This document shows positions 1-64,000 of a stretch of DNA of 64,000 nucleotides, piece after piece. Origin of the DNA: an uncultured Acidimicrobiaceae bacterium (GTDB lineage Bacteria > Actinomycetota > Acidimicrobiia > Spongiisociales > SHLN01); contig CAMYMH010000007.1 of NCBI GenBank assembly GCA_947259275.1, forward strand, positions 1 to 64,000, written 5' to 3'. Position 1 is the first letter of the stretch. Each line of letters begins with the position of its first letter. A program made the position numbers and the translations under genes. The notes beneath the pieces were generated by a model that saw only the letters and a list, made by a program, of their open reading frames with translations, had not been told where the DNA came from and ran no database searches.

Positions 1-3000
1 TCCGGATCAGTCGCCGGAGTAGAACCCACCGCCGTCCCCACAACCGAACCCTGCGCAATCGGACCAAACGAATACGACGCCGCCGACAACTCCGGCGGAT
101 CGTTGATGTCAGTAAACGTAGCCGTCACGCCGATATCGGAATTCATGACAATGGTGCACGACGGCCCCGCCCCCGGGCACCCAGCACCGGTCCAGTCCTC
201 AAAGGTCGACCCGGCCAGAGGACTCGCGGTGAGCGTCACGCTGGTTCCGGCCCCGTAAAGGTCCGAGCAATCCAGGCCGCAGTTGATCCCGACGCCCGAA
301 ACCGTCCCTGCTCCGGTTCCGTTCTTGAGCACCGTCAACAGGAACCGATCGTCAATCACGATCGTGAACGGATCTGGCGCGCTGTCCGCCCCGCTGTTAT
401 CCGTCACCACCAGATTCCCGTTGTAGGTCCCAGAGGACACGTACACGTGGGTCGGGCTCTGCTGGGTAGAGGTATTCCCGTCCCCAAACGTCCACAGGTA
501 GGAGGCGATGGTCCCGTCCACATCCGATCCCGACCCGATGAACGCCACGTTCTGGCCCTCAAACCCGGATGCCGGTGCCGTCGCATCAGCAACCGGGGGA
601 TCGTTGCGCGGGTCTACCGCCAGGTTCACCGTGGCCGGTGCCGAGAACACCGTCCCGTCGTTGACCCGGAACTGGAACGAATCACTCGTCGTCTCCGAAC
701 CATCATGCAAGTAGGTGATCGATGCTGAGGTGGGTCCCGTCGAGGTCGGTCCGCTGGTTATCGACCCATTGGCCGGCCCGGGACCGAATAAAGAAAACGT
801 CAGCGGATCACCATCCAAATCGGACCCGGTTACGGTGAAGGTCACTGGATTTCCCTCCGGAACCCCCGGCGTGGTTCCGTTGGCGATCGGTATCCGGTTC
901 GAATTGGAGACGGTCCAGGTGAAGGTATCGGTGTCCGAGCGAGCCGGGGAACCGTTGTCGGTCACCGTTACGGTCACGGTGTAGACGCCGGAGGACTCGA
1001 AGCCGAGCGTGCCGGAGATGAGGCCGCTGCTTGGGCTGATGGAAATTCCCTGTGGTAACGCGTTCGCCGACCAGGTGAGATCATCACCGTCGAGATCGGT
1101 CGCCTCGGTCGAGATGCTGACCGTATCACCCTCATCGTGGAACCGGTCGGGCAGCACCTGATTGAAGGTTGGCGGCTGGTTGGTGTTGGCGACGAAGATG
1201 GTGAATAGCCTGGTGTCGGTCAGGCCGTCGGGGTCGGTTACGGTCACAGTCACCAGCGAGCTTCCCGCATCGGTGAAGCCGGGGGTTCCCCCGATGGTGA
1301 TGGTTCCATCGCCGCTGGCGGTGATCGACGCCCAATTCGGCAGGCCGCTGGCGCTCATCGTCAGGACATCGAGGTCCGGGTCGGTAGCCGTAGCGGTCAC
1401 ACTGAACGGCGTCCCCTCAGCGGCGTTCTGGTTGGTGATCGAGTTGAGCACCGGCGGGTTGTTGACGGAACCGATGATGGGCACCGACAGGACCGCACCC
1501 CCACTGTACGTGATGTCCAGGCTGCCGGTCTTGTCGCCGGGGAAACCCGGCACGAACTGTATCTGAGCGGTGACGCTGGTTCCCGGCGGCAGCACGTCGC
1601 CGGCCGCGGGACCGCTCAACAGTGTGAAACGCCCGGCGTTTGGCCCACCGATGGCGACCGACTGGATGACGACGCTGGGGATGCCGGCGCCCCCGCCGTG
1701 GACGATCTCGACCTCGCCAGTCGTGGTCTCGGTGGTCAGAACCGGCCCCAGCGTCAGCGAGACCGGCTCGGACGTGAGGACGGCGTTTCCTACCTTCTCG
1801 ACCACCTCCACCCCGTGCAAAGCCGGCAAGTTCTTCCCCGGTATCGGCCATAGATCGACGTCGAGACGCCCCCCGGTGGCGTTGGTCTCGATCGGGATCA
1901 TGATCGCCTTGTTCTTGCCGGCCCGGGCATAGATGTCCAGGTCGTTGATGGCGAGGCCGCCCTCCACCACGACGTCAAACACCCGGACGCCGGCGGCGTT
2001 GTGGACCGCCTCCATGAAGTACAGGCGGACCTCGTATGGCCCATCGGGCACGGGGAGGTCGTAGGAGAGCCGCACAGTCGTAGACCCGAACCGTTCGGTC
2101 CGCAGCATGTCGAGCGGTGTCCCCGGCGGCAGCGATCGATCGCCGGCATCGATCGCTTGGACCACGGTGAAGGAACCGTTTGGCGTCCCGGGTACGAGGT
2201 ATGGATCGTCGGCTTCCCAGGAGAATTGCCCAACGACGTCTTCACCGCCGGAATTCAACCGGTATCGGATGACATCATCGGCGGCGGCGACGAGGTCGAC
2301 CTCCAGCGGGTTGGCTCGCCCAAAGTACTCCACCCAGAGCCGGGCATCGACAACTCCCGATCGGCTCGGCCGATACTCGACGACCACTTGTGAGGTCTGG
2401 CCGGGCAGCAGGGTCTGGGCCGAACCGCCTGAGACGATGACGAACTGATCACTGTCGGGGCCGACCACCCGCGCGCCGACCACGCTCACACTGGCAGTTG
2501 CCGGCTCCCCAAGATGGACCACGGTGATGGTGCGTTGCACGGTGTCGCCAACCGCGATCGAACCGAAAGTCGCTTCGGTCGGGCTCGACCCAAGCGTCCA
2601 CCACTTGGGGGTCGGGGTGATCTCGATGCCCTGGATGGCCGGTGAGTTGACCAGCTGAGTGAGGTCGATGTCGAGGTTGGCGTCGCTCACGACATCGAAG
2701 CTGCGCACGATCCCGTTATTGGCTCCGGCGACGGCAAAGATGTCAAAACTGGAAAGGACCTCGACCCCCTCGATTTTGACATCGAACAGGCGAGCACCAA
2801 CCGACTGGGTGTCCGGGAAGGTCTCCGCGAAGTACAGATTGACCTGGTAGGAACCGGGCGTGACCGGGAAGTCCCATGCTTGCTGACCGAACCGGTAGCT
2901 CTCGTATACCTCGTCGGGAGCAGTGGGACCGGAAACGGTGGTGCCGGCCCCGGGGCCGATGCTGCCGCCCGGGCTGTATGGGCTGTCCGCACCCCAGTCG

Positions 3001-3065
3001 TCGATGGGATCTCCGCCGGCATTGACCCGGTAGGCGCCCTCGCCGGTCAGGTTCACGAACATCTG
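1..3065 (-). pseudogene. Continuation of the giant surface protein after the in-frame amber: malectin-like, choice-of-anchor, cadherin-like, PKD and InlB-like domains (runs off window)
   Basis: I read every codon of this frame from 3065 down to 3 and found no further stop. Order of domains: end of a choice-of-anchor D strand; malectin-like domain (AYRVNAGG start, ~3030-2610); ASH-like domain; second malectin-like domain (YRLNSGGEDVV, ~2270-1815); third ASH-like domain; two cadherin/He-PIG-like domains (NPPVLNSITNQNAAEG; QPPTFNQVLPDRFHDEGD); an Ig-like domain (IPIANGTTPGVPEGN); a PKD domain with YLWTFGDGNTS; an InlB-type repeat with SGVGINCGLDCS; and the start of another cadherin-like domain at the window edge. 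The domains point to carbohydrate or cell-surface adhesion outside the cell. An ATG at 3062 follows the stop by one codon, but it lacks a Shine-Dalgarno sequence and sits mid-domain. Confidence 0.75.
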
Positions 3066-4136
3066 CTAGTTAACGCCAGTATGCCGGATACGCATGAAAG
3101 TCTGGTTCAGCCCGAGCGCGGTTGGGGCCAGGGTCACCTCGACATTGCGAGTCTCACCAAACCCGATTTGGGGGTCGGCGAGGGGAGCGACGCTGAAATT
3201 GGCTGAGTTGCCGCCCGTGAAGTTGATCGAGGTGATCCGCAGGTCGATGTCACCGCTGTCTCCGCCGAAGCTCAGTTGCACCGTGCCGGTGCCGGTTGCG
3301 CCCAGCCCAACCGGCCCGAGTGCCAGCTCGCTCGGGGCGTTGAGTGAGGCAGATCGAGACTCGAGATCTCCTCCCACCGGGGTCCAGCCGCGCTGTCCGA
3401 ATACCAGCGTCTCGTCGGCCGGTCCGGTTGAGTTGGTGTTGCGGAGGTAGAACCGGGTTTCGGGAGGTCGGAAGATGCCAACCGTGTCGACCCCGTCGCC
3501 GTCCCAGTCATCCGGAACGAACTCGTCGCTGGGGATGCCGTAGAAGAAATCATTCGCGGTGGCCGCAACGGGGCCAACCGGGTTCTCGTTGGTGTAGAAG
3601 ACCTGGCCGCTGCTGTTGCGATAGATGCCGGGGGTATCGATGCCGTCCCCGTCCCAGTCCCCGGCGAAGGGCCGGTCCCCTGCCACTCCGAAGAAGTATT
3701 CGATGTCGGCCACGCCGGTGGTGAGGCTGTTGCGGAGGAATACCTTGCCGTTGCGGTAGATGCCGAGGGTGTCGCAGCCATCGCCGTTCCAGTCGCCGGC
3801 GATCGGCTGGTCGCCGGGGAGGCCGAAAAAGAAAGTGATCTCGCCGATTGCGATGCCGCCGTTGAGTGGATTCTCATTGGTGAGGTAGACGAAACCATCC
3901 TGCCGGAACAGCCCGGGCGTGTCGACGCCATCGCAGTTCCAATCGCCCAGGAAAGGAGTGTCCCCGGGAGTGCCGAAGTAGAAGGACCGTTGGCTGCCGT
4001 CGGGCTCGCGGAGGTGCCATTGACCGCTGCTGGTGTCGACCATTCCCACTTCGGCATCGCCTGCCAGCGCCGGCGAAATCATCGCCAGCATCAGTCCGGC
4101 AATGGCGCCAAGAACCGTTAGTACTCGCCTCGCCAA
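3066..4136 (-). CDS. Secreted FG-GAP/calcium-loop repeat protein, N-terminal part of a giant surface protein ended by an amber codon
   Basis: The reading frame begins at a TTG and has 356 residues. Residues 1-25 are a signal peptide ending near ALAGD. Residues ~45-255 hold about five repeats of ~45 residues, each with a GDWDGDGxDTxGIYR-like calcium loop, as in FG-GAP/VCBS blades. From ~265 a choice-of-anchor D (ASH-like) domain starts but stops after HTGVN at a TAG. The same frame then stays open for the remaining 3 kb to the window edge, and the next residues (FVNLTGEG) are what normally completes this domain. The 356-residue product is therefore probably a truncated form of a larger exported protein, not a complete one. 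The open frame is certain; whether the stop is biological is not known. Confidence 0.8.
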   Translation of the reverse strand: MARRVLTVLGAIAGLMLAMISPALAGDAEVGMVDTSSGQWHLREPDGSQRSFYFGTPGDTPFLGDWNCDGVDTPGLFRQDGFVYLTNENPLNGGIAIGEITFFFGLPGDQPIAGDWNGDGCDTLGIYRNGKVFLRNSLTTGVADIEYFFGVAGDRPFAGDWDGDGIDTPGIYRNSSGQVFYTNENPVGPVAATANDFFYGIPSDEFVPDDWDGDGVDTVGIFRPPETRFYLRNTNSTGPADETLVFGQRGWTPVGGDLESRSASLNAPSELALGPVGLGATGTGTVQLSFGGDSGDIDLRITSINFTGGNSANFSVAPLADPQIGFGETRNVEVTLAPTALGLNQTFMRIRHTGVN

Positions 4137-4302
4137 CGCAACTCCACTACTCGCCCGCGGTTAGAACCCCTCGTGGAAAAACATAGCCCATGTCGGCCAC
4201 TTGCGCATAGACCAGAACGTGGGTCTGGCGACCCTTTTTCCTCGCCGGAGGCCGTCACCGAATAGGCTGCTCGGCGCACGCTGACATCAACGGGGAGGAG
4301 TC

Positions 4303-4890
4303 ATGGAGTTCTCGGAGACCGTACGACGACGCCGCATGGTGCGCAATTACCTCCCGGACCCGGTTCCCGCCGACGTGCTCGACCGGGTGCTCGACCGGGC
4401 TCGCCGGGCCCCGAGCGCCGGTTTTACCCAGGCCCAGAGTTTCGTGGCGGTGACCGGCGCCGACCGGCGGGCGGAGATCGCCCGGCTCGCCCACGAGGAT
4501 GAGTATGTGGCCGCCGGATTCGACCCCTGGTTGTCGCTCGCCCCGGTTCACGTGATCATTTGCACCAGTGAGGCGGCCTACCGCGCTCGATACTCGGAGC
4601 CGGATAAGGCAGGTGCCGCCGACGCCCAGGACTGGCCGGTGCCGTACTGGTATGTCGACGCCGGGGCGTCGCTCATGCTGTTGCTGCTGGCGGCGGTCGA
4701 CGAGGGATTGGCCGCCGGCTTCGCGGGGTCGCACAGCCTGGCGGGAATTCAAGAGCTGCTTGGCATTCCACCCGAAGTGATGCCAATCGGGCTCGTCACC
4801 CTCGGCTACCCGGCGCCGGATCGCCGCTCAGGATCACTCGCCCGGGGATGGAAGCCGATCGAGGGGGTTGTGCACCGCGAGCGGTGGTAG
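4303..4890 (+). CDS. Nitroreductase family protein
   Basis: 195 residues; ATG preceded by a strong GGGGAGG at 4291-4297. The N-terminus FSETVRRRRMVRNYLPDPVP and the following RRAPSAGFTQAQ are the FMN-phosphate-binding region typical of nitroreductases, which are homodimeric FMN enzymes reducing nitro groups, quinones or flavins with NAD(P)H. The middle holds a long hydrophobic helix (ASLMLLLLAAVDEGL) and the C-terminus LGIPPEVMPIGLVTLGYPAPD, the usual end of the fold. The substrate cannot be read from sequence. It stands alone: divergent from the surface protein and convergent with a broken small gene whose stop abuts its own. Family assignment is firm. Confidence 0.85.
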   Translation: MEFSETVRRRRMVRNYLPDPVPADVLDRVLDRARRAPSAGFTQAQSFVAVTGADRRAEIARLAHEDEYVAAGFDPWLSLAPVHVIICTSEAAYRARYSEPDKAGAADAQDWPVPYWYVDAGASLMLLLLAAVDEGLAAGFAGSHSLAGIQELLGIPPEVMPIGLVTLGYPAPDRRSGSLARGWKPIEGVVHRERW

Positions 4891-5095
4891 TCAGCCCGCC
4901 AGCCGTTGCGGTTCGTCGTGGATGGCCGGCTCCGCGATCGGGAAGTTCACGATGAAGCGGGCTTCGCCGTCCGCCCGCTCGTAGGCGGCATCGCTTCGGC
5001 GAGGAAAGCTCTTCGAGGTGATAGGCCAGGGCCTCGGCGTCGGCCCGGGCAGCCGTCAAGAGGTCCTCCACCATCGGCTGAGCCGTCCTCGCCAC
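4891..5095 (-). pseudogene. Small frameshifted gene remnant (~67 codons)
   Basis: On the minus strand a GTG at 5095 opens a helical stretch ([20 protein letters not shown], then [10 protein letters not shown]) that turns into arginine-rich nonsense at about 5010. One frame over, protein-like sequence resumes ([19 protein letters not shown]) and ends at a TGA at 4891-4893, directly beside the nitroreductase stop. Joining the two halves needs a single-base indel near 5005-5020. I do not recognise the family. It may be a genuine small gene with a sequencing error or a decayed one. Confidence 0.45.
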
Positions 5096-5149
5096 AAGCG
5101 GGCAATTGGCCTACGCTGTTTTTCACGTATTCAGATCGATCGGAGAGAC

Positions 5150-6343
5150 ATGACAAGCTCGAGGACTTTCTCCTCGGAGTCGGTGACCGAGGGTCATCCC
5201 GACAAGATGGCCGACCAGATCTCTGATGCGATCCTCGACGCCATCCTCACCCAGGATTCGTCGAGCCGGGTGGCGTGCGAGACCCTCCTCACCACCGGTC
5301 TGGTTCTGGTCGCCGGCGAGATCACCACTGAGGCATACGTGGACATGGCCGCCATTGCCCGCGACACCATCATGGACATCGGGTACGACCGGGAGGACTA
5401 CGGCTTCGACGGAGCCACCTGCGGCGTCATGGTGTCGATCGATGAACAATCGCCCGATATCGCCCAGGGAGTCGACGCCTCCGAAGAACTCCGCTCCGGC
5501 AGCGCCCTCACCGAAGACGACCTCGATCGCCAGGGAGCCGGCGATCAGGGCATGATGTTCGGATACGCGACCACCGAAACCGACCCCCTCATGCCGATGC
5601 CGATTCACATCGCCCACCGGCTGGCCGAGCGCCTCACCGAAGTTCGCAAGGATGGCACCCTCCCTTACCTGCGGCCGGACGGCAAGACCCAGGTGACCTT
5701 CGACTATGACGGCGACCGGCCGGCTCGGGTCCGCACCGTACTCATCTCCACCCAGCATGACGACGGGATCGACCGTGACGGCACCATTCGTCCCGACCTC
5801 ATCGAGCACGTAATCAAGCCCGTCATCCCGGAGGAATTCGCCAACGACCCGATCGAGGTGATCATCAATCCGACCGGCCGGTTTGTCATCGGCGGGCCGG
5901 TGGGCGACGCGGGCCTGACCGGTCGCAAGATCATCGTTGACACCTACGGCGGCTCGGCCCGCCACGGGGGAGGTGCCTTCTCGGGGAAGGATCCCTCCAA
6001 GGTCGACCGTTCCGGCGCCTACGCCACTCGTTGGGTGGCCAAGAATGTGGTGGCTTCCGGAGCCGCCAGCCGCTGCGAGCTGCAGGTGGCTTATGCCATT
6101 GGAGTGGCCCACCCGGTCTCGATCATGGTGGACACCTTCGGAACCGAGAACGCCGATCCCGAGAACATCGAGAAGGCGATCCGGGAGATCTTCGACTTGA
6201 GACCGGCCGCCATCCTGCGCGATCTCGACCTGCGACGGCCCATCTATCGCCGGACGGCCGCCTACGGCCACTTCGGGCGGGATGGCTTCCCGTGGGAAGA
6301 GACGAACCGGACCGACGATCTCCGCTCGGCGCTGGGGTTATAG
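5150..6343 (+). CDS. metK: S-adenosylmethionine synthetase
   Basis: 397 residues, the usual MetK length, from the ATG at 5150; a longer open frame upstream is not conserved-looking. It makes S-adenosylmethionine from methionine and ATP with release of phosphate and pyrophosphate, in the cytoplasm, as a tetramer. Visible signatures: the N-terminal [19 protein letters not shown] (methionine/ATP site with His16), [12 protein letters not shown], the phosphate loop [16 protein letters not shown], and [18 protein letters not shown]. It ends with a TAG. It lies 188 bases upstream of the corrinoid methyltransferase operon in the same orientation, a sensible neighbour for methyl-group metabolism, though co-transcription is only inferred. 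I saw no SAM riboswitch in its leader. Confidence 0.96.
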
Positions 6344-6531
6344 ACCAGAAGTAGACCTGCGCAGTGGACGATCCGCCCCCCGGAATTGCGGTGCCGGGTG
6401 CTCTCCTTGGCGGAGCCGGCGACCGCCGACCGGCGGTTTCCAACCGTCCGCTCGGCAGGAGTCTTCGACGGGTCGTATCCTGATGTGATTCCATTCTGCA
6501 GTCCTGTTTGGCGATGCGGACAAGGAGGGCC

Positions 6532-7230
6532 ATGTCGGACGAACATGAGGATGACCTTGATCTATCGGCGCTCGGCAGCGATGAGCTGGCCGAGCAGATG
6601 CACGATGACCTCTACGACGGCCTCAAAGACGAAATCGTAGAGGGAACCAAGATCCTGCTCGAGCGCGGGTGGGGAGCAGAAAAGGTGCTCAACGACGCTC
6701 TCGTCGAGGGCATGCGGATCGTCGGGATCGACTTCCGGGATGGAATCTTGTTTGTGCCCGAGGTTCTCCTGGCGGCTAATGCCATGAAGGCGGGCATGGA
6801 AATCCTGCGACCGCTTCTGGCCGAGGCCGGCGCCGACCCAATCGGGAAAGTCGTGATCGGAACCGTCAAGGGCGATATCCATGACATCGGCAAGAACCTC
6901 GTCGCCATGATGATGGAAGGAGCCGGCTTCGAAGTCATCAATCTCGGGATCAACACCGACGTCGACGAGTATCTGGCCGCCCTCGAACAACACCGCCCGG
7001 ACATCCTGGGAATGTCGGCCCTGCTCACCACCACCATGCCCTACATGAAGGTCGTGATCGACGAGATGGTGAAGCGTGGCATCCGGGACGACTACATCGT
7101 CCTGGTGGGCGGCGCTCCGCTCAACGACGAGTTCGGCGAGGCAGTCGGTGCCGATGCCTATTGCCGTGACGCCGCCGTGGCGGCCGACACGGCATCCACG
7201 CTGGTGAAGAAACGCCGTGGCGAGCTCTGA
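6532..7230 (+). CDS. Corrinoid (methyl-carrier) protein of the MtbC/MttC/MtgC type
   Basis: 232 residues from the ATG at 6532, which is preceded by AAGGAGG; start codons farther upstream lack this site. Residues ~20-95 form the helical cap (B12-binding 2 domain) and ~105-225 the Rossmann-like cobalamin domain. The lower-ligand motif DxHxxG is present as GDIHDIGKN with His117, followed by GFEVINLGINTDVDEY and MSALLTTTMPYMKVV. Such proteins carry a methyl group on cobalt between a substrate methyltransferase (here probably one of the two MttB-family proteins) and a THF methyltransferase. It is the first gene of a six-gene operon with overlapping junctions; the next gene begins 14 bases before its stop. 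No other cobalamin-binding carrier is in the window. Confidence 0.9.
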   Translation: MSDEHEDDLDLSALGSDELAEQMHDDLYDGLKDEIVEGTKILLERGWGAEKVLNDALVEGMRIVGIDFRDGILFVPEVLLAANAMKAGMEILRPLLAEAGADPIGKVVIGTVKGDIHDIGKNLVAMMMEGAGFEVINLGINTDVDEYLAALEQHRPDILGMSALLTTTMPYMKVVIDEMVKRGIRDDYIVLVGGAPLNDEFGEAVGADAYCRDAAVAADTASTLVKKRRGEL

Positions 7231-7840
7231 CCCCGCCGACAGCCGGGTCCTGGTGATCGGTTGCGGAGCGCTCGCCCGCGAGCTGCTCCAGCTCACGCGG
7301 GTGAATCCTCTCAGTTGGGTCACCGTTGAGTGCCTTCCGGCATGGCTGCACAACCGCCCCGAGCAGATTCCGGCGGCCGTCCAGCAGCGCATCCGGCGAG
7401 CCCGTCCCGCCTACCGGCGGATATTCGTGGGTTACGCCGATTGTGGGACAGGTGGGGCCCTCGATCGTATGCTGGAAGCTGAAGGCATCGACCGGCTTCC
7501 CGGCGCCCACTGCTACGAGTTCTATGCCGGCGCGGCAGTGTTCGGAGACCTCCAGGAAGCCCAGCCCGGCACGTTCTATCTGACCGACTACCTGGCCCGT
7601 CACTTCGATCGCCTCGTCATCGGCGGACTGGGGCTGGATCGCCATCCCGAGCTGCTCGACGACTACTTCGGCAACTACCGGCGGCTCGTGTATTTGGCCC
7701 AGGTCGATGACCCCGGGCTAACCCGTCGGGCCCAGGCTGCCGCCGCCGCTCTCGGCCTCGAATTCGAGCGCCTCTTCACCGGCTATGGGGAGCTCGGCGA
7801 GGCGTTGGCCGATGTGGCCGCGGTGAGTGCCGTCTCGTGA
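7217..7840 (+). CDS. DUF1638-family protein of the corrinoid operon
   Basis: 207 residues, GTG start overlapping the corrinoid gene by 14 bases. It begins VLVIGCGALARELLQL and contains VECLPAWLHNRPEQIPAAVQ, IFVGYADCGTGGALDRML and LPGAHCYEFYAGAAVF, the pattern I associate with DUF1638. Three conserved cysteines (ACG, ADCGTGG, AHCYEF) could be redox or metal residues; this is inference. DUF1638 genes are often found beside MttB-type methyltransferases, but no reaction is established to my knowledge. Its place between the methyl carrier and the THF methyltransferase suggests an accessory role, such as handling the cofactor or substrate. Confidence 0.75.
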   Translation: MASSDPADSRVLVIGCGALARELLQLTRVNPLSWVTVECLPAWLHNRPEQIPAAVQQRIRRARPAYRRIFVGYADCGTGGALDRMLEAEGIDRLPGAHCYEFYAGAAVFGDLQEAQPGTFYLTDYLARHFDRLVIGGLGLDRHPELLDDYFGNYRRLVYLAQVDDPGLTRRAQAAAAALGLEFERLFTGYGELGEALADVAAVSAVS

Positions 7841-8154
7841 GCGCCAAGCTGATCACCATCTTGTGGAGGGACATCCCTGCCCAGATCGTCGCCCGGCAGA
7901 AGCGGGAAGCTCATCGGGTTGAATTGCCACCCCGTTTCCAAGTTGCCATCGACCGGGCGGCAATGGAGGCGGGTTTGATAGGGACCGACGAGTACCTGGC
8001 CGAGTGGCGCCAGGAGGTCCGGGAATTCGAAGGGGACTTGCAGGCGGAGGCCGAGCGCCTCGTCAGGGACCTGGAGGCTGCTTTCCCGCCGGATAGGCTC
8101 AACGAGTACGCGGCCAACCACGGGAAGCAACCTATCCCGGAGGACACAGCGTGA
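7837..8154 (+). CDS. Small PF13769-type ('virulence factor' domain) protein of the corrinoid operon
   Basis: 105 residues, GTG start in a GTGA overlap with the DUF1638 stop; its own stop overlaps the next GTG in the same way. It begins KLITILWRDIPAQIVARQ and contains PPRFQVAIDRAAMEAGL and EYLAEWRQ, followed by a charged helix (EFEGDLQAEAERLVRDL). The start pattern 'W-R-D-I-P' with an R-F-x-x-A-I-D segment matches what I recall of the PF13769 family, a name that reflects an old genetic link and not a known biochemical function. There is no signal peptide or membrane segment. The fixed position in this operon argues for a job in methyl transfer. Family call is moderate. Confidence 0.65.
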   Translation: MSAKLITILWRDIPAQIVARQKREAHRVELPPRFQVAIDRAAMEAGLIGTDEYLAEWRQEVREFEGDLQAEAERLVRDLEAAFPPDRLNEYAANHGKQPIPEDTA

Positions 8155-9053
8155 CCGACACACTGGTGAGCTCCGCCACCCGTGAGGTGGTCATCGGTTT
8201 CGAGCGGCCCTTCGTCATCATCGGCGAGCGGATCAATCCCACCGGTCGCGCGGTCCTGGCCGACGAGATGAAGCTGGGTGACTTCAGCCGGGTCGAGGCC
8301 GACGCCGTCGCCCAGGCCGAGGCGGGGGCACAGATGCTCGACGTGAACGCCGGTATTCCCCTCGCAGACGAACCGACGCTTCTCGCCAAAGCCGTCAAGC
8401 TGGTTCAATCCGTTACCGACCTGCCGCTCTCCATCGATTCATCCATCGTCGAAGCTCTGGCGGCGGGCCTGGCTGCCTACCAGGGCAAGGCCCTGGTCAA
8501 CTCGGTGACCGGCGAAGAGGATCGGCTGGAACGGGTGCTGCCGCTGGTGGCCAAACACGGCGCGGCCGTCGTAGCCATTACCAATGACGAAACCGGCATC
8601 TCAGAAGATCCCGACGCTCGCTTCGAGGTTGCCGTCAAGATTCTGAACCGGGCCGCCGACCACGGAATACCCAAGCGCGACGTGGTCATCGACCCGCTCG
8701 TCATGCCAATCGGCGCAATGGGCACCGCCGGCCGGCAGGCGTTCCATCTAGTGCGGCGGCTGCGATCTGAGCTGAGAGTCAACACCACCTGCGGCGCTTC
8801 CAACGTCAGCTTTGGGCTTCCCAACCGCAATGGGATCAACGGCGCCTTCCTGGCCATGATGATTGCCAACGGGCTCACGTCGGCCATCGCCAATCCGCTG
8901 CACCACGAGATCAAGCAGGCGGTGATGGCGTGTGACGTCCTCACCGGCCATGATCGAAACAGCGCCGGTTGGATCGCGGCCTACCGGGATCCATCCACAC
9001 CCGGTCGGAACCGGCGACGGAACAAGCGAAGCACTAGGACAAGCCCTGAGTGA
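8151..9053 (+). CDS. Methylcorrinoid:tetrahydrofolate methyltransferase (MtgA/AcsE-like pterin-binding TIM barrel)
   Basis: 300 residues, GTG start overlapping the previous stop by four bases. Pterin-binding barrel signatures follow in order: FVIIGERINPTGR (strand 1), AEAGAQMLDVNAGIP (the DVN motif binding folate), LPLSIDSS, KALVNSVTGEE, AVVAITNDETGI, DVVIDPLVMPIG, and NTTCGASNVSFGLPNR. It moves methyl between a corrinoid protein and THF, the role of MtgA in glycine betaine demethylation and AcsE in the acetyl-CoA pathway; the context here favours methylcobalamin to THF. The last ~25 residues are arginine-rich and overlap the next gene in another frame. Substrate direction is inferred from MetF and sarcosine oxidase being nearby. 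Confidence 0.85.
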   Translation: MTDTLVSSATREVVIGFERPFVIIGERINPTGRAVLADEMKLGDFSRVEADAVAQAEAGAQMLDVNAGIPLADEPTLLAKAVKLVQSVTDLPLSIDSSIVEALAAGLAAYQGKALVNSVTGEEDRLERVLPLVAKHGAAVVAITNDETGISEDPDARFEVAVKILNRAADHGIPKRDVVIDPLVMPIGAMGTAGRQAFHLVRRLRSELRVNTTCGASNVSFGLPNRNGINGAFLAMMIANGLTSAIANPLHHEIKQAVMACDVLTGHDRNSAGWIAAYRDPSTPGRNRRRNKRSTRTSPE

Positions 9054-11052
9054 GCAAGACCACCCACAGATCGTCTTCACGCCCTCGGGGCGGCGGGGGA
9101 AGGTGCCGCCGGGCACGACCGTGCTGGAGGCCGCCCGCGCCCTGGGAGTCGATATCGACTCGATATGTGGTGGGCGCGGCATCTGCGGCCGATGCCAGGT
9201 AGAGGTCAGCTCCGGAACCTTCGCCGGACTCGACACCGACGAGTCGCATCTGTCGCCGATCGGGTCGACCGAAGAGAGCTACGCCGACCGTAAGGACCTG
9301 GCCGCGCCCCGGCGCCTGAGTTGTGCCGCCACCGTGCTGGGCGACGTGGCGATTGAGGTTCCGGCCATGAGCCGGGTACACAAGCAGGTCGTGCGCAAAG
9401 AGGCTCGGGTGGAGGCCCTGCAGGTTGATCCGGCGGTGCGCTTGCACTATCTGGAGCTTTCGGACCCTGCCCTCGGCAGCCCAATCGGGGACCGGGAGCG
9501 GCTGTTGGCCGCCCTGCAGGCCGAGTGGGGCCTCTGGCCGCTCTCCCTCGATCCGCACGTCTTGCGTGAGCTTCATTCGGCCATCACGGACGGCGAAGGC
9601 ACGGTGACGGTGGCGGTTCACGATGAAGCCCAGGTAACCGCGGTATGGCCCGGCTTCCACGAGGACGCCTACGGGGTGGCATTCGATGTTGGCTCGACCA
9701 CGGTGGCCGGCCATCTCGCTGATCTGTCGACCGGCGAGATCCTGGCCTCGGCCGGGACCATGAATCCCCAGATTCGATTCGGCGAGGACCTCATGAGTCG
9801 CGTGTCCTACGTGATGATGAACCCGGGCGGCGAAAGCGAGCTAACGACGGCAATTCGGGGGGCACTCGACGACTTGATCGGAGAATTGTGTGCGGACGCC
9901 GGCGTCGAGACCTCCGACGTCCTCGAAATCACAGTGGTCGGAAACCCGATCATGCATCACCTCGTGCTCGGCATCGACCCCACCCCTCTCGGGACGGCAC
10001 CGTTCACGCTGGCAACCACCGAATCGATTCGCCTGCCGGCGGTCGAGCTTGACCTCGCCGTGAATGCCGGAGCCCGCGTCTTCGTGCTGCCCTGTATTGC
10101 CGGCCACGTCGGCGCCGATACCGCCGCCTGCATCCTCGCCGAAGGACCGCATGGCGGCGAGCGCGTGCAGTTGCTGGTGGACGTCGGCACCAATGCTGAG
10201 ATCGTGTTGGGCAACTCCCACCGTTTGCTGGCGGCGTCGAGCCCCACCGGCCCTGCCTTCGAGGGGGCACAGATATCAAGCGGACAACGAGCCGCTCCCG
10301 GTGCCATCGAACGCGCCCGGATCGATCCCGTGACTCTCGAGGCCCGGGTGAAGGTGATCGGGAGTGACCTGTGGTCGGACCAAGCAGGCTTCGCCGAGTC
10401 GATCTCCGCCACCGGCATCACCGGAATCTGTGGTTCCGGCATCATCGAGGCCGTCGTCGAGCTCTACCTGGCCGGTGCGCTGTCGGCGGCGGGCGTTATC
10501 CAGTCTCGCCCCGGCAACGAGCGGATCATCACCGATGGCCGAACTTTCGCCTACCTGCTGATGGACGAGCCCCGGCTGCTGGTCACCCAGAACGATGTGC
10601 GGGCTATCCAGCTGGCCAAGGCCGCGCTGCGGGCCGGGGTGCAACTCCTGATGGATCGCCTGGCCGTTACCCAGGTTGACGACATCCGTCTGGCCGGTGC
10701 GTTCGGAAGCCAAATCGATGTCCAGTACGCCATGACGCTGGGTTTGATCCCCGACTGTGACCTGGGCTCGGTGCGATCGGCCGGCAACGCGGCGGGTGTT
10801 GGCGCCCTGATGGCACTGCTCAGCGTAGAAGAACGGGCCGAGGTCGAGCGGGTCGTTCGGACCGTCGAAAAGGTGGAGACGGCCATCGAGGAGCGTTTTC
10901 AGGAGCATTTTGTGGAGGCGATGGCGATACCCCACACATCGGACGAATACCCGAACCTACGCCGGGTCGTGACCTTGCCGGCAACCCCCGACCCAAACCG
11001 ATCCGGCCCTCCCCGGCGCAGACGTAGCGGAGCATCGAGGAAAAACCCATGA
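8950..11052 (+). CDS. RACE protein: reductive activator of corrinoid enzymes (RamA-like ASKHA ATPase with 2Fe-2S domain)
   Basis: About 700 residues from the ATG at 8950 (another start lies at 8932); either overlaps the preceding gene by about 100 bases, because no usable start exists nearer the 2Fe-2S domain. Residues ~38-120 are a plant-type 2Fe-2S ferredoxin domain with Cys73, Cys79, Cys82 (CGGRGICGRC) and a fourth Cys in RRLSCAA. The rest is the corrinoid-activation/ASKHA ATPase region, with GVAFDVGSTTVAGHLADL, LLVDVGTNAEIVLG, SSPTGPAFEGAQISSG and ITGICGSGIIEAV. Such proteins reduce accidentally oxidised Co(II) corrinoid to Co(I) at the expense of ATP. The partner is most likely the corrinoid protein at the head of this operon. 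A basic tail (PPRRRRSG) ends it. Confidence 0.9.
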   Translation: MIETAPVGSRPTGIHPHPVGTGDGTSEALGQALSEQDHPQIVFTPSGRRGKVPPGTTVLEAARALGVDIDSICGGRGICGRCQVEVSSGTFAGLDTDESHLSPIGSTEESYADRKDLAAPRRLSCAATVLGDVAIEVPAMSRVHKQVVRKEARVEALQVDPAVRLHYLELSDPALGSPIGDRERLLAALQAEWGLWPLSLDPHVLRELHSAITDGEGTVTVAVHDEAQVTAVWPGFHEDAYGVAFDVGSTTVAGHLADLSTGEILASAGTMNPQIRFGEDLMSRVSYVMMNPGGESELTTAIRGALDDLIGELCADAGVETSDVLEITVVGNPIMHHLVLGIDPTPLGTAPFTLATTESIRLPAVELDLAVNAGARVFVLPCIAGHVGADTAACILAEGPHGGERVQLLVDVGTNAEIVLGNSHRLLAASSPTGPAFEGAQISSGQRAAPGAIERARIDPVTLEARVKVIGSDLWSDQAGFAESISATGITGICGSGIIEAVVELYLAGALSAAGVIQSRPGNERIITDGRTFAYLLMDEPRLLVTQNDVRAIQLAKAALRAGVQLLMDRLAVTQVDDIRLAGAFGSQIDVQYAMTLGLIPDCDLGSVRSAGNAAGVGALMALLSVEERAEVERVVRTVEKVETAIEERFQEHFVEAMAIPHTSDEYPNLRRVVTLPATPDPNRSGPPRRRRSGASRKNP

Positions 11053-11082
11053 CTGAATGTGCCCGCGGTGGGAAAGGTTCTG

Positions 11083-11952
11083 ATGTCTGAGCCGACCGGC
11101 CCCGAGATGGGCTCCGGGGCAGCAAGAGCGCTCCGCTCCATCCTCCTCCACTCCAATTTCGAGCTGATTCCGCTCAGGAACGCGTTGGACCAGGCGAGGT
11201 TCCTTCCGGCCGGAACCCAGGTGTCGGTGACGGCTTCGCCCACCGGGGACCTCGAGGCCACCATCGACTTGAGCAGGGACCTGGCCGCCATGGGCTTCGA
11301 GGCAGTGCCCCACCTGGCGGCCAGGATGGTGCGTGATCGCCGGCATCTGGCCGCCATCCTCGCCAACCTCACAAGGCTGGAAATCGGCCACGTGTTCGTG
11401 GTGGCAGGAGACGCAGACCAGCGAGGAGAATTTCCCGACGGGCTTGCGTTGCTGGAGGCCATGGTCGAGATCGGGCACGGCCTGACCCGCATCGGGATCT
11501 CCGGCTACCCGGAAGGACACGCGTTCATCCCCGACGCCGACCTGTGGGACTCGCTGGCGGCCAAACAGAAGTTCGCCGACTACATAGTCACCCAGATGTG
11601 TTTCGACCCGGAGGCGATCGGCGCCTTCGTGCAAGCCTGTCGCTCGAGAGGCATCACCCTGCCGGTGCGGTTCGGACTCCCCGGGGTGGCGCCGATCCAC
11701 AAGCTGGCGGTGATCGCAGCCCGTTTGGGGGTCGGCCCCTCGATGCAATTCCTATCGAAGCACACCAGCTTGCTCGGCAAGCTGGTTCGTCCGAGGGGGT
11801 ATGCCCCCGACGAGCTGATCCGACGGTTGGTGCCCACCATCATGAATCCCGAAGCAGATATCCAAGGCTTCCACATCTACACCTTCAACGAGGTACAAAG
11901 CACCGAGGCGTGGCGGCAGCGAATGCTCGCCGAGCTGGATCACTACGGCTAG
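11083..11952 (+). CDS. Methylenetetrahydrofolate reductase-family protein (MetF-like)
   Basis: The ATG at 11083 (290 residues) has GGAAAGG five bases upstream; a GTG at 11059 would add eight residues. It is a TIM-barrel protein with VSVTASPTGDLEATIDLSRD at the start, AMGFEAVPHLAARMV (the MetF 'PHL.AR' strand), VFVVAGDADQRGEFPDG (GD motif for flavin binding), GISGYPEGHAFIPD (GYPEGH), KFADYIVTQMCFDPEA (TQ motif), and LPVRFGLPGVAPIHKL. These are the MetF signatures, so it should bind FAD and interconvert methyl-THF and methylene-THF. As last gene of the corrinoid operon it probably runs in the oxidative direction on methyl-THF made by demethylation. It converges with soxG 77 bases away. Confidence 0.82.
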   Translation: MSEPTGPEMGSGAARALRSILLHSNFELIPLRNALDQARFLPAGTQVSVTASPTGDLEATIDLSRDLAAMGFEAVPHLAARMVRDRRHLAAILANLTRLEIGHVFVVAGDADQRGEFPDGLALLEAMVEIGHGLTRIGISGYPEGHAFIPDADLWDSLAAKQKFADYIVTQMCFDPEAIGAFVQACRSRGITLPVRFGLPGVAPIHKLAVIAARLGVGPSMQFLSKHTSLLGKLVRPRGYAPDELIRRLVPTIMNPEADIQGFHIYTFNEVQSTEAWRQRMLAELDHYG

Positions 11953-12028
11953 GAACCGGGCCTCGTCCTCGATCCGATCACGGCCTCTCCGGGCGACTAT
12001 GTCTCCCACGGGCCGATCAGGCTCTTGG

Positions 12029-12499
12029 TCACTCCTGTGGGGTGATGGCTACCAGCCGATCCCACGTGTGCCGGGCGAAGGACCGCGACAGTAAAAGCAA
12101 ATAGGAAAGCTCGCCCCGAATGTCATCCCGGACCAGCTCGGTGGCGACACCGGCGACGAGGGTGCGGGCGGCGGCTCGGTCGGGGGTGATCGGGTCGCTG
12201 AGGTCGAGGGCGCACACATGTTCGAGAATGGTTCTGGCGCCGGGACCAGTGAGTCGGAACATGGCCCGCACATGGGTGAGGTCGACCGCCCCCGCCGGAG
12301 GTGGGCCGCCAACGACCATCCACTCGCCGGGCGAGATCGAGAACACCAGCCCGTCCTCCACCTGCTGCGACCGGCCGAGCGGCACCGGCCATAGGTCCTC
12401 CCATATCCGCCATTTGGGTGCGGCCGACTCATCGGTCAATCGGGCCGCGCCGAGATCCCCGACCCGTTCGCCCACCGGGCTCTCGAAGTGCTCAACCAC
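12029..12499 (-). CDS. soxG: Sarcosine oxidase gamma subunit
   Basis: 156 residues from the GTG at 12499, which overlaps the soxA stop by eight bases; an upstream frame to 12532 lies inside soxA and is ignored. It is the smallest-similarity subunit of heterotetrameric sarcosine oxidase and related to GcvT-type folds. Visible features: RIWEDLWPVPLGRSQQVED, SPGEWMVVGGPP, DLTHVRAMFRLTGPGARTIL and SRSFARHTWDRLVAI, which match SoxG. It is the last gene of the soxBDAG operon. A minus-strand TGA ends it 77 bases from the convergent MetF-like gene. Confidence 0.85.
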   Translation of the reverse strand: MVEHFESPVGERVGDLGAARLTDESAAPKWRIWEDLWPVPLGRSQQVEDGLVFSISPGEWMVVGGPPPAGAVDLTHVRAMFRLTGPGARTILEHVCALDLSDPITPDRAAARTLVAGVATELVRDDIRGELSYLLLLSRSFARHTWDRLVAITPQE

Positions 12500-15332
12500 G
12501 GAGCCGCTCCCCCTCCGGATCGAAATGGGCATGGTGTTCCATCACGCGGGCAGCGGCCTTGCTCCCGTCCGGGAGCCGGATGGCCAGCGACGTTCCGGGC
12601 CCCGCCAGCTCGGCATCCACCAGGGCGAGACATATGCCGCGCTTGAGGGTGGGCGACTTCCGGCTCGAGGTGATTCTCCCCACGATGGTGGCGCCGTCGA
12701 CGATCTGGCATGCTTCAGGCGGCACCAGCTGCGGATCGACGGGCTGGACGGCAACCAGCATCCGTTCCGGTCCCGATTCTCCCTCCCACACCAGTTCCGG
12801 CCTTCCGGCGAAGTCCGGTTTGCTCGTCTTGACCGCCCATCCGAGAGCGGCGGCGTTGGCCTTGGTGAGGCCGTCGGTGTCCTGACCGACGATGAGGTGG
12901 CCTTTCTCCAGCCGCATAATCCGCTGGGCCTCGATGCCGAAGGGGGCAACGCCGAGATCGGCGCCGGCGTCGAGCAGCGATTTCCACACGTGGAGGCCGA
13001 ATCCGGCGGGCACGTGCAGCTCGAAGCTGAGCTCCCCGGTGAAGCCGATGCGCAGCAGAATGCACTCGGCCACCCCGGCCACCGTTCCCGTTCTCGCATG
13101 CAGGTACCCAAACGCGTCGCGGGAGAGATCGACCCCCTCGACCAGCCGCTCCAGCAGCCGGCGTGACGCCGGGCCGGCCACGTTGATGGCGGCGTACCCG
13201 TCGGTAACTGCCGTCATGCGAACGTCCCAGCTGGGAAAGAAGGTCTGCAGCCACTCGTCGAGCCAGTTCCACACCCTCCCCGCCCCCGAAGAGGTGGTGG
13301 TCATGTAATACCGGTCTTCCGCCAGCCGCGCCGTTACCCCGTCGTCGAGCACCACCCCGTCCTCAGCACACATGGCACCGTAACGAACCCGACCGACGGC
13401 GAGCTTGGACCACCGGTTGATGAGCACGAACTCGAGCAGCCTGGATACGTCGGCGCCGCGCAGGTCGATCTTGCCGAGCGGGCTCACGTCGACGATGCCG
13501 ACGTTGGTGCGGGTGTTGCCCACCTCGGCAGACGGGTCGCCGTAGTGGTCGGGCCGGATCCACTGGCCGGCGAGGAGTGGCGTGGCTCCATGCTCGACAT
13601 GCCAGTCGTGCATCGGAGAGCGGCGTACCGGGTCATCGTCGCCTCCGGCCAGTGCGCCAAGCGTTACCGGCGCATAGGGGGGACGCCAGGTGGTGGTGCC
13701 GGTCCCGGCGATGGTGGCACCGGTCGCCGCCGCGTGGATGGCGACTGCGTTCACCGCCTCCAGCTTGCCCTGGATGGGCCCCATCGTCGCGGTGGTGTAT
13801 CGCTTGGAGAGCTCAATCGAGTCGTAACCCTCGGCGGCGGCCAGGGCGAGATCCTTGCCCCGGATGTCCTCGGAGAAGTCGACGAAACCGTCGGTCGGCC
13901 CGGCGAATATCTCGGGGTGATCGGCCGGCTCCAAATGCGGGATCTCGGCAGCTTCGCCGGCCGGCACGGGAGAGGGTGCTAGCGCTCGCGGCGTCAATAG
14001 CGCCAGCTCCGAGGCCCGCCGCAGTGCCCTTCGTCCGGCCTCGGTGCCGATGGCACGGCCATGGGCGATGATCTGGTCCGGAGAACCGTCACCGACGATT
14101 CCACCCGTGGCCATCACATCGTCTGGCAGGCTGCCGGGCAGGAAACGGGCGGCGGCAGGGTGGTAGATCGGCCGGTCGCCCGCCATGTTCAACAGCGAGG
14201 TGGCCGTAGTCCAGCCAACGGCGGTGACCAGCAGGTCGGCTTCGATCCTCCGGCCGCCGGTGACCTCGACCTCCTCCACTCGCCGCCGACCCCGCGCCCG
14301 CACCAGCCGCCGACCCGTCGTTCGCAGATCCACCACCTCGGCCACCGCCACGCCGCCCCGCTCCAGGCACTCGACCACGGAATCGCCCGATTCATTGGCT
14401 GTGACGACGACGGCACGGCTTCCGGGGGCCACCGCCCACAGGTTGGCCAACCGCAGCACGGCTCCCGACAGCATCACCCCGGGTAAGTCGTTTCCTTCGA
14501 ACACGAAGGGACGCTCGATCTTGCCGGCGGCTACCACGAGGCATTTGACCCGTGCCTTGATCAACTGCTCGCGGGCACCGTCCCGGTGCACGACCGCCAC
14601 CCAGTTGTGGTCGTAGCGGCCGGCAACCACCGCATCGGCCAGCACTTCGATGTTGTCGGTGGCGGCGACCACGTCTCGCAGCTCGGCCAGCAGGCCAAGC
14701 GTGGCATCGCCCGCGTAGCGAAGGTGGCCGCCCAGCTGGTGGTCTTCCTCCACCAGCAGCACCCGGGCACCAGTGGCGGCGGCGGCGATCGCGGCCGCCA
14801 TCCCGGCCGGACCGCCGCCGGCGACGAGCACGTCGGGGTGTGCGTACCGTTTCTGAGAGTGGACGTGGGTGGCAGCGTCACCGACCGTCCCGCCGGCGCC
14901 GAAGCGTCGCAGCACCCGCTGGTATCGCGGCCGGAGGGGGCGGGGACCCATGAACGTCTTGTAGTAGAAGCCGGGCGTGAGGAATCGCCCGACGAGACGA
15001 TTGGCGCTGCGCAGGTCGAAGCGCAGCGAGGGCCAGGCGTTTTGGGCCTCCACCACCATCGCCTCCTCGACCAACCGGTGTCCGGCGCGGACGTTCGGCT
15101 CATCACCGACCTGGACGAAGAGGTTCGGGTCGTGATGGTCGGCGGTCAAGATCCCCCGTGGCCGATGGTATTTGAAGCTCCGCGAGAATACCGAGACGCC
15201 TGACGCGGCCAGCGCCGAGGCCACCGTGTCACCGCCAAACCCGGACACACGCCTGCCGTTCCACGAAAAGCGGCGGATGTCGGATCGGTCGATCACCTCA
15301 CCCGGCTGAACCGGCATCCGATGCGCCGTCAT
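12492..15332 (-). CDS. soxA: Sarcosine oxidase alpha subunit
   Basis: 946 residues from the ATG at 15332 in an ATGA overlap with soxD; this length is normal for SoxA. Order: an N-terminal ferredoxin-fold domain (VFSRSFKYHRPRGILTADHH), an NAD(H)-binding Rossmann domain with VLVAGGGPAGMAAAIAAAA followed by LLVEEDHQLGGHLRY, a second nucleotide-binding segment, and from ~residue 560 a GcvT-type folate-binding domain (MHDWHVEHGA, VGIVDVSPLGKIDLRGAD, GFGLHVWKSLLDAGADLGV). The heterotetramer oxidises sarcosine to glycine; the GcvT portion passes the one-carbon unit to THF as methylene-THF. This product could feed the same folate pool as the MetF-type enzyme in the convergent operon. Confidence 0.95.
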   Translation of the reverse strand: MTAHRMPVQPGEVIDRSDIRRFSWNGRRVSGFGGDTVASALAASGVSVFSRSFKYHRPRGILTADHHDPNLFVQVGDEPNVRAGHRLVEEAMVVEAQNAWPSLRFDLRSANRLVGRFLTPGFYYKTFMGPRPLRPRYQRVLRRFGAGGTVGDAATHVHSQKRYAHPDVLVAGGGPAGMAAAIAAAATGARVLLVEEDHQLGGHLRYAGDATLGLLAELRDVVAATDNIEVLADAVVAGRYDHNWVAVVHRDGAREQLIKARVKCLVVAAGKIERPFVFEGNDLPGVMLSGAVLRLANLWAVAPGSRAVVVTANESGDSVVECLERGGVAVAEVVDLRTTGRRLVRARGRRRVEEVEVTGGRRIEADLLVTAVGWTTATSLLNMAGDRPIYHPAAARFLPGSLPDDVMATGGIVGDGSPDQIIAHGRAIGTEAGRRALRRASELALLTPRALAPSPVPAGEAAEIPHLEPADHPEIFAGPTDGFVDFSEDIRGKDLALAAAEGYDSIELSKRYTTATMGPIQGKLEAVNAVAIHAAATGATIAGTGTTTWRPPYAPVTLGALAGGDDDPVRRSPMHDWHVEHGATPLLAGQWIRPDHYGDPSAEVGNTRTNVGIVDVSPLGKIDLRGADVSRLLEFVLINRWSKLAVGRVRYGAMCAEDGVVLDDGVTARLAEDRYYMTTTSSGAGRVWNWLDEWLQTFFPSWDVRMTAVTDGYAAINVAGPASRRLLERLVEGVDLSRDAFGYLHARTGTVAGVAECILLRIGFTGELSFELHVPAGFGLHVWKSLLDAGADLGVAPFGIEAQRIMRLEKGHLIVGQDTDGLTKANAAALGWAVKTSKPDFAGRPELVWEGESGPERMLVAVQPVDPQLVPPEACQIVDGATIVGRITSSRKSPTLKRGICLALVDAELAGPGTSLAIRLPDGSKAAARVMEHHAHFDPEGERLRG

Positions 15333-15589
15333 GCCGTGTCCTCGGTGACGTCGCGCACCGAACGGATCTCGTTGGTGATGGTATGGCGCTCCACCTCGAG
15401 AAAGCGCCGGCACCCGGACAGGTGGAACCATTGCTCGCCCTCCCATCCGGCGAGATTCTCCTTGGTGTACAAGTAGTTGCGCCATGCTTCCGGTCCCGGG
15501 TCCGGTCCGGGCCTGGGCACCAGCTCGCCTCCGAAAGAGAACTCGTCGGCGTTGCGTGGTCCGCAGTGAGGACAAAGGATCAGCAACAT
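15329..15589 (-). CDS. soxD: Sarcosine oxidase delta subunit
   Basis: 86 residues. It starts MLLILCPHCGPRNADEFSFG, the zinc-binding CPHCG motif of SoxD, followed by WRNYLYTKENLAGWEGEQWF and SGCRRFLEVERHT, where the Cys and His are further zinc ligands in this family. It is a structural subunit of heterotetrameric sarcosine oxidase. It follows soxB by 12 bases and its stop overlaps the soxA start (ATGA), so translation is coupled. Confidence 0.94.
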   Translation of the reverse strand: MLLILCPHCGPRNADEFSFGGELVPRPGPDPGPEAWRNYLYTKENLAGWEGEQWFHLSGCRRFLEVERHTITNEIRSVRDVTEDTA

Positions 15590-15601
15590 TGGGTCATCAC
15601 T

Positions 15602-16867
15602 TCAGTGTCCAACCGCCGCAGCCCCTTTCTCAGCAGTGAGGTCTCCTCGCCCAAAGCGGTCCAGGCTGAAGGGGGCGATCAGGTCGGGGACCACTCCGGT
15701 GGCGAGTAGCTGTGCCGTCTGCTCTCCGGCCACCGGTGCCGCTTTGAAGCCGTAGGTGCCCCAGCCGACATCGACATAGAAGCCGGCAACGGGCGTCATT
15801 CCGATGATCGGTCCGAAGTCGGGTGTCATGTCGCAAAGGCCAGACCACTGCCGGAGCAGTCTCATCTTCGACAGTGACGGCATGAGCTCCAGCACGTGGC
15901 CGGCCAATCCCTCGGCGAACTCCAGCGAGCCCCTCGCCGAATAGGAACTGAACGGATCAACGCTTGCCCCGAAGACCAACTCACCCCGCGCCGTTTGGCT
16001 GAGGTAGACGTGCAAGGACCCGGAAACGACGACCGGGTTCAGAATCGGCTGCACCGGCTCGGTCACGGCAGCCTGGAGCGGCCGCGTCGTGATCGGGAGC
16101 CTCACGCCGGCCAGGGCACTGACGAGCGAGCTCCATCCGGCCGTGCAATTCACCACCACCGGTGTCGAGATCCGGCCACCCGAGGTCTGGACCCCGGTCA
16201 CCGCTCCGGCGGTGACGTCGATTGCCGTCACCTCGGTCTGCTGATGAATGTGCACGCCGAGACGGTCGGCGGCGCGGGCGTATCCCCACACGACGGCGTC
16301 GTGGCGGACGATGCCGCCCGGCGGATGCCACAGCGCGCCCAGTATCGGATACCTCGGCCGGTTGCTCACATCGATGGCCGGAGCCAGTCGCTTGATGTCC
16401 GGGGGTCCGATCACGTCGGAGTCGATCCCCGCCATTTTGTTGACTTCGGCTCGCCAATGCATGGTGCGCAACGAACTATCGCTGTGGGCCAGAGTCATGT
16501 GACCTCTCTGCTCGAACATCACATTGAAGTTGAGCTCGTCGGCGAGATGCTCGTAGAGCTTGATCGAACGGTCATAGAACGCCGATCCTTCCGGCGTCAG
16601 ATAGTTGGACCGGACGATGGCGGTGTTGCGCCCGGAACCTCCGCTGCCGAGGTAGGACTTCTCGATGACTGCGACGTTGGTGATGCCGTGGTTGCGGGCC
16701 AGGTAGTAGGCGGTGGCGAGCCCGTGGACACCGCCGCCGACGATGACCACGTCATAGCTGGGTTGGAGATCGTGATGGCGCCACACCCGTGACCACCGCT
16801 GCCCGGTGAGGCTCTGCTTGATGAGCGAGAAAGCCGAATACCTGGCGATGGGCCCGCGAGTGGTCAT
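15602..16867 (-). CDS. soxB: Sarcosine oxidase beta subunit
   Basis: 421 residues, ATG at 16867 overlapping the upstream stop by four bases. Residues ~38-70 are the FAD-binding VVIVGGGVHGLATAYYLARN, then GSGGSGRNTAIVRSNYL. His189 in GGIVRHDAVVWGYARAAD fits the position of the histidine that carries covalent FMN in SoxB. The C-terminus has GLCDMTPDFGPIIGMTPV and VDVGWGTYGFKAAPVAGE, which are typical. This subunit holds the sarcosine-oxidising site. It is part of the operon mttB - DAO oxidase - soxB - soxD - soxA - soxG. Confidence 0.94.
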   Translation of the reverse strand: MTTRGPIARYSAFSLIKQSLTGQRWSRVWRHHDLQPSYDVVIVGGGVHGLATAYYLARNHGITNVAVIEKSYLGSGGSGRNTAIVRSNYLTPEGSAFYDRSIKLYEHLADELNFNVMFEQRGHMTLAHSDSSLRTMHWRAEVNKMAGIDSDVIGPPDIKRLAPAIDVSNRPRYPILGALWHPPGGIVRHDAVVWGYARAADRLGVHIHQQTEVTAIDVTAGAVTGVQTSGGRISTPVVVNCTAGWSSLVSALAGVRLPITTRPLQAAVTEPVQPILNPVVVSGSLHVYLSQTARGELVFGASVDPFSSYSARGSLEFAEGLAGHVLELMPSLSKMRLLRQWSGLCDMTPDFGPIIGMTPVAGFYVDVGWGTYGFKAAPVAGEQTAQLLATGVVPDLIAPFSLDRFGRGDLTAEKGAAAVGH

Positions 16868-18177
16868 CCAAGCACGCTGAAGGACGAGTCCCGGTTGATC
16901 TGGCGATTGCGGCTGTAGGCGGCCAGGTCGAGTTCGAGCCCGGTGTAGCGCTGGGCGATTCGAACCGGGTCGGCGTCATGATCGTGACCGGCTTCAACCC
17001 GCGCGATGAGCTCTGTCATGCAGAAGGCAGCCACCGAGGCGTTCTTGAACTGGTTCCCGCTCGATCCCACCGCCACATAGAACCCATCCAGATCGGTGCG
17101 GTCGTAGATCGGGATCCAATCGTCGCTCACGTCGTAGAGGTCGACGACGCCTTTCTTGGTGCTGGGAACGCCGAGGGCCGGCAGCCGTCGAGCCAGGCGC
17201 ATGACCTGGTTCTCCCACTGAGTGGACGAGATCTCACGGTCGTAGTCGTCGGGGTCGGCCACCCAGATTTGCGGGTCACACTCCGGGTCCTGGCTGCCGA
17301 CGAGGATGTGGTCGCCCACCTCCGGCCGGAAGTAGGTCCCGAGGTCGTCGTCGCCGACCAGCGACGGGTTGTCGGCGAACCCCAAGTCCTCGGGTGCCGG
17401 TACATGATGCACTTCGTGGCGAAGGGCCTTGGTTTTGATATTCATCGAGTCGGCCACGCCGGCCATCTGGTTGACGACGAACGAATGGGGACCGGCGACG
17501 TTCACGACGATCGGCGCATCAATCAGGCTTCCATCCGCGAGGGTCACCCCCGTCACCCGGTTCGCCTCGGAATGGATGGCGACGACCTCGGTATTGAATC
17601 GGAACGTGCCGCCCTTGGCCTCGGCCGCCCGCTGCAGGTTGTGGGTGGCCAGCTGGGGGTCGCTGACGTAACCGGCGGCCGGGCTGTAGACGGCGGTCTG
17701 GAGCGGGTTGGCCGGCTCGGCCCAGAAAGCGTCGTCTTCAATTCGTTTGGGCGGAGAGTGACTGCCGGTGTCGATACCGGGAAAGCGCTTGGCGACGGCT
17801 TCCATGTCCCATACCTCGTACGGGACCCCGATCTCATCGAACAGCGGCAGCACCTTCTGCGTGTAGCGATCGGTGTCCCCCAGGTATACGGCGCCGCAGT
17901 CAATGAACTTCGCCAGGCCTCGCTCGTCGTCGGTCTCGAGGTAGGCGGCCCAATCCTTCCAGTAGAAGAGGCCCTCCCAGGCCATCGCCACCCCGGGCCA
18001 GGTGGAGTAGTGGGTGCGAATGATGGCGCACGAGTTACCGGTCGACCCGTAGCCGGCCGCCGGCAGCTTGTCGAGGTTGAGGGTTTGGTATCCGGCTTTC
18101 GACAGCTCGAATCCGAGGTTGGCGCCGATGATCCCGGCGCCGATGATGATGGCGTCATAGTGCTCGTGCTCAGGCAT
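16864..18177 (-). CDS. FAD-dependent DAO-family amine oxidase
   Basis: 437 residues. It begins YDAIIIGAGIIGANLGFEL (GxGxxG FAD site) and has STGNSCAIIRTHYSTWPGV, NVAGPHSFVVNQMAGV and PIYDRTDLDGFYVAVGSSG, the layout of SoxB/dimethylglycine dehydrogenase-type DAO proteins. It lacks the SoxB-like histidine motif for covalent FMN and has no GcvT domain. It sits between the MttB gene and soxB, overlapping soxB by four bases, so it probably oxidises an N-methylated intermediate produced between the first demethylation and sarcosine. The exact substrate cannot be read from the sequence. Confidence 0.82.
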   Translation of the reverse strand: MPEHEHYDAIIIGAGIIGANLGFELSKAGYQTLNLDKLPAAGYGSTGNSCAIIRTHYSTWPGVAMAWEGLFYWKDWAAYLETDDERGLAKFIDCGAVYLGDTDRYTQKVLPLFDEIGVPYEVWDMEAVAKRFPGIDTGSHSPPKRIEDDAFWAEPANPLQTAVYSPAAGYVSDPQLATHNLQRAAEAKGGTFRFNTEVVAIHSEANRVTGVTLADGSLIDAPIVVNVAGPHSFVVNQMAGVADSMNIKTKALRHEVHHVPAPEDLGFADNPSLVGDDDLGTYFRPEVGDHILVGSQDPECDPQIWVADPDDYDREISSTQWENQVMRLARRLPALGVPSTKKGVVDLYDVSDDWIPIYDRTDLDGFYVAVGSSGNQFKNASVAAFCMTELIARVEAGHDHDADPVRIAQRYTGLELDLAAYSRNRQINRDSSFSVLG

Positions 18178-18230
18178 CCGCGGACTCTACCGGCATCCGG
18201 CCGAGTGGTGCCAGCGGGCACCGGCTGCGC

Positions 18231-19778
18231 TCAAGATGGGGGCATCGCGCCCCCCTCGGCCGTCCGCCGTTTCACGAAGTCGTCGAGCTCTGCTCGAATC
18301 GAGCCGTCGAGGGGGGGCGGCTCGAAGTCGGCGACAATCCGTTTCCAGATCGGGTTGGCTCGCTGGGCGGCCGTCTGCGAGCCCGCTTCGGTCCACTGTC
18401 CGAAGTTCTGGCGCGTGAACACGATCGGCTCATAGAACGCCGAGTCGTAGCGCTCCAGCGTGTGATCCGTCCCGAAGAAGTGACCCCCGGGCTCGACTGC
18501 TCCGATGGCGTCGACTCCGATCTCAGCTTCCGACGTTTCCACCGACCGGAAGACCTCGGCGAACATCTGGACCATTTCGACATCGAGGATGTACTTCTCG
18601 AACGATGCGCTGAGGCCCGACTCGATCCACCCGGCGGCATGGATGATGATGTTGGCACCGGCCAGAACCGCGCCCATCATGTTCATCATCGTTTCGTAGC
18701 CGGCCTGGGCATCGGCCACCACGGAAGTGCTTACCGCCGATGATCGCCAGGGAAGTCCGATCAGGCGGGCCAGCTGCCCACTGGCCAGGGCGGCCTTGAC
18801 GGCTTCAGGTGTTCCGAAGGCGGGCGCACCGGACCGCATGTCCACGTTGGACGTGAAGGCTCCGTACACGACCGGTGCCCCCGGTCGAACGACCTGAGCG
18901 AGGGTGATGCCGGCGAGCGCCTCGGCATGCTGGAGCGTGAGGGCTCCCGACAGCGTCACCGGCGCCATCGCCCCGGCCAGCGTGAAAGGCGTGATCACCG
19001 ACACCTGGTTGGCCTCGGCAAACTGGATGATGCCGAGACACATCGGCACGTCCAGCTGGCGGGGTGAATTGGTGTTGATGATCGTGAAGCAGTGGGCCCG
19101 GGTCGCGAACTCATCCTCGGTGAGGCCGTGAACGATGCGGGTCATCTCGAAGCAGTCCGCCACCTTCTCCCGCCCGCGGGCGTAGATGAACGGCGCCTTG
19201 TCGCTCAATGTCAGCATCGCCGTGGTGGTGGCGAGGTGCCGCACTGCCAGCGGCACATCTTGTGGTTCCACTACCGGATCGTTGGTGTGAATGACGTCGA
19301 AGTGCTGCGCGAGCCGCACGAAGTTCTCGAAGTCCTCCAGGGTCCCGGTTTGCCTCCCCCGGTCGAGGTCGGTGGCATGGGGGGGACCGCCGGCCGGAAT
19401 CATCACCACGTTGCGACCCCCAACCGTGACCCGCCGGGTTGGATTTCGCGGGGTGATGTCAAACTCTGCCGGAGCCGCCGACAGCGAGGCGGCTACCAGG
19501 TCGGGATCGAATCGCACCAGTTGCTCGTCCTCGTCGACGGTGGCCCCGGCGGATCTCAATCGGGAGCGCGCCTCCGGCAGCAGAACGCGAATCCCGTGGT
19601 CGGCCAGCACTTGCAGGGCGGCCTGGTGAATGTCCACAACCTGGGAATCGTCCAGCACCCGGAGCGGGGGATATGGGTTGACCAGGCGCCGATAGTGAGC
19701 CGTCGCCGGCGCTGAGACTTCCCGGTCCTTCCGTCCCCGGCGCCGCCCGCGGGCGCGGTCCGCTTGGCTCGCTGCCAT
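18231..19778 (-). CDS. MttB-family (trimethylamine/glycine betaine:corrinoid) methyltransferase, paralogue 1
   Basis: 515 residues from the ATG at 19778; a start at 19868 would add 30 unlikely residues. After a basic leader (RARGRRRGRKDREV) comes the MttB barrel: NPYPPLRVLDDSQVVDIHQA, VLADHGIRVLLPEARSRL, INTNSPRQLDVPMCLGI, TPFTLAGAMAPVTLSGAL, GAFTSNVDMRSGAPAFGTPE, and DAIGAVEPGGHFFGTDHTLE. These enzymes move a methyl from a quaternary amine to a corrinoid protein. No UAG occurs in frame, so it is a non-pyrrolysine member like glycine betaine methyltransferase MtgB. It heads the operon with soxBDAG and shares long identical stretches with the MttB at 32370-33905. On the minus strand a TATTAT hexamer at 19803-19808 is a possible -10 box. 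Confidence 0.9.
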   Translation of the reverse strand: MAASQADRARGRRRGRKDREVSAPATAHYRRLVNPYPPLRVLDDSQVVDIHQAALQVLADHGIRVLLPEARSRLRSAGATVDEDEQLVRFDPDLVAASLSAAPAEFDITPRNPTRRVTVGGRNVVMIPAGGPPHATDLDRGRQTGTLEDFENFVRLAQHFDVIHTNDPVVEPQDVPLAVRHLATTTAMLTLSDKAPFIYARGREKVADCFEMTRIVHGLTEDEFATRAHCFTIINTNSPRQLDVPMCLGIIQFAEANQVSVITPFTLAGAMAPVTLSGALTLQHAEALAGITLAQVVRPGAPVVYGAFTSNVDMRSGAPAFGTPEAVKAALASGQLARLIGLPWRSSAVSTSVVADAQAGYETMMNMMGAVLAGANIIIHAAGWIESGLSASFEKYILDVEMVQMFAEVFRSVETSEAEIGVDAIGAVEPGGHFFGTDHTLERYDSAFYEPIVFTRQNFGQWTEAGSQTAAQRANPIWKRIVADFEPPPLDGSIRAELDDFVKRRTAEGGAMPPS

Positions 19779-19945
19779 CAGGCAACCACTCGCCGGGGAT
19801 CGATAATACGAGTCTTCGCCCGACCGCGGCTCGACCAGGGCAGGATCGCGGCTGCCGTCATACTCCAATCCTTCCGTCTAGAGGGCCGGGTTACTCTATT
19901 CCGGACTGGAGCACGGAGGCAGCTGCACCCGACGAGGAGGCAACG

Positions 19946-21286
19946 ATGACCACGGCCCTACCTGAAGCAGCCGCATACGTCATCGTCGGGGGCGGTGTCC
20001 ACGGTCTGAGTACCGCCTGGCATCTGGCAATGGAGCTTGAGAAGAGTGGCGCCGGGTCTGGTGCGGATGTCGTGCTGCTCGACAAGACCGGTCCGGGTGC
20101 CGGTGCCACCGGCATCGCCTGCGGATGCGTGCGCAACTTCTACATGACCGAGCCGCTCCACGCCATCGTTCGGGAGTCGGTCGATGTGTGGAACTACGAC
20201 CCGGTGCTTTTCGGCTTCCAGCAGGTCGGGTACATCTCATGCGGCGAGGAGAATCAGATCGCCGACTACGAACGCATCCATCGCAGCCAGAACAAGGTCG
20301 GCTACACATCTGACCTGTACGTCGGCCAGGACGCCCGCGACTTTCTGACCGGTGTCTGGCCCGATTTCAAGCACCATACGATCGACGTGGCGATTCACGA
20401 GCGCTTGAGCGGCTACGCCGGAACCGCCCAAACGGTCAAGGGGCTCGCCGAAATGTGCACTCGACATGGCGTCCAGATCCACTCCGGCGTTGAGGTGACG
20501 GGCTACGACGTCCAGGGCGGTCAGGTCAGAGCTCTCGAGACCAACCAGGGGAGCATCAAGGCCGATGTCGTCTTCCTGTGCATGGGGGCATGGGTTCCCG
20601 CCCATTGGGAAATGCTCGGCAAGCCGATGACGCTCGACGTCGGGTATGCGGATGGGTCCCTGGTGGAGGACAAGGACATGTGGACCTATTGGCGCCTGGA
20701 GGAGGGCGAGATCTACCACGACGGGCCGTACTACACCGCCGACGGGCTCAACCCGCCCGTGCTTCACATCGAGCTGATGAGCACCCCAGTCCACGATCCC
20801 GAAACCGGTAGAGAGCTCGACGACAACGTATACGTCTATTGGAAGAACGGAACCGAGCGCATGGAGCGGCCGGGGATCCAGGGTGGAGCGATGCCGTTCG
20901 AGCTCGGCCCGCAGGCGAACGTCGAGCCCTACGGGCATGCCAACGACGAGTATCAGGCCCGCCCCGAGTTCGCCGACTACATCACCGCCTGTATGAGCAT
21001 GTTCATGAAACGATTCGAGGGAATCCGCCCCCAGTTCAAAGAGCGGCGCAACGGCGGGATCGGAGCATTCACCCCCGACAACGTACCGATCATCGACTGG
21101 ATCTTGCCAAACGTTTTCATGATCGCCGACTCCAATCACGGCTTCAAGATGACCGGCATCGGCAAGCTCGTCGCCCGGCAGATCCTCGGGTCACAGCCTG
21201 TGCCCCAGCTCCAACCGTTCTCCCTCGACCGCTACGCCCGGGGTGCGGCCTTCGGCTCGGGGACCACCCACTCCCCCTGGGTTTGA
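19946..21286 (+). CDS. FAD-dependent DAO-family oxidoreductase
   Basis: 446 residues, ATG preceded by GAGGAGG. It begins AAYVIVGGGVHGLSTAWHLAMEL (FAD site), then GAGATGIACGCVRNFYMTEPLHAI and FGFQQVGYISCGEENQ. The end, PDNVPIIDWILPNVFMIADS followed by NHGFKMTGIGKLVARQ, is the substrate-gate region of DAO oxidases. Length and motifs fit sarcosine/dimethylglycine oxidase-type enzymes without a GcvT domain. It is divergent from the MttB operon and shares its intergenic space (19779-19945), so the two may be co-regulated. Substrate unknown; an N-methyl amine is the natural guess from context. Confidence 0.82.
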   Translation: MTTALPEAAAYVIVGGGVHGLSTAWHLAMELEKSGAGSGADVVLLDKTGPGAGATGIACGCVRNFYMTEPLHAIVRESVDVWNYDPVLFGFQQVGYISCGEENQIADYERIHRSQNKVGYTSDLYVGQDARDFLTGVWPDFKHHTIDVAIHERLSGYAGTAQTVKGLAEMCTRHGVQIHSGVEVTGYDVQGGQVRALETNQGSIKADVVFLCMGAWVPAHWEMLGKPMTLDVGYADGSLVEDKDMWTYWRLEEGEIYHDGPYYTADGLNPPVLHIELMSTPVHDPETGRELDDNVYVYWKNGTERMERPGIQGGAMPFELGPQANVEPYGHANDEYQARPEFADYITACMSMFMKRFEGIRPQFKERRNGGIGAFTPDNVPIIDWILPNVFMIADSNHGFKMTGIGKLVARQILGSQPVPQLQPFSLDRYARGAAFGSGTTHSPWV

Positions 21287-21313
21287 TCCTTTCGATCGGC
21301 GAGCACAGCTTGG

Positions 21314-21664
21314 TCAGAAACCGTCGGTCATGAGGTAGTGAACGGTGGAGGGTCCGTCGAGGGCCTCACGGGCGGTATCTCCCACCTCCCCCAGCACCTG
21401 AATGCGTTCGATGTCGAGCAAGGCCAGGTACTCGTCGCCAAAGCCCTGCCGACGAACGTTGGCCATGTGGGTGAGCAGCGCCGCCTCCTCGGAGTAGCCA
21501 TCCTCGGTCACGAAACGGCCATCCCCAGAGACGAACCAGCCGTACGCCACCGTACCCGGCTCGTTTTCCTTCACAAACGCCGTCATCCGCCGACCGAGAT
21601 CCCGGAAGGCGGTGATCCTGCCGTCCTTGACCCGGCCATGTATGAGCACCCGAAACGTGGCCAT
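21314..21664 (-). CDS. Antibiotic biosynthesis monooxygenase-like (dimeric alpha/beta barrel) protein
   Basis: 116 residues from the ATG at 21664, preceded on its strand by AGGAGGAGCAGGAGG. The ATFRVLIHGRVKDG start, AFVKENEPGTVAYGWFVSGD and EEAALLTHMANV are the pattern of the small ABM/EthD-type ferredoxin-like fold. Members include monooxygenases and many proteins of unknown role. It is convergent with the DAO gene and divergent from the zinc dehydrogenase. No catalytic residue can be assigned. Confidence 0.7.
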   Translation of the reverse strand: MATFRVLIHGRVKDGRITAFRDLGRRMTAFVKENEPGTVAYGWFVSGDGRFVTEDGYSEEAALLTHMANVRRQGFGDEYLALLDIERIQVLGEVGDTAREALDGPSTVHYLMTDGF

Positions 21665-21776
21665 CCTCCTGCTCCTCCTCGTGGCGGCCGCCACTGTTGA
21701 ACCTACACCGGCCACCTGGGCTTACCCGCCATCCCAGCCACCGGCTCGAGCTACTGATGGGGCAGGGAGTGCCAGA

Positions 21777-22859
21777 ATGCCTGTCATGAAAGCAGCCGTT
21801 TGTTATGAGTTCGCTGAACCTCTCGTCATCGAGGATCTCTCACTGGCCGCCCCCGGACCCGACCAGGTCCGCGTCGAGCTGGCGGCCTGTGCCGTCTGCC
21901 ACAGCGATATCGCATTTGCCGAGGGAGCGTGGGGCGGCGATCTGCCGGCCGTATATGGACACGAGGCTTCTGGTCGGGTAGCCGAGATCGGTGCCGGAGT
22001 GGACGACTTGGCGGTGGGTGACCACGTGGTGGTAACCCTCATCCGCTCGTGCGGAAAATGTAAGTACTGCCGGCGCGGCTATGAAGTGGCCTGCGCAACC
22101 ACCTTCGAGGAGAACGCGCCCCTGCGGGATCCGGGGGGAAACGCCGTCTATCCGGCGATGAGAACCGGTGCGTTCGCCGAGGAAGTAGTGGTTCATCGAT
22201 CGCAGCTGGTCGCCATCGACCAACGAATGCCCCTGGAGGCGGCGGCCTTGCTCGGCTGCGGGGTGATCACCGGGGTGGGGTCGGTGACCAACGTCGCCCG
22301 TCTCCAGCCGGACGCCAACGTGGTGGTGGTCGGCACCGGAGGCGTCGGCCTCAACGTGGTCCAGGGAGCCGCCCTGGCGGGAGCGGCGGCGATCATCGCC
22401 GTCGATCTGTCCGACGACAAGCTGCAAGCGGCGAAGGATTTCGGTGCCACCCACATCGTGAACCCGTCGAGTGAGGAGGTGCCGGTCGCGGTTGCTTCGG
22501 TGACCGGAGACGAGATGGCCGATGCGGTCTTCGTGACCGTCACCGCCGCCGCCGCCTTCGACCAGGCACCGACCTTGCTGGCGCCGACGGGTGCGGTGGT
22601 GCTGGTCGGCCTGCCGCCGACGGGGGTCACGAGCACCTTCGACCCTCTGACGCTGGCAGACCAGAGCCAGCAAATGCTCGGCTCCAAGCTGGGAGCGGCC
22701 CGGATATCTGTCGAAATACCGGACCTGGTGGCTCTCTACCAAGAAGGCAGGCTCAAGCTCGACGAGCTGATCACCGGCCGGTATCCCCTCGATGAGATCA
22801 ACGAGGCAATCGCATCGGTGGAGCGGGGCGAGGCCCTCCGGCATCTGATCGTGTTCTGA
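21777..22859 (+). CDS. Zinc-dependent alcohol dehydrogenase, formaldehyde/S-hydroxymethyl-mycothiol dehydrogenase-like
   Basis: 360 residues from the ATG at 21777 (ATG 21786 is also possible); the longer frame to 21612 runs over the divergent gene. Catalytic zinc ligands: Cys in AACAVCHSD and His in VYGHEASG. Structural zinc: CGKCKYCRRGYEVAC. NAD site: VVVVGTGGVGLNVVQGAALA, with AVDLSDDKLQAAKDFGATH. The pattern is close to actinobacterial mycothiol-dependent formaldehyde dehydrogenase, which turns the formaldehyde adduct of mycothiol into a formyl adduct. That would suit its neighbours, whose amine oxidations release formaldehyde when THF is short. The alternative is an unrelated medium-chain alcohol dehydrogenase. 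Confidence 0.8.
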   Translation: MPVMKAAVCYEFAEPLVIEDLSLAAPGPDQVRVELAACAVCHSDIAFAEGAWGGDLPAVYGHEASGRVAEIGAGVDDLAVGDHVVVTLIRSCGKCKYCRRGYEVACATTFEENAPLRDPGGNAVYPAMRTGAFAEEVVVHRSQLVAIDQRMPLEAAALLGCGVITGVGSVTNVARLQPDANVVVVGTGGVGLNVVQGAALAGAAAIIAVDLSDDKLQAAKDFGATHIVNPSSEEVPVAVASVTGDEMADAVFVTVTAAAAFDQAPTLLAPTGAVVLVGLPPTGVTSTFDPLTLADQSQQMLGSKLGAARISVEIPDLVALYQEGRLKLDELITGRYPLDEINEAIASVERGEALRHLIVF

Positions 22860-22877
22860 ACCTACTTCCCGCCCTGA

Positions 22878-25295
22878 CTACAACCGCATGGCGGCGCCGG
22901 TTGGGTCGTAGGGGGAAGGGGCAATCACCCGGGCGGGCCGCTCCACCCCCACGATGTGGGTGGTCAGCTCGGTTCCCTCCGCCGCCAGGTCTCGATCGAC
23001 CAGCGCCATTGCCAGGCTCTTGCCGACCGTGTGGCCGTATTCGCCCGATGTGATATAGCCAACCCGGGTATCGCCATCCCACACCGGCTCATACCCGGTG
23101 GCGTCGGCGTCGATGGCATCGACCTCGAGCGTGATCAGCTTGCGGCGGGCGCCGTTGGTGTCTCTCTCCTTGCGGGCCGCCTCGGCACCGATGAAGTCGC
23201 CTTTCGACCAGTCGATCCACCGGTCCATGCCGGTCATGCCCGGCGTGTATTCCTGCCGGAACTCGGTCGACCAGATGCCGAAGCTCTTCTCCATCCTGAG
23301 CGAAAGGAGAGCGTTGTAGCCGTATTCGATGGCACCCAGGTCCTCTCCGGCTTTCAGCAGGAGCCGGCGCAGGGCAATGTGCTCGGCGGCCGAACAGTTG
23401 ATCTCGTAGCCGAGCTCCCCGACCACCGAAATCCTGCCCACCCGGGCGCGGATCATGCCAACGTCGAGTTCCCGGCATGCCATGAAACGGAACGCTTCGG
23501 GTGATATGTCGTCATGGGTCACCCTCTCCAGCAGCTGTCGCGACTTGGGTCCGGATAGGGCGAAGCCGATGACCGAATCCGATAGGTCACGTACCGTCAC
23601 CCCGTCTCCGAGGTGGTCGTTGAACCAGCGCATGTGCCAGGCCCGCAGGTAGTAGGAGCCGATGATCCACCAGGTGCCGTCCCCCCAGTTCGCCACGGTC
23701 AGGTCGCCCTTGAGGCGGCCATCGGGGCCCAGCATGGGGGCCAGCTTGATTCGTCCCGGGGCCGGCAGCCGGCTGGCAACCAGATGATCGAGCCAGCTCT
23801 CGGCGTTTGGCCCGGCGACCTCGTACCGGGCGTATCCCGAGACGTCGAGAACTCCAACATCGGAGCGCACCCGGCGGCATTCTTCGCCGACGATGTCGAA
23901 TACATTCGAGCGCCGCAGCGTCGGGACCTCCTCGAAGTCCCGATCTGCGAAGTAGATGGGAACCTCCAGACCGTACGAACACCCCCAGAAGGCACCGGCC
24001 TCGGTCATGGCGTCATAGGCCGGCGACATCAGCAGCGGGCGTCCCGCCCACAGCTGTTCGTTGGGGTAGGTCATCACAAAACGTCGGCTATAGAACTGGC
24101 CGGTCATCTGCCGGATGTACTCGCGGTTCTCCGCATAGGAGCCGAACCGGGCCACGTCCATTCCGAAAACGTCCTCCTGGGGCTCTCCTTCGATCATCCA
24201 CTCGGCCAGCGCCTTGCCGACGCCGCCACCTTGCAGGAACCCGGCCATGACCGCACAGGCCGACCAATAATTCCGCAAACCGGGCACCGGGCCAACCAGC
24301 GGGTTGCCGTCGGGAGAGAAAGTGAAAGCACCATTTATCCACTTGGTGATGCCGGCATCGTCGAGGACCGGATAGCGCGACACCGCGAACGAGAGCTCTC
24401 GGGAGATTCGGTCGACGTCGGGCGGAATCAGAGAGAAGCCGCTGTACTCCCAGGGAGCGCCGTCGATGTTCCAGTGCTGGTGGTCGAGCTCGTAGATGCC
24501 GACCAGCAAGCCGTTAAGCTCCTGGCGCATGTAGGTGAATCCCTCCAGGTCGATCATCATCGGCATCTCGAAGTCGAGCGCCTCAATCTCGGGAATCTGC
24601 TCGGTGAGCAGGAAGTGATGCGCCAGGGGTGAGAGCGGGAGCTCGACACCGGCCATCCGGCCGACCTGTTTGGCCCATAGCCCCCCGGCGTTCACGACAT
24701 GCTCGGCCACGATCGTGCCCTGCTCGGTGATCACGTCCCATGACCCGTCCCCCCGCGGATTCAGGTCCATCACGCGATTGTGCTCGATCACGTCGGCACC
24801 GCGCAGCCTGGCCGCCTTGGCGTAGGCGTGGACGACGGCTGAAGGATCGATGTAGCCCTCCCGGTCGGCCCACAGCCCCCCGAGCACGTCGTCGACCTTC
24901 ATGATCGGGCACCACTCCTTGATCTCATCCGGACCCATCAGCCTGATGTCTTCGATGCCCATCGTCTGGTAGACGCGATAGGTCGCCTGCAGCCACTCCC
25001 ACCGCTCCGGGGCCGAGGCGAAGGTGATGCCTCCCGCCATGTGCATGCCGATGTCCTGACCCGACTCCTGCTCGATTTCGGACAGCAGGTCGATCGTGTA
25101 GGCCTGGAGAGCGGCAATGTTGGGGTCGGCGTTGAGGGCATGGAATCCGCCCGCGGCGTGCCAGCTCGAACCGGCCGTCAACACGTCCCGTTCGACGATG
25201 GCAACGTCCGTCCAGCCGTGCCTGGCAAGGTGGTAGAGAACGCTGGCACCGACGACGCCCCCACCGATCACCACTACCCGGTACTGCGACTTCAT
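22878..25295 (-). CDS. Dimethylglycine dehydrogenase-like FAD/GcvT protein
   Basis: 805 residues from the ATG at 25295, preceded by GAGGAGAG on its strand. N-terminal DAO domain: VVVIGGGVVGASVLYHLARH, and TAGSSWHAAGGFHA whose His46 matches the histidine that binds FAD covalently in dimethylglycine dehydrogenase. The middle has INGAFTFSPDGNPLVGPVPG. From ~residue 420 the folate-binding GcvT domains follow (AFWGCSYGLEVPIYFAD, VGVLDVSGYARYEVAGP, YEINCSAAEHIALRRLL, GWSTEFRQ-like region, VGYITSGEYGHTVGKSLA). Expected reaction: dimethylglycine to sarcosine with capture of the methyl as methylene-THF. It lies 88 bases after the enolase gene, so it may be the last gene of the ABC-importer operon. Confidence 0.9.
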   Translation of the reverse strand: MKSQYRVVVIGGGVVGASVLYHLARHGWTDVAIVERDVLTAGSSWHAAGGFHALNADPNIAALQAYTIDLLSEIEQESGQDIGMHMAGGITFASAPERWEWLQATYRVYQTMGIEDIRLMGPDEIKEWCPIMKVDDVLGGLWADREGYIDPSAVVHAYAKAARLRGADVIEHNRVMDLNPRGDGSWDVITEQGTIVAEHVVNAGGLWAKQVGRMAGVELPLSPLAHHFLLTEQIPEIEALDFEMPMMIDLEGFTYMRQELNGLLVGIYELDHQHWNIDGAPWEYSGFSLIPPDVDRISRELSFAVSRYPVLDDAGITKWINGAFTFSPDGNPLVGPVPGLRNYWSACAVMAGFLQGGGVGKALAEWMIEGEPQEDVFGMDVARFGSYAENREYIRQMTGQFYSRRFVMTYPNEQLWAGRPLLMSPAYDAMTEAGAFWGCSYGLEVPIYFADRDFEEVPTLRRSNVFDIVGEECRRVRSDVGVLDVSGYARYEVAGPNAESWLDHLVASRLPAPGRIKLAPMLGPDGRLKGDLTVANWGDGTWWIIGSYYLRAWHMRWFNDHLGDGVTVRDLSDSVIGFALSGPKSRQLLERVTHDDISPEAFRFMACRELDVGMIRARVGRISVVGELGYEINCSAAEHIALRRLLLKAGEDLGAIEYGYNALLSLRMEKSFGIWSTEFRQEYTPGMTGMDRWIDWSKGDFIGAEAARKERDTNGARRKLITLEVDAIDADATGYEPVWDGDTRVGYITSGEYGHTVGKSLAMALVDRDLAAEGTELTTHIVGVERPARVIAPSPYDPTGAAMRL

Positions 25296-25383
25296 GATCT
25301 CTCCTCTGCGCTTCGGCCTCAGCCTACGGATTGAGCCGCCTGCCTGTCCGTCCGTCGGCCCGTCACCGATACTGAGCAGGCTT

Positions 25384-26493
25384 TCAGCCCACCCGCCACC
25401 GCTCGAGGGCGTCGAAGTCGGGCTCGACGCCGAGGCCCGGGCCTGCCGGCGGCGAGATCGTGCCGTCACCGGCAATCTCGAGTGGTGCCGGAAGCATGAA
25501 GTCTCTCCTGGCGGGCGACCATCCCGGGGGGTCGTAGGGGACCTCAATGAATGGGGCGGTCGAAAACGCCAGCGCAACGTGCAGGTTGGCCAGCAAGCCG
25601 TAACCGGTCGACCAGGTGTGGGGCGACCACAGTATCTGGGACTGTTTTGCCGATTCGGCCACCCGCCGCGTGCCCGCGACGCCGCCGGCGAGAACCACAT
25701 CGTTCTGGACGACGTCGAAGGCACCGGCACCGATCAGTCGCTGGGTCTCGGCCAGGGTCCGCACCATTTCGCCCCCGGCAATGGGGAGAGTTGCCACCCT
25801 GCGCAGCCGGACATAGTCGTCTACCAACGCCGGGTCGAGAGGCTCTTCCAGCCAGAACACGTCCAGGTCGGCGAGCGCTCGAGCGCACTCGGCAGCCGTA
25901 CCCAGATCCCAGCGTGGTGAACGGTCCCCCGGCATCCGCCACCCGTGGTTGGCGTCGACCAGGATGTCGACGGTGTCGCCGACCGCCTGGCGAACGGCTT
26001 CGACGATGGCTACATCCTCACGCCAATCACGATGGAACAGCCTGAGCTTGATTGCCCTGATCCCCTGCTCGCGCCACTGCAGAGTCCGTTCGGCCCGGGC
26101 TTCGGCCCCGAGCCGTTCACCAGTGGACGCGTACGCGGGGAATGAGCTCCGTGAGCCTTCCAGCCACTCGTGAAGCGGCTGGTCGAGCGATTTGGCCACC
26201 ACATCGTGGACGGCTACTTCCACCGTCCAGTTGCGGCCGCCGTGGAAGTCGACCGATTGACATATATCGAAGATTCGATCGCTGTCCACCGGGTCGCATC
26301 CGATGAGCAGCGTCTCCAGCAGGCCGAGGTCCGGAGCGGCCGCGCCTCCGGCGTGGCCTCGCAAGCCGGTGTCGGTGTGGACTGTGACAATCGACTCGTC
26401 CAAGTGCTGTCTCGGCCGGGGGTCCCAGGCCGCTTCAAACGGCGGGGCAAGCGGTAGTCGGTAGCGACGCGACTCCAGCGCCGTGATCTTCAC
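25384..26493 (-). CDS. Enolase-superfamily (mandelate racemase/muconate lactonizing) protein
   Basis: 369 residues, ATG overlapping the stop of the ABC ATPase gene by four bases. Capping domain at both ends; barrel with the K-x-R pair in AIKLRLFHRD, metal ligands Asp in ILVDANHGW, Glu in FWLEEPLD and Glu in IAGGEMV, an Asp in DVVQNDVVLAGGV and His in SPHTWSTG as possible His-Asp dyad. This resembles mandelate-racemase-type members that dehydrate or epimerise alpha-hydroxy or alpha-amino acids after proton abstraction. Being in the importer operon it probably acts on the imported compound or a derivative. Substrate unknown. Confidence 0.82.
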   Translation of the reverse strand: MKITALESRRYRLPLAPPFEAAWDPRPRQHLDESIVTVHTDTGLRGHAGGAAAPDLGLLETLLIGCDPVDSDRIFDICQSVDFHGGRNWTVEVAVHDVVAKSLDQPLHEWLEGSRSSFPAYASTGERLGAEARAERTLQWREQGIRAIKLRLFHRDWREDVAIVEAVRQAVGDTVDILVDANHGWRMPGDRSPRWDLGTAAECARALADLDVFWLEEPLDPALVDDYVRLRRVATLPIAGGEMVRTLAETQRLIGAGAFDVVQNDVVLAGGVAGTRRVAESAKQSQILWSPHTWSTGYGLLANLHVALAFSTAPFIEVPYDPPGWSPARRDFMLPAPLEIAGDGTISPPAGPGLGVEPDFDALERWRVG

Positions 26494-28502
26494 TCCTGTG
26501 GCACCAACTGCTGCAGCGCGGCCAGCTCGTCGATCGGAATGTGGCAGCGAATCGAATAGCCCGGCTCAGCCTCGGTGAGGGGAGGCTCCACCGTTTCGCA
26601 GATCTCTCCGATCTTGCGATGGCAACGAGTCTGAAAGGAACATCCGGGCGGCGGGTCGGAGGCGGCGGGGATCTCACCTTTCAATCTGATACGGGTGCCT
26701 TCCTCCCTATCCGGGGCGGCGGACAGCAACGCCTCGGAATACGGGTGATGGGGCCCTCGAAAAATGCGCTCTGCCGTGCCGACTTCCATCAGGCGTCCCA
26801 GATACATCACCGCCACTCGATCGGCCACGTAGCGCACGACGTTGAGGTCGTGGGAGATGAAGAGGTAGGCCACATTCTCTTCGGCCTGGAGCTCGGCCAG
26901 CAGGTTGATGATGGCGGCTTGAACAGATACGTCCAGAGCGGATGTGGGCTCGTCGAGCACCACGAGCGCCGGCGACCCGGCGAAGGCCCGGGCAATAGCG
27001 ACCCGCTGCTTGAGGCCGCCTGATAGATGGGACGGCTTGGCGGTGAGGTGCTGGTGACCCATCCGTACTTCACTGAGCAGATCCCGAGCTCGGTCGTGTG
27101 ATCCTCTCCGGCCGAGGCCGCGCAGGCGCTGTACCGCCCGACCGATGATGCGCCGCACCGAATGTCGTCGATTGAGCGCACTGTCGGGATTCTGGAACAC
27201 CATCTGCACCGAGCGAATCTCCTCGCCGCTTCGGGAGTGCAGGCTGTCGTGCAGCACATCTTCCCCGAGCTGGATGACTGCGCCCTCGTCGGGCACGTGG
27301 ATGCCAAGGATGACCTTGGCCAGCGTGCTCTTGCCAGATCCGGACTCCCCTACCAACGCCACGGTTTCTCCGATTCTGATTGAGAGGTCGACGTCCTTGA
27401 GGGCGAAAACCGGGCTCCCCTCTTGCTCAAAGGTCTTGGAGGTGGCGCTGATATCGAGCAACGTTTCTTCAGAACGCTGGCGCACCGGCGGATCGGGAGC
27501 GACAACTCGCGGCAAGTCCGGAGCCCGTTCAGGGAAAAAGCACCGGCTGAACCTGTTGCCATCCAGAGCCACAAGATCGGGCTCTTCCTCGCGGCAGACG
27601 TCCTGGACGATGGGGCAGCGGTCGGCGTAGATGCAGCCTTGGATTTCTGCACCGAGGGGTGGCAGCGTTCCGGGGATCGTGTCCAGTTGCGCTTCGTTCC
27701 GACTCAGTTCACCGGTCGGGAGGCTTCGTAGGAGACCCACGGTGTAGGGATGGCGGGGATCGGTGAAGATGGCCTCGGCCGGCCCTTCGGCCAAGAGCCG
27801 GCCGGCGTAGAGCACCCCGACCCGGTCGCACATCTTGCGAATCACGGCCAGGCTGTGACTGATGAACAGGACCGAAGTGCCGGTTTCTGCGCGAAGGTTG
27901 GAGATTAGGTCGAGGACTTCGGCCTCGACCGTGGCGTCGAGGCCGGTGGTCGGCTCGTCCAGCACCAGTAACTCAGGCTCGGAGGCGATCGCCATCGCTA
28001 TGACGACCCTCTGCAGCATGCCGCCCGACAACTGGTGGGGATATCGGCGAACGACACGCTCTGGATCTGCGATCTGAACTTTCCGAAGTATGTCGATCAC
28101 CCGGCCGTCCCACTCATCCTTGGGGACCTCCATCAGCTCAAAGACGTCGGCGACCTGGCGCCCTATCCGAATTGAGGGGTTCAGAGATTTGCCCGGATCC
28201 TGGTAAACCATCGAGACCTGATTGACCCGCATCCTCCGCAACTCGCTGGCCGAGAGTTCCCCGATTTCACGCCCCGCGAGTTGGATCGACCCCTCACTGA
28301 CTCGCCCGTTGCGCGGCAGGTAGTGCATGATCGCCATGGCCACCGTCGTCTTGCCGCATCCGGACTCCCCCACCAAGCCAAGGGACTCGCCGGAACCGAT
28401 GGAGAAACTCACATCTCGGACCGCTTTCTTCCATTCGGTCCCGACCTTGTATTCGATCCCCAGGTTCTCCACCGTGAGCAGCTGATCGGTTGTCGTCACC
28501 AT
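26490..28502 (-). CDS. Fused dipeptide/oligopeptide-type ABC transporter ATPase (DppD-DppF fusion)
   Basis: 670 residues from the ATG at 28502; the longer frame upstream overlaps the permease and is discarded. First ATPase: Walker A GLVGESGCGKTTV, signature LSGGMLQRVVIAMA, Walker B ELLVLDEPTTGLD, H-loop FISHSL, followed by the oligopeptide ABC C-terminal region (GCIYADRCPIVQDVC). Second ATPase from ~residue 365: GESGSGKSTLAK, HLSGGLKQRVAIARA, LVVLDEPTSALD, FISHDL, and C-terminal GCSFQTRCHRKIGEIC. The cysteine clusters are usual for this subfamily. It powers the importer encoded by the adjacent permease and binding-protein genes. Two ATPases fused in one chain is common in this transporter family. 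Confidence 0.93.
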   Translation of the reverse strand: MVTTTDQLLTVENLGIEYKVGTEWKKAVRDVSFSIGSGESLGLVGESGCGKTTVAMAIMHYLPRNGRVSEGSIQLAGREIGELSASELRRMRVNQVSMVYQDPGKSLNPSIRIGRQVADVFELMEVPKDEWDGRVIDILRKVQIADPERVVRRYPHQLSGGMLQRVVIAMAIASEPELLVLDEPTTGLDATVEAEVLDLISNLRAETGTSVLFISHSLAVIRKMCDRVGVLYAGRLLAEGPAEAIFTDPRHPYTVGLLRSLPTGELSRNEAQLDTIPGTLPPLGAEIQGCIYADRCPIVQDVCREEEPDLVALDGNRFSRCFFPERAPDLPRVVAPDPPVRQRSEETLLDISATSKTFEQEGSPVFALKDVDLSIRIGETVALVGESGSGKSTLAKVILGIHVPDEGAVIQLGEDVLHDSLHSRSGEEIRSVQMVFQNPDSALNRRHSVRRIIGRAVQRLRGLGRRGSHDRARDLLSEVRMGHQHLTAKPSHLSGGLKQRVAIARAFAGSPALVVLDEPTSALDVSVQAAIINLLAELQAEENVAYLFISHDLNVVRYVADRVAVMYLGRLMEVGTAERIFRGPHHPYSEALLSAAPDREEGTRIRLKGEIPAASDPPPGCSFQTRCHRKIGEICETVEPPLTEAEPGYSIRCHIPIDELAALQQLVPQE

Positions 28503-28509
28503 GAGAGCC

Positions 28510-29358
28510 TCATTGTTCGAAAGCCTGAGCGATTGCGTCGGATAGAAGGTTGATGCCCACCACCAGCGAAGCGATCGCCGCCGCCGGAAACAGCACCGGC
28601 CACCAAATGTCGTTGGTGAGAAACTGGTAGTGGTCGGCAATGGACAACCCCCAGTCGGGCACGGACGGCTCGACGCCGAACCCCAGGAAGGAAAGGGCCA
28701 GGACCACGAAGATGGCGTATCCCAAGCGAACAGTGAATTCGACAATGATGACGTTGATGACGTTGGGAAGTATCTCCACGAGCATGATATGCAGCGGACG
28801 TTCGCGGCGCAGTTGGGCGGCACTCACGTAATCGAGCTGTCGCTCGGCCAGCACGGCGGCACGAACCGTCTTGGCGATCAAGGGGGCAAACACAAGGCCA
28901 ATGACGATGATCACCCCCAGCGTGTTCGGCCCGAGTGCGGTTAGAGCGATCATGCCGGTGATCACGAGTGGGATCGACAGGAAGGCATCGAGGATGCGGC
29001 CGATGATGTCGTCGACCAGACCACCGAAGTAGCCGACCAACAGGCCCAAGAACGTACCGACCACAGTCCCCAGCGCGGTGGCGGCAAGGGCCACGGTCAG
29101 CGCCTGCCGGGCTCCGGCCAGAACACGCGAGAACACGTCCCGGCCCAGCTGGTCGGTGCCGAACCAGTTGTCGGCCGAAGGCGACTCGAGACGGTTGAGG
29201 ACATCTTCCGGCGTCCCGAGCGGATCGAAGGGCGCGATCGCCTCACCGAATATGGCAAGGAACACCCACATCGCGGTCATTAGCCCTCCCACCCAAAACG
29301 TCGCTGAGCGACGCAGGATCTTCCACCGTTGCGAGCGACTGGTGGTTGGGACCGTCAC
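28510..29358 (-). CDS. ABC transporter permease, DppC type
   Basis: 282 residues, GTG start in a GTGA overlap with the preceding permease. About six membrane helices; N-terminal FWVGGLMTAMWVFLAIFGE, then the OppC-like stretch GTDQLGRDVFSRVLAGARQA and the EAA loop AAVLAERQLDYVSAAQLRRE followed by HIMLVEILPNVINVIIVEFT. Forms the translocation pore in the inner membrane with the DppB-type protein. It ends 7 bases before the ATPase start. Confidence 0.93.
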   Translation of the reverse strand: MTVPTTSRSQRWKILRRSATFWVGGLMTAMWVFLAIFGEAIAPFDPLGTPEDVLNRLESPSADNWFGTDQLGRDVFSRVLAGARQALTVALAATALGTVVGTFLGLLVGYFGGLVDDIIGRILDAFLSIPLVITGMIALTALGPNTLGVIIVIGLVFAPLIAKTVRAAVLAERQLDYVSAAQLRRERPLHIMLVEILPNVINVIIVEFTVRLGYAIFVVLALSFLGFGVEPSVPDWGLSIADHYQFLTNDIWWPVLFPAAAIASLVVGINLLSDAIAQAFEQ

Positions 29359-30308
29359 GCCTTTCCTCCCACACGAATTCGCGGATTCAGCAGCGAATAG
29401 GCAACGTCGGCCAGGAGCATGCTGATCTGGAAGGCGGCGCCCACGACGAGTACCCCACCGGCCAAGAGCGGAAAGTCGGCTTTCTGGGCAGCATCAAACA
29501 GCAGGCGACCGATGCCTTGATAGTTGAACAGGACCTCGACGACCACCAGCCCGCCGATGAGGTAGCCGACCTGGGAGGCCACGACCGCAATGGTTGGCAG
29601 TAGCGCATTACGCAGAACTTCACGGCGAATGACGGTGGGGCGGGGAAGACCCTTGAGCGTCGCGGTTCTCACGTAGTCCGATTCGAGCGCCTCGATCACC
29701 CCGGCCCGGGTGATACGCGAGATATAGCCGAACAGCACCAGCACCAGTGGGATCGCCGGCAGGATCAGATGATGGAGCTGGGTTATGAAGCTGCTGTCCG
29801 GCGGCGGAGTGGCGGTGCCCGGGAACCAATCGAGCCACACAGCAAATACGATTATCAACACGATCCCCGAGACGAATTCTGGGATCACAGTTGCCGAGAG
29901 GCCGCCAACAGTTATGAGCCGATCGGTCGGCTTGCCCCGGCGCAAAGCAGCCATGATCCCCCCAAATACCCCCAACGGCACGACAATAACGAAGGCGACG
30001 ACCGCCAGCTTCGCCGAGTTGCGCAATGCCCTGCCCAACAGCTCGGATACCGGCCTGGAAAAGGAGATCGAGTCGCCCAGGTCGCCCTGCACCGCGCCGC
30101 CGATCCAATCTCCGTACTGCACAATCAGTGCGCGATCGGTGCCCAGCCGAGCATTGAGGTCGTCTACCGCTTCCTGAGTCGCAAACGGCCCCAGCACCCT
30201 CCGCCCGACGTCACCAGGAAGCAACTGAGTCCCAATGAACACAAGCACGCTCAGGAGAAAGAGGGTGATCAGCGCCAAGCCAATCCGTCGGAGCACGAAT
30301 CTGGTCAT
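29355..30308 (-). CDS. ABC transporter permease, DppB type
   Basis: 317 residues from the ATG at 30308 (a GTG at 30320 would add four). MTRFVLRRIGLALITLFLLS is the usual first helix; LLPGDVGRRVL, SISFSRPVSELLGRALRNSA, the EAA loop GVIEALESDYVRTATLKGLP and GGLVVVEVLFNYQGIGRLLF are OppB/DppB marks. Partner of the DppC-type permease with which it overlaps by four bases. The importer gene order is binding protein, permease B, permease C, ATPase. Confidence 0.93.
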   Translation of the reverse strand: MTRFVLRRIGLALITLFLLSVLVFIGTQLLPGDVGRRVLGPFATQEAVDDLNARLGTDRALIVQYGDWIGGAVQGDLGDSISFSRPVSELLGRALRNSAKLAVVAFVIVVPLGVFGGIMAALRRGKPTDRLITVGGLSATVIPEFVSGIVLIIVFAVWLDWFPGTATPPPDSSFITQLHHLILPAIPLVLVLFGYISRITRAGVIEALESDYVRTATLKGLPRPTVIRREVLRNALLPTIAVVASQVGYLIGGLVVVEVLFNYQGIGRLLFDAAQKADFPLLAGGVLVVGAAFQISMLLADVAYSLLNPRIRVGGKA

Positions 30309-30371
30309 CGAAACCCCCACACGCGAGCGCCCCTAGCGAGGGGGAGTTCGCATCTGCGGCTGGTCATGGGT

Positions 30372-32129
30372 CTATCCGGTGAATCCTGAATTCACGGCGA
30401 TGTAGTGGCCCATCCCGGTGGTTTCGAACCCGGTGTAGTTCGGCTTCAACACCGATATGAAGTCCAGGTAGTAGGGCACAATGAAGGGCACCTCATCGTT
30501 GAGCAGGGTCTGGATTTGGCCGGCGACGCCTCGCTGCGTCTCCAGGTCAGGCGAGGTCACGAACTGGTCGAACAGCGCGTCGTAGTCGCTGTTTGCCCAG
30601 TGCGACGCGTTCCACGTGCCGACACCACCTTGTTCCACAGGGGTTAGCAGAGGAGCGCCCAGGTAGACGTTGGGAACCCCGCGATGGCCATAGTTGACAA
30701 TGCCCATCGAACTCTGGGCGGCCAACCAATAGTCGCCGTAATACGTCCCGCTGTCGTAGACGCCTACGGTGAGATCGACGTTGCTGAGCTGGGCGGCCGA
30801 AGACTGAACAAGCTGCGCCAGGTCCGGAACCTCGTTGAACTCCAGTGTGTCAAGCGCCGCGGTGAAGCCGTCGGAGTATCCGGCGGCATCAAGTAGCGAC
30901 TGGGCCTGCGCCAGGTCCTGCTCCCGCTGTGGCACCGCATCAGGGTTCCACATGGGATAGACAGGCCAGATCGGATGATCGTTGCCGACGCTCCCGAAGC
31001 CACCCAGCAGCCCTTCAATGAGCAGAGGGCGGTTCAACATGAGGGCCATCGCCTGGCGTACCCGCTTGTCGTCGAACGGCGGGGTGAGAGTGTCAAAATA
31101 GATCTGACGGTGCTGAGCGGTTGAAATGCTCTGCACGGTGTTGCTCGGATCTTCGATCAGCGCCGCTCCACCGGATGCCGACAGCCGATGGATGACATCG
31201 ATCTGATCGTCTTGGAAGGCGGTCACGGCAGCCGCTTCGTTCGCGAAGAACGTCACCTCCATCCGATCCGGTTGGTTGCTGTTGTCGCCCCAGTAGTCCT
31301 CGTTCTTGAGGTAGACCGCCGATACCCCCGGGTCGTAGCTGTCGTTGATCCACGCACCGGTTCCGATGAAGCTCTGTTCGTAGCTTCCTTCCGTGTAGCT
31401 ATCCCAGAACGACTTGGGAAGGATCCCGGCGTTGTAGTTGTCGGAGCTGACGAAGAAGGGAAACGCTCCGCTCGGCTGGGAAAGCGTGAATCTCACCGTG
31501 AGATCGTCCACCACTTCTGCCGAGCCGGCCTCAACACCGAAGGTCCCGTAGGCCGAGGCGGCGTTGCCGCCGGCAATCGGGCCATTGAAGGTGGCAGCCA
31601 CGTCTTCTGCGGTCAACGGGGAGCCGTCGTGAAAAGTCACGCCTGGCCGGATGAAGAAGGTCCACATATCACCGGCGTCGTTGGATTCCCAACTCTCTGC
31701 CAGCACAGGAACTGCATTCAACTCGGCGTCCGAAAACACCAGGTACTGCGCGGTCTGCCCGAAGGCCGCCAGGCCGATCTCGTCGTTGATCAACACCGGC
31801 TCGATACCGACAGCCGGCCCCGGGTTCATTCCCACCCGGATTGTGGTCGGTCCGGCGGGTTGCGTCGTCGTCACTCCGGCCGCGGTGGTGGTGGTGGCGC
31901 CGGCCACCGTGGTGGTGGTGGCACCGGCTAACGTCGTGGCCGCATCATCGTCTGAGCAGGCGGCGGCAATGATGCCTGCAAACGGCAGAGCCAGCCCCAC
32001 GAGCGTGCCCTTGCGTATGAACTCCCTTCGGCTGATTTTGCCGGCTTCGAGCTCATCGATCACGTGATTCTGGATCTCGTTCGACTTCCGACGAATCGCG
32101 TCGACTTGTTGACGTTCCCTCTTGTTCAT
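30372..32129 (-). CDS. ABC transporter substrate-binding lipoprotein (peptide/opine family 5)
   Basis: 585 residues from the ATG at 32129, which has AGGAGG upstream. The leader has a twin-arginine motif (ISRREFIRKGTLVGLALPF, Arg34-Arg35) and a lipobox AAAC with Cys58, so export through Tat and lipid attachment outside the membrane are likely. A Thr/Ala/Gly linker (TTTTVAGATTTTAAGVTTT) follows. The body has MWTFFIRPGVTFHDGSPLTA and YFDTLTPPFDDKRVRQAMAL, signatures of solute-binding family 5, which carries peptides, nickel, opines and sometimes small betaines. The ligand is not readable; its location suggests a methylated amine. Confidence 0.93.
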   Translation of the reverse strand: MNKRERQQVDAIRRKSNEIQNHVIDELEAGKISRREFIRKGTLVGLALPFAGIIAAACSDDDAATTLAGATTTTVAGATTTTAAGVTTTQPAGPTTIRVGMNPGPAVGIEPVLINDEIGLAAFGQTAQYLVFSDAELNAVPVLAESWESNDAGDMWTFFIRPGVTFHDGSPLTAEDVAATFNGPIAGGNAASAYGTFGVEAGSAEVVDDLTVRFTLSQPSGAFPFFVSSDNYNAGILPKSFWDSYTEGSYEQSFIGTGAWINDSYDPGVSAVYLKNEDYWGDNSNQPDRMEVTFFANEAAAVTAFQDDQIDVIHRLSASGGAALIEDPSNTVQSISTAQHRQIYFDTLTPPFDDKRVRQAMALMLNRPLLIEGLLGGFGSVGNDHPIWPVYPMWNPDAVPQREQDLAQAQSLLDAAGYSDGFTAALDTLEFNEVPDLAQLVQSSAAQLSNVDLTVGVYDSGTYYGDYWLAAQSSMGIVNYGHRGVPNVYLGAPLLTPVEQGGVGTWNASHWANSDYDALFDQFVTSPDLETQRGVAGQIQTLLNDEVPFIVPYYLDFISVLKPNYTGFETTGMGHYIAVNSGFTG

Positions 32130-32369
32130 CGCTGGCCTCCTAGCCCGTGACTTGGCCCTCGGAACCACGCGGGGGGTCCTGGGGACCTGGCTAGCACCCT
32201 ACCCGATCGCATGAGACATGTGCCAGCCGCCGCGGTCAGGACCGGATCTCATTGCCCGGCGCGACCTGATTTTCGCGAGCTGCCAGTGGCATCACCGCGC
32301 CGGGTCCTGATTCTGGGTAGCGTCAGTCCATGCGCACACACTCCACATTCGGATCCCGGCGCCACGACC

Positions 32370-33905
32370 TTGGCTGACGCGAGCGAACGGGCAGCACGGC
32401 GGGAATCCCGACGCAAGCGGCGGAGCCAAGGCATCCAGCAACTGCCTTGGCGCACGCTCACCAACCCGTATGAGCCGATCGCGGTTGCTTCCGAGGACCA
32501 GATCGAGGCGATCCACGACGCCTCGATGCGCATCCTCGAAGAAACCGGCATGGATTTCCTTCATCCGGAAGCCTTGGAAATCCTGTCGACGGCCGGAGCG
32601 GAGGTGACGCCCGGGACCCAGCGGGTGCGTCTCGACCGGCACCTGGTCGAGGAGGTGGTGTCGTCGGCCCCGGAGTCCTTCCACCTGCATGCCCGCAACC
32701 CGGAACACGACCTGGTGATGGGGCCCGGGTCGATCAATTTCGGGATGATCGCCAGCCCGCCGAACTCCTCCGACGCCGACGGGGGGCGCCGTACCGGCAA
32801 CTTCACGGACTACTGCAACTTCCTCCGCCTGGGACAAGCGTTCAACGTCATTCACTTCTTTGGCGGCTATCCGGTGGAACCGGTCGACCTGCCACCCGGA
32901 ACCCGCCACCTCGATTGTCTATCCGCCTTCCTGACACTGACCGACAAGGTGTTCCATGCCTACTCGCTCGGTAGGCAGCGCATCCTCGATGCGCTGGAGA
33001 TCGTACGAATCGGCTACGGCTTGACGGAATCGGAGCTGAAAGACCAGCCGTCGATGATCACGGTCGTCAACTCCTCCTCTCCCCTGCGATTGGACGGTCC
33101 CATGATCGAAGGCCTGGTCGAGATGGCCAGGATGAATCAGCCGGTGGTGGCGACGCCGTTCACGCTCTCGGGTGCCATGGCGCCCGTCACGCTGGCGGGG
33201 GCCATCGCCCAGCAGAACGCAGAAGCGTTGGCCATGATCACTCTGACCCAACTGGCGAACCCCGGCGCTCCGTCGGTTTACGGCGCCTTCACTTCCAACG
33301 TCGACATGAAATCGGGTGCGCCCGCCTTCGGCACGCCGGAATTCACCCGGGCCGCCCTGGTTGGAGGCCAGCTCGCCCGCCGCTATCGGATCCCGTACCG
33401 ATCGACGGGCGGTACCGCGGCCAAGGCAGTCGATGCTCAGGCTGCCTACGAGAGCCAGATGTCACTGTGGGGCGCAGTCATGGGCCATGCCGCGCTGATC
33501 TTGCACGGGGCGGGATGGATGGAGGGAAGCCTGGTGGCGTCGTTCGAGAAATTCATCATCGATGTCGAGATGCTGCAGATGATGGCCGAATTCCTGCAAG
33601 GACTGGCCGTGGACGACGACGAACTGGCGGTCGACGTCATCGCCGAGGTTGGGCCCGGCGGCCACTTCTTCGGTGCCGCCCACACCCTGGAGCGATACGA
33701 GACGGCGTTCTATGCCCCCCTGGTCTCCGATTGGAACAACTACGAGACCTGGCTGGAAGCCGGCGGCGAAACCGCCGACCAGCGTGCCAACCGACTGTGG
33801 AAGCAAGCCCTCGCCGAGTTCGAGCCGCCGCCGTTGCCGGACGACCGCCGGGCGGAGTTGGAGGAGTTCGTTGCCCACCGCAAACAAGAGGGCGGCGTCG
33901 GATAA
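32370..33905 (+). CDS. MttB-family (trimethylamine/glycine betaine:corrinoid) methyltransferase, paralogue 2
   Basis: 511 residues from the TTG at 32370; a start at 32211 would add 53 non-family residues. N-terminus has a basic stretch ESRRKRRSQGIQQ, then LTNPYEPIAVASEDQIEAIH, FLHPEALEILSTAGAEV, VTPFTL-like ATPFTLSGAMAPVTLAGAI, VYGAFTSNVDMKSGAPAFGT and EVGPGGHFFGAAHTLERYE. It is a clear paralogue of the protein at 18231-19778, with near-identical active-site strands and no in-frame UAG. It is divergent from the substrate-binding protein, sharing 240 bases that probably hold both promoters. It may serve a second methylated substrate, using the one corrinoid protein seen here or another elsewhere. 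Confidence 0.9.
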   Translation: MADASERAARRESRRKRRSQGIQQLPWRTLTNPYEPIAVASEDQIEAIHDASMRILEETGMDFLHPEALEILSTAGAEVTPGTQRVRLDRHLVEEVVSSAPESFHLHARNPEHDLVMGPGSINFGMIASPPNSSDADGGRRTGNFTDYCNFLRLGQAFNVIHFFGGYPVEPVDLPPGTRHLDCLSAFLTLTDKVFHAYSLGRQRILDALEIVRIGYGLTESELKDQPSMITVVNSSSPLRLDGPMIEGLVEMARMNQPVVATPFTLSGAMAPVTLAGAIAQQNAEALAMITLTQLANPGAPSVYGAFTSNVDMKSGAPAFGTPEFTRAALVGGQLARRYRIPYRSTGGTAAKAVDAQAAYESQMSLWGAVMGHAALILHGAGWMEGSLVASFEKFIIDVEMLQMMAEFLQGLAVDDDELAVDVIAEVGPGGHFFGAAHTLERYETAFYAPLVSDWNNYETWLEAGGETADQRANRLWKQALAEFEPPPLPDDRRAELEEFVAHRKQEGGVG

Positions 33906-33907
33906 CG

Positions 33908-33965
33908 GCCGGGCTACGCCCGGCTTGGGAGATGCCGGCAACCCTGCGGGTTGCTACGCAACTCC
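33908..33965. repeat. Hairpin pair between convergent genes (possible bidirectional terminator; dispersed repeat copy)
   Basis: First hairpin: GCCGGGC-tac-GCCCGGC at 33908-33924. Second: GTTGC-tac-GCAAC at 33950-33962, followed by TCC. It lies in the 132-base gap between the MttB gene and the convergent P450 gene, where termination of both would be expected. The same two stems occur in reverse order and orientation at 59041-59079. No U-tract follows, so a rho-independent terminator is not proven. Confidence 0.5.
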
Positions 33966-34037
33966 ACAGCAACGCCCTTAGGAGTTCCACGGCCGAGCCC
34001 TGGTGATAGATCGTGGCATGCATCGCCTGGAACCCTC

Positions 34038-35207
34038 CTAAGCCCGCCGATCCCATCGGGCGTGCACGGCGGGAGGAGCACGAAAGATGAGGCCCTCGAC
34101 GTCCTCGCTCAAATCCGCGTCCAGCTCCAGACCACCCAGCTGATCGAGCACTGATTCGAGCGCGGCTCTTGCCTCCATGCGAGCGAGATGCAGACCGAGA
34201 CAGGCATGCGGACCGCGCGCAAACGTCACATGCTGTTGGGCATTGTGGCGGTGCACATCGAACCGGTCTGGTTCGGGGAACACTGCCGGATCGCGATTGG
34301 CCGCCGTCAGCGACACCCGAACGAGATCGCCTCTTTCGATGGAAGTGCCGGCTAGTACGACCGGTCGAGTGGCGTACCGATCGACCACTGCCGCGGCGGG
34401 CTCGAGCCGCATCGCTTCCTCGACCGCGTTTGAGACCAGCGACCGATCCGCTTCGATCTGCCGAAGCGCGTCGCGATCCTGGAGCACGTTGAGGAAGACG
34501 GTGGCGGTGGTGCTCTCCGACGTAACGATTCCTCCGAATAGCAGGACGGCGACGTTGGAGACGATTTCGTCGGCGGAGAGCGCGCCGCCGGCTTGGACCC
34601 CCGTCAACAGCGGGCTGCTTGTCAGGTTGTGGGTCACCGCCGTGCGCAGATTCTCGAAGGCGGCTCTCCCCGACCCGGGAACCTCACCACCGCCGGTAAC
34701 CGCATCGACCGCGGCGACGATCGTCTCGTACCATCCGAGCAACTCCCCGGCGCCCACCTCTCTGAGGTTGAGGATGTGGCTCATCACCTGCACTGAGAGG
34801 GGTGCGGCCACCGAGCTGCGGAGTTCCCCCATCCCCCGGGGAGCTAGCTCGGCGACGAGGTCGTCTGCGCGGTGACGAGTCCATTCGGCGAACCGCGCCC
34901 GGACTTCGCCGGCTTGAAAGGGATCAACAAAGGGGCCGCGGTGCCGTTGATGCTCGATGCCGTCGAGGGACAGCATGCTCGGGCCTATCACTTGCGCAGT
35001 CGAGAAACGAGGATCGTCCACGGTGAACGTTTCCGGGTCTCGCATCACATCGACGCACTCGTCCCGTCGCGTCACCATCCAGCCATCGAAGGCGGGTATC
35101 CAGGATACCGGCTCGTGCTGCCGCAGCCTGGCGAGCAATGGATGTGGGTTGGCCTCCAGTTCACCGATGGTGACCGTCGCGCCGACGGGAAACTCGCCGG
35201 TCTTCAT
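34038..35207 (-). CDS. Cytochrome P450
   Basis: 389 residues from the ATG at 35207. Haem-binding loop VTFARGPHACLGLHLARME with Cys336; the ExxR motif of the K helix in VEEAMRLEP (Glu264-Arg267); I helix with LLFGGIVTSESTTATVF, in which the conserved acid/Thr pair is present in a slightly altered order; ANRDPAVFPEPDRFDVHR before the haem loop. No membrane anchor, as in soluble bacterial P450s that need a separate ferredoxin and reductase, which I do not see nearby. It hydroxylates or demethylates a substrate that cannot be named. It is divergent from the IclR regulator, which could control it. Confidence 0.92.
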   Translation of the reverse strand: MKTGEFPVGATVTIGELEANPHPLLARLRQHEPVSWIPAFDGWMVTRRDECVDVMRDPETFTVDDPRFSTAQVIGPSMLSLDGIEHQRHRGPFVDPFQAGEVRARFAEWTRHRADDLVAELAPRGMGELRSSVAAPLSVQVMSHILNLREVGAGELLGWYETIVAAVDAVTGGGEVPGSGRAAFENLRTAVTHNLTSSPLLTGVQAGGALSADEIVSNVAVLLFGGIVTSESTTATVFLNVLQDRDALRQIEADRSLVSNAVEEAMRLEPAAAVVDRYATRPVVLAGTSIERGDLVRVSLTAANRDPAVFPEPDRFDVHRHNAQQHVTFARGPHACLGLHLARMEARAALESVLDQLGGLELDADLSEDVEGLIFRAPPAVHARWDRRA

Positions 35208-35427
35208 GGGCGGGCGACCCCGACGAGTGTTTGCCCGATTCGGAGGGCGGCGACCGTCCGCGAGGTTCCGACTATGAGAAGTGTCATCGTGGGGCCCCCT
35301 GCCGCCGAGGCTGCGTAACGATAATCGATCCGGTCATCGCCGGATATGCCCTCTTTAGCCGTTGCGAGGCGCACGCGCGGCATATGGCGGATTTGGTATG
35401 GTAGGTGTGGCAGAGAATGAGGTTGTG

Positions 35428-35442
35428 TTGCATTCTATGCAA
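35428..35442. promoter_or_regulatory. Palindrome TTGCAT-tct-ATGCAA overlapping the IclR start
   Basis: A perfect 6-3-6 inverted repeat. Its right arm begins with the ATG chosen as the start of the IclR gene, and it lies 221 bases from the divergent P450 start. IclR proteins often bind short palindromes in such divergent spaces, so autoregulation is plausible; no second copy was noticed. Confidence 0.4.
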
Positions 35443-36231
35443 GAAACACAAACCACGTCGACCCACAAGTCGCTGCAGCGCGCCATGGCCATACTTCGCG
35501 AGTTCTCTGAACAGGGGCCTGCCCTGACGGTGAGCGAAATCAGCGGCCGCCTCGATCTCCACAAGAGCACGGTGTCGCGCATTCTGGCAACGCTGCACCA
35601 GGAGGGCATGGTGTGGCACAACTCCGACACCGGTCGATATTCACTAGGGATGGCAGTAGTCGAGATGGCCGGAGTCGCGCTCGGACAGATCGATGTTCGG
35701 GCTGCCGCCATGCCGCACATAGAGCGACTCGTCGGCGAGGTCAACGAGACGGTGGCGGTTGCCGTTCGGCGCGGGCAGGAGGCCGTTACGGTCGCCCACA
35801 TCCCCGGCACCCATCCGATCCGTCATGTCGTCTGGATCGGCCGGAGAATCCCGCTTCGCACCTCTGCCTCCGGGAAGGCGCTTCTGGCAGTAATGCATTC
35901 GCGCGGGGAAGACTGGACAGCCGTCGTCGGAACCCCCCGGGATGCGCTTCCGGCAAATTGGGATACCAGGCTCGAAACCGAGCTGGCCGCCATCATCAAA
36001 CGAGGTTACAGCGAGGACTCGGACGAGTTCGAGATCGGGACATCTGCCATCGCCGCTCCCGTGCTGGATCACGCCGGGGCAGCCGTCGCGGCGATATCGG
36101 TAAGCGGTCCGAGCGCGCGCTTCGACTCCGAAACCCGGAACCAGGCCGGATCCATGCTCGTCGATACAGCCACCCGGGTCGCCTCTGAACTCGACGTGCG
36201 CGTGCCGACCCAACTCACAGGTGCCAAATGA
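35437..36231 (+). CDS. IclR-family transcriptional regulator
   Basis: 264 residues from the ATG at 35437 (starts at 35398 and 35362 are possible). N-terminal winged helix: THKSLQRAMAILREFSE, LTVSEISGRLDLHKSTVSRI, LATLHQEGMVWHNSDTGRYS. C-terminal effector domain: IERLVGEVNETVAVAVRRGQ, HVVWIGRRIPLRTSASGKAL, EDSDEFEIGTSAIAAPVLDH and AISVSGPSARFD. Such regulators bind a small metabolite and control catabolic genes. The likely targets are the divergent P450 and the rhodanese gene starting 55 bases downstream. Confidence 0.92.
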   Translation: MQETQTTSTHKSLQRAMAILREFSEQGPALTVSEISGRLDLHKSTVSRILATLHQEGMVWHNSDTGRYSLGMAVVEMAGVALGQIDVRAAAMPHIERLVGEVNETVAVAVRRGQEAVTVAHIPGTHPIRHVVWIGRRIPLRTSASGKALLAVMHSRGEDWTAVVGTPRDALPANWDTRLETELAAIIKRGYSEDSDEFEIGTSAIAAPVLDHAGAAVAAISVSGPSARFDSETRNQAGSMLVDTATRVASELDVRVPTQLTGAK

Positions 36232-36286
36232 TGATCAATTACACCAATCCCACGATCTCGCCGGATCATGTCGAAAGGGGAATTCC

Positions 36287-37555
36287 TTGATCAAGAAACT
36301 TGCATCCGAGACTCTTTCCGAGATCTATCGATCCAACGGGACCCGAATCATCGACGCTCGCCCCACCGCCGCCTTCAACGGATGGCGCCTCGGCAGCGAG
36401 GCAAGGGGTGGGCACATCCCGGGAGCTGCGGCCTTTCCACAGGCATGGGCTGCCAACATGTATGACGCGGTTCTTTCGAAGCGACTGGCTTCCAAGGGCC
36501 TCACCCCCGACCGATCGATCGTCGTGTACGGATACGACGATGCCGACAGTACATCGCTGGCGGAACGCATGTTGGCGCTCGGATATCGCGACCTTGCGAT
36601 TTTGGAGGGTGGCCTGCCGGAATGGGCTGCCCAGCCAGAGCTCGAAATGGATCGGCTCAAGAGAAGCTCCCAACTAGTGCACCCCGAATGGCTGCATCGA
36701 CTACTGGAAGGTGCGCAGCCAGAAGATGGCCCAACGGGAGAGTTTGCCTTGTTCCATGTCAACTACGGCGTACCGGAGGAGTATGCGTCTGGCCACATCC
36801 CCGGTGCCTTTCACCTCGACACGAACACATTGGAATCAGAAAAGGATTGGAATCGCCGCTCGCCCGAAGAACTGGAAGCAGCCCTGCTTCGGCATGGCAT
36901 CACCCGCGACACAACGGTGATCGTCTACGGGCGCGACACCGCCGCCAACCCTGCGGAGCAAAAGCCGGGCCGCAGGGCAGGACAGATCGCAGCCACCCGA
37001 GCCGCAGCCATTCTCCTCTATTCCGGAGTTGAGGACGTGCGGCTGCTCGACGGCGGCCTCAACGCCTGGTTGGGAGCCGGATACCCGCTCGAAACCGATA
37101 TCCGCATTCCAACCCCGGCATCTGACGTGGCGACCAGCATTCCCGCCCACCCGGAATACTTCATCGACTTCGAAGAAGCGGTCGACCTGCTGGCGGATCC
37201 TGGCGGAGTGCTGGTGAGCATCCGGAGCCAGGCCGAGAATCTTGGAAAGACGAGTGGATACAACTACATCGAACAGCTCGGTGACATCCCCGGGGCGGTG
37301 TGGGGAAACTGCGGAGACAACGCCTACGACATGCAGCACTATCGCAACCTGGACAACACCATGCGGGACTTCAACGAGGTGGCCGCTCGCTGGAAGGCCG
37401 TCGGCATAACTCCGGACAAGCAGGTCGCTTTCTACTGCGGAACCGGCTGGCGGGCGAGTGAAACGTTCTTCTACGCCTATCTAATGGGATGGCCGAACGT
37501 CTCCATTTACGACGGTGGCTGGTACGAGTGGAGCCGGAGGGTGGCTGCCCCTTAG
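36287..37555 (+). CDS. Three-domain rhodanese (sulfurtransferase-family) protein
   Basis: 422 residues from the TTG at 36287, preceded by AAAGGGG. Domain 1 (~1-130) has TRIIDARPTAAFNG and SIVVYGYDDADSTSLAE; domain 2 (~140-280) FALFHVNYGVPEEYASGHIP and TTVIVYGRDTAANPAEQ; domain 3 (~300-422) VLVSIRSQAENLGK and QVAFYCGTGWRASETFF. Only domain 3 carries the catalytic cysteine loop (CGTGWRAS); the others have Asp in its place and are presumably structural. It may transfer sulfur from thiosulfate or a thiol to cyanide or another acceptor. It follows the IclR gene and may be under its control. The true acceptor is unknown. Confidence 0.85.
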   Translation: MIKKLASETLSEIYRSNGTRIIDARPTAAFNGWRLGSEARGGHIPGAAAFPQAWAANMYDAVLSKRLASKGLTPDRSIVVYGYDDADSTSLAERMLALGYRDLAILEGGLPEWAAQPELEMDRLKRSSQLVHPEWLHRLLEGAQPEDGPTGEFALFHVNYGVPEEYASGHIPGAFHLDTNTLESEKDWNRRSPEELEAALLRHGITRDTTVIVYGRDTAANPAEQKPGRRAGQIAATRAAAILLYSGVEDVRLLDGGLNAWLGAGYPLETDIRIPTPASDVATSIPAHPEYFIDFEEAVDLLADPGGVLVSIRSQAENLGKTSGYNYIEQLGDIPGAVWGNCGDNAYDMQHYRNLDNTMRDFNEVAARWKAVGITPDKQVAFYCGTGWRASETFFYAYLMGWPNVSIYDGGWYEWSRRVAAP

Positions 37556-37777
37556 GAGGCCGCTGAGCAATACATGTCACCAATCTCGACGGCCAGTCAT
37601 CACCACTCGCGTCGTCCTCAGCTTCGCCATTCCACCCGAGGAGTGGCAAAACCTCGTCCTTGCGACTGGCGCGCCTGACCGCCGATCTCGGCAACGGCAT
37701 CACTCAGCACCCTCCTAGCCCGACCAGAGGCGTCCTGGTCCACCCGGGCGGCGGTGTCGTGGCCGTAACCTGCTCCC

Positions 37778-38806
37778 GTGCAATCGGAAGCCTTCGTCAT
37801 ACGCGTCCCTCTCGTCAGCGGGTACCGGTCCGCCGGCCACGCGGTGACGAGCCGCCGGGGGGTGATAGTTGCGGTGACCGGCGAAGGGGCCACCGGCTGG
37901 GGCGAGTTCGTGGAAATCCCCGGCTACTCGCCCGAAACAGTCGAGACGGCGATGGCGGCCTTGACGGGTACGCCGGTTACCCACTCCAATCCCATGGCGA
38001 TTGCCGCCCGGCGCGCCGCCGAGCTCGATCTGGAAGCCAAGACCCGCGGTCTTCCCATGACGGAGCTGCTCGGAGGAAGTCCCGGCCCGGTGCTGGCGGG
38101 TGCCGTCGTCGCCCGTTTCGGAGATCTCTCAGAAACGCTCCACGAGTCGGCCGCACGCCTCGAGGAGGGCTACCGCAAGGTCAAGATCAAGGTGGGACCG
38201 GGCTTCGACGTCCAACCGCTGCGGGAGTTGCGCCGCAGACACCCTGAGGTGGCGCTGGCCGCCGACGCCAACGGAGCCTACGAGCCGGGCACGGTTCCGG
38301 CCGAGATCGACGAACTCGATCTCCTGTACCTCGAACAGCCCTACCCGCCGGAGACAGGGTGGCCGGCGTTGGCGCAATTGCGCACTGAGCTGTCCACGCC
38401 GATTTGCCTCGACGAGTCCATCACCGGCCTTCCTACCCTGCGATCGGCCATCACCGCCGGAGCCTGCGACATCGTGAATGTGAAGCCCGCCCGCCTCACC
38501 GGTCCGCGCCAAGCGGTCGAAGTCCATGACCTGGCCCAAGCGGCCGGACTCGGGCTGGTGGCGGGAGGCCTGCTCGAGACCGGCGTGGGCCGGGCCGCGG
38601 CGGCAGCCGTCGCCCGCCTTCCCGGCTTCAACCATCCCGCCGACCTGTCGGCCTCCGGCCGGTACTGGGAGCGCGATCTCACCATTCCCGCCTGGGTCCT
38701 GCGCAACGGCAGCCTCGAGGTAACAGATCGCCCGGGAATCGGGGTCGAAGTCGACGAGAACTACCTGGCGGAGGTCACGATGTCTCGCCATTCGCTCCCG
38801 CACTAG
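37778..38806 (+). CDS. Enolase-superfamily protein, muconate lactonizing/OSBS/N-acylamino acid racemase-like
   Basis: 342 residues, GTG start. Barrel motifs: KxK in YRKVKIKVGPGFD (catalytic lysine of strand 2), Asp in LAADANGAY, Glu in LYLEQPYPP, Asp in ICLDESIT, and the strand-6 lysine in IVNVKPARLTG. The two lysines place it in the muconate-lactonizing subgroup, which includes o-succinylbenzoate synthases, N-acylamino acid racemases, dipeptide epimerases and betaine epimerases. No menaquinone biosynthesis genes are nearby, so MenC is not the only choice. It follows the rhodanese by 222 bases in which nothing else is evident. Substrate left open. Confidence 0.82.
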   Translation: MQSEAFVIRVPLVSGYRSAGHAVTSRRGVIVAVTGEGATGWGEFVEIPGYSPETVETAMAALTGTPVTHSNPMAIAARRAAELDLEAKTRGLPMTELLGGSPGPVLAGAVVARFGDLSETLHESAARLEEGYRKVKIKVGPGFDVQPLRELRRRHPEVALAADANGAYEPGTVPAEIDELDLLYLEQPYPPETGWPALAQLRTELSTPICLDESITGLPTLRSAITAGACDIVNVKPARLTGPRQAVEVHDLAQAAGLGLVAGGLLETGVGRAAAAAVARLPGFNHPADLSASGRYWERDLTIPAWVLRNGSLEVTDRPGIGVEVDENYLAEVTMSRHSLPH

Positions 38807-38815
38807 CTTGGTTTG

Positions 38816-41083
38816 ATGCACGAATCACGGACCGTTGCACGCCTCGCCTGGCTCCTCGTCCTCATCGTGATGCTGTCGCTAACCGCGGGACCTGCCGGCG
38901 CCCAGGACATCACCTGCCCGCCTTTCGAAGGGATCACCTGTGATGGCTTCGTGACCGACCGGGCCGGTGTCATCGGGAACGATGCCGCCCTCGAAGCCGA
39001 GGCCGCCCGCATCGAAGCCACCTATGGCGCCCAGGTGGCGGTGGTGCTCGTCTCATCCGTTGGCAACTGGTCGATCGGCCGGTTCACCGAAGAGCTGTTC
39101 AACACCTGGGGTGTCGGCAGTACCGAACGCAATGACGGCGTGGTGGTGGTCGTCGATGTGGGCGGCCGCAACACGTGGGTCGAGTACGGGGCCGGCCTCA
39201 AAGACTTCCCGCGGGACCCGGACGACATCGCCGCCCTCGGCAACGCCGGATTTCGCAACCGCGACTTCGCGGCGGGCGTCCTTGGCATCCTGGCCGGTCT
39301 CGGCGCCGGTTTCGAGGACTACGCAAACGGCGAGCGGGCCACCGGCACCAACTGGGGTGCGATCGGGGCCGTCGCCGGGGTCGTTGGCCTTGGGGTGGCG
39401 GGTGCTGCCTTCGTGGTTGTCCGCAATCAGAGCAAGAAGCGCACTCGCCGCCGACGGGCCGAGTTGATAGACGGTGAGCTGGAGCGGTTGGATGTGGCCG
39501 GCCACGAGCTCCCTCTCATCGCCGAGTACGCCACACCCCGCCCGGAGGTAGCACCCAACACCACCACCATTGCCGTCGTCGATGCGCTCAGCTCAATGGC
39601 GCGCGGCGAGGTACCGCGTGACGGTGACGCGGTCTCGACCGCCTGGGCGCTCGGCCTGGTCGACATAATCGATCGAGCGCGACTGCTGAACGACACCCAA
39701 ATCCCGCTGGAACTCGAAGCGTCCGGGGAGCGCGACATCACCGACGAGGCCGTCCAGGAGGTCGCCCGCCAGGCGCTCGACGTCGGACCCTCTCGAAACG
39801 ACGAGTTCGAGGTGAAACTCAGCGAACTGAGCCGGCTGATCGACAGCCTGCGGCCCCACCGGGTGGCAGGGGCCCGATTCCGGCTCGGCCGCCAGATCGA
39901 CGAGCAACTCGCCGAAACCATTCACGGTGCAGCCCTCGCAACCGATTTCGGCGAGCGCTTCCTGCGCGCCGCGCCGGCGTTCGATCCGGGCGCGAGCGCG
40001 TCCGACTCCGCCGCCGAACTCGACCGTGCCTACGCGGCCGCCACCGCCAAGACCGACGCCCTCGAGCAGCTCTACGACAAGTTGCCGGACACCGCCGCCC
40101 GCCCGGCAGTGGCGGCGGCCCTGGCCGACCTGGGAGACGACCTCGACAACGCGGTTGAGCGCTACGCCAAGGTCCAGGATGCCCTCGAGCAGGAGGGACG
40201 GACCCTCAAGCAGGATGGGCTCGACCTCGACGCAATCGCGGCCCTGCTGGTCCTCAACAACGACGAGTCGGCGGTTGAGGACTTCGTCGACGCCTACGAC
40301 AAGAACCGTGCCAATCGGCTCCCGGCCGACGAGTCGGTGGAGTACGCCCTGGCGGGGCTCACCTCGCTCCGCAAGATCAAGACCATCCGCGCCCGGGCCG
40401 AGCGGCTCGGCTTGCCGGTGGGTTTGACGGCGGCCCTGCTGCGGGCGCGGTCCGACGGGGTGGAGGTGTATGAGCGGCTGGCCGCCGACCTCGTGGACCA
40501 GGGCATTACCGGTGACTCGCGACGCACGATCGCAGCGATCCTTGCCATCTCGCTGGAGCCGGCCCAGGCGGAACGACGGTGGCTGGATGCGCGCCGGGCA
40601 CTATCCGACCTCGGGCTGCAGGGCTCATATGCAGACGTGGCAGCGGCCTTCGGTGCGTCCGACCCCCGCGGGCCGCGCGAGTTCGCCATCGCCTACGCTG
40701 CCCAGCGGCAGGCACTCGCCCGTTCGCGTATCAAGGACGCCGACCGATTCGCCCCCGAGCTGGCCCACGAGGGCACCAGTCGCCAGCAAGACTCGTGGAC
40801 CGGCCGCACCATCCCACCTCGCCTGGGTCACTACGACCCGTACACGCTGTTCTACTACCACTGGATCATCACCCGCGGCGCCGCCGGCTCGTACGGATGG
40901 GAGCCCGTCTTCAAAGACCAGTCATGGTCGGGAGACAGCGACTCATGGTTCGGTGGCTTCGGTGGGGGCGTGTCGGGAGGCGGTGGGGGCGGGTCGTCCT
41001 GGGGCGGCGGCAGCTGGGGCGGCGGCTTCGGTGGCTTCGGCGGAGGGTTTGGTGGAGGAGGCGGCGGCGGAAGCGGCTGGTGA
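38816..41083 (+). CDS. Exported TPM-domain protein with Gly-rich tail
   Basis: 755 residues from the ATG at 38816 (TTG at 38813 also possible). Signal peptide (RLAWLLVLIVMLSLTAGPAG). TPM domain at ~35-165 (VTDRAGVIGNDAALEAEAAR, YGAQVAVVLVSSVGNWSI, WVEYGAGLKDF), the TLP18.3/Psb32/MOLO-1 fold of many bacterial envelope proteins. A membrane helix at ~180-205 (IGAVAGVVGLGVAGAAFVVV) is followed by a long acidic helical region of ~480 residues, and the last ~45 residues are almost only Gly, Trp, Ser and Phe (GGGGGGSSWGGGSWGGGFGG). Envelope protein of unknown role; similar Gly-rich tails occur in YgcG-type proteins. No operon partner is evident. Confidence 0.85.
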   Translation: MHESRTVARLAWLLVLIVMLSLTAGPAGAQDITCPPFEGITCDGFVTDRAGVIGNDAALEAEAARIEATYGAQVAVVLVSSVGNWSIGRFTEELFNTWGVGSTERNDGVVVVVDVGGRNTWVEYGAGLKDFPRDPDDIAALGNAGFRNRDFAAGVLGILAGLGAGFEDYANGERATGTNWGAIGAVAGVVGLGVAGAAFVVVRNQSKKRTRRRRAELIDGELERLDVAGHELPLIAEYATPRPEVAPNTTTIAVVDALSSMARGEVPRDGDAVSTAWALGLVDIIDRARLLNDTQIPLELEASGERDITDEAVQEVARQALDVGPSRNDEFEVKLSELSRLIDSLRPHRVAGARFRLGRQIDEQLAETIHGAALATDFGERFLRAAPAFDPGASASDSAAELDRAYAAATAKTDALEQLYDKLPDTAARPAVAAALADLGDDLDNAVERYAKVQDALEQEGRTLKQDGLDLDAIAALLVLNNDESAVEDFVDAYDKNRANRLPADESVEYALAGLTSLRKIKTIRARAERLGLPVGLTAALLRARSDGVEVYERLAADLVDQGITGDSRRTIAAILAISLEPAQAERRWLDARRALSDLGLQGSYADVAAAFGASDPRGPREFAIAYAAQRQALARSRIKDADRFAPELAHEGTSRQQDSWTGRTIPPRLGHYDPYTLFYYHWIITRGAAGSYGWEPVFKDQSWSGDSDSWFGGFGGGVSGGGGGGSSWGGGSWGGGFGGFGGGFGGGGGGGSGW

Positions 41084-41148
41084 GCTGCGTGCAACGCTCG
41101 CAGCAGCCCACCGTCGACTGCCAACCGGCGGGCGGTAGGCGGCGGGAT

Positions 41149-41919
41149 CTAGGCGGCGGGCGGTGGGCGGTTGGCTGTCAGCGCTGTGGGTTGCACCCGC
41201 AAAAACACCTGATAGGTAGCTGCTACCAGCACCGTCCCGAGCAGGACTCCGGCGATGGCATCGGTGGTCCAATGGACGTCGAGATACGGCCGGGAGATTG
41301 TCACCACTGCGATCACGGCCAATGAGCCGACGACCGCCGCCCACCGGGCCCAGGCATTCTTCGTGACCTCCCAGGTGAGAAAGGGAATCAGGCCGTAGAA
41401 ACCGACCGAGGCGAGCACGTGGCCGGACGGGAACGAGGGGCCGTTTCCGGGGAGCAGCTGGGATACGGCCGGGCGGACCCGGTCGACGAGCTCCTTGAAT
41501 CCGACTTCGAACACCGGGTTGAGCAGGGCGGCGGCCACGATGATGAGCACGAAGGTGCGGTGGCGGCGAGTGATCAGCGACCAGACAAGCAGTCCGAGGG
41601 AGGCGGCGCCGATGGCGTAGCGGGTCCCGAGGAACGTGAGCCACACCATCGCCTTGTCGAGCCAGGCGGTCCGGCTCTCGAGGATGAACCCCTGCATGGC
41701 CTGGTCGAGTCGCAGCAGGGTACTCTCGGAGGCTATGGCAAACGCCGCCAACGCCGCGAACGCGGCCAGGGCAACCGAGGTGAGGACGGCAGCCTTGCGG
41801 TGATTGCGGAATGTGTCGACGAACGCACGCGGGAGCTCATGCAGGATCCAGCTCCCGCTGCGGGCGACGGCGGCCGCAAAGGGCCTCGGGCTGCTCGAGT
41901 GCGTGATCGGAACGTACAT
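41149..41919 (-). CDS. PAP2-family membrane phosphatase, paralogue 1
   Basis: 256 residues, start at 41919. Six membrane segments. Catalytic triad of motifs: KELVDRVRP, FPSGHVLASVGF, and SRPYLDVHWTTDAIAGV. It removes phosphate from lipid or undecaprenyl pyrophosphate-type substrates at the outer face of the membrane. Closely related to the gene at 53901-54599. The C-terminal TANRPPPAA is encoded inside a Gly/Cys-rich repeat (41111-41170) whose sequence recurs beside the second PAP2 gene. Confidence 0.93.
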   Translation of the reverse strand: MYVPITHSSSPRPFAAAVARSGSWILHELPRAFVDTFRNHRKAAVLTSVALAAFAALAAFAIASESTLLRLDQAMQGFILESRTAWLDKAMVWLTFLGTRYAIGAASLGLLVWSLITRRHRTFVLIIVAAALLNPVFEVGFKELVDRVRPAVSQLLPGNGPSFPSGHVLASVGFYGLIPFLTWEVTKNAWARWAAVVGSLAVIAVVTISRPYLDVHWTTDAIAGVLLGTVLVAATYQVFLRVQPTALTANRPPPAA

Positions 41920-42042
41920 GGCTGGTCCACCTCGTCGGCTGTTGTGATTGCGCCGCCACTATGCGTCATTCGACCTGAAGCGCCGCTGAGGAACCCTGAG
42001 AACCCTCTCAGGAAGGAGCGCGCCCGGTTACCATCGCCGTCT

Positions 42043-43347
42043 ATGTCGAGATTCGCGCTCTTGCTCTCCGCCCTGGGCCTCCTGTTAGCAGCCTGCTCGA
42101 TGGGCGTTGCCCAGGAGCCGGCAACCCCTCCGGTCGCTTCCTCAACCACCACCACCACCACGCTGCCGCCACCCACCACCACCACGACCCTTCCTCCCAC
42201 CACGACCACCACAACCATCCCGGTGTTCGATCTGGCGGGCTCGGTGCTCACCCCGGCGGGACTCCCCCTGGCCGATGCGGTCGTCGGCATCGCAGGGTCA
42301 ACGGCCACCACCGGCCCGGACGGATCCTTCTCGCTGGCCGGGGTACCGGCCGGCACGGTGACGATTTCCCGCCCGGCCTGGCATGGGACCGAGGTGCCGT
42401 GGACGGGTGAGGCCCGGGTGGACGTAACGCTCGAGCCACGAATCGTCCGGGGGCTGCGGGTGAGCAAGTACGTGGCCGGCGATCCGTCGCAGTTCGCCAA
42501 TCTGTTGGACCTGGCAGACGCCACCGCCGTCAACACCCTCGTGTTCGATACCAAGGACGAGTCGGGATACGTTCTCTACCAATCCGGGGTCGAAGCGGCC
42601 GCCGAGCTCGACTCGGTGCGACCCATGTACGACCCAACCGAAGCTCTGGCAGCCGCCCGGGAGCACGGCCTGTACGCCATCACCCGGGTGGTGAGCTTCG
42701 AGGATCAGGTATGGGTGAACGCCGACCCCGAGGCCAAGCTGGCCGGACGTTGGATCGACCCCCGGGACCCGCAGAACTGGGAATACCCGTTGGCCCTCGC
42801 GGTCGAGGCATGCGAGCTGGGCTTCGACGAGATCCAGTTCGATTACGTTCGCTTCCCGGCCGGTCGGACCGCCGCCGCCGTCCGCCGAACCGATCCAACC
42901 ACCCAGGAAGCCCGCCTCGCCGCCATCCAGGACTTCCTGGCCGAGGGCCGGGCCCGCCTCCACCCGATGGGCTGTGCCGTGTCGGCCGACATCTTCGCGA
43001 TCGTGCTGTCGACTCCCGACGATCAGGGGATCGGACAGCGTCCGGAGGAGGTGTCCGAGGTGGTCGACGCCGTCAGCCCGATGATCTACCCCAGCCACTA
43101 CAGCGATGGATGGCTCGGCTTCGACGACCCGAACGACCACCCGGGGCCGGTGACCGCCGATGCGCTCGACGACGGAGCGCCACGGCTGGCCGCCCCATCC
43201 CTCATGCGGCCCTGGCTGCAAGCCTTCTGGTGGACCAATTCGGAGATCCGGACATCAATCGCCGAAGCCGAAGCACGAGGGTTCGGGTGGATCCTGTGGA
43301 ATGCCGCCGGCAGCTACTCCGCCGGCGCCCTGCCGGAGGACAGCTAG
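42043..43347 (+). CDS. Glycoside hydrolase-like lipoprotein (DUF4015-type)
   Basis: 434 residues from the ATG at 42043; the longer frame overlaps PAP2. Lipobox LLLAACS with Cys18, then a Thr/Pro linker (STTTTTTLPPPTTTTTLPPT) across the periplasm/wall. A small Ig/transthyretin-like domain (VFDLAGSVLTPAGLPLADAV) precedes the barrel. Barrel motifs: VNTLVFDTKDESGYVLY, LYAITRVVSFED, GFDEIQFDYVRFPAGR, VSADIFAIVL, and DAVSPMIYPSHYSDGWLG. These match the putative glycoside hydrolase family with a DUF4015 barrel, probably a polysaccharide- or wall-directed enzyme. Its stop overlaps the histidine kinase stop by four bases (convergent). Confidence 0.86.
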   Translation: MSRFALLLSALGLLLAACSMGVAQEPATPPVASSTTTTTTLPPPTTTTTLPPTTTTTTIPVFDLAGSVLTPAGLPLADAVVGIAGSTATTGPDGSFSLAGVPAGTVTISRPAWHGTEVPWTGEARVDVTLEPRIVRGLRVSKYVAGDPSQFANLLDLADATAVNTLVFDTKDESGYVLYQSGVEAAAELDSVRPMYDPTEALAAAREHGLYAITRVVSFEDQVWVNADPEAKLAGRWIDPRDPQNWEYPLALAVEACELGFDEIQFDYVRFPAGRTAAAVRRTDPTTQEARLAAIQDFLAEGRARLHPMGCAVSADIFAIVLSTPDDQGIGQRPEEVSEVVDAVSPMIYPSHYSDGWLGFDDPNDHPGPVTADALDDGAPRLAAPSLMRPWLQAFWWTNSEIRTSIAEAEARGFGWILWNAAGSYSAGALPEDS

Positions 43348-44726
43348 CCGACCGGGAGGCGAACCTCGAAGGTGGCGCCATCGTGCAGCGGGTCGATGGC
43401 CGCCACCCGCCCCCCATGGGCGAGGGCGATCGCCTGGACCACGGGAAGGCCGAGACCGGTCCCGCCGTCCTCCCGTCCCCGACCGCTGTCGAGCCGCACG
43501 AAGCGGTCAAAGATCCGCTGGCGATCACCGGGCGGGATGGGGTCGCCGTCGTTGGATACCAGCACGACGGCATCGGCGCCCTGACGACTCGTCTCCACCC
43601 AAACGCCCGAGTGTGCGTGGCGAACCGAGTTGTCGAGCAGGTTCCGAAGCAGCTGCCGCAGCCGATCGGGGTCGGCCGCGATGCGGACCGGGCCGACCGC
43701 GGTGAGGTCGACCGGCGCCGAGCTGCGGCTGACCACCATCCCGACCTCGGATCGGACCAGGTCGTCGAGATCGACCTCTTCCAGCCGCACTGCCAGCGCC
43801 TTCTCATCGGCCCTGGCCAGCGTCAGCAGATCGCCGACCAGCATCTCCAGGCGCAAGTCCTCGTGCAGAAGATCTTCGAGCAGAGTTTCGAATTCGACAC
43901 TCCCGGGGTTGGCGCGCGCCACCTCCAACATCGTGCGGATGGCGGCTACCGGGCTCTTCAACTCGTGGGAAGCATCGGCCACGAACTGATAATGCTCCTC
44001 CGCCGAAGTCTCGAGCCGCTCCAGCATCTCGTTCATCGTCTCGGCCAGCCGCCGCACCTCGTCGTCGCTCGGGGGCACCGGGAGGCGCCGGTGCAGGTCG
44101 GTGTGACTGATCTGGTCGGCCTCCACCCGCATCGCCTCGACCGGTCGCAGTGCCCGTCCGGTTACCCACCAGGTGACGAGCGCGACCAGGATCAGCAGGG
44201 CCGGGAAGGTCCAGGCCAGGATGTCGAGCAGAGCATCGAGCGTGTCCTCCGTGTCCAGGGAAGCAGCGACTACCACGCCGACATCGCCCTGCGGCGTGCC
44301 GGTGCCGAGCACCACCACCAGGGTTGCTCCTTCCACGCGGTAGCCGAGCTGTTCCTCGAGATCGTCGGAGAGACCTCGGTCGCGATAGATGTTGCGCTCG
44401 CCGGGGGGTAGTCGCTGGTCGGACAGCGCCGGGAGGTCTTCGACACCGGGACTCGCCCGCAGAACCGTCCCGGTGGGGTCGACCAGCTGCGTGGCCATGA
44501 TGTCACCACCGGTTGGCAAGGTGTCTCCCAGCGCACCGCGCTGTGCGAGGGCGGCAATCGACTCTGCCCGGGCAATTGCCGCGTTCTGGATGGCGGTCTC
44601 GAAGCTGGATCGGGCCAGCAGCAGCAGTCCGAGCAGGCCGGCCGCCAGGGCGACGGCGACCACCGCGGTGGCGAAGAGGGTGGTCCGGGCCCGGACACCC
44701 GCCCGGCCGCGGTTACGACGTGCCAT
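43344..44726 (-). CDS. Sensor histidine kinase
   Basis: 460 residues. Two membrane helices (~14-38 and ~170-190) flank a ~130-residue extracellular sensor region, then HAMP (GRALRPVEAMRVEADQISHT), HisKA with His254 in YQFVADASHELKSPVAAIRT, and HATPase with NLLDNSVRHA, SNDGDPIPPGDRQRIFDRF and GGTGLGLPVVQAIA. Partner of the response regulator it overlaps by 14 bases. The signal is not deducible. It is convergent with the GH-like lipoprotein. Confidence 0.95.
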   Translation of the reverse strand: MARRNRGRAGVRARTTLFATAVVAVALAAGLLGLLLLARSSFETAIQNAAIARAESIAALAQRGALGDTLPTGGDIMATQLVDPTGTVLRASPGVEDLPALSDQRLPPGERNIYRDRGLSDDLEEQLGYRVEGATLVVVLGTGTPQGDVGVVVAASLDTEDTLDALLDILAWTFPALLILVALVTWWVTGRALRPVEAMRVEADQISHTDLHRRLPVPPSDDEVRRLAETMNEMLERLETSAEEHYQFVADASHELKSPVAAIRTMLEVARANPGSVEFETLLEDLLHEDLRLEMLVGDLLTLARADEKALAVRLEEVDLDDLVRSEVGMVVSRSSAPVDLTAVGPVRIAADPDRLRQLLRNLLDNSVRHAHSGVWVETSRQGADAVVLVSNDGDPIPPGDRQRIFDRFVRLDSGRGREDGGTGLGLPVVQAIALAHGGRVAAIDPLHDGATFEVRLPVG

Positions 44727-45393
44727 CGGCCATCAATCGATATCCGACGCCCCGCATCGTCTGCAGGCTCTTGCAGCCGAAGGGGGCATCGATCTTCTTG
44801 CGGAGATACCCGACGTACACCTCGACGATGTTGGGATCGCCCTCGAAGGCCCAGTCCCACACGTTGTTCAGGATGTCGAGTTTGGGCAGGGCCACCCCGG
44901 GGTGGCGCATGAAGTACTCCAGCATGGCGAATTCCCGCGGGGTGAGATCGATGTCGGTCTCCCCCCGGCGCACTTCCCGGGTGGCCGGATCCAGAGTCAA
45001 ATCACCGACGGTGAGCACGGTGGGGCGTTCGCCGGTTCCACGCCGGACGAGCGCCCGCAGCCGGGCCATGAGCACCACGAACGAGAACGGCTTGCGGAGG
45101 AAATCGTCGGCACCGGTATCGAGCGCCTCGGCTTCATCGAACTCTCCGTCCTTGGCGGTGAGCATGAGGATCGGCACCCAATTGCCTGCTTCGCGCAGGC
45201 CGGCGCACACCTGGTATCCATTCAACTTCGGGAGCATGATGTCGAGGACCACCGCGTCGTATGGCTGGTTGGTTGCCATCCAGAGACCCTGCTCCCCGTC
45301 GGCGGCAACGTCCACCGAGTAGCCCTCCGCCTCGAGACCGCGTTTGACGTAGGCCGCCAAACGAACCTCATCCTCGACGAGGAGTACGCGCAT
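44713..45393 (-). CDS. OmpR/PhoB-type response regulator
   Basis: 226 residues. Receiver with phospho-acceptor Asp51 in YDAVVLDIMLPKLNGY, acidic pocket at VEDEVRL and Lys101 in DDFLRKPFSF; C-terminal winged helix with LTPREFAMLEYFMRHPGV, FEGDPNIVEVYVGYLRKKID and TMRGVGYRLM. First gene of a two-gene operon with the kinase. Confidence 0.96.
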   Translation of the reverse strand: MRVLLVEDEVRLAAYVKRGLEAEGYSVDVAADGEQGLWMATNQPYDAVVLDIMLPKLNGYQVCAGLREAGNWVPILMLTAKDGEFDEAEALDTGADDFLRKPFSFVVLMARLRALVRRGTGERPTVLTVGDLTLDPATREVRRGETDIDLTPREFAMLEYFMRHPGVALPKLDILNNVWDWAFEGDPNIVEVYVGYLRKKIDAPFGCKSLQTMRGVGYRLMADGTS

Positions 45394-45451
45394 TCCCGTA
45401 TTGTCGCGCAGTTTGCTGAGAGCCGGCTGAGAAAATGACCAACCCGCACCT

Positions 45452-46252
45452 CTACCCGCTGCCGGTTTCCCGGTGACGGCGCTGGCGAACCGCCTCGAAC
45501 AGAACGATGCCGGCCGAGACGGAGGCGTTGAGGCTGTCGATAGTGCCCGTCATGGGGATGAGGATGCGCTCGTGGCCCAACCAGGCGTCGCTGAGGCCGG
45601 TCGACTCGCTGCCGACGACCAGGGCGCATGGCTGGGTGAAGTCGAGGTCCGAGTGGGTCTGTGATGCCGAGGGTGTGGTGGCGTAGATGGTGATGCCGTT
45701 CTCGTTCAGCCAGCTCAGCGTGTCCGGGGTCGAGGCAACTGCCACCGGGGTGGTGAACAAGGTCCCCATCGAGGCGCGGATGACGTTGGAGTTGAAGAGG
45801 TCGGTGGTTGGATCGGCAACCACCACCGAGGCGCCGGCGGCATTGGCGCTCCGGATCATCCCGCCGAGGTTGCCGGGCTTCTCGATTGACTCGACCACCA
45901 GCACCAGCGCGTCCTCGGTAGGAATCGCCGAGAGCGGTGCCTCCCATTGGGCAAGCACGGCCACGAATCCGCTCGGGTTCCCCCGCAGCGATATCTTCTC
46001 GAGCACCGGCGCCGTCACCGTCGTGATCGGGATCGACTCCTCACTCACGACCCGGGCATACACACGTCCGGCGTGTTCGGTCAGCAGGTCTTCGCACACG
46101 TAGAGGTCGAGAATCTCATGGTTCCCGAGCGCGCTCTCCAGCTCCCGCTCGCCCTCGACGAGGAACCGGCCGGTGGCATCGCGCTCCCGCCGCTTGCGCA
46201 GCCGCACCAGCGCCTTGACGCGCGGGTTGGCCGTGCTTTCGATGTCGGTCAT
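45452..46252 (-). CDS. SpoU/TrmH-family RNA 2'-O-methyltransferase
   Basis: 266 residues from the ATG at 46252; the longer frame runs through a repeat and is discarded. N-terminal substrate-binding piece STANPRVKALVRLRKRRERD; SPOUT knot motifs: VVESIEKPGNLGGMIRSANA (motif 1), ALVVGSESTGLSDAWLG (motif 2), ILIPMTGTIDSLNASVSAGI (motif 3). It methylates a ribose 2'-OH in rRNA or tRNA using S-adenosylmethionine; the exact nucleotide cannot be told. Divergent from the exonuclease gene across a repeat-filled gap. Confidence 0.92.
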   Translation of the reverse strand: MTDIESTANPRVKALVRLRKRRERDATGRFLVEGERELESALGNHEILDLYVCEDLLTEHAGRVYARVVSEESIPITTVTAPVLEKISLRGNPSGFVAVLAQWEAPLSAIPTEDALVLVVESIEKPGNLGGMIRSANAAGASVVVADPTTDLFNSNVIRASMGTLFTTPVAVASTPDTLSWLNENGITIYATTPSASQTHSDLDFTQPCALVVGSESTGLSDAWLGHERILIPMTGTIDSLNASVSAGIVLFEAVRQRRHRETGSG

Positions 46253-46368
46253 CGCCGCGGCCGCCATTTCTCGGGGGTCTGATGGGGCCGAAGGACCCGC
46301 TGTCGCCGCCCTCGCGTTGTGGCCGGGCGCACCGGGCCTACCTGCAGCATCCTGGGAGCGTAGCTGGG

Positions 46369-46456
46369 AACGCCTTCGGCGTTCCATGGGAGTTGGGCAA
46401 CGCCTTCGGCGTTCTATGGGAGTTGGGCAACGCCTTCGGCGTTGCTTGGCAACTCC
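46369..46456. repeat. 30-base tandem repeat with hairpin (2.9 copies)
   Basis: Units at 46369-46398, 46399-46428 and 46429-46456 (last degenerate). Each contains the perfect hairpin AACGCC-ttc-GGCGTT and ends ATGGGAGTTGGGC. It fills part of the 279-base gap between divergent genes. Too few and too uniform for CRISPR, with no spacers. Confidence 0.85.
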
Positions 46457-46531
46457 CGCCTCCGGAGTCCACGGTCCTTGCATCGAACATGTGTTCGCTC
46501 TAACGTCGGTCGCCCGATCTGGCAGGCGGCC

Positions 46532-48163
46532 GTGACGCTCTCACAGCGAAGTTTCGACGACATGGGAGTTCATCTCTCCCAAGTCACCTTCTGTGTGCTG
46601 GACCTGGAAACCACCGGCGGCTCCCCGGCCGACTGCGGCATCACCGAAATCGGGGCGCTGCGGTTCCGGGGCGGTGAGCCAGACGGCACCTTCCAAACGC
46701 TGGTGAATCCGGGAGCTCCCATCCCGCCCTTCATCACCGTCATGACCGGCATCACTCAGGCAATGGTCATCGAGGCGCCCCCGGTGGAAGAAGCGCTTCC
46801 GGCGTTTCTCGAGTTCCTGGGTGACGCGGTCATCGTCGGCCACAACGTTCGCTTCGACATCTCCTTCCTGAACGCCGCCGCCGAGCGCCTCGGGTACGGA
46901 CGCCTCCCCAACCGCTCAAGCGACACCTACACCCTCGCCCGGCGGTTGTGCCGAAACGAGATCCGCAACTTGAAGCTGCAGACGCTGGCCGCTCACTTCC
47001 GCTCCCCCATCACCCCGACCCATCGGGCGTTCGATGATGCCGCCGCCACCGCCCACGTGTTCTGGGCCCTGCTGGAACGGGCCGGCACCATCGGCGTCAC
47101 CCACCTCGACGACCTGTTCGCCCTCAAGACCGCCCGCGGTGCGCCCAACTACCAGAAGATCGGCCTCACCGACTCGCTGCCCCGGCGGCCCGGGGTCTAC
47201 CTGTTCAAGGATCGCACCGGCACCGTCATCTACGTCGGCAAGGCCAAGAACCTCAGGAGCCGGGTGCGGTCCTACTTCTACGGGGATGAGCGCCGCACCA
47301 TCCACACCATGCTCCGGGAGCTGGAGACCGTCGACCATCACGTGTGTGCCAACGAGCTGGAGGCGGAGGTCACCGAGATTCGGCTGATCGCCGCCCACAT
47401 CCCCCGCCACAACCGGCGATCGAAGCCGGCCAGGTCTCAGCACTGGGTCAAACTCACCCAGGAGGCCTTCCCCCGGCTGTCGCTCGCCCGGGTCCAGAAG
47501 GAAGACGGCGGCACCTACGTCGGGCCGTTCCGGAGTCGGAAAGCGGCCGAGCTGGTGATGACCGCCATCTGGGACGCGGTGCCCATCCGGCGCTGCCGGG
47601 GAGCCGCCGGCAAGCGCCGGGCCCGCTGTGCCTACGACCAGCTGGGGGTATCGGTTTGCCCGTGCGCGGGAGATGTCGACCCGGACGAATATGCCGCCAT
47701 CGTCGGGCGAGTCCGGCGCGGCCTCGACCAGGACCCGGCCCTCCTGCTCGATCCACTCGTCAAGCGGGTCGTCGCCCACGCCCGGGCGCAGCGGTACGAG
47801 GAGGCGGGGTGGGTACGCGACCGCCATCATGCCCTGGCCCGAGCCATCGACCGCCGGCGAAGCTGGCGAGTCCTGCAGCAGGCAGGCATGCTGTGGGCGG
47901 AGACGGCTTCGGGCGACGGCGCCCTCATCGAACGGGGCCGCCTGGTAGCAGCCTGGGGCGGGGGTGAGCAGCCGCCTCTGCTCACTCCCCCCAACCTCGA
48001 CAGCCCGGCGCCCCAGACTCCCCCCAATGTTGCCGCCGCCGAGGAAGCTCACCTGGTGTGGAGATGGCTCGAGAACCACCAGGCGCGGATCATCGACTCT
48101 TCGGCCCCGTTCAGCCTCCCGGTTCACCCGATTCCTACCCTCGAGCGTCTCGACGCCGCCTAG
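46532..48163 (+). CDS. DEDDh exonuclease fused to a GIY-YIG (UvrC/Cho-like) nuclease
   Basis: 543 residues from the GTG at 46532, chosen because the preceding residues LSQRSFDDMG resemble actinobacterial homologues; ATG 46562 is an alternative. Residues ~18-185 are a DnaQ/polymerase-epsilon-like exonuclease: CVLDLETTGGSP (Asp24, Glu26), VGHNVRFDISFLN, HRAFDDAAATAHVF. From ~215 the GIY-YIG domain has LPRRPGVYLFKDRTGTVIYV and GKAKNLRSRVRSYF, as in UvrC and Cho. The C-terminus has no second nuclease domain. Likely a DNA repair or proofreading-type nuclease; the same fusion is found in other actinobacteria. It stands alone between two repeat-rich gaps. Confidence 0.9.
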   Translation: MTLSQRSFDDMGVHLSQVTFCVLDLETTGGSPADCGITEIGALRFRGGEPDGTFQTLVNPGAPIPPFITVMTGITQAMVIEAPPVEEALPAFLEFLGDAVIVGHNVRFDISFLNAAAERLGYGRLPNRSSDTYTLARRLCRNEIRNLKLQTLAAHFRSPITPTHRAFDDAAATAHVFWALLERAGTIGVTHLDDLFALKTARGAPNYQKIGLTDSLPRRPGVYLFKDRTGTVIYVGKAKNLRSRVRSYFYGDERRTIHTMLRELETVDHHVCANELEAEVTEIRLIAAHIPRHNRRSKPARSQHWVKLTQEAFPRLSLARVQKEDGGTYVGPFRSRKAAELVMTAIWDAVPIRRCRGAAGKRRARCAYDQLGVSVCPCAGDVDPDEYAAIVGRVRRGLDQDPALLLDPLVKRVVAHARAQRYEEAGWVRDRHHALARAIDRRRSWRVLQQAGMLWAETASGDGALIERGRLVAAWGGGEQPPLLTPPNLDSPAPQTPPNVAAAEEAHLVWRWLENHQARIIDSSAPFSLPVHPIPTLERLDAA

Positions 48164-48442
48164 ATGGGACGCAGCCTGGATGAATTCATCGCGTGACGTG
48201 TCAACGTTCGCTGGAGCCTGTATAGGCCGAAGGTCGCGCGACCGACCACTGAATGTGGCCACAGTTAATCCGGGATTGCCGGATCTGCTCGAAACGGGGT
48301 GGGCGATGACGCCCCTGGCCCATAGGTGATCTGTGCGATTTGCGGACCCTGGAATGGTCTTCGCGGGTCGGTTCTTGGTGTGGCCCTGCCTTCCGTAACT
48401 GACCCTGTTGGTCCTGTGGGGTGGGTTGACATCCTTGCCGGA

Positions 48443-48575
48443 TCACGTTGACAGCGGGATGAGCCCGTTGTCGACGGCGGCGTCCAGGGCCGCCGAGAGC
48501 AGCTGGTAGGCCATCCTCGTCGTCGCAGGCGCTAAACCTTCGGCATCGAGCCCCGGTACCCACGAGCCACATGGA
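48443..48575 (-). pseudogene. Tyrosine recombinase (integrase) remnant
   Basis: In one minus-strand frame the residues LDAEGLAPATTRMAYQLLSA, then ALDAAVDNGLIP, match the SAM-like core-binding domain of phage-type integrases, then a TGA at 48443 ends it. Neither the N-terminal DNA-binding part nor the catalytic domain with R-H-R-Y is present, so it is a fragment. It is the only recognisable content of the 479-base gap 48164-48642. Confidence 0.6.
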
Positions 48576-48642
48576 CGGGTTGGAGCTCTGGCTTCTAGAG
48601 TGCTATCGCCAGTTTCGTGGATGGCGGCGAGGAGCAGAGCGC

Positions 48643-48951
48643 ATGACGGTCAGTTTGATTTGGCGGCTACAAGTCGAAGACTTCGATTCATGGTTGAACC
48701 CGGACCCCGAGGCGGTGGCCCAGATGTTCAAGGGTATGGGTGCCCTGGCCTACGGCCTCCACCGCAGCCCGGACGATCCGAACTCACTCGTGTCGTGGTT
48801 CACTTTCGCGGATGCTGACACGGCGAGGGCGTTCGAGGCTGCCTACGACGATCTCAAGAGCGAATGGGAAGCACAGCACCCAGGCGCAGCCCACCAGATT
48901 GTCGATTCATGGCTCGGCGAGGACGTCGAGGGGTATAGCCGTCAGTTCTGA
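48643..48951 (+). CDS. Small protein with dimeric alpha/beta-barrel (ABM/stress-response) appearance
   Basis: 102 residues from the ATG at 48643, 8 bases after AGGAG. Sequence MTVSLIWRLQVEDFDSWLNP, MFKGMGALAYGLHRSPDDPN and SWFTFADADTARAFEAAYDD shows the ferredoxin-like strand-helix-strand rhythm of the ABM superfamily. No catalytic residue is evident. First of five small genes after the integrase remnant; two SRPBCC proteins and another ABM-like gene follow. Could equally be of unknown function. Confidence 0.65.
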   Translation: MTVSLIWRLQVEDFDSWLNPDPEAVAQMFKGMGALAYGLHRSPDDPNSLVSWFTFADADTARAFEAAYDDLKSEWEAQHPGAAHQIVDSWLGEDVEGYSRQF

Positions 48952-49019
48952 CGGTCACACAAGAGTGCATTCTGAGAGCGCGAGAAGCGCCAGGGGCGCG
49001 TGCGCTACGAATTGGTGCG

Positions 49020-49463
49020 ATGATTCAGATCGAGGTTGAACGGGACATCGCGGCGCCGGTGCCAGACGTGTTCGCTCGGGTGATCGATATCCCTGGCTAC
49101 GCGAGCTGGCTGCCGGAGGAGAGCGAATCGCGTGGCGGCAAACTCACTTCGAGCGGACCGATCATGGTGGGGACGACCTATATCGATGACACCAAGCACG
49201 GCCCTGAGGCAGGCGAGGTCGTCGAGTTGGAGCAGCCTGCCCGCGTGGTGTTTCGCCAGCAGTTCTCGAAGCTAGGGCTCACCATCGAAGAGAAGCTGCA
49301 CACCTACCGGCTGGAAGCGACCAACGGTGGCACCAGGGTCCACTACACGTTCAACTGGAAGCTACGCGGACCGTTGCGCCTGCTGGACAGGTTTGGTGCC
49401 CGGTTGGCTACGAAGGAGCGCAACGTCGTCCTCGATGCTCTGAAGGCTTCCTTCGAGCAATAG
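49020..49463 (+). CDS. SRPBCC (START/polyketide cyclase-like) family protein, copy 1
   Basis: 147 residues. MIQIEVERDIAAPVPDVFAR and VIDIPGYASWLPEESES are the typical first strand and helix of the Bet v1/START fold; GEVVELEQPARVVFRQQFSK and THVHYTF-like TRVHYTFNWKLRGPLRLLDR are later strands and the long C-terminal helix. This fold binds hydrophobic ligands; function is open. Resembles the other SRPBCC gene at 50563. Confidence 0.78.
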   Translation: MIQIEVERDIAAPVPDVFARVIDIPGYASWLPEESESRGGKLTSSGPIMVGTTYIDDTKHGPEAGEVVELEQPARVVFRQQFSKLGLTIEEKLHTYRLEATNGGTRVHYTFNWKLRGPLRLLDRFGARLATKERNVVLDALKASFEQ

Positions 49464-49746
49464 CCGAACCGTTTGCGGGTGTGGTCAGGCGGGCTCATCC
49501 CGACACTGGCCGCAGCTGCGGATCGAGAATGATCGAGTCCAGATCATCCAATACGGAGCAACAACGGCCCTACTGGTCGGCCGCACATATCGACATATCG
49601 GCGCATGTTCAGCGGCGACCCGCGAGCGCACTACCCCATTCTCACGGACGGTTCTTGGACGCTTGTTGGTGGGTCGGTTTGGCTCGCCTCGGCGTCGGTA
49701 CGCGCTGCCTCAGGAGCACGCTCGCCGGTTGGGTCTTGTTTCGGGG

Positions 49747-50037
49747 CTATTCCACGTCTGCAAGCAAGGACACCTCAAGCGAGTCGAGGTCGATCTTGGT
49801 TTCCTCGGCTAGTGCCCGGAACTCTTCCCCTTCCAGCATTCCCAGATAGGAACGGAGGGACTGCTCATCGGCGAACTGGTGGACGACGGTGACCAGTTGT
49901 GGATCATCGAGATCCCGATGGACACTGTGCGCGATTACGCCCCCGTGTTCACGGATCTCGACCCCCTGTCCGTCGTAGACGGACTTCCACCTGTCGTAAT
50001 CCCCGACCCGGTGTTTGACGATCATGCTCGCCGTCAT
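49747..50037 (-). CDS. ABM-like small protein
   Basis: 96 residues, ATG at 50037. MTASMIVKHRVGDYDRWKSV, DLDDPQLVTVVHQFADEQSL and RSYLGMLEGEEFRALAEE give the dimeric alpha/beta barrel pattern seen in antibiotic biosynthesis monooxygenase-like proteins. No active residue seen. It is the only minus-strand gene of this small-gene cluster. The 283 bases between it and the preceding SRPBCC gene show nothing recognisable. Confidence 0.7.
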   Translation of the reverse strand: MTASMIVKHRVGDYDRWKSVYDGQGVEIREHGGVIAHSVHRDLDDPQLVTVVHQFADEQSLRSYLGMLEGEEFRALAEETKIDLDSLEVSLLADVE

Positions 50038-50220
50038 GGTGCGACCTGCCTCTCCTTGCCGGCACCTGCGTGCCGGGAGCCTACCAGGCTCTTGCTTGCT
50101 GAGCTGAGTGACTGTGTGGGTCGATCAGTTGGTGGTTGGTCGAGCTGCTTCACTCGCCTGGCAGCGCACTCGCTGGTCTGGCCGCCTAGTGTCGGGACAC
50201 GCTAGGTGATGGGGATAGTC

Positions 50221-50559
50221 ATGCCTGCTATTGCATTCGCTGTGCCTGTGCTTCCGGGCAAGGTGGAGGAGCACCGTCAGCTCGATGAAGAACTGATGGG
50301 CAGCCGCCGCGAGGAGTATGAGGAGTCCCGTAGAAGGCTTGGCATCCGTCGGGAGTCCGCGTGGCATCAAGAGACACCTGATGGCACGTTTGCTGTCGTC
50401 TACATCGAGGCTGATGATCCCGGGGCGGCAATGGCGGGGATGGGGCCTTCGGAGGAGCCTTTCGATCGCTGGTTTCGGGAGCGGATGCGCGACACCTTCG
50501 GGCTCGATCTCAGCCAGCCACCTCCGCCGCTGGTTCAGACCCTCGACGCCAGCTTCTAG
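50221..50559 (+). CDS. Uncharacterised small protein (possible ABM-like fold)
   Basis: 112 residues from the ATG at 50221 (GTG 50206 and ATG 50209 are alternatives). Begins MPAIAFAVPVLPGKVEEHRQ, with RREEYEESRRRLGIRRESAW, TFAVVYIEADDPGAAMAGMG and FDRWFRERMRDTFGLDL. The 'VPVLPGK' start and VVYIEADDP strand resemble small ABM-type proteins found in pairs with their own kind. No function can be given. It ends 3 bases before the next SRPBCC gene, so they may be one operon. Confidence 0.65.
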   Translation: MPAIAFAVPVLPGKVEEHRQLDEELMGSRREEYEESRRRLGIRRESAWHQETPDGTFAVVYIEADDPGAAMAGMGPSEEPFDRWFRERMRDTFGLDLSQPPPPLVQTLDASF

Positions 50560-50562
50560 CCA

Positions 50563-51024
50563 ATGGATGAAGGCGGACGGGTAGTCACGGAGGAGGCGAG
50601 CATCGTCATCGGCCGGCCGATCGACGAGGTGTTCGCGTTCGTTGCTGATCCGTTAAACGATCCGGAGTGGTGTCCTACGGTCAGAGATCCGGAGCAGATC
50701 GGGGGAGATGCACCGATCGTCGGCGCTGAATACCGTTTCTTGCACAAACCCGGGCCGCCCAAATACGCCCCGATCACGGCTCGGATTATGGAGCTCGACT
50801 CTCCGCGTCGCTTTTCGGCGCGTTCGGAGGACGCCCAAGGGTTCTACGAGTACAGCTACGAGTTGGAGCCAGTCGATGGCGGCACCCGGATCACCCACCG
50901 CACCGAGTCACACTTCACGAGCTTCCTGCGTTTCTTTGCCCCGCTCTTGAAAGGTCACCTAAGGAAAGTGATGACCGGCCAGCTCCAGAACCTCAAAACG
51001 CTGCTGGAGGACCAATCGGAATAG
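50563..51024 (+). CDS. SRPBCC family protein, copy 2
   Basis: 153 residues. EASIVIGRPIDEVFAFVADP, LNDPEWCPTVRDPEQIGG, ITARIMELDSPRRFSARSED and GGTRITHRTESHFTSFLRFF are the START-type strands, with the long C-terminal helix LKGHLRKVMTGQLQNLKTLL. It probably binds a hydrophobic ligand. It follows the small gene at 50221 by 3 bases. Together with the other small genes it lies in what may be an acquired segment. Confidence 0.82.
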   Translation: MDEGGRVVTEEASIVIGRPIDEVFAFVADPLNDPEWCPTVRDPEQIGGDAPIVGAEYRFLHKPGPPKYAPITARIMELDSPRRFSARSEDAQGFYEYSYELEPVDGGTRITHRTESHFTSFLRFFAPLLKGHLRKVMTGQLQNLKTLLEDQSE

Positions 51025-51199
51025 GACGGTGATCAACGCACCGATCACCAAATACGGGCGATATCGCACAATCTCGCGCGTGCGAGAGATCGGCACTTCC
51101 TGGGCGGTTCTACCAAGCCGGATCGACCACGGTGCGTCGCACGAGGTCTTCACGCCGAACCCCCGAAGGTGTGGCCACCCCCACTCCTAGACTCCGCCC

Positions 51200-53197
51200 A
51201 TGAAGTTCCTCATCCGCGCTGGGAACGACCCGTTCGCCCGCGCCGATTCCACCCTCCTCAGCGCCATGGGCCTGCCCGGTGGCGGGATCGTCAAAGTGGG
51301 GACCACGCACATCCTGATCCGGCCTGGTGAGGTGACCGAGCCGAGCGCCCTCATGCTCGGCGAGCGCACCATGGCAAACGCCGGCGTGTCGGCCGGCGAG
51401 ACCGTCGACGTCAAACGGGTGCTGCTGCCCCAGGCCCAGCGGGTGGTGCTGGAGGGTGATGAGCTGCCACTCGAGCCCCGCCACGCAGCCCGGGCGCTGC
51501 AGGGCATTCCCGTGACGGTCGGCGACACGGTCGTCATCGACCCCTCCTACGGTGCCACCGCTAAGGCCGAACCCATCGAGGTGAAGGTGGTCGGAGTCAT
51601 ACCCGAGCCGGCCGGGACCGTAGGAAGCGGAACTGTGGTCGGATCCGAGGGTGAGGTCCCACCGGCCGCCCCCATCACGCAACCGGAGGGCCGACCGGCC
51701 GGCGAGCCGCCCACCACCGCCGACGCCTTGCTGACCGGCCTCGAAACCGAGTTGGAGACCCTGGCCGGCTGGCTCGCCTTGCTCACCTCGCCCGGCAACT
51801 TGCCGGCCACCTGGGGCCTTCCCTCGGTGGCGGGGGTGGTGCTCGAAGGCCCTGCGGGGGTCGGGAAGTCCGAGCTGGTGAACGCGGCCGCGGCCCCAGC
51901 CGGCGCCACCGTCAACGAGATCTCGCTCGAGCTGGTGTTCAAGCCCGAGAAGCTGCTCGATCTGGTCGAAAAGGGTGTGAAGGAGTCGGTGGGTCCGACG
52001 GTCATCTTTCTCGATCGTCTCGATGCCGTCGCCGGAGACGAGGGGATGTTCCGTAACCAGATGGGGGCCATCCTGCGCTGGTTTCTCGACGCGGTTTCGG
52101 AGAAGGCGGGCCTGGCCTGCGTACTGGGCGTGTCGTCGCTCGAGGCGCTCGACGACGCCGTGGCTACCTCTCCCCTGCTCCCTCGCAAGCTCACCATCCC
52201 GCCCCCCGACCTCGAGCGCCGGCGACTGCTCTTTGAAGCCGCCCTCGGGCGAGTGCCAACCGACGACGTCGCCTACGACGTGCTGGCCGCCAAGTCGGCC
52301 GGGTTCTCCGGGGCCGACGTCATCGCGGCGGTAGTACATGCATCGGCGATGGTGGTCCGGAGTGGCGGTAGAGCAACCACCGACATTCTCCTCGACGCGA
52401 TCGGTGGGACGACGCCCTCCCTCGGTTCGGTCTCGCTTGGCGAGATGCCTTCCTATGGATTCGAGCGGGTCGCCAACCTCGACGAGGTCAAGCAGCGTCT
52501 CACCGAGGCGGTGATCTGGCCGATCCAGAACCCCGAGCGCTTCGAGAGCATGGGGATCGAGCCTCCCCGGGGGATCCTGCTGCACGGCCCACCCGGAACC
52601 GGCAAGACCTATGTGACCCGCGCCCTCGCCCACGAGGCCGGGGCCGCCTTCTTCTCGGTCAAAGGCGCCGAGCTGCTCGACAAATTCGTCGGTGAGTCCG
52701 AGCGGGGCGTGCGAGAGCTATTCACCCGCGCCCGATCGGTTGCTCCCTCCATCATCTTCTTCGATGAGTTCGACGCCCTGGCACCGGTCCGTGGCAACTC
52801 GAACAACTCGGTAACCGATTCGGTGGTCGCCGCCCTCCTCACCGAAATCGACGGTGTATCAGACCGCGGGGACGTCGTGGTGATCGGAGCCACCAACCGC
52901 AAGGACCTCATCGACCCCGCCCTGCTGCGCGGAGGCCGGCTCGAGACCCACATCCTGCTGGACTTGCCACCCAAACCCTCGAGACTCGCCCTCCTCAAAA
53001 TCACCGACGTTCCCTTCGCCGGCGATGTCGACCTCGACCAGCTGGCCGAAGTCACCGAAGGACTGTCGTTCGCCGACCTCACCAGCCTGCTGCGGGAAGC
53101 CGCCCTCAACGTGCTCCGTCAGGACCGCGCCGAGCTCGAAGTGACCTGGGCCGATCTCGAGGAGTCACTCAAGCGCTTCAACCTCGAAGTGGTGTAG
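51200..53197 (+). CDS. CDC48/p97-like AAA+ ATPase with degenerate D1 domain
   Basis: 665 residues. Residues ~1-135 resemble the double-psi barrel CDC48 N-domain (MKFLIRAGNDPFARADSTLL). D1 (~195-400): Walker A GPAGVGKS (~217-224), but Walker B is VIFLDRLDAV with Arg273 where the catalytic Glu should be. D2 (~430-660): GPPGTGKTYVTRALAHEAG, sensor/arginine-rich ELLDKFVGESERGVRELFTR, Walker B IIFFDEFDALAPVRGN with intact DE, and ATNRKDLIDPALLRGGRLET. It resembles actinobacterial CDC48-like proteins, which probably unfold proteins or remodel complexes; D2 would be the working motor and D1 a nucleotide-binding regulator. No partner gene is evident. Confidence 0.88.
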   Translation: MKFLIRAGNDPFARADSTLLSAMGLPGGGIVKVGTTHILIRPGEVTEPSALMLGERTMANAGVSAGETVDVKRVLLPQAQRVVLEGDELPLEPRHAARALQGIPVTVGDTVVIDPSYGATAKAEPIEVKVVGVIPEPAGTVGSGTVVGSEGEVPPAAPITQPEGRPAGEPPTTADALLTGLETELETLAGWLALLTSPGNLPATWGLPSVAGVVLEGPAGVGKSELVNAAAAPAGATVNEISLELVFKPEKLLDLVEKGVKESVGPTVIFLDRLDAVAGDEGMFRNQMGAILRWFLDAVSEKAGLACVLGVSSLEALDDAVATSPLLPRKLTIPPPDLERRRLLFEAALGRVPTDDVAYDVLAAKSAGFSGADVIAAVVHASAMVVRSGGRATTDILLDAIGGTTPSLGSVSLGEMPSYGFERVANLDEVKQRLTEAVIWPIQNPERFESMGIEPPRGILLHGPPGTGKTYVTRALAHEAGAAFFSVKGAELLDKFVGESERGVRELFTRARSVAPSIIFFDEFDALAPVRGNSNNSVTDSVVAALLTEIDGVSDRGDVVVIGATNRKDLIDPALLRGGRLETHILLDLPPKPSRLALLKITDVPFAGDVDLDQLAEVTEGLSFADLTSLLREAALNVLRQDRAELEVTWADLEESLKRFNLEVV

Positions 53198-53231
53198 CCT
53201 CGCAGGTGGGTCTAGCTCTTGCCGGGTGGGC

Positions 53232-53741
53232 CTAGCTCTCGCTAATCGTCACCGAGTTGATGATGCAGTCCTCGTGGGGTCGGTCGGCGTGGTCGGTGCT
53301 GCCTGCTGCAATGGCGTCGACCGCCTCCATGCCTGCGGTCACGCTCCCGAAGATGGTGTAGGCGTGAGGAAGGCCGGCATCGGCGTGGCAGATGAAGAAC
53401 TGGGACCCGTTGGTGTTCGGACCGGCGTTGGCCATCGCCACCGTGCCCCTGGCATAGCCGGGTGAGCCCTCGAGCTCGTCGCGGAACTGATATCCGGGGC
53501 CACCCCGGCCGGTGCCGGTGGGGTCGCCACCCTGGACCATGAAGCCCGGGATCACGCGGTGGAAGATGACCCCATCGTAGAAACCGTCCCGGGCCAGGAA
53601 CACGAAGTTGTTGACAGCTTGCGGTGATCGCTCGGGCTGGAACTCGATTTCGATATCGCCATGATTCGTGTGCAGCGTCGCCGAATACTGCTTGGCGAGG
53701 TCAATCGTCAAGTCGGGGGCTGCGTCGTACTGCTTGGACAT
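53232..53741 (-). CDS. Cyclophilin-type peptidyl-prolyl isomerase
   Basis: 169 residues, cytoplasmic (no signal peptide). SATLHTNHGDIEIEFQPERS, DGVIFHRVIPGFMVQGGDPT (catalytic Arg in FHRVI) and AMANAGPNTNGSQFFICHAD are the cyclophilin core. Catalyses cis-trans isomerisation of X-Pro bonds in folding proteins. It is convergent with the AAA ATPase, and its last codons overlap a 20-base direct repeat at 53203-53242. Confidence 0.95.
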   Translation of the reverse strand: MSKQYDAAPDLTIDLAKQYSATLHTNHGDIEIEFQPERSPQAVNNFVFLARDGFYDGVIFHRVIPGFMVQGGDPTGTGRGGPGYQFRDELEGSPGYARGTVAMANAGPNTNGSQFFICHADAGLPHAYTIFGSVTAGMEAVDAIAAGSTDHADRPHEDCIINSVTISES

Positions 53742-53900
53742 GTCACACCTTTGGTCGGGTCGAAGGACACACCCTAGAGAGGTGCCGGGCGCTGGCGTGG
53801 CGGGTTCCGAAAAGGCTGAGAACTATCGCGTCGCTGCGGTGTCCAAGGATGTGAAAGTCACTTAGGGTGGTCGCAAAAACCGCCGAAATTCCCTAGGACA

Positions 53901-54599
53901 ATGCAGGTAGCTCACACATTCACCGACCGCATACTCGCCCTGGTACGCGACGACCGCCGGGCGCGCCTACTCGTCTATCTGTGCATCGCCGCCTTCCTCG
54001 TCCTCGCCATCGCCGCCGTCACGGGCGAGACGCTGCTGCTGAAAGTCGACACCGCCGTCCAGGAAGGCACCATGGAGGTTCGCACCGGGTGGCTCAACAC
54101 CACCATGGTCATGCTCACCGAGCTCGGCACCCGCTATGTCATCGGCGTGTTGGCCGTCGGACTCGCCGTTTGGGCCCGGGTGACCAAGCGGTGCACAACC
54201 ACCCTGGTCGTCATCATCGCCGCCATTGCCGTCAACCCGCTATTTGAGGTTCTGTTCAAAGAGCTGGTCGGCCGGGTCCGCCCCAACCTCGACCAGCTCC
54301 TTCCCGGCAACGGACCGTCGTTCCCATCGGGACACGTGCTGGCCTCTGTGGGGTTCTACGGAATCATCCCCTTCGTGGTGTGGGAAGCGACCACCAACCG
54401 CCTCGCCCGCACCATCGCCTTCTTCGGATCGGCCCTCGTCATCCTCAGCGTCGCCGCCTCTCGCGTGTACCTCGACGTCCACTGGACCACCGACGTCTTC
54501 GCCGGCTTGCTGCTGGGCACCGTCCTGGTGGTAGGCACCTATCACGCTCTCAACGGACACGGGCTGCATGAGGCAAGGACGTGCTGCGCGGCCGCCTGA
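53901..54599 (+). CDS. PAP2-family membrane phosphatase, paralogue 2
   Basis: 232 residues. Six membrane segments; motifs KELVGRVRPNLDQLLPGNGP, FPSGHVLASVGF and SRVYLDVHWTTDVFAGL. The sequence is very close to the protein at 41149-41919 but lacks its ~30-residue N-terminal extension. Likely a dephosphorylating enzyme for lipid-linked or phosphatidate substrates. After its stop there is a tandem GGTGGGC repeat and a motif shared with the first paralogue. Confidence 0.92.
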   Translation: MQVAHTFTDRILALVRDDRRARLLVYLCIAAFLVLAIAAVTGETLLLKVDTAVQEGTMEVRTGWLNTTMVMLTELGTRYVIGVLAVGLAVWARVTKRCTTTLVVIIAAIAVNPLFEVLFKELVGRVRPNLDQLLPGNGPSFPSGHVLASVGFYGIIPFVVWEATTNRLARTIAFFGSALVILSVAASRVYLDVHWTTDVFAGLLLGTVLVVGTYHALNGHGLHEARTCCAAA

Positions 54600-54652
54600 G
54601 GCGGGCGCATGCCGCCAACCGTCGACCGCAAACCGACTGACTAACTCGCTCC

Positions 54653-54680
54653 GGTGGGCGGTGGGCGGTGGGCGGTGGGC
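54653..54680 (+). repeat. Four perfect GGTGGGC heptamers
   Basis: Heptamers at 54653, 54660, 54667 and 54674. The gap around it also holds CCGTCGACCGCAAACCG at 54618-54634, which resembles CCGTCGACTGCCAACCG at 41111-41127 beside the other PAP2 gene. Length variation by slippage is possible. Confidence 0.85.
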
Positions 54681-54682
54681 TC

Positions 54683-55075
54683 TTACCCCTCGCTGACGCC
54701 TTCGAGGCGGGCCCGGTAGGCGGAGACGGCTCGTTCGGCCACCCGCTCGGGAGCCTCGTTGGTCAGCTCACCCTGATCGACCAGCCATGCCCACAGGTCG
54801 GAGCGAAACCGCACCTGCTGGCCGCGGCTGACGATGTTGCCCCGGGTGATTCCAACCCACAGGAGCACCACCAGGCCGATGAGGAACAGGATGGCTACCA
54901 GGATGGCCCGGGTGAACGGGTCGCCGTGCCAGATCTCGACCACCTGGCCCTCAACCGGGTCGACGGTGCGGAAGGCCCGAAACAGGTAGACGAAGATGTA
55001 GACACCGGTGTAGGCGAGGAAGCTCAACAGGCCGAGCAGCCCGATGAGCGCCACCATCGATAGTTGCCGCTTCAT
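54683..55075 (-). CDS. Membrane protein, two helices, linked to the Rph-like gene
   Basis: 130 residues, start 55075, in a one-base TAATG overlap with the preceding stop. Two membrane segments (~5-32, LSMVALIGLLGLLSFLAYTG; ~57-76, RAILVAILFLIGLVVLLWVG) and a soluble C-terminal half (RSDLWAWLVDQGELTNEAPE). No family is recognised. It is third in an operon after the Rph-like phosphotransferase and another membrane protein. Confidence 0.7.
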   Translation of the reverse strand: MKRQLSMVALIGLLGLLSFLAYTGVYIFVYLFRAFRTVDPVEGQVVEIWHGDPFTRAILVAILFLIGLVVLLWVGITRGNIVSRGQQVRFRSDLWAWLVDQGELTNEAPERVAERAVSAYRARLEGVSEG

Positions 55076-55644
55076 TACTTACCTTCTCTTTCGATGAGCC
55101 GCAATGAGCCGGCGAACTCGCTCGGGTCTCGCGGCGGCGATTTGAGCCTGCCAAACCAGGTGGTCTCGATGAGCACGTGGGCCGCTCGGAAAGAACGCCG
55201 GTACACGATGGCAAAAAACAACAGCTGGAGCGCCACCAGGCCGAGTACCGCCGCGGTGCCGGCACCGAGGCCGACCATCCACGGATTGCGATAGAACAAC
55301 CCGGCGTCGTCGTTGAAGGCGAGCAGTCCGGCCAGCAGTGCGGCGGCGCCGACGCCGGCGAACCCGGCGACGCCCAGCGCGTACGCCCAGCGGGATCGCC
55401 ACTCCCGAGAACGGAAATCGGGGCCGGCTATCTCATGGCCGGCCGCCTCGGCCACGCTGATCACCACCCCTTTGGCCCCGGCGGCAATCTCCTGCTTGCG
55501 ACGCACCCGGCCGTTGGGAAGCATGTGATTCAACCAGTCGGCAATCACCAGGAGGCCGGACACGATCATCCCCACGCCCATCAGCGCGGGAACAAAGACG
55601 TGCAAACCGTCGTCCCGCACCGGATCGGGCCGTCGTTCAGCCAT
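55075..55644 (-). CDS. Membrane protein of the Rph-like operon
   Basis: 189 residues from the ATG at 55644, which overlaps the phosphotransferase stop by 8 bases. A first helix (FVPALMGVGMIVSGLLVIAD), a central soluble part, then two further helices (YALGVAGFAGVGAAALLAGL; MVGLGAGTAAVLGLVALQLL) and a charged tail. No family is recognised. Strict overlap with both neighbours suggests co-expression with the cytoplasmic enzyme, perhaps for export or membrane tethering. Confidence 0.72.
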   Translation of the reverse strand: MAERRPDPVRDDGLHVFVPALMGVGMIVSGLLVIADWLNHMLPNGRVRRKQEIAAGAKGVVISVAEAAGHEIAGPDFRSREWRSRWAYALGVAGFAGVGAAALLAGLLAFNDDAGLFYRNPWMVGLGAGTAAVLGLVALQLLFFAIVYRRSFRAAHVLIETTWFGRLKSPPRDPSEFAGSLRLIEREGK

Positions 55645-58255
55645 CGTCTTCCTCCTCCCCCGGGTCCGCCAGGGCAACCCGGCGGACCTCTCCGGTGGTT
55701 CCATCGACGATCAAGTCCTCGCCGGTGCCAATCGCCTGAACGGCGTCGGCGACGTTGAGCACAGCCGGGAGCCCAAACTCGCGCGCGACGATGGCAGCAT
55801 GCGAGAGCGGTCCGCCCTCTTCCAGCACAATCCCACCGGCCACCAGGAACAGCGGGGTCCACGACGGGTCGGTGCTGTGGGCGACGATGATCTCGCCCGG
55901 TTCCAACTCGGTGCCCGCCTCGAGCGACTCCAGCACCCGGGCCCGGCCGCGCACCACTCCCGGACTGGCCGCCCAGCCCTGCATCACCGGGCCGGTTGGG
56001 AGGTCGGCGTGATCGATGGCCTCGGGGTCTCCTTGGAAAACCTCCGGCAGCGGTCCGGCATCCCGGGCCCGATTGAAGGCACGGCGGCGCCGTTCCAGCT
56101 CCTGGCTGAAAACGGGTTCGGCCCCTCGCACCATTTGCTCCAATTCGCCGTCTGAGAAGAACTCGACATCGCTCGACAGGCTCAGGTGGCCAGACGCCAC
56201 CAGCCGATCGGCCATCTCAAAGATGACCCGGCGCTCGGCTCCACCCAGCACCAGCAGCGATGCCTTCGCTTCCTCGCGACAGCGGAGAAAGAGGGTGGCT
56301 TCTTCCACCATGCTCCGCAGCATGCGGATGCGCATGTCGAGGAGCTGGCCGGTGATGATGCGCTTGAAACGCCATCGGGGCGACCGCTTGAGGATGCCGA
56401 TGAGTTCACTGAGACTGTCTTCGTCCGGTTCGCGCGGCGGCTCGGTGGTCCTCGCAAAGGCACTCAGCTGGCTCCACACGCCCACCAGATCCTCGTTCCA
56501 GGTGCGACCGGCATAGACGGCCTGGGCGCCAAATGCGCGCACACAATGATCGACGTCGTCGAGGAACGAGATACCTCGGTCTCCGAGCGCCTCGATCCGG
56601 TCCCGGGGCTGGGGGCCGCCCTGCACCAGCGACGCCTGCAGAGCCGGAGTGTTGGCCACGTGACGCTCATAGATATCGCGCAGCCGGTTGACCCGCCCGG
56701 CACCGACCGAGGTATCGGCCAATGCTCCGGCGGTGAGGCGTTGGGCCCATTGCACACCTTCTTCGTCTCCCAGCCAGCGGCCGACCTGGACTTCGAGCGC
56801 CCGGTAGGAGGCTGCCGCGGCACTGGAGGAGGCAACTTCGGTGGCGTAGATGCGCCAGGCGAGGTCCCGGATGCGAGACCGGTACCTGAGCAGCCGCTGG
56901 GCGGGAAGTCGTCGCAGGTCGATGTCGAGATGTACCACCCCGTGGACGGCATGCTTGATGAGCTCGACCTCGTCGCTCAACATCCGGTTGGCACGCCAGT
57001 TGCGGAAGGCGGCTGCCACCCGGGCGATCACCCCGCCTTGAGGCTTGGGAAGATGGTGGTCGTGATCGTGCTCGAGCGGATGGCCCAGGTACTGGCGCTC
57101 GACCTCTTCGCCCGAACCGCCGGGCAGCGAAGCCGCCGCCTCACGCAGCACACTCAGGTTGAGGGTGGCCCGGCCCCGGAAGCGGCCAACGATGCGCCGG
57201 TCCGTCCCGACCTCAGAAATGCCGATCGCCGCGAACAGAGACCTGAACGCGTCCTCCAGCATCGGGGCGTTGATCGACCACAGCAGCGGCGAAACCACCC
57301 CGGGGAGCATCTCAGATACGCCGCGCGGGGTGTACTCGTCGGTGCCGCCGGCGCGGGTGTCAAAACCGTCGTCGTGCAGGCTGAGCGGGCGTGAAACCGT
57401 GATCGGCCGAGCCTGCAGCACGCGGAGCCCGTCGCGAGTCATCGCCCATTCGATGTCTTGCGGGGCGCGGGCTCTGCTTTCGATCCGGAGTCCGAGCCGG
57501 GCGAGATCTTCGAGGAAGTCGAGCTTGGCCCGCTGACCGCGGGCTCGGATCGACAGGGTGCTGCGAGCGATCAGGAACCCATGCGGGGTAACCCGGCCTG
57601 AGACCAGATCGTCGCCCAGGCCGGGTACCGCTTCAACCTTGATGTCGAGCGCTGATCCCTGCGGGTCGCGGGTGAAGAGAACTCCAGCCCAACTGGCTTC
57701 GGCCATCGCCTGGATGACCACCGCCATTGCCAGATCGTCCTCCCCGATGTTTTCCCGGCGTCGGTAGACCCTGACCTGCGGCGACCAGAGGGACGCCCAG
57801 CAGCGGCGAACGGCCGTCAGAGCCTCCTCCGGTGTCTTGATACCGAGAAAGGTCTCGTACTGGCCGGCGAACGAGGCGCTGACCATGTCCTCGGCCGTGG
57901 CTGAGGATCTGACCGCGATCGGGCTGGTGGGGATGAACTCTCCAACCAGGCTCAGGATCTCGTCTTCCAGCTCGGCCGACATCGGTGCCCGGAGGAAGGC
58001 GGCCTCGACCCGGCTGCGGTCGGCGGCGATCTGATCGGCGGGGGGAAGCTCCCCATGCTGGAGCTCTTTCAAAAACGGCTCGAGACCGGCTTCGTGCACG
58101 AAAGCCCGGTAGGCGCGGGTGGTTATGACCGCGGCACGGGGGACGGGAAACCCGTCCGCCACCAGGCGATCGAGCGACGAGGCCTTGCCACCTACATCGG
58201 TGGCGACACTTCCGTGCCCATCGAGATATTGGGAGAATTGGTAGTCCACGATCAC
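55637..58255 (-). CDS. PEP-synthase-like / rifampicin phosphotransferase-type protein
   Basis: 872 residues, GTG at 58255. N-terminal ATP-grasp (~15-310): KASSLDRLVADGFPVPRAAV, SPIAVRSSATAEDMVSASFA, GVLFTRDPQGSALDIKVEAV. A long central helical region (~310-770), and at the C-terminus the swivelling PEP-mobile domain with the phospho-histidine loop EEGGPLSHAAIVAREFGLPA. This three-part plan and length match rifampicin phosphotransferase (Rph), which phosphorylates rifamycins at a hydroxyl by transferring the ATP beta-phosphate, rather than PEP synthase, which is shorter in the middle. The true substrate could be another compound. It is first gene of an operon with two membrane proteins. Confidence 0.84.
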   Translation of the reverse strand: MIVDYQFSQYLDGHGSVATDVGGKASSLDRLVADGFPVPRAAVITTRAYRAFVHEAGLEPFLKELQHGELPPADQIAADRSRVEAAFLRAPMSAELEDEILSLVGEFIPTSPIAVRSSATAEDMVSASFAGQYETFLGIKTPEEALTAVRRCWASLWSPQVRVYRRRENIGEDDLAMAVVIQAMAEASWAGVLFTRDPQGSALDIKVEAVPGLGDDLVSGRVTPHGFLIARSTLSIRARGQRAKLDFLEDLARLGLRIESRARAPQDIEWAMTRDGLRVLQARPITVSRPLSLHDDGFDTRAGGTDEYTPRGVSEMLPGVVSPLLWSINAPMLEDAFRSLFAAIGISEVGTDRRIVGRFRGRATLNLSVLREAAASLPGGSGEEVERQYLGHPLEHDHDHHLPKPQGGVIARVAAAFRNWRANRMLSDEVELIKHAVHGVVHLDIDLRRLPAQRLLRYRSRIRDLAWRIYATEVASSSAAAASYRALEVQVGRWLGDEEGVQWAQRLTAGALADTSVGAGRVNRLRDIYERHVANTPALQASLVQGGPQPRDRIEALGDRGISFLDDVDHCVRAFGAQAVYAGRTWNEDLVGVWSQLSAFARTTEPPREPDEDSLSELIGILKRSPRWRFKRIITGQLLDMRIRMLRSMVEEATLFLRCREEAKASLLVLGGAERRVIFEMADRLVASGHLSLSSDVEFFSDGELEQMVRGAEPVFSQELERRRRAFNRARDAGPLPEVFQGDPEAIDHADLPTGPVMQGWAASPGVVRGRARVLESLEAGTELEPGEIIVAHSTDPSWTPLFLVAGGIVLEEGGPLSHAAIVAREFGLPAVLNVADAVQAIGTGEDLIVDGTTGEVRRVALADPGEEEDDG

Positions 58256-58324
58256 CCTCAGGTTACGTCTGATCGGCGTTCCGTGTTCGACTCAACCGGG
58301 TGGCGGAGTGAATCCTTCCCCGCC

Positions 58325-58816
58325 TCAAAGCTCTGCCCGGCGCCACGCATTGGCGAGTGAGTCGGCGTACTCGTTCCACAGTGACCCATCGTGAGCCCGG
58401 ATCCAACGGAGCGTGAGCTCGGGCCGGGATTGCAGCTTGAAATAGAGCTCTTGCACGAGATCGAGGTTCTTGATGGGACCGGTCTTGCGTTTCCAGCCCC
58501 GGCGTTCCCATCCTTTCGCCCACTCGTTCATCGACTGCACCGCCAGATTCGAGTCGCTGTAGACGGTGACGGCGACCTGGTCCGGTACGAGGTCGCAGGC
58601 GTTGATGAGCGCCGTCAACTCCATCCGGTTGTTGGTGGTTTCGGGATCGTAACCGCGGGCCTGCTCAACGATCTGGCCGTCGACGACGTAGACGGCTCCC
58701 CACCCGCCGGGCCCGGGGTTTGGCACCGATCCCCCGTCGGTGAAGACGCCGGTCTGCGGGCCACCCGAATAGCGGGCGAGAACTTCGTCCGTCGTCAAGA
58801 GATCACCGTTTGACAT
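58325..58816 (-). CDS. rnhA: Ribonuclease H
   Basis: 163 residues from the ATG at 58816; the longer upstream frame is intergenic repeat. Catalytic acids: Asp27 in VFTDGGSVPNPG, Glu66 in NNRMELTALI, Asp88 in VYSDSNLAV, and Asp152 in NEYADSLAN; WIRAHDGSLWNEYADSL is the type-1 RNase H end. It degrades RNA in RNA-DNA hybrids. The RNase H1 size is normal. Confidence 0.94.
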   Translation of the reverse strand: MSNGDLLTTDEVLARYSGGPQTGVFTDGGSVPNPGPGGWGAVYVVDGQIVEQARGYDPETTNNRMELTALINACDLVPDQVAVTVYSDSNLAVQSMNEWAKGWERRGWKRKTGPIKNLDLVQELYFKLQSRPELTLRWIRAHDGSLWNEYADSLANAWRRAEL

Positions 58817-59202
58817 GAGGCGCGAGGGTACCGGGAACCGGTAATCGGTCTTGGCTTTCCCGTCCTCGAGGGCGTGGAAGACTGCTCCTTCCCCTTGAGG
58901 GGAAGGTGCCCTCGGAGCGAAGCGACGAGGACGGATGGGGGGAGAGCCCGACGCCAACAACCCAGACAGCTTGCCGGTTCTATGCCTCCCCCACCCCGAC
59001 TCCGCCTCCGGCAGGATCCGGGAACGCATCGCGTTCCTATGGAGTTGCGGAGCAACTCCCAAGCCGGGCAAAGCCCGGCCGCCCTCAAGGGCGGGGAAAA
59101 CCTATTTCCTTCCCCTTGAGGTGTCGCATTTCGCGATAGATCCCCCCAAGGGGAAGGAGCAAGTGCACCCCGCTTACTCACCTGTCGTGCTCTACTTACG
59201 GC
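58817..59202. repeat. Palindrome-rich intergenic region
   Basis: 386 bases without a gene. It holds CCTTCCCC-ttga-GGGGAAGG at 58887-58906, GGAGTTGC-gga-GCAACTCC at 59041-59059, GCCGGGC-aaa-GCCCGGC at 59063-59079, and an inverted pair CCTTCCCCTTG (59108-59118) / CAAGGGGAAGG (59147-59157). The mixture looks like a mobile-type intergenic repeat, not a terminator alone. No ORF here looks protein-like. Confidence 0.7.
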
Positions 59203-59685
59203 ATGCGTCGCCTGATCATCGTTCTTGCTCTTGCCCTCATCGCGGCTGCCTGCGCTGCCGGTGGGGAGGTCGGCGACGTGCCTCCGTTGCCGGAAACGAG
59301 TCCCGCCCAACTGCAGGAACTGATCGCAAGCGCCGAGCGGCCCCTCGTGCTCAATGTGTGGGCATCATGGTGTATCCCGTGCCGATCGGAGGCACCCCTC
59401 CTGCGAGCCGCCCAGGCGTCCTTCGAATCCGAGGTCCGATTCGTGGGTTTGAACGTCCGCGACGGCCAGGACTCGGCGCGGGCGTTTGTCAACGAGTTCG
59501 ACCTCGATGACTTCGAGCACCTCTTCGATCCGTCCGGAGCCGCTCAGGGATCGCTGGGAGCCGGTGGTGTGCCCCTGACCGCGTTCTATGCCTCCGGCGG
59601 CGAACTCGTAGAGCTGCACTTCGGAGTCATCGACGAACGGACCCTGGCGCTGAACCTCGACGAGATCATCCGGCGGAGTGGATAG
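59203..59685 (+). CDS. TlpA/ResA-like thioredoxin lipoprotein
   Basis: 160 residues. Lipobox AAAC with Cys17. Thioredoxin fold with the redox pair Cys57-Cys60 in WASWCIPCRSEAPLL, then VRFVGLNVRDGQDSARAFVN and the cis-Pro region GVPLTAFYASGG. Likely keeps cysteines reduced outside the membrane, as CcmG/ResA does for apocytochrome c before haem attachment. It begins the block leading to ccmABCDE. Confidence 0.88.
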   Translation: MRRLIIVLALALIAAACAAGGEVGDVPPLPETSPAQLQELIASAERPLVLNVWASWCIPCRSEAPLLRAAQASFESEVRFVGLNVRDGQDSARAFVNEFDLDDFEHLFDPSGAAQGSLGAGGVPLTAFYASGGELVELHFGVIDERTLALNLDEIIRRSG

Positions 59686-59691
59686 GGCCTG

Positions 59692-60405
59692 ATGGAGTTC
59701 ACACTGCTGTGGTCGGCGTTGACCGGGGTGGCCGGACTGTATCTCGCCCTGTGGTGGATGGGTAGGCGTGACACAAGGCTGTGCGTTCGAGACCTATGGG
59801 AGATCACCGTCACCGCCGGGGTAATCGGGCTGGCAGCCGGCCGGCTGGTGGCAATGTTGCGGGGCGGCGTCAACCCGGTCGCCCACCCCGGAGACCTCTT
59901 GCTGGTACGAGCCGGAGTCGACACTGCGGCTGCCTCGGCGGCGGCCCTGCTGAGCGCCGCCTGGCTGGCCAGGGCCGACCTGCGTGAGCAGCTGGATGCC
60001 CTTGCCCCCGCCGCCCTCTTCGGTCTGGCGGGCTGGCATGCCGGCTGCCTGTTTCGGGATGCCTGTCTCGGCACCCGCTCGTCGCTCCCCTGGGCGTGGT
60101 CCCAGCCGGGAAGCCCCATCACCCGGCATCCGGTCGAGCTCTATGCCGCCCTGCTCCTGGCCATGGCCGCCTGGCTGCTGTTCCGGATCCGGCTGCGGTA
60201 TCCGGCACCCGGCCTGATCGCCGGCCTTGGCCTGAGCGCGGCCGGAACCGTCCGGCTGGTCACCGAGCCGATGCGCCCGACCCTGTTCACCGGTCCGGTT
60301 TGGTGGTACGCGGCGGCCATCGTTGCCGGCATAGCCGTGGCGGCCTGGGCCATGCGTCACCCAAAGCCGACCGGCTCCACCGGCGACGTTCCCCCACTAC
60401 AGTGA
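59692..60405 (+). CDS. Lgt-like membrane protein (prolipoprotein diacylglyceryl transferase family)
   Basis: 237 residues, six or seven membrane segments. Family marks: TAGVIGLAAGRLVAMLRGG, FGLAGWHAGCLFRDACLGTR (equivalent of the Lgt glycine/cysteine-rich loop) and ITRHPVELYAALLLAM, matching the RHPxQLYEA segment of Lgt. It differs enough from standard Lgt that a housekeeping role is not certain. It lies 6 bases after a lipoprotein gene and before ccm genes, which suggests a helper for lipoprotein or cytochrome assembly. Confidence 0.75.
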   Translation: MEFTLLWSALTGVAGLYLALWWMGRRDTRLCVRDLWEITVTAGVIGLAAGRLVAMLRGGVNPVAHPGDLLLVRAGVDTAAASAAALLSAAWLARADLREQLDALAPAALFGLAGWHAGCLFRDACLGTRSSLPWAWSQPGSPITRHPVELYAALLLAMAAWLLFRIRLRYPAPGLIAGLGLSAAGTVRLVTEPMRPTLFTGPVWWYAAAIVAGIAVAAWAMRHPKPTGSTGDVPPLQ

Positions 60406-60411
60406 TCCGCC

Positions 60412-60759
60412 ATGCTCGGTCAGCCCAAACTCGAAGTCCCGGCCGTTTCCGTCCACGAGGCCGCGGCCATGATCGAGGAGGGCGCCCTGCTCATCGACAT
60501 CCGCGAGCTGGAAGAATGGCGGGTGCTGCGAATCCCCGGCGCCGACTTCAAACCGATGTCGCAGATCCAGGATTGGTTCGAAGACCTTCCTCGTGACGTC
60601 GACATCATCCTGCAATGCCGCTCCGGCAATCGCTCCGGCCATGCCACCCATGCCCTCATCACCCAGGCGGGTTTCGAGCGCGTTTTCAACCTCACGGGGG
60701 GCCTCATCGCCTGGCATTCCGCCGACCTCCCGGTAGAACGGGGACCGATCCCGGATTGA
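60412..60759 (+). CDS. Single-domain rhodanese
   Basis: 115 residues, cytoplasmic. EGALLIDIRELEEWRVLRIP and the active loop LQCRSGNRSGHATHALI with the catalytic Cys, then VFNLTGGLIAWHSADLPVE, give a complete GlpE/PspE-like domain. It transfers sulfane sulfur to an acceptor not identified. It follows the Lgt-like gene by 6 bases. Confidence 0.9.
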   Translation: MLGQPKLEVPAVSVHEAAAMIEEGALLIDIRELEEWRVLRIPGADFKPMSQIQDWFEDLPRDVDIILQCRSGNRSGHATHALITQAGFERVFNLTGGLIAWHSADLPVERGPIPD

Positions 60760-60808
60760 TCGGCAAGGTTCGCCACCCCACCTTCCAACCACCCTTACAC
60801 TCATTTCT

Positions 60809-61456
60809 GTGACCAGTACAACAACGATCGCCTCCCTGGAAGACGTCGGTCTGCACATCGGCAATACCGTCATCCTGCGTGAAGCCAAGCTGACGCTCGA
60901 GCCGGGAGAGAAGGTCGGTCTGCTCGGCCCAAATGGTTCCGGCAAGACGACCCTGCTGCGCATGCTCGCCACGCTGTTGGCGCCGACCAGCGGTTCCGGC
61001 ATGGTGCTGGGGGCCGAACTGGGTACCCCCGAGGTATACGAGATCCGAAATCAGATCGTCATGGTTGGACACCTGCCCGGCCTCTATCCCGAACTCACCC
61101 TGGGAGAAAATACCGAACTGGTCGCCCGCCTGAGCGGACATCCGCCGGAGATCGCGGCGGGAGCGCTGGCCCAGGTCGGCTTGGGACGGGCCTCCGAACG
61201 GCGGGCCGACCAGAGCTCGAAAGGAATGCTGCGGCGAGCCGAGCTGGCCCGGGCCCTGATTCTGGAGCCGACTCTGCTGCTGCTGGACGAAGCCCACGCC
61301 GGGCTCGATGCCGAGGCGATCGGACTAGTCGACGCGCTCGCCGACCGGGTGGTGACGGCGGGAGGGTCGGTGGTGCTGGTGAGTCACGAGCCCGGCCGCC
61401 TCACGGTGGATCGTTCGGTCCAAATCGTCGACGGAACCGTGGAGAGGGTTTCATGA
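60809..61456 (+). CDS. ccmA: Haem exporter ATP-binding protein CcmA
   Basis: 215 residues, GTG start. Walker A GLLGPNGSGKTTLLRMLATL, Walker B LEPTLLLLDEAHAGLD and H-loop VVLVSHEPGR; the signature motif is DQSSKGMLRRAELARAL, in which the usual LSGGQ is altered to SSKGM, as in several CcmA. ATPase of the CcmABC complex that releases holo-CcmE. It overlaps ccmB by four bases. Confidence 0.9.
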   Translation: MTSTTTIASLEDVGLHIGNTVILREAKLTLEPGEKVGLLGPNGSGKTTLLRMLATLLAPTSGSGMVLGAELGTPEVYEIRNQIVMVGHLPGLYPELTLGENTELVARLSGHPPEIAAGALAQVGLGRASERRADQSSKGMLRRAELARALILEPTLLLLDEAHAGLDAEAIGLVDALADRVVTAGGSVVLVSHEPGRLTVDRSVQIVDGTVERVS

Positions 61457-62121
61457 GTTTCTGGCGCCAAGTCTTCGAGATCGCCCGCAAGGATCTGCTG
61501 GTCGAGTCGCGCACTGCCGAAGTGGCGTTGATGACGGCTCCGTTTGGGGCCGCCGCCCTGATTCTGATCCCGCTCGCCATCGGCACCGACGCCCCCCTGC
61601 TGAGCCAGCTGGGACCCGGCTTGTATTGGGTGGTGGTGCTGCTGTTCGGGATGCTGGTCATCCTGCGCAAGAGCGCCGTCGACGGCCAGCCGCAGCGAGA
61701 CCTGGTGCGTCTGCTGGGGATCGACCCGGCGGCCACGTTTGCGGGAGCAACCATTGCCACCTCCCTGCTGGTGTTGTTCTTCGAGATCGCCCTCGGGCCG
61801 GTGCTGATTGCGCTCTACAACCCGGAGCTGGGCAGCTGGCCGTGGTTGTTCGTCATCCTTCCCCTGGTGGCGGCCGGGATGGGAATGCTCGGGACCATCG
61901 CCAGCGGGGTCACCACCAGCATCGGGACCCGCACCTCGCTGACGCCGCTGCTGATCGTGCCGCTGTCTCTTCCGCTCCTGCTGGGGGCCACGCAGGCGCT
62001 GGAAGGTTTGCGCTTGGGGCGGAGTATTGTTCCTTGGCTTATTCTGCTGGTATCGGTCGATTTGGCGCTGGCGGTGTCCGGAGTGCTGGCCGCCCGCCCG
62101 CTGGAGGAGGCAGTCACGTGA
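61453..62121 (+). CDS. ccmB: Haem exporter membrane protein CcmB
   Basis: 222 residues, six membrane segments. Start FWRQVFEIARKDLLVESRTA and the following LLFGMLVILRKSAVDGQPQR, with ATFAGATIATSLLVLFFEIA, fit CcmB. The Cys-free membrane subunit of the System I haem handling complex. It overlaps ccmC by four bases. Confidence 0.9.
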   Translation: MSFWRQVFEIARKDLLVESRTAEVALMTAPFGAAALILIPLAIGTDAPLLSQLGPGLYWVVVLLFGMLVILRKSAVDGQPQRDLVRLLGIDPAATFAGATIATSLLVLFFEIALGPVLIALYNPELGSWPWLFVILPLVAAGMGMLGTIASGVTTSIGTRTSLTPLLIVPLSLPLLLGATQALEGLRLGRSIVPWLILLVSVDLALAVSGVLAARPLEEAVT

Positions 62122-62837
62122 CAACTTTGCGCAGCCGCTGGCTGGAGATCCTCGCGATTGGAGTGATCGGTGTGAGTGTGCTCCGGTCGATGACCGTGGA
62201 GGCCGATGTAGTCCAGGGAGACGTCCAGCGCATCATGTACGTGCACGTTCCCAGCGCCTGGCTGGCGTTTCTGGCCTTTGGGGTGACGGTGTTCGGCTCG
62301 GTGGCGTGGCTGCGCACTCGCGACCGGCGCTGGGACCGGCTGGCCGCCTCGTCGGCCGAGATCGGCGTGGTCTTCACCGGATTGGCGATTGCGGCGGGAA
62401 TGATCTGGGCCCGGCCGGTGTGGGGCCAGTTCTGGACCTGGGAGCCGCGCTTGGTGACCACCGCCCTGCTGTTCTTCATCTACCTGGGCTACCTGGCATT
62501 GCGGCGAGCCGTCATCGACCCCGAACAACGGGCCCGGCGGTCCGCCATCATGGGCATCGTCGCCTTCATCCAGATCCCGATCGTGTACGAGTCGGTCAAC
62601 TGGTGGCGAAGCCTCCACCAGACCTCCAGCCGCAGCAGCATCGACACCCCGCTCCGCATCACGCTGCTACTAGGAGTGGTCGCCTTCACATTCGTGTACG
62701 CCGTCTTGCTGAGAAGGCGGCTGGAGCTGGCCCGGCTCGAGGAGGAGCTGGAAACCAGGCGGTTCGAGTCGAGCCAGGACGTGGCCGGGGCCGCTATCAC
62801 CCCACCATCACTAGCATCGGTGGAGCAACATGATTGA
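62118..62837 (+). CDS. ccmC: Haem handling protein CcmC
   Basis: 239 residues from the GTG at 62118; the longer frame lies in ccmB. Six helices, haem-handling tryptophan-rich loop WGQFWTWEPRLVTTALLFF, and conserved histidines in MYVHVPSAWLAFLAFG and WWRSLHQTSSRS. It loads haem onto CcmE. Its last codons overlap the ccmD start by eight bases. Confidence 0.92.
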   Translation: MTTLRSRWLEILAIGVIGVSVLRSMTVEADVVQGDVQRIMYVHVPSAWLAFLAFGVTVFGSVAWLRTRDRRWDRLAASSAEIGVVFTGLAIAAGMIWARPVWGQFWTWEPRLVTTALLFFIYLGYLALRRAVIDPEQRARRSAIMGIVAFIQIPIVYESVNWWRSLHQTSSRSSIDTPLRITLLLGVVAFTFVYAVLLRRRLELARLEEELETRRFESSQDVAGAAITPPSLASVEQHD

Positions 62838-62979
62838 TCTACTCGTCGCCCAAGTGAGCAATGCGTGGTGGTACGTAGCAGCCGCCTACATAATCATCTT
62901 CGGCGGCGTGGCCTTCTTTGTGGGGTCACTGAGCGTGAGGCTGCGGCGTGCCCGCCGGGAGCTGGACCAGCTGTCATGA
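62830..62979 (+). CDS. ccmD: CcmD-like small membrane protein
   Basis: 49 residues, below common length cut-offs. ATG at 62830 inside the end of ccmC and stop overlapping the ccmE start by four bases. One membrane helix (WWYVAAAYIIIFGGVAFFVG) followed by a basic tail (RLRRARRELDQLS), which is the CcmD layout. It helps the release of holo-CcmE from CcmABC. Position between ccmC and ccmE is decisive. Confidence 0.82.
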   Translation: MIDLLVAQVSNAWWYVAAAYIIIFGGVAFFVGSLSVRLRRARRELDQLS

Positions 62980-63401
62980 AGTACCGGGCGTTTCTCATCC
63001 CCGCCATCGGCGTGCTGGTGGTGCTGGGCGGGTTGATCGTGACCTTCACCCTCAACGACAGCTTCGTCTACTACATGACGCCGACCGAGGCCATCGAAGC
63101 CAAGGCCGATTTCGACGAGGGCCGCCGTTTCCGCCTGTCCGGCCTGGTGGTGGCCGGAAGCGTCGAGGAGCTCGATGCCGGGGTCCGATTCCGGGCCCAG
63201 GAACCGGACGGCACCGACTACGTGACGGTGGTCCATACCAGATCCGCCCCCGAGCTCTTTCAGGACAACATCGAAGTGGTGGTGGAAGGGGCCTGGGAAG
63301 GCGACGAATTCCATTCCGACTTCATGCTGATCAAGCACGACGAGGAATACCGGGTTCCCGAGGATGGGACCTATGAAGGTGACGACGCCGCTTCACGCTG
63401 A
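62976..63401 (+). CDS. ccmE: Cytochrome c maturation haem chaperone CcmE
   Basis: 141 residues from the ATG at 62976; the longer frame lies in ccmD. Membrane anchor at 4-25 (RAFLIPAIGVLVVLGGLIVT), OB-fold body (FRLSGLVVAGSVEELDAGVR), and the haem-binding motif LIKHDEEYRVPED with His121 and Tyr125, so it is the classical histidine type, not the cysteine variant. Carries haem to the cytochrome c synthase. CcmF and CcmH are not in the window; downstream is a convergent gene. Confidence 0.93.
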   Translation: MKYRAFLIPAIGVLVVLGGLIVTFTLNDSFVYYMTPTEAIEAKADFDEGRRFRLSGLVVAGSVEELDAGVRFRAQEPDGTDYVTVVHTRSAPELFQDNIEVVVEGAWEGDEFHSDFMLIKHDEEYRVPEDGTYEGDDAASR

Positions 63402-63420
63402 AGGTCCGCCGTGTTAGAAA

Positions 63421-64000
63421 CTAGCGGAGCCTCCGGCTCAGACTCACCGCCTGCTCCAGAACTCCCTGGGCAGCTCCCGAATCGATCGATCGGGCGGCCA
63501 GGGCCATGGCGTCGGCGAACCCCTCGGCCAGGCCGGCCGCCACAATCGCCGGGGCGGAGTTGACCAGCACGATGTCGCGCTTGGGGCCGGCTGCGCCCCC
63601 CAGGATCGCCCGGGTAATGGAGAGGTTCTCGGCAGCATTGCCGCCGCGGAGATCGTCGATGGTGGCCCGCACCACCCCGAAGTCCTCCGGGGTCCACTCG
63701 GCATGAGTGATCTCGCCGTCTTTGAGCCGGTAGATGTACGAGGCGGCCGTGGTGGTTAGCTCATCGAGACCGTCCTCGCCGTAGAACACGAAGGCCGAGG
63801 TGGCGCCCCGGTTCTTCAACACCTCGATCATCAGCGCGGCCATATGGGGATCGGACGTCCCCACCGACATGCGCCCGGCGCCGGCCGGATTGCAGAGCGG
63901 TCCGAGAAAGTTGAACACGGTCCGCACGCCCAGTTCCCGCCGGACCGGCCCGGCAAACCGCATCGCCGGGTGATAGCGGGGAGCAAAGAAGAACCCGAAA
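63421..64000 (-). CDS. trpD: Anthranilate phosphoribosyltransferase, C-terminal part (runs off window)
   Basis: Partial at its 5' end; the frame is open to 64000. Seen: FFFAPRYHPAMRFAGPVRRE, VFNFLGPLCNPAGAGRMSVG (the TrpD core NPA), SAFVFYGEDGLDELTTTAAS, FGVVRATIDDLRGGNAAEN and APAIVAAGLAEGFADAMALA. It couples anthranilate with phosphoribosyl pyrophosphate in tryptophan synthesis. It ends 19 bases from the ccmE stop (convergent). Confidence 0.93.
   Translation of the reverse strand, partial: FGFFFAPRYHPAMRFAGPVRRELGVRTVFNFLGPLCNPAGAGRMSVGTSDPHMAALMIEVLKNRGATSAFVFYGEDGLDELTTTAASYIYRLKDGEITHAEWTPEDFGVVRATIDDLRGGNAAENLSITRAILGGAAGPKRDIVLVNSAPAIVAAGLAEGFADAMALAARSIDSGAAQGVLEQAVSLSRRLR

Follow-up and report, generated by a model that had tools for sequence, protein, structure and literature searches.

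A single in-frame TAG, absent from three orthologues and followed by an intact coding stretch, divides a gene whose product, to judge from its sequence, is probably a long, secreted, surface-exposed multidomain protein; the reading that we favor, with some reserve, is that this TAG represents a very young nonsense allele of that gene. According to this reading, a conserved sense codon would have mutated to TAG and ribosomes starting at position 4136 would halt at it, releasing a 356-residue stub composed of a signal peptide, a propeller-like repeat domain and a choice-of-anchor D domain deprived of its last strand, while the remainder, of at least 1021 codons, would be left untranslated or be weakly translated via re-initiation. 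We infer both the reality of the base and this fate of the products.

The window, i.e., the whole stretch of 64,000 nucleotides analyzed, corresponds to the initial 64 kb of contig 7 (G000:C7:1-64000) of a draft genome (G000) that consists of 97 contigs totaling 3.85 Mb and is 94.87% complete. Translation of positions 2-4136 of the minus strand yields 1378 codons with only one stop, the TAG at 3066-3068 (codon 357), as a previous sequence-only reading had claimed for the frame running from 4136 to the edge; an in-frame TAA closes the frame upstream, and no start codon precedes the TTG at 4136. The same reading had reported more than 1000 codons without decay after the stop; indeed, domains are recognized downstream and 1021 codons are open up to the window edge where, given the base composition of the stretch, ~27 stops would be expected by chance (probability of an open frame ~1e-12), the remaining five frames containing 8 to 51 stops each. 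The window edge being also the contig edge, the gene is incomplete at its C-terminal side, and the word "giant" in the description of its product as a giant surface protein is based on an incomplete gene. The features of the locus are the following:

3069-4136, minus strand: upstream open piece of 356 codons with TTG start (translation, profile searches)
about 4136-4059, minus strand: signal-peptide-like start (by eye)
about 4058-3357, minus strand: repeat domain, modeled as all-beta
3350-3069, minus strand: initial part of a choice-of-anchor D domain (NF012200, below cut-off)
3066-3068, minus strand: in-frame TAG, codon 357 (translation; absent from 3/3 orthologues)
3060-3062, minus strand: possible re-initiation ATG, three bases after the stop
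3-3065, minus strand: downstream open piece of 1021 codons running off the contig, with the end of the anchor-D domain, two malectin stretches, anchor-D, He_PIG, Big_9, PKD and Flg_new_2
1854-2261, minus strand: malectin domain, best of two stretches (PF11721, 118.3 bits for the protein)
2328-2588, minus strand: choice-of-anchor D, best stretch in the downstream piece (NF012200)
906-1175, minus strand: He_PIG domain, best of two stretches (PF05345)
360-605, minus strand: PKD domain (PF18911)
4303-4890, plus strand: divergent nitroreductase-like neighbor
5018-6343, plus strand: metK, ending in TAG (587 bits)

The TAG lies, as had been proposed, inside a choice-of-anchor D domain: the piece upstream of it covers positions 17-96 of the NF012200 profile, which is 108 positions long, but, taken alone, scores 25.6 bits, below the cut-off of 45, whereas the downstream piece exceeds this value (47.5 bits). 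The strand FVNLTGEG, said to follow the stop directly, is present after it, but two codons intervene. A search of solved structures by sequence with the upstream piece gave no matches. The model of the repeat domain, built from three sequences (mean pLDDT 69.7), has an all-beta fold, its best Foldseek match being a chain of a Streptomyces griseus UmbA4 complex (E 2.3e-08, TMq 0.58), followed by propeller lectins and integrin alpha chains, which we take to be FG-GAP-type beta-propellers; the model, which is only moderate, suggests that this N-terminal domain is propeller-like. The domain content of the gene is the same as that of secreted proteins carrying choice-of-anchor D (NF012200), malectin (PF11721) and PKD domains, from which it differs in being split by a stop, in having its C-terminal end beyond the contig and in possessing an N-terminal repeat domain that has no match in Pfam.

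The repeat domain (3357-4058, minus strand) belongs to a lineage-expanded family with 36 matches in G000 and 17 to 34 in each congener (n=4), and constitutes a C-terminal module in those copies that were read. TAG is found inside 17 matches to the upstream piece, six of which were read (C2, C59 and C4 of G000, C125 of G002, C140 and C146 of G004) and rejected as TAG-bearing relatives, all being natural C-terminal stops after the repeat domain; two G000 matches containing TAA (C25 and C38) are natural gene ends as well.

Of 40 related genomes searched for the downstream piece, its own included, 24 gave matches, and a search for the upstream piece in the five genomes of the genus gave matches in all five. 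In the congener G003 the two pieces lie in one frame beside the same nitroreductase-like gene (76% identity) and metK (85%) and are thus syntenic; a single frame likewise comprises both pieces in G005 and G007, which belong to the same family. In the comparison with related genomes, which the sequence-only reading had advocated for close ones, the site is in all three orthologues a sense codon, specifying the same amino acid in each, and the frames are stop-free past it. Identity to G003 amounts to 201/354 residues before the TAG and 589/944 after it. At the codon directly following the TAG (3063-3065, minus strand), G000 likewise differs from an amino acid shared by all three orthologues, a change that we cannot assign to either the nonsense allele or a base error. 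Among named relatives, the seven that match the downstream piece best include six uncultured Acidimicrobiia or Acidimicrobiaceae. Another in-frame stop, a TAA, is held by G006:C94, the only such case among the downstream-piece matches listed.

A collapsed repeat or paralogue was rejected as a source of artefact, no other DNA match in G000 covering the stop. In a search for the missing end of the gene, the first 400 bases of the contig matched nothing else in G000; positions 1-4200 yielded no tandem repeat. Viral contigs contain no other copy of the site (0 matches), and in the genome_contigs scan, in which 79 loci were kept, only L047 matched the upstream piece, through residues 24-259, i.e., short of the stop.

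The age of the stop can be constrained from what has not happened after it. Of the 9189 possible single changes in the downstream piece, 213 would create a further stop and none has occurred, which places an upper bound on the neutral divergence since the TAG of about 0.011-0.048 per site at 95%, the range being set by the indel rate assumed. Lineage-specific changes, defined as positions at which the other three orthologues agree and the genome tested differs, are evenly distributed in G000 (21/139 before the TAG, 26/187 after it, p 0.75). This test is noisy, since the stop-free G003 is itself uneven (35/153 before, 21/182 after, p 0.008), unlike G005 (3/121 vs 12/173, p 0.109) and G007 (5/123 vs 10/171, p 0.597). 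With respect to G003, Ka is 0.36 before the TAG and 0.29 after it; the corresponding values of Ks, 1.15 and 1.10, are near saturation. Ka is higher after the site with respect to G005 (0.69 against 0.50) and G007 (0.66 against 0.50), but this excess separates the stop-free lineages and G000 alike and therefore does not date the stop. The GC content at the three codon positions is alike before and after the TAG. In sum, either the downstream part has had no measurable time free of selection, or the TAG is not real. As to the criteria for a young pseudogene, the stop is absent from the orthologues (3/3) and there is little or no further decay.

Belinky et al. (2021; PMC7918605) report that in-frame stops in bacterial genes are mostly short-lived, which fits a recent nonsense allele. 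The cases described there resemble the present one in that a single in-frame stop interrupts a frame otherwise intact and constrained, with no other degradation, but they were shared by at least two genomes to exclude artefacts, whereas the TAG considered here is known from one genome and could be an artefact. The same paper (PMC7918605) also argues that many genes with in-frame stops are still functional by readthrough, an argument that counts against the nonsense-allele reading and for which a small probability is kept for readthrough.

Recent loss of function, suppression and a wrong base were the three options left by the sequence-only reading; the first and the last fit all findings, whereas suppression is unsupported. 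That the TAG is a consensus base error of the draft assembly, the gene being intact in the organism, seems to us possible though rather unlikely. All evidence for the nonsense allele fits such an error equally well: no decay follows the TAG, the draft is fragmented into its 97 contigs, the contig breaks off within this very gene, as do those of the three orthologues (C66 of G003, C321 of G005 and C96 of G007), and no other recognized stop of this kind, apart from a TGA in a DUF3179 gene (see below), was encountered in 519 kb. On the other hand, the TAG is located 3 kb away from the contig end and not at the end itself, and the adjacent codon is altered too; a pair of errors so few bases apart would be improbable, though the change in that codon may have arisen by ordinary substitution.

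Very little credence can be given to the hypothesis that the stop is suppressed or leaky, readthrough yielding the full protein in addition to a short secreted form. It would account for a post-TAG frame that is intact and constrained like the pre-TAG frame, but the TAG is not conserved (0/3 orthologues) and the means to read it were not found. No CUA anticodon is present among 47 tRNA hits, the great majority of which were named by ARAGORN, none of whose 45 distinct tRNAs has this anticodon, while three weak hits that it left unnamed carry CAU; the genome being 94.87% complete, such a tRNA could be missing from the assembly. The one weak hit of the PylS profile in G000 scores 23.3 bits against a cut-off of 178.15, and the two MttB homologues are uninterrupted, with 337 and 322 bits, below the cut-off of 525 of the pyrrolysine-type model. 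The tRNA-Sec reads UGA (anticodon TCA), and in a search confined to local folding no stimulatory RNA structure was detected after the TAG (z -0.32, 67/200 shuffles folding as well). Furthermore, as the sequence-only reading had maintained with metK as its example, TAG is a normal stop in this genome, terminating 114 of the 311 gene-like frames that end in a stop within the 519 kb sampled. Amber recoding and pyrrolysine decoding were accordingly rejected as unsupported by the tRNA, PylS and MttB searches; nothing points to a special readthrough mechanism for this TAG and the case is an ordinary one. Even more improbable is a leaky switch in which most ribosomes would release the propeller-like stub and a minority would make the full surface protein, the efficiency of termination setting the ratio of the two forms. 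The MttB-type genes devoid of a pyrrolysine TAG are located at 18231-19868 (minus strand) and 32211-33905 (plus strand), with sarcosine-oxidase-like genes near the former.

Hardly more can be said for two coupled genes, with termination at the TAG and re-initiation at the ATG that begins three bases past it (3062-3060, minus strand). The position of this ATG and the frequency of tandem same-frame genes in G000 would suit such an arrangement, but the junction would fall inside a single domain, the ATG is, by eye, neither preceded by a Shine-Dalgarno-like sequence nor followed by a signal peptide, and the frame is single and continuous in 3/3 orthologues. The young nonsense allele thus remains the reading that we prefer. 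Its effect would mainly concern annotation, a pipeline being expected to call two genes or a pseudogene where the relatives have one protein, and its wider import is small.

Whether an in-frame stop of a draft genome is accidental or recoded can be judged in practice by two features, its recurrence in relatives and the presence of a decoding tRNA, as another gene of the same genome illustrates. The DUF3179 gene of G000:C38 (L186, 237-1274, minus strand) also has an in-frame stop within a conserved domain, a TGA at L186 879-881, the two halves matching PF11376 in turn. A second DUF3179 copy with TGA is present in G000 (C19:81515-81973), and altogether a TGA lies inside the match in 13 instances from 11 of the 40 genomes, the C38 copy being the one inspected residue by residue; G000:C8:11478-11568 encodes a tRNA-Sec (anticodon TCA). 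Tables of PMC9312934 and PMC13188914 include DUF3179 among the selenoprotein families, and the DUF3179 genes with an in-frame TGA are probably selenoproteins. Thus, the DUF3179 gene has both recurrence and tRNA whereas the TAG in the surface-protein gene has neither.

The two genes also stand together in a survey of split frames over the 519 kb, for which a strict version of the codon score was used and which dealt with stops only. Coding quality was seen to continue in frame across a stop at 19 places; 17 of these were judged by eye to be tandem genes or non-coding tails, and at the other two, the TAG-bearing gene and DUF3179, the stop interrupts what is otherwise one protein.
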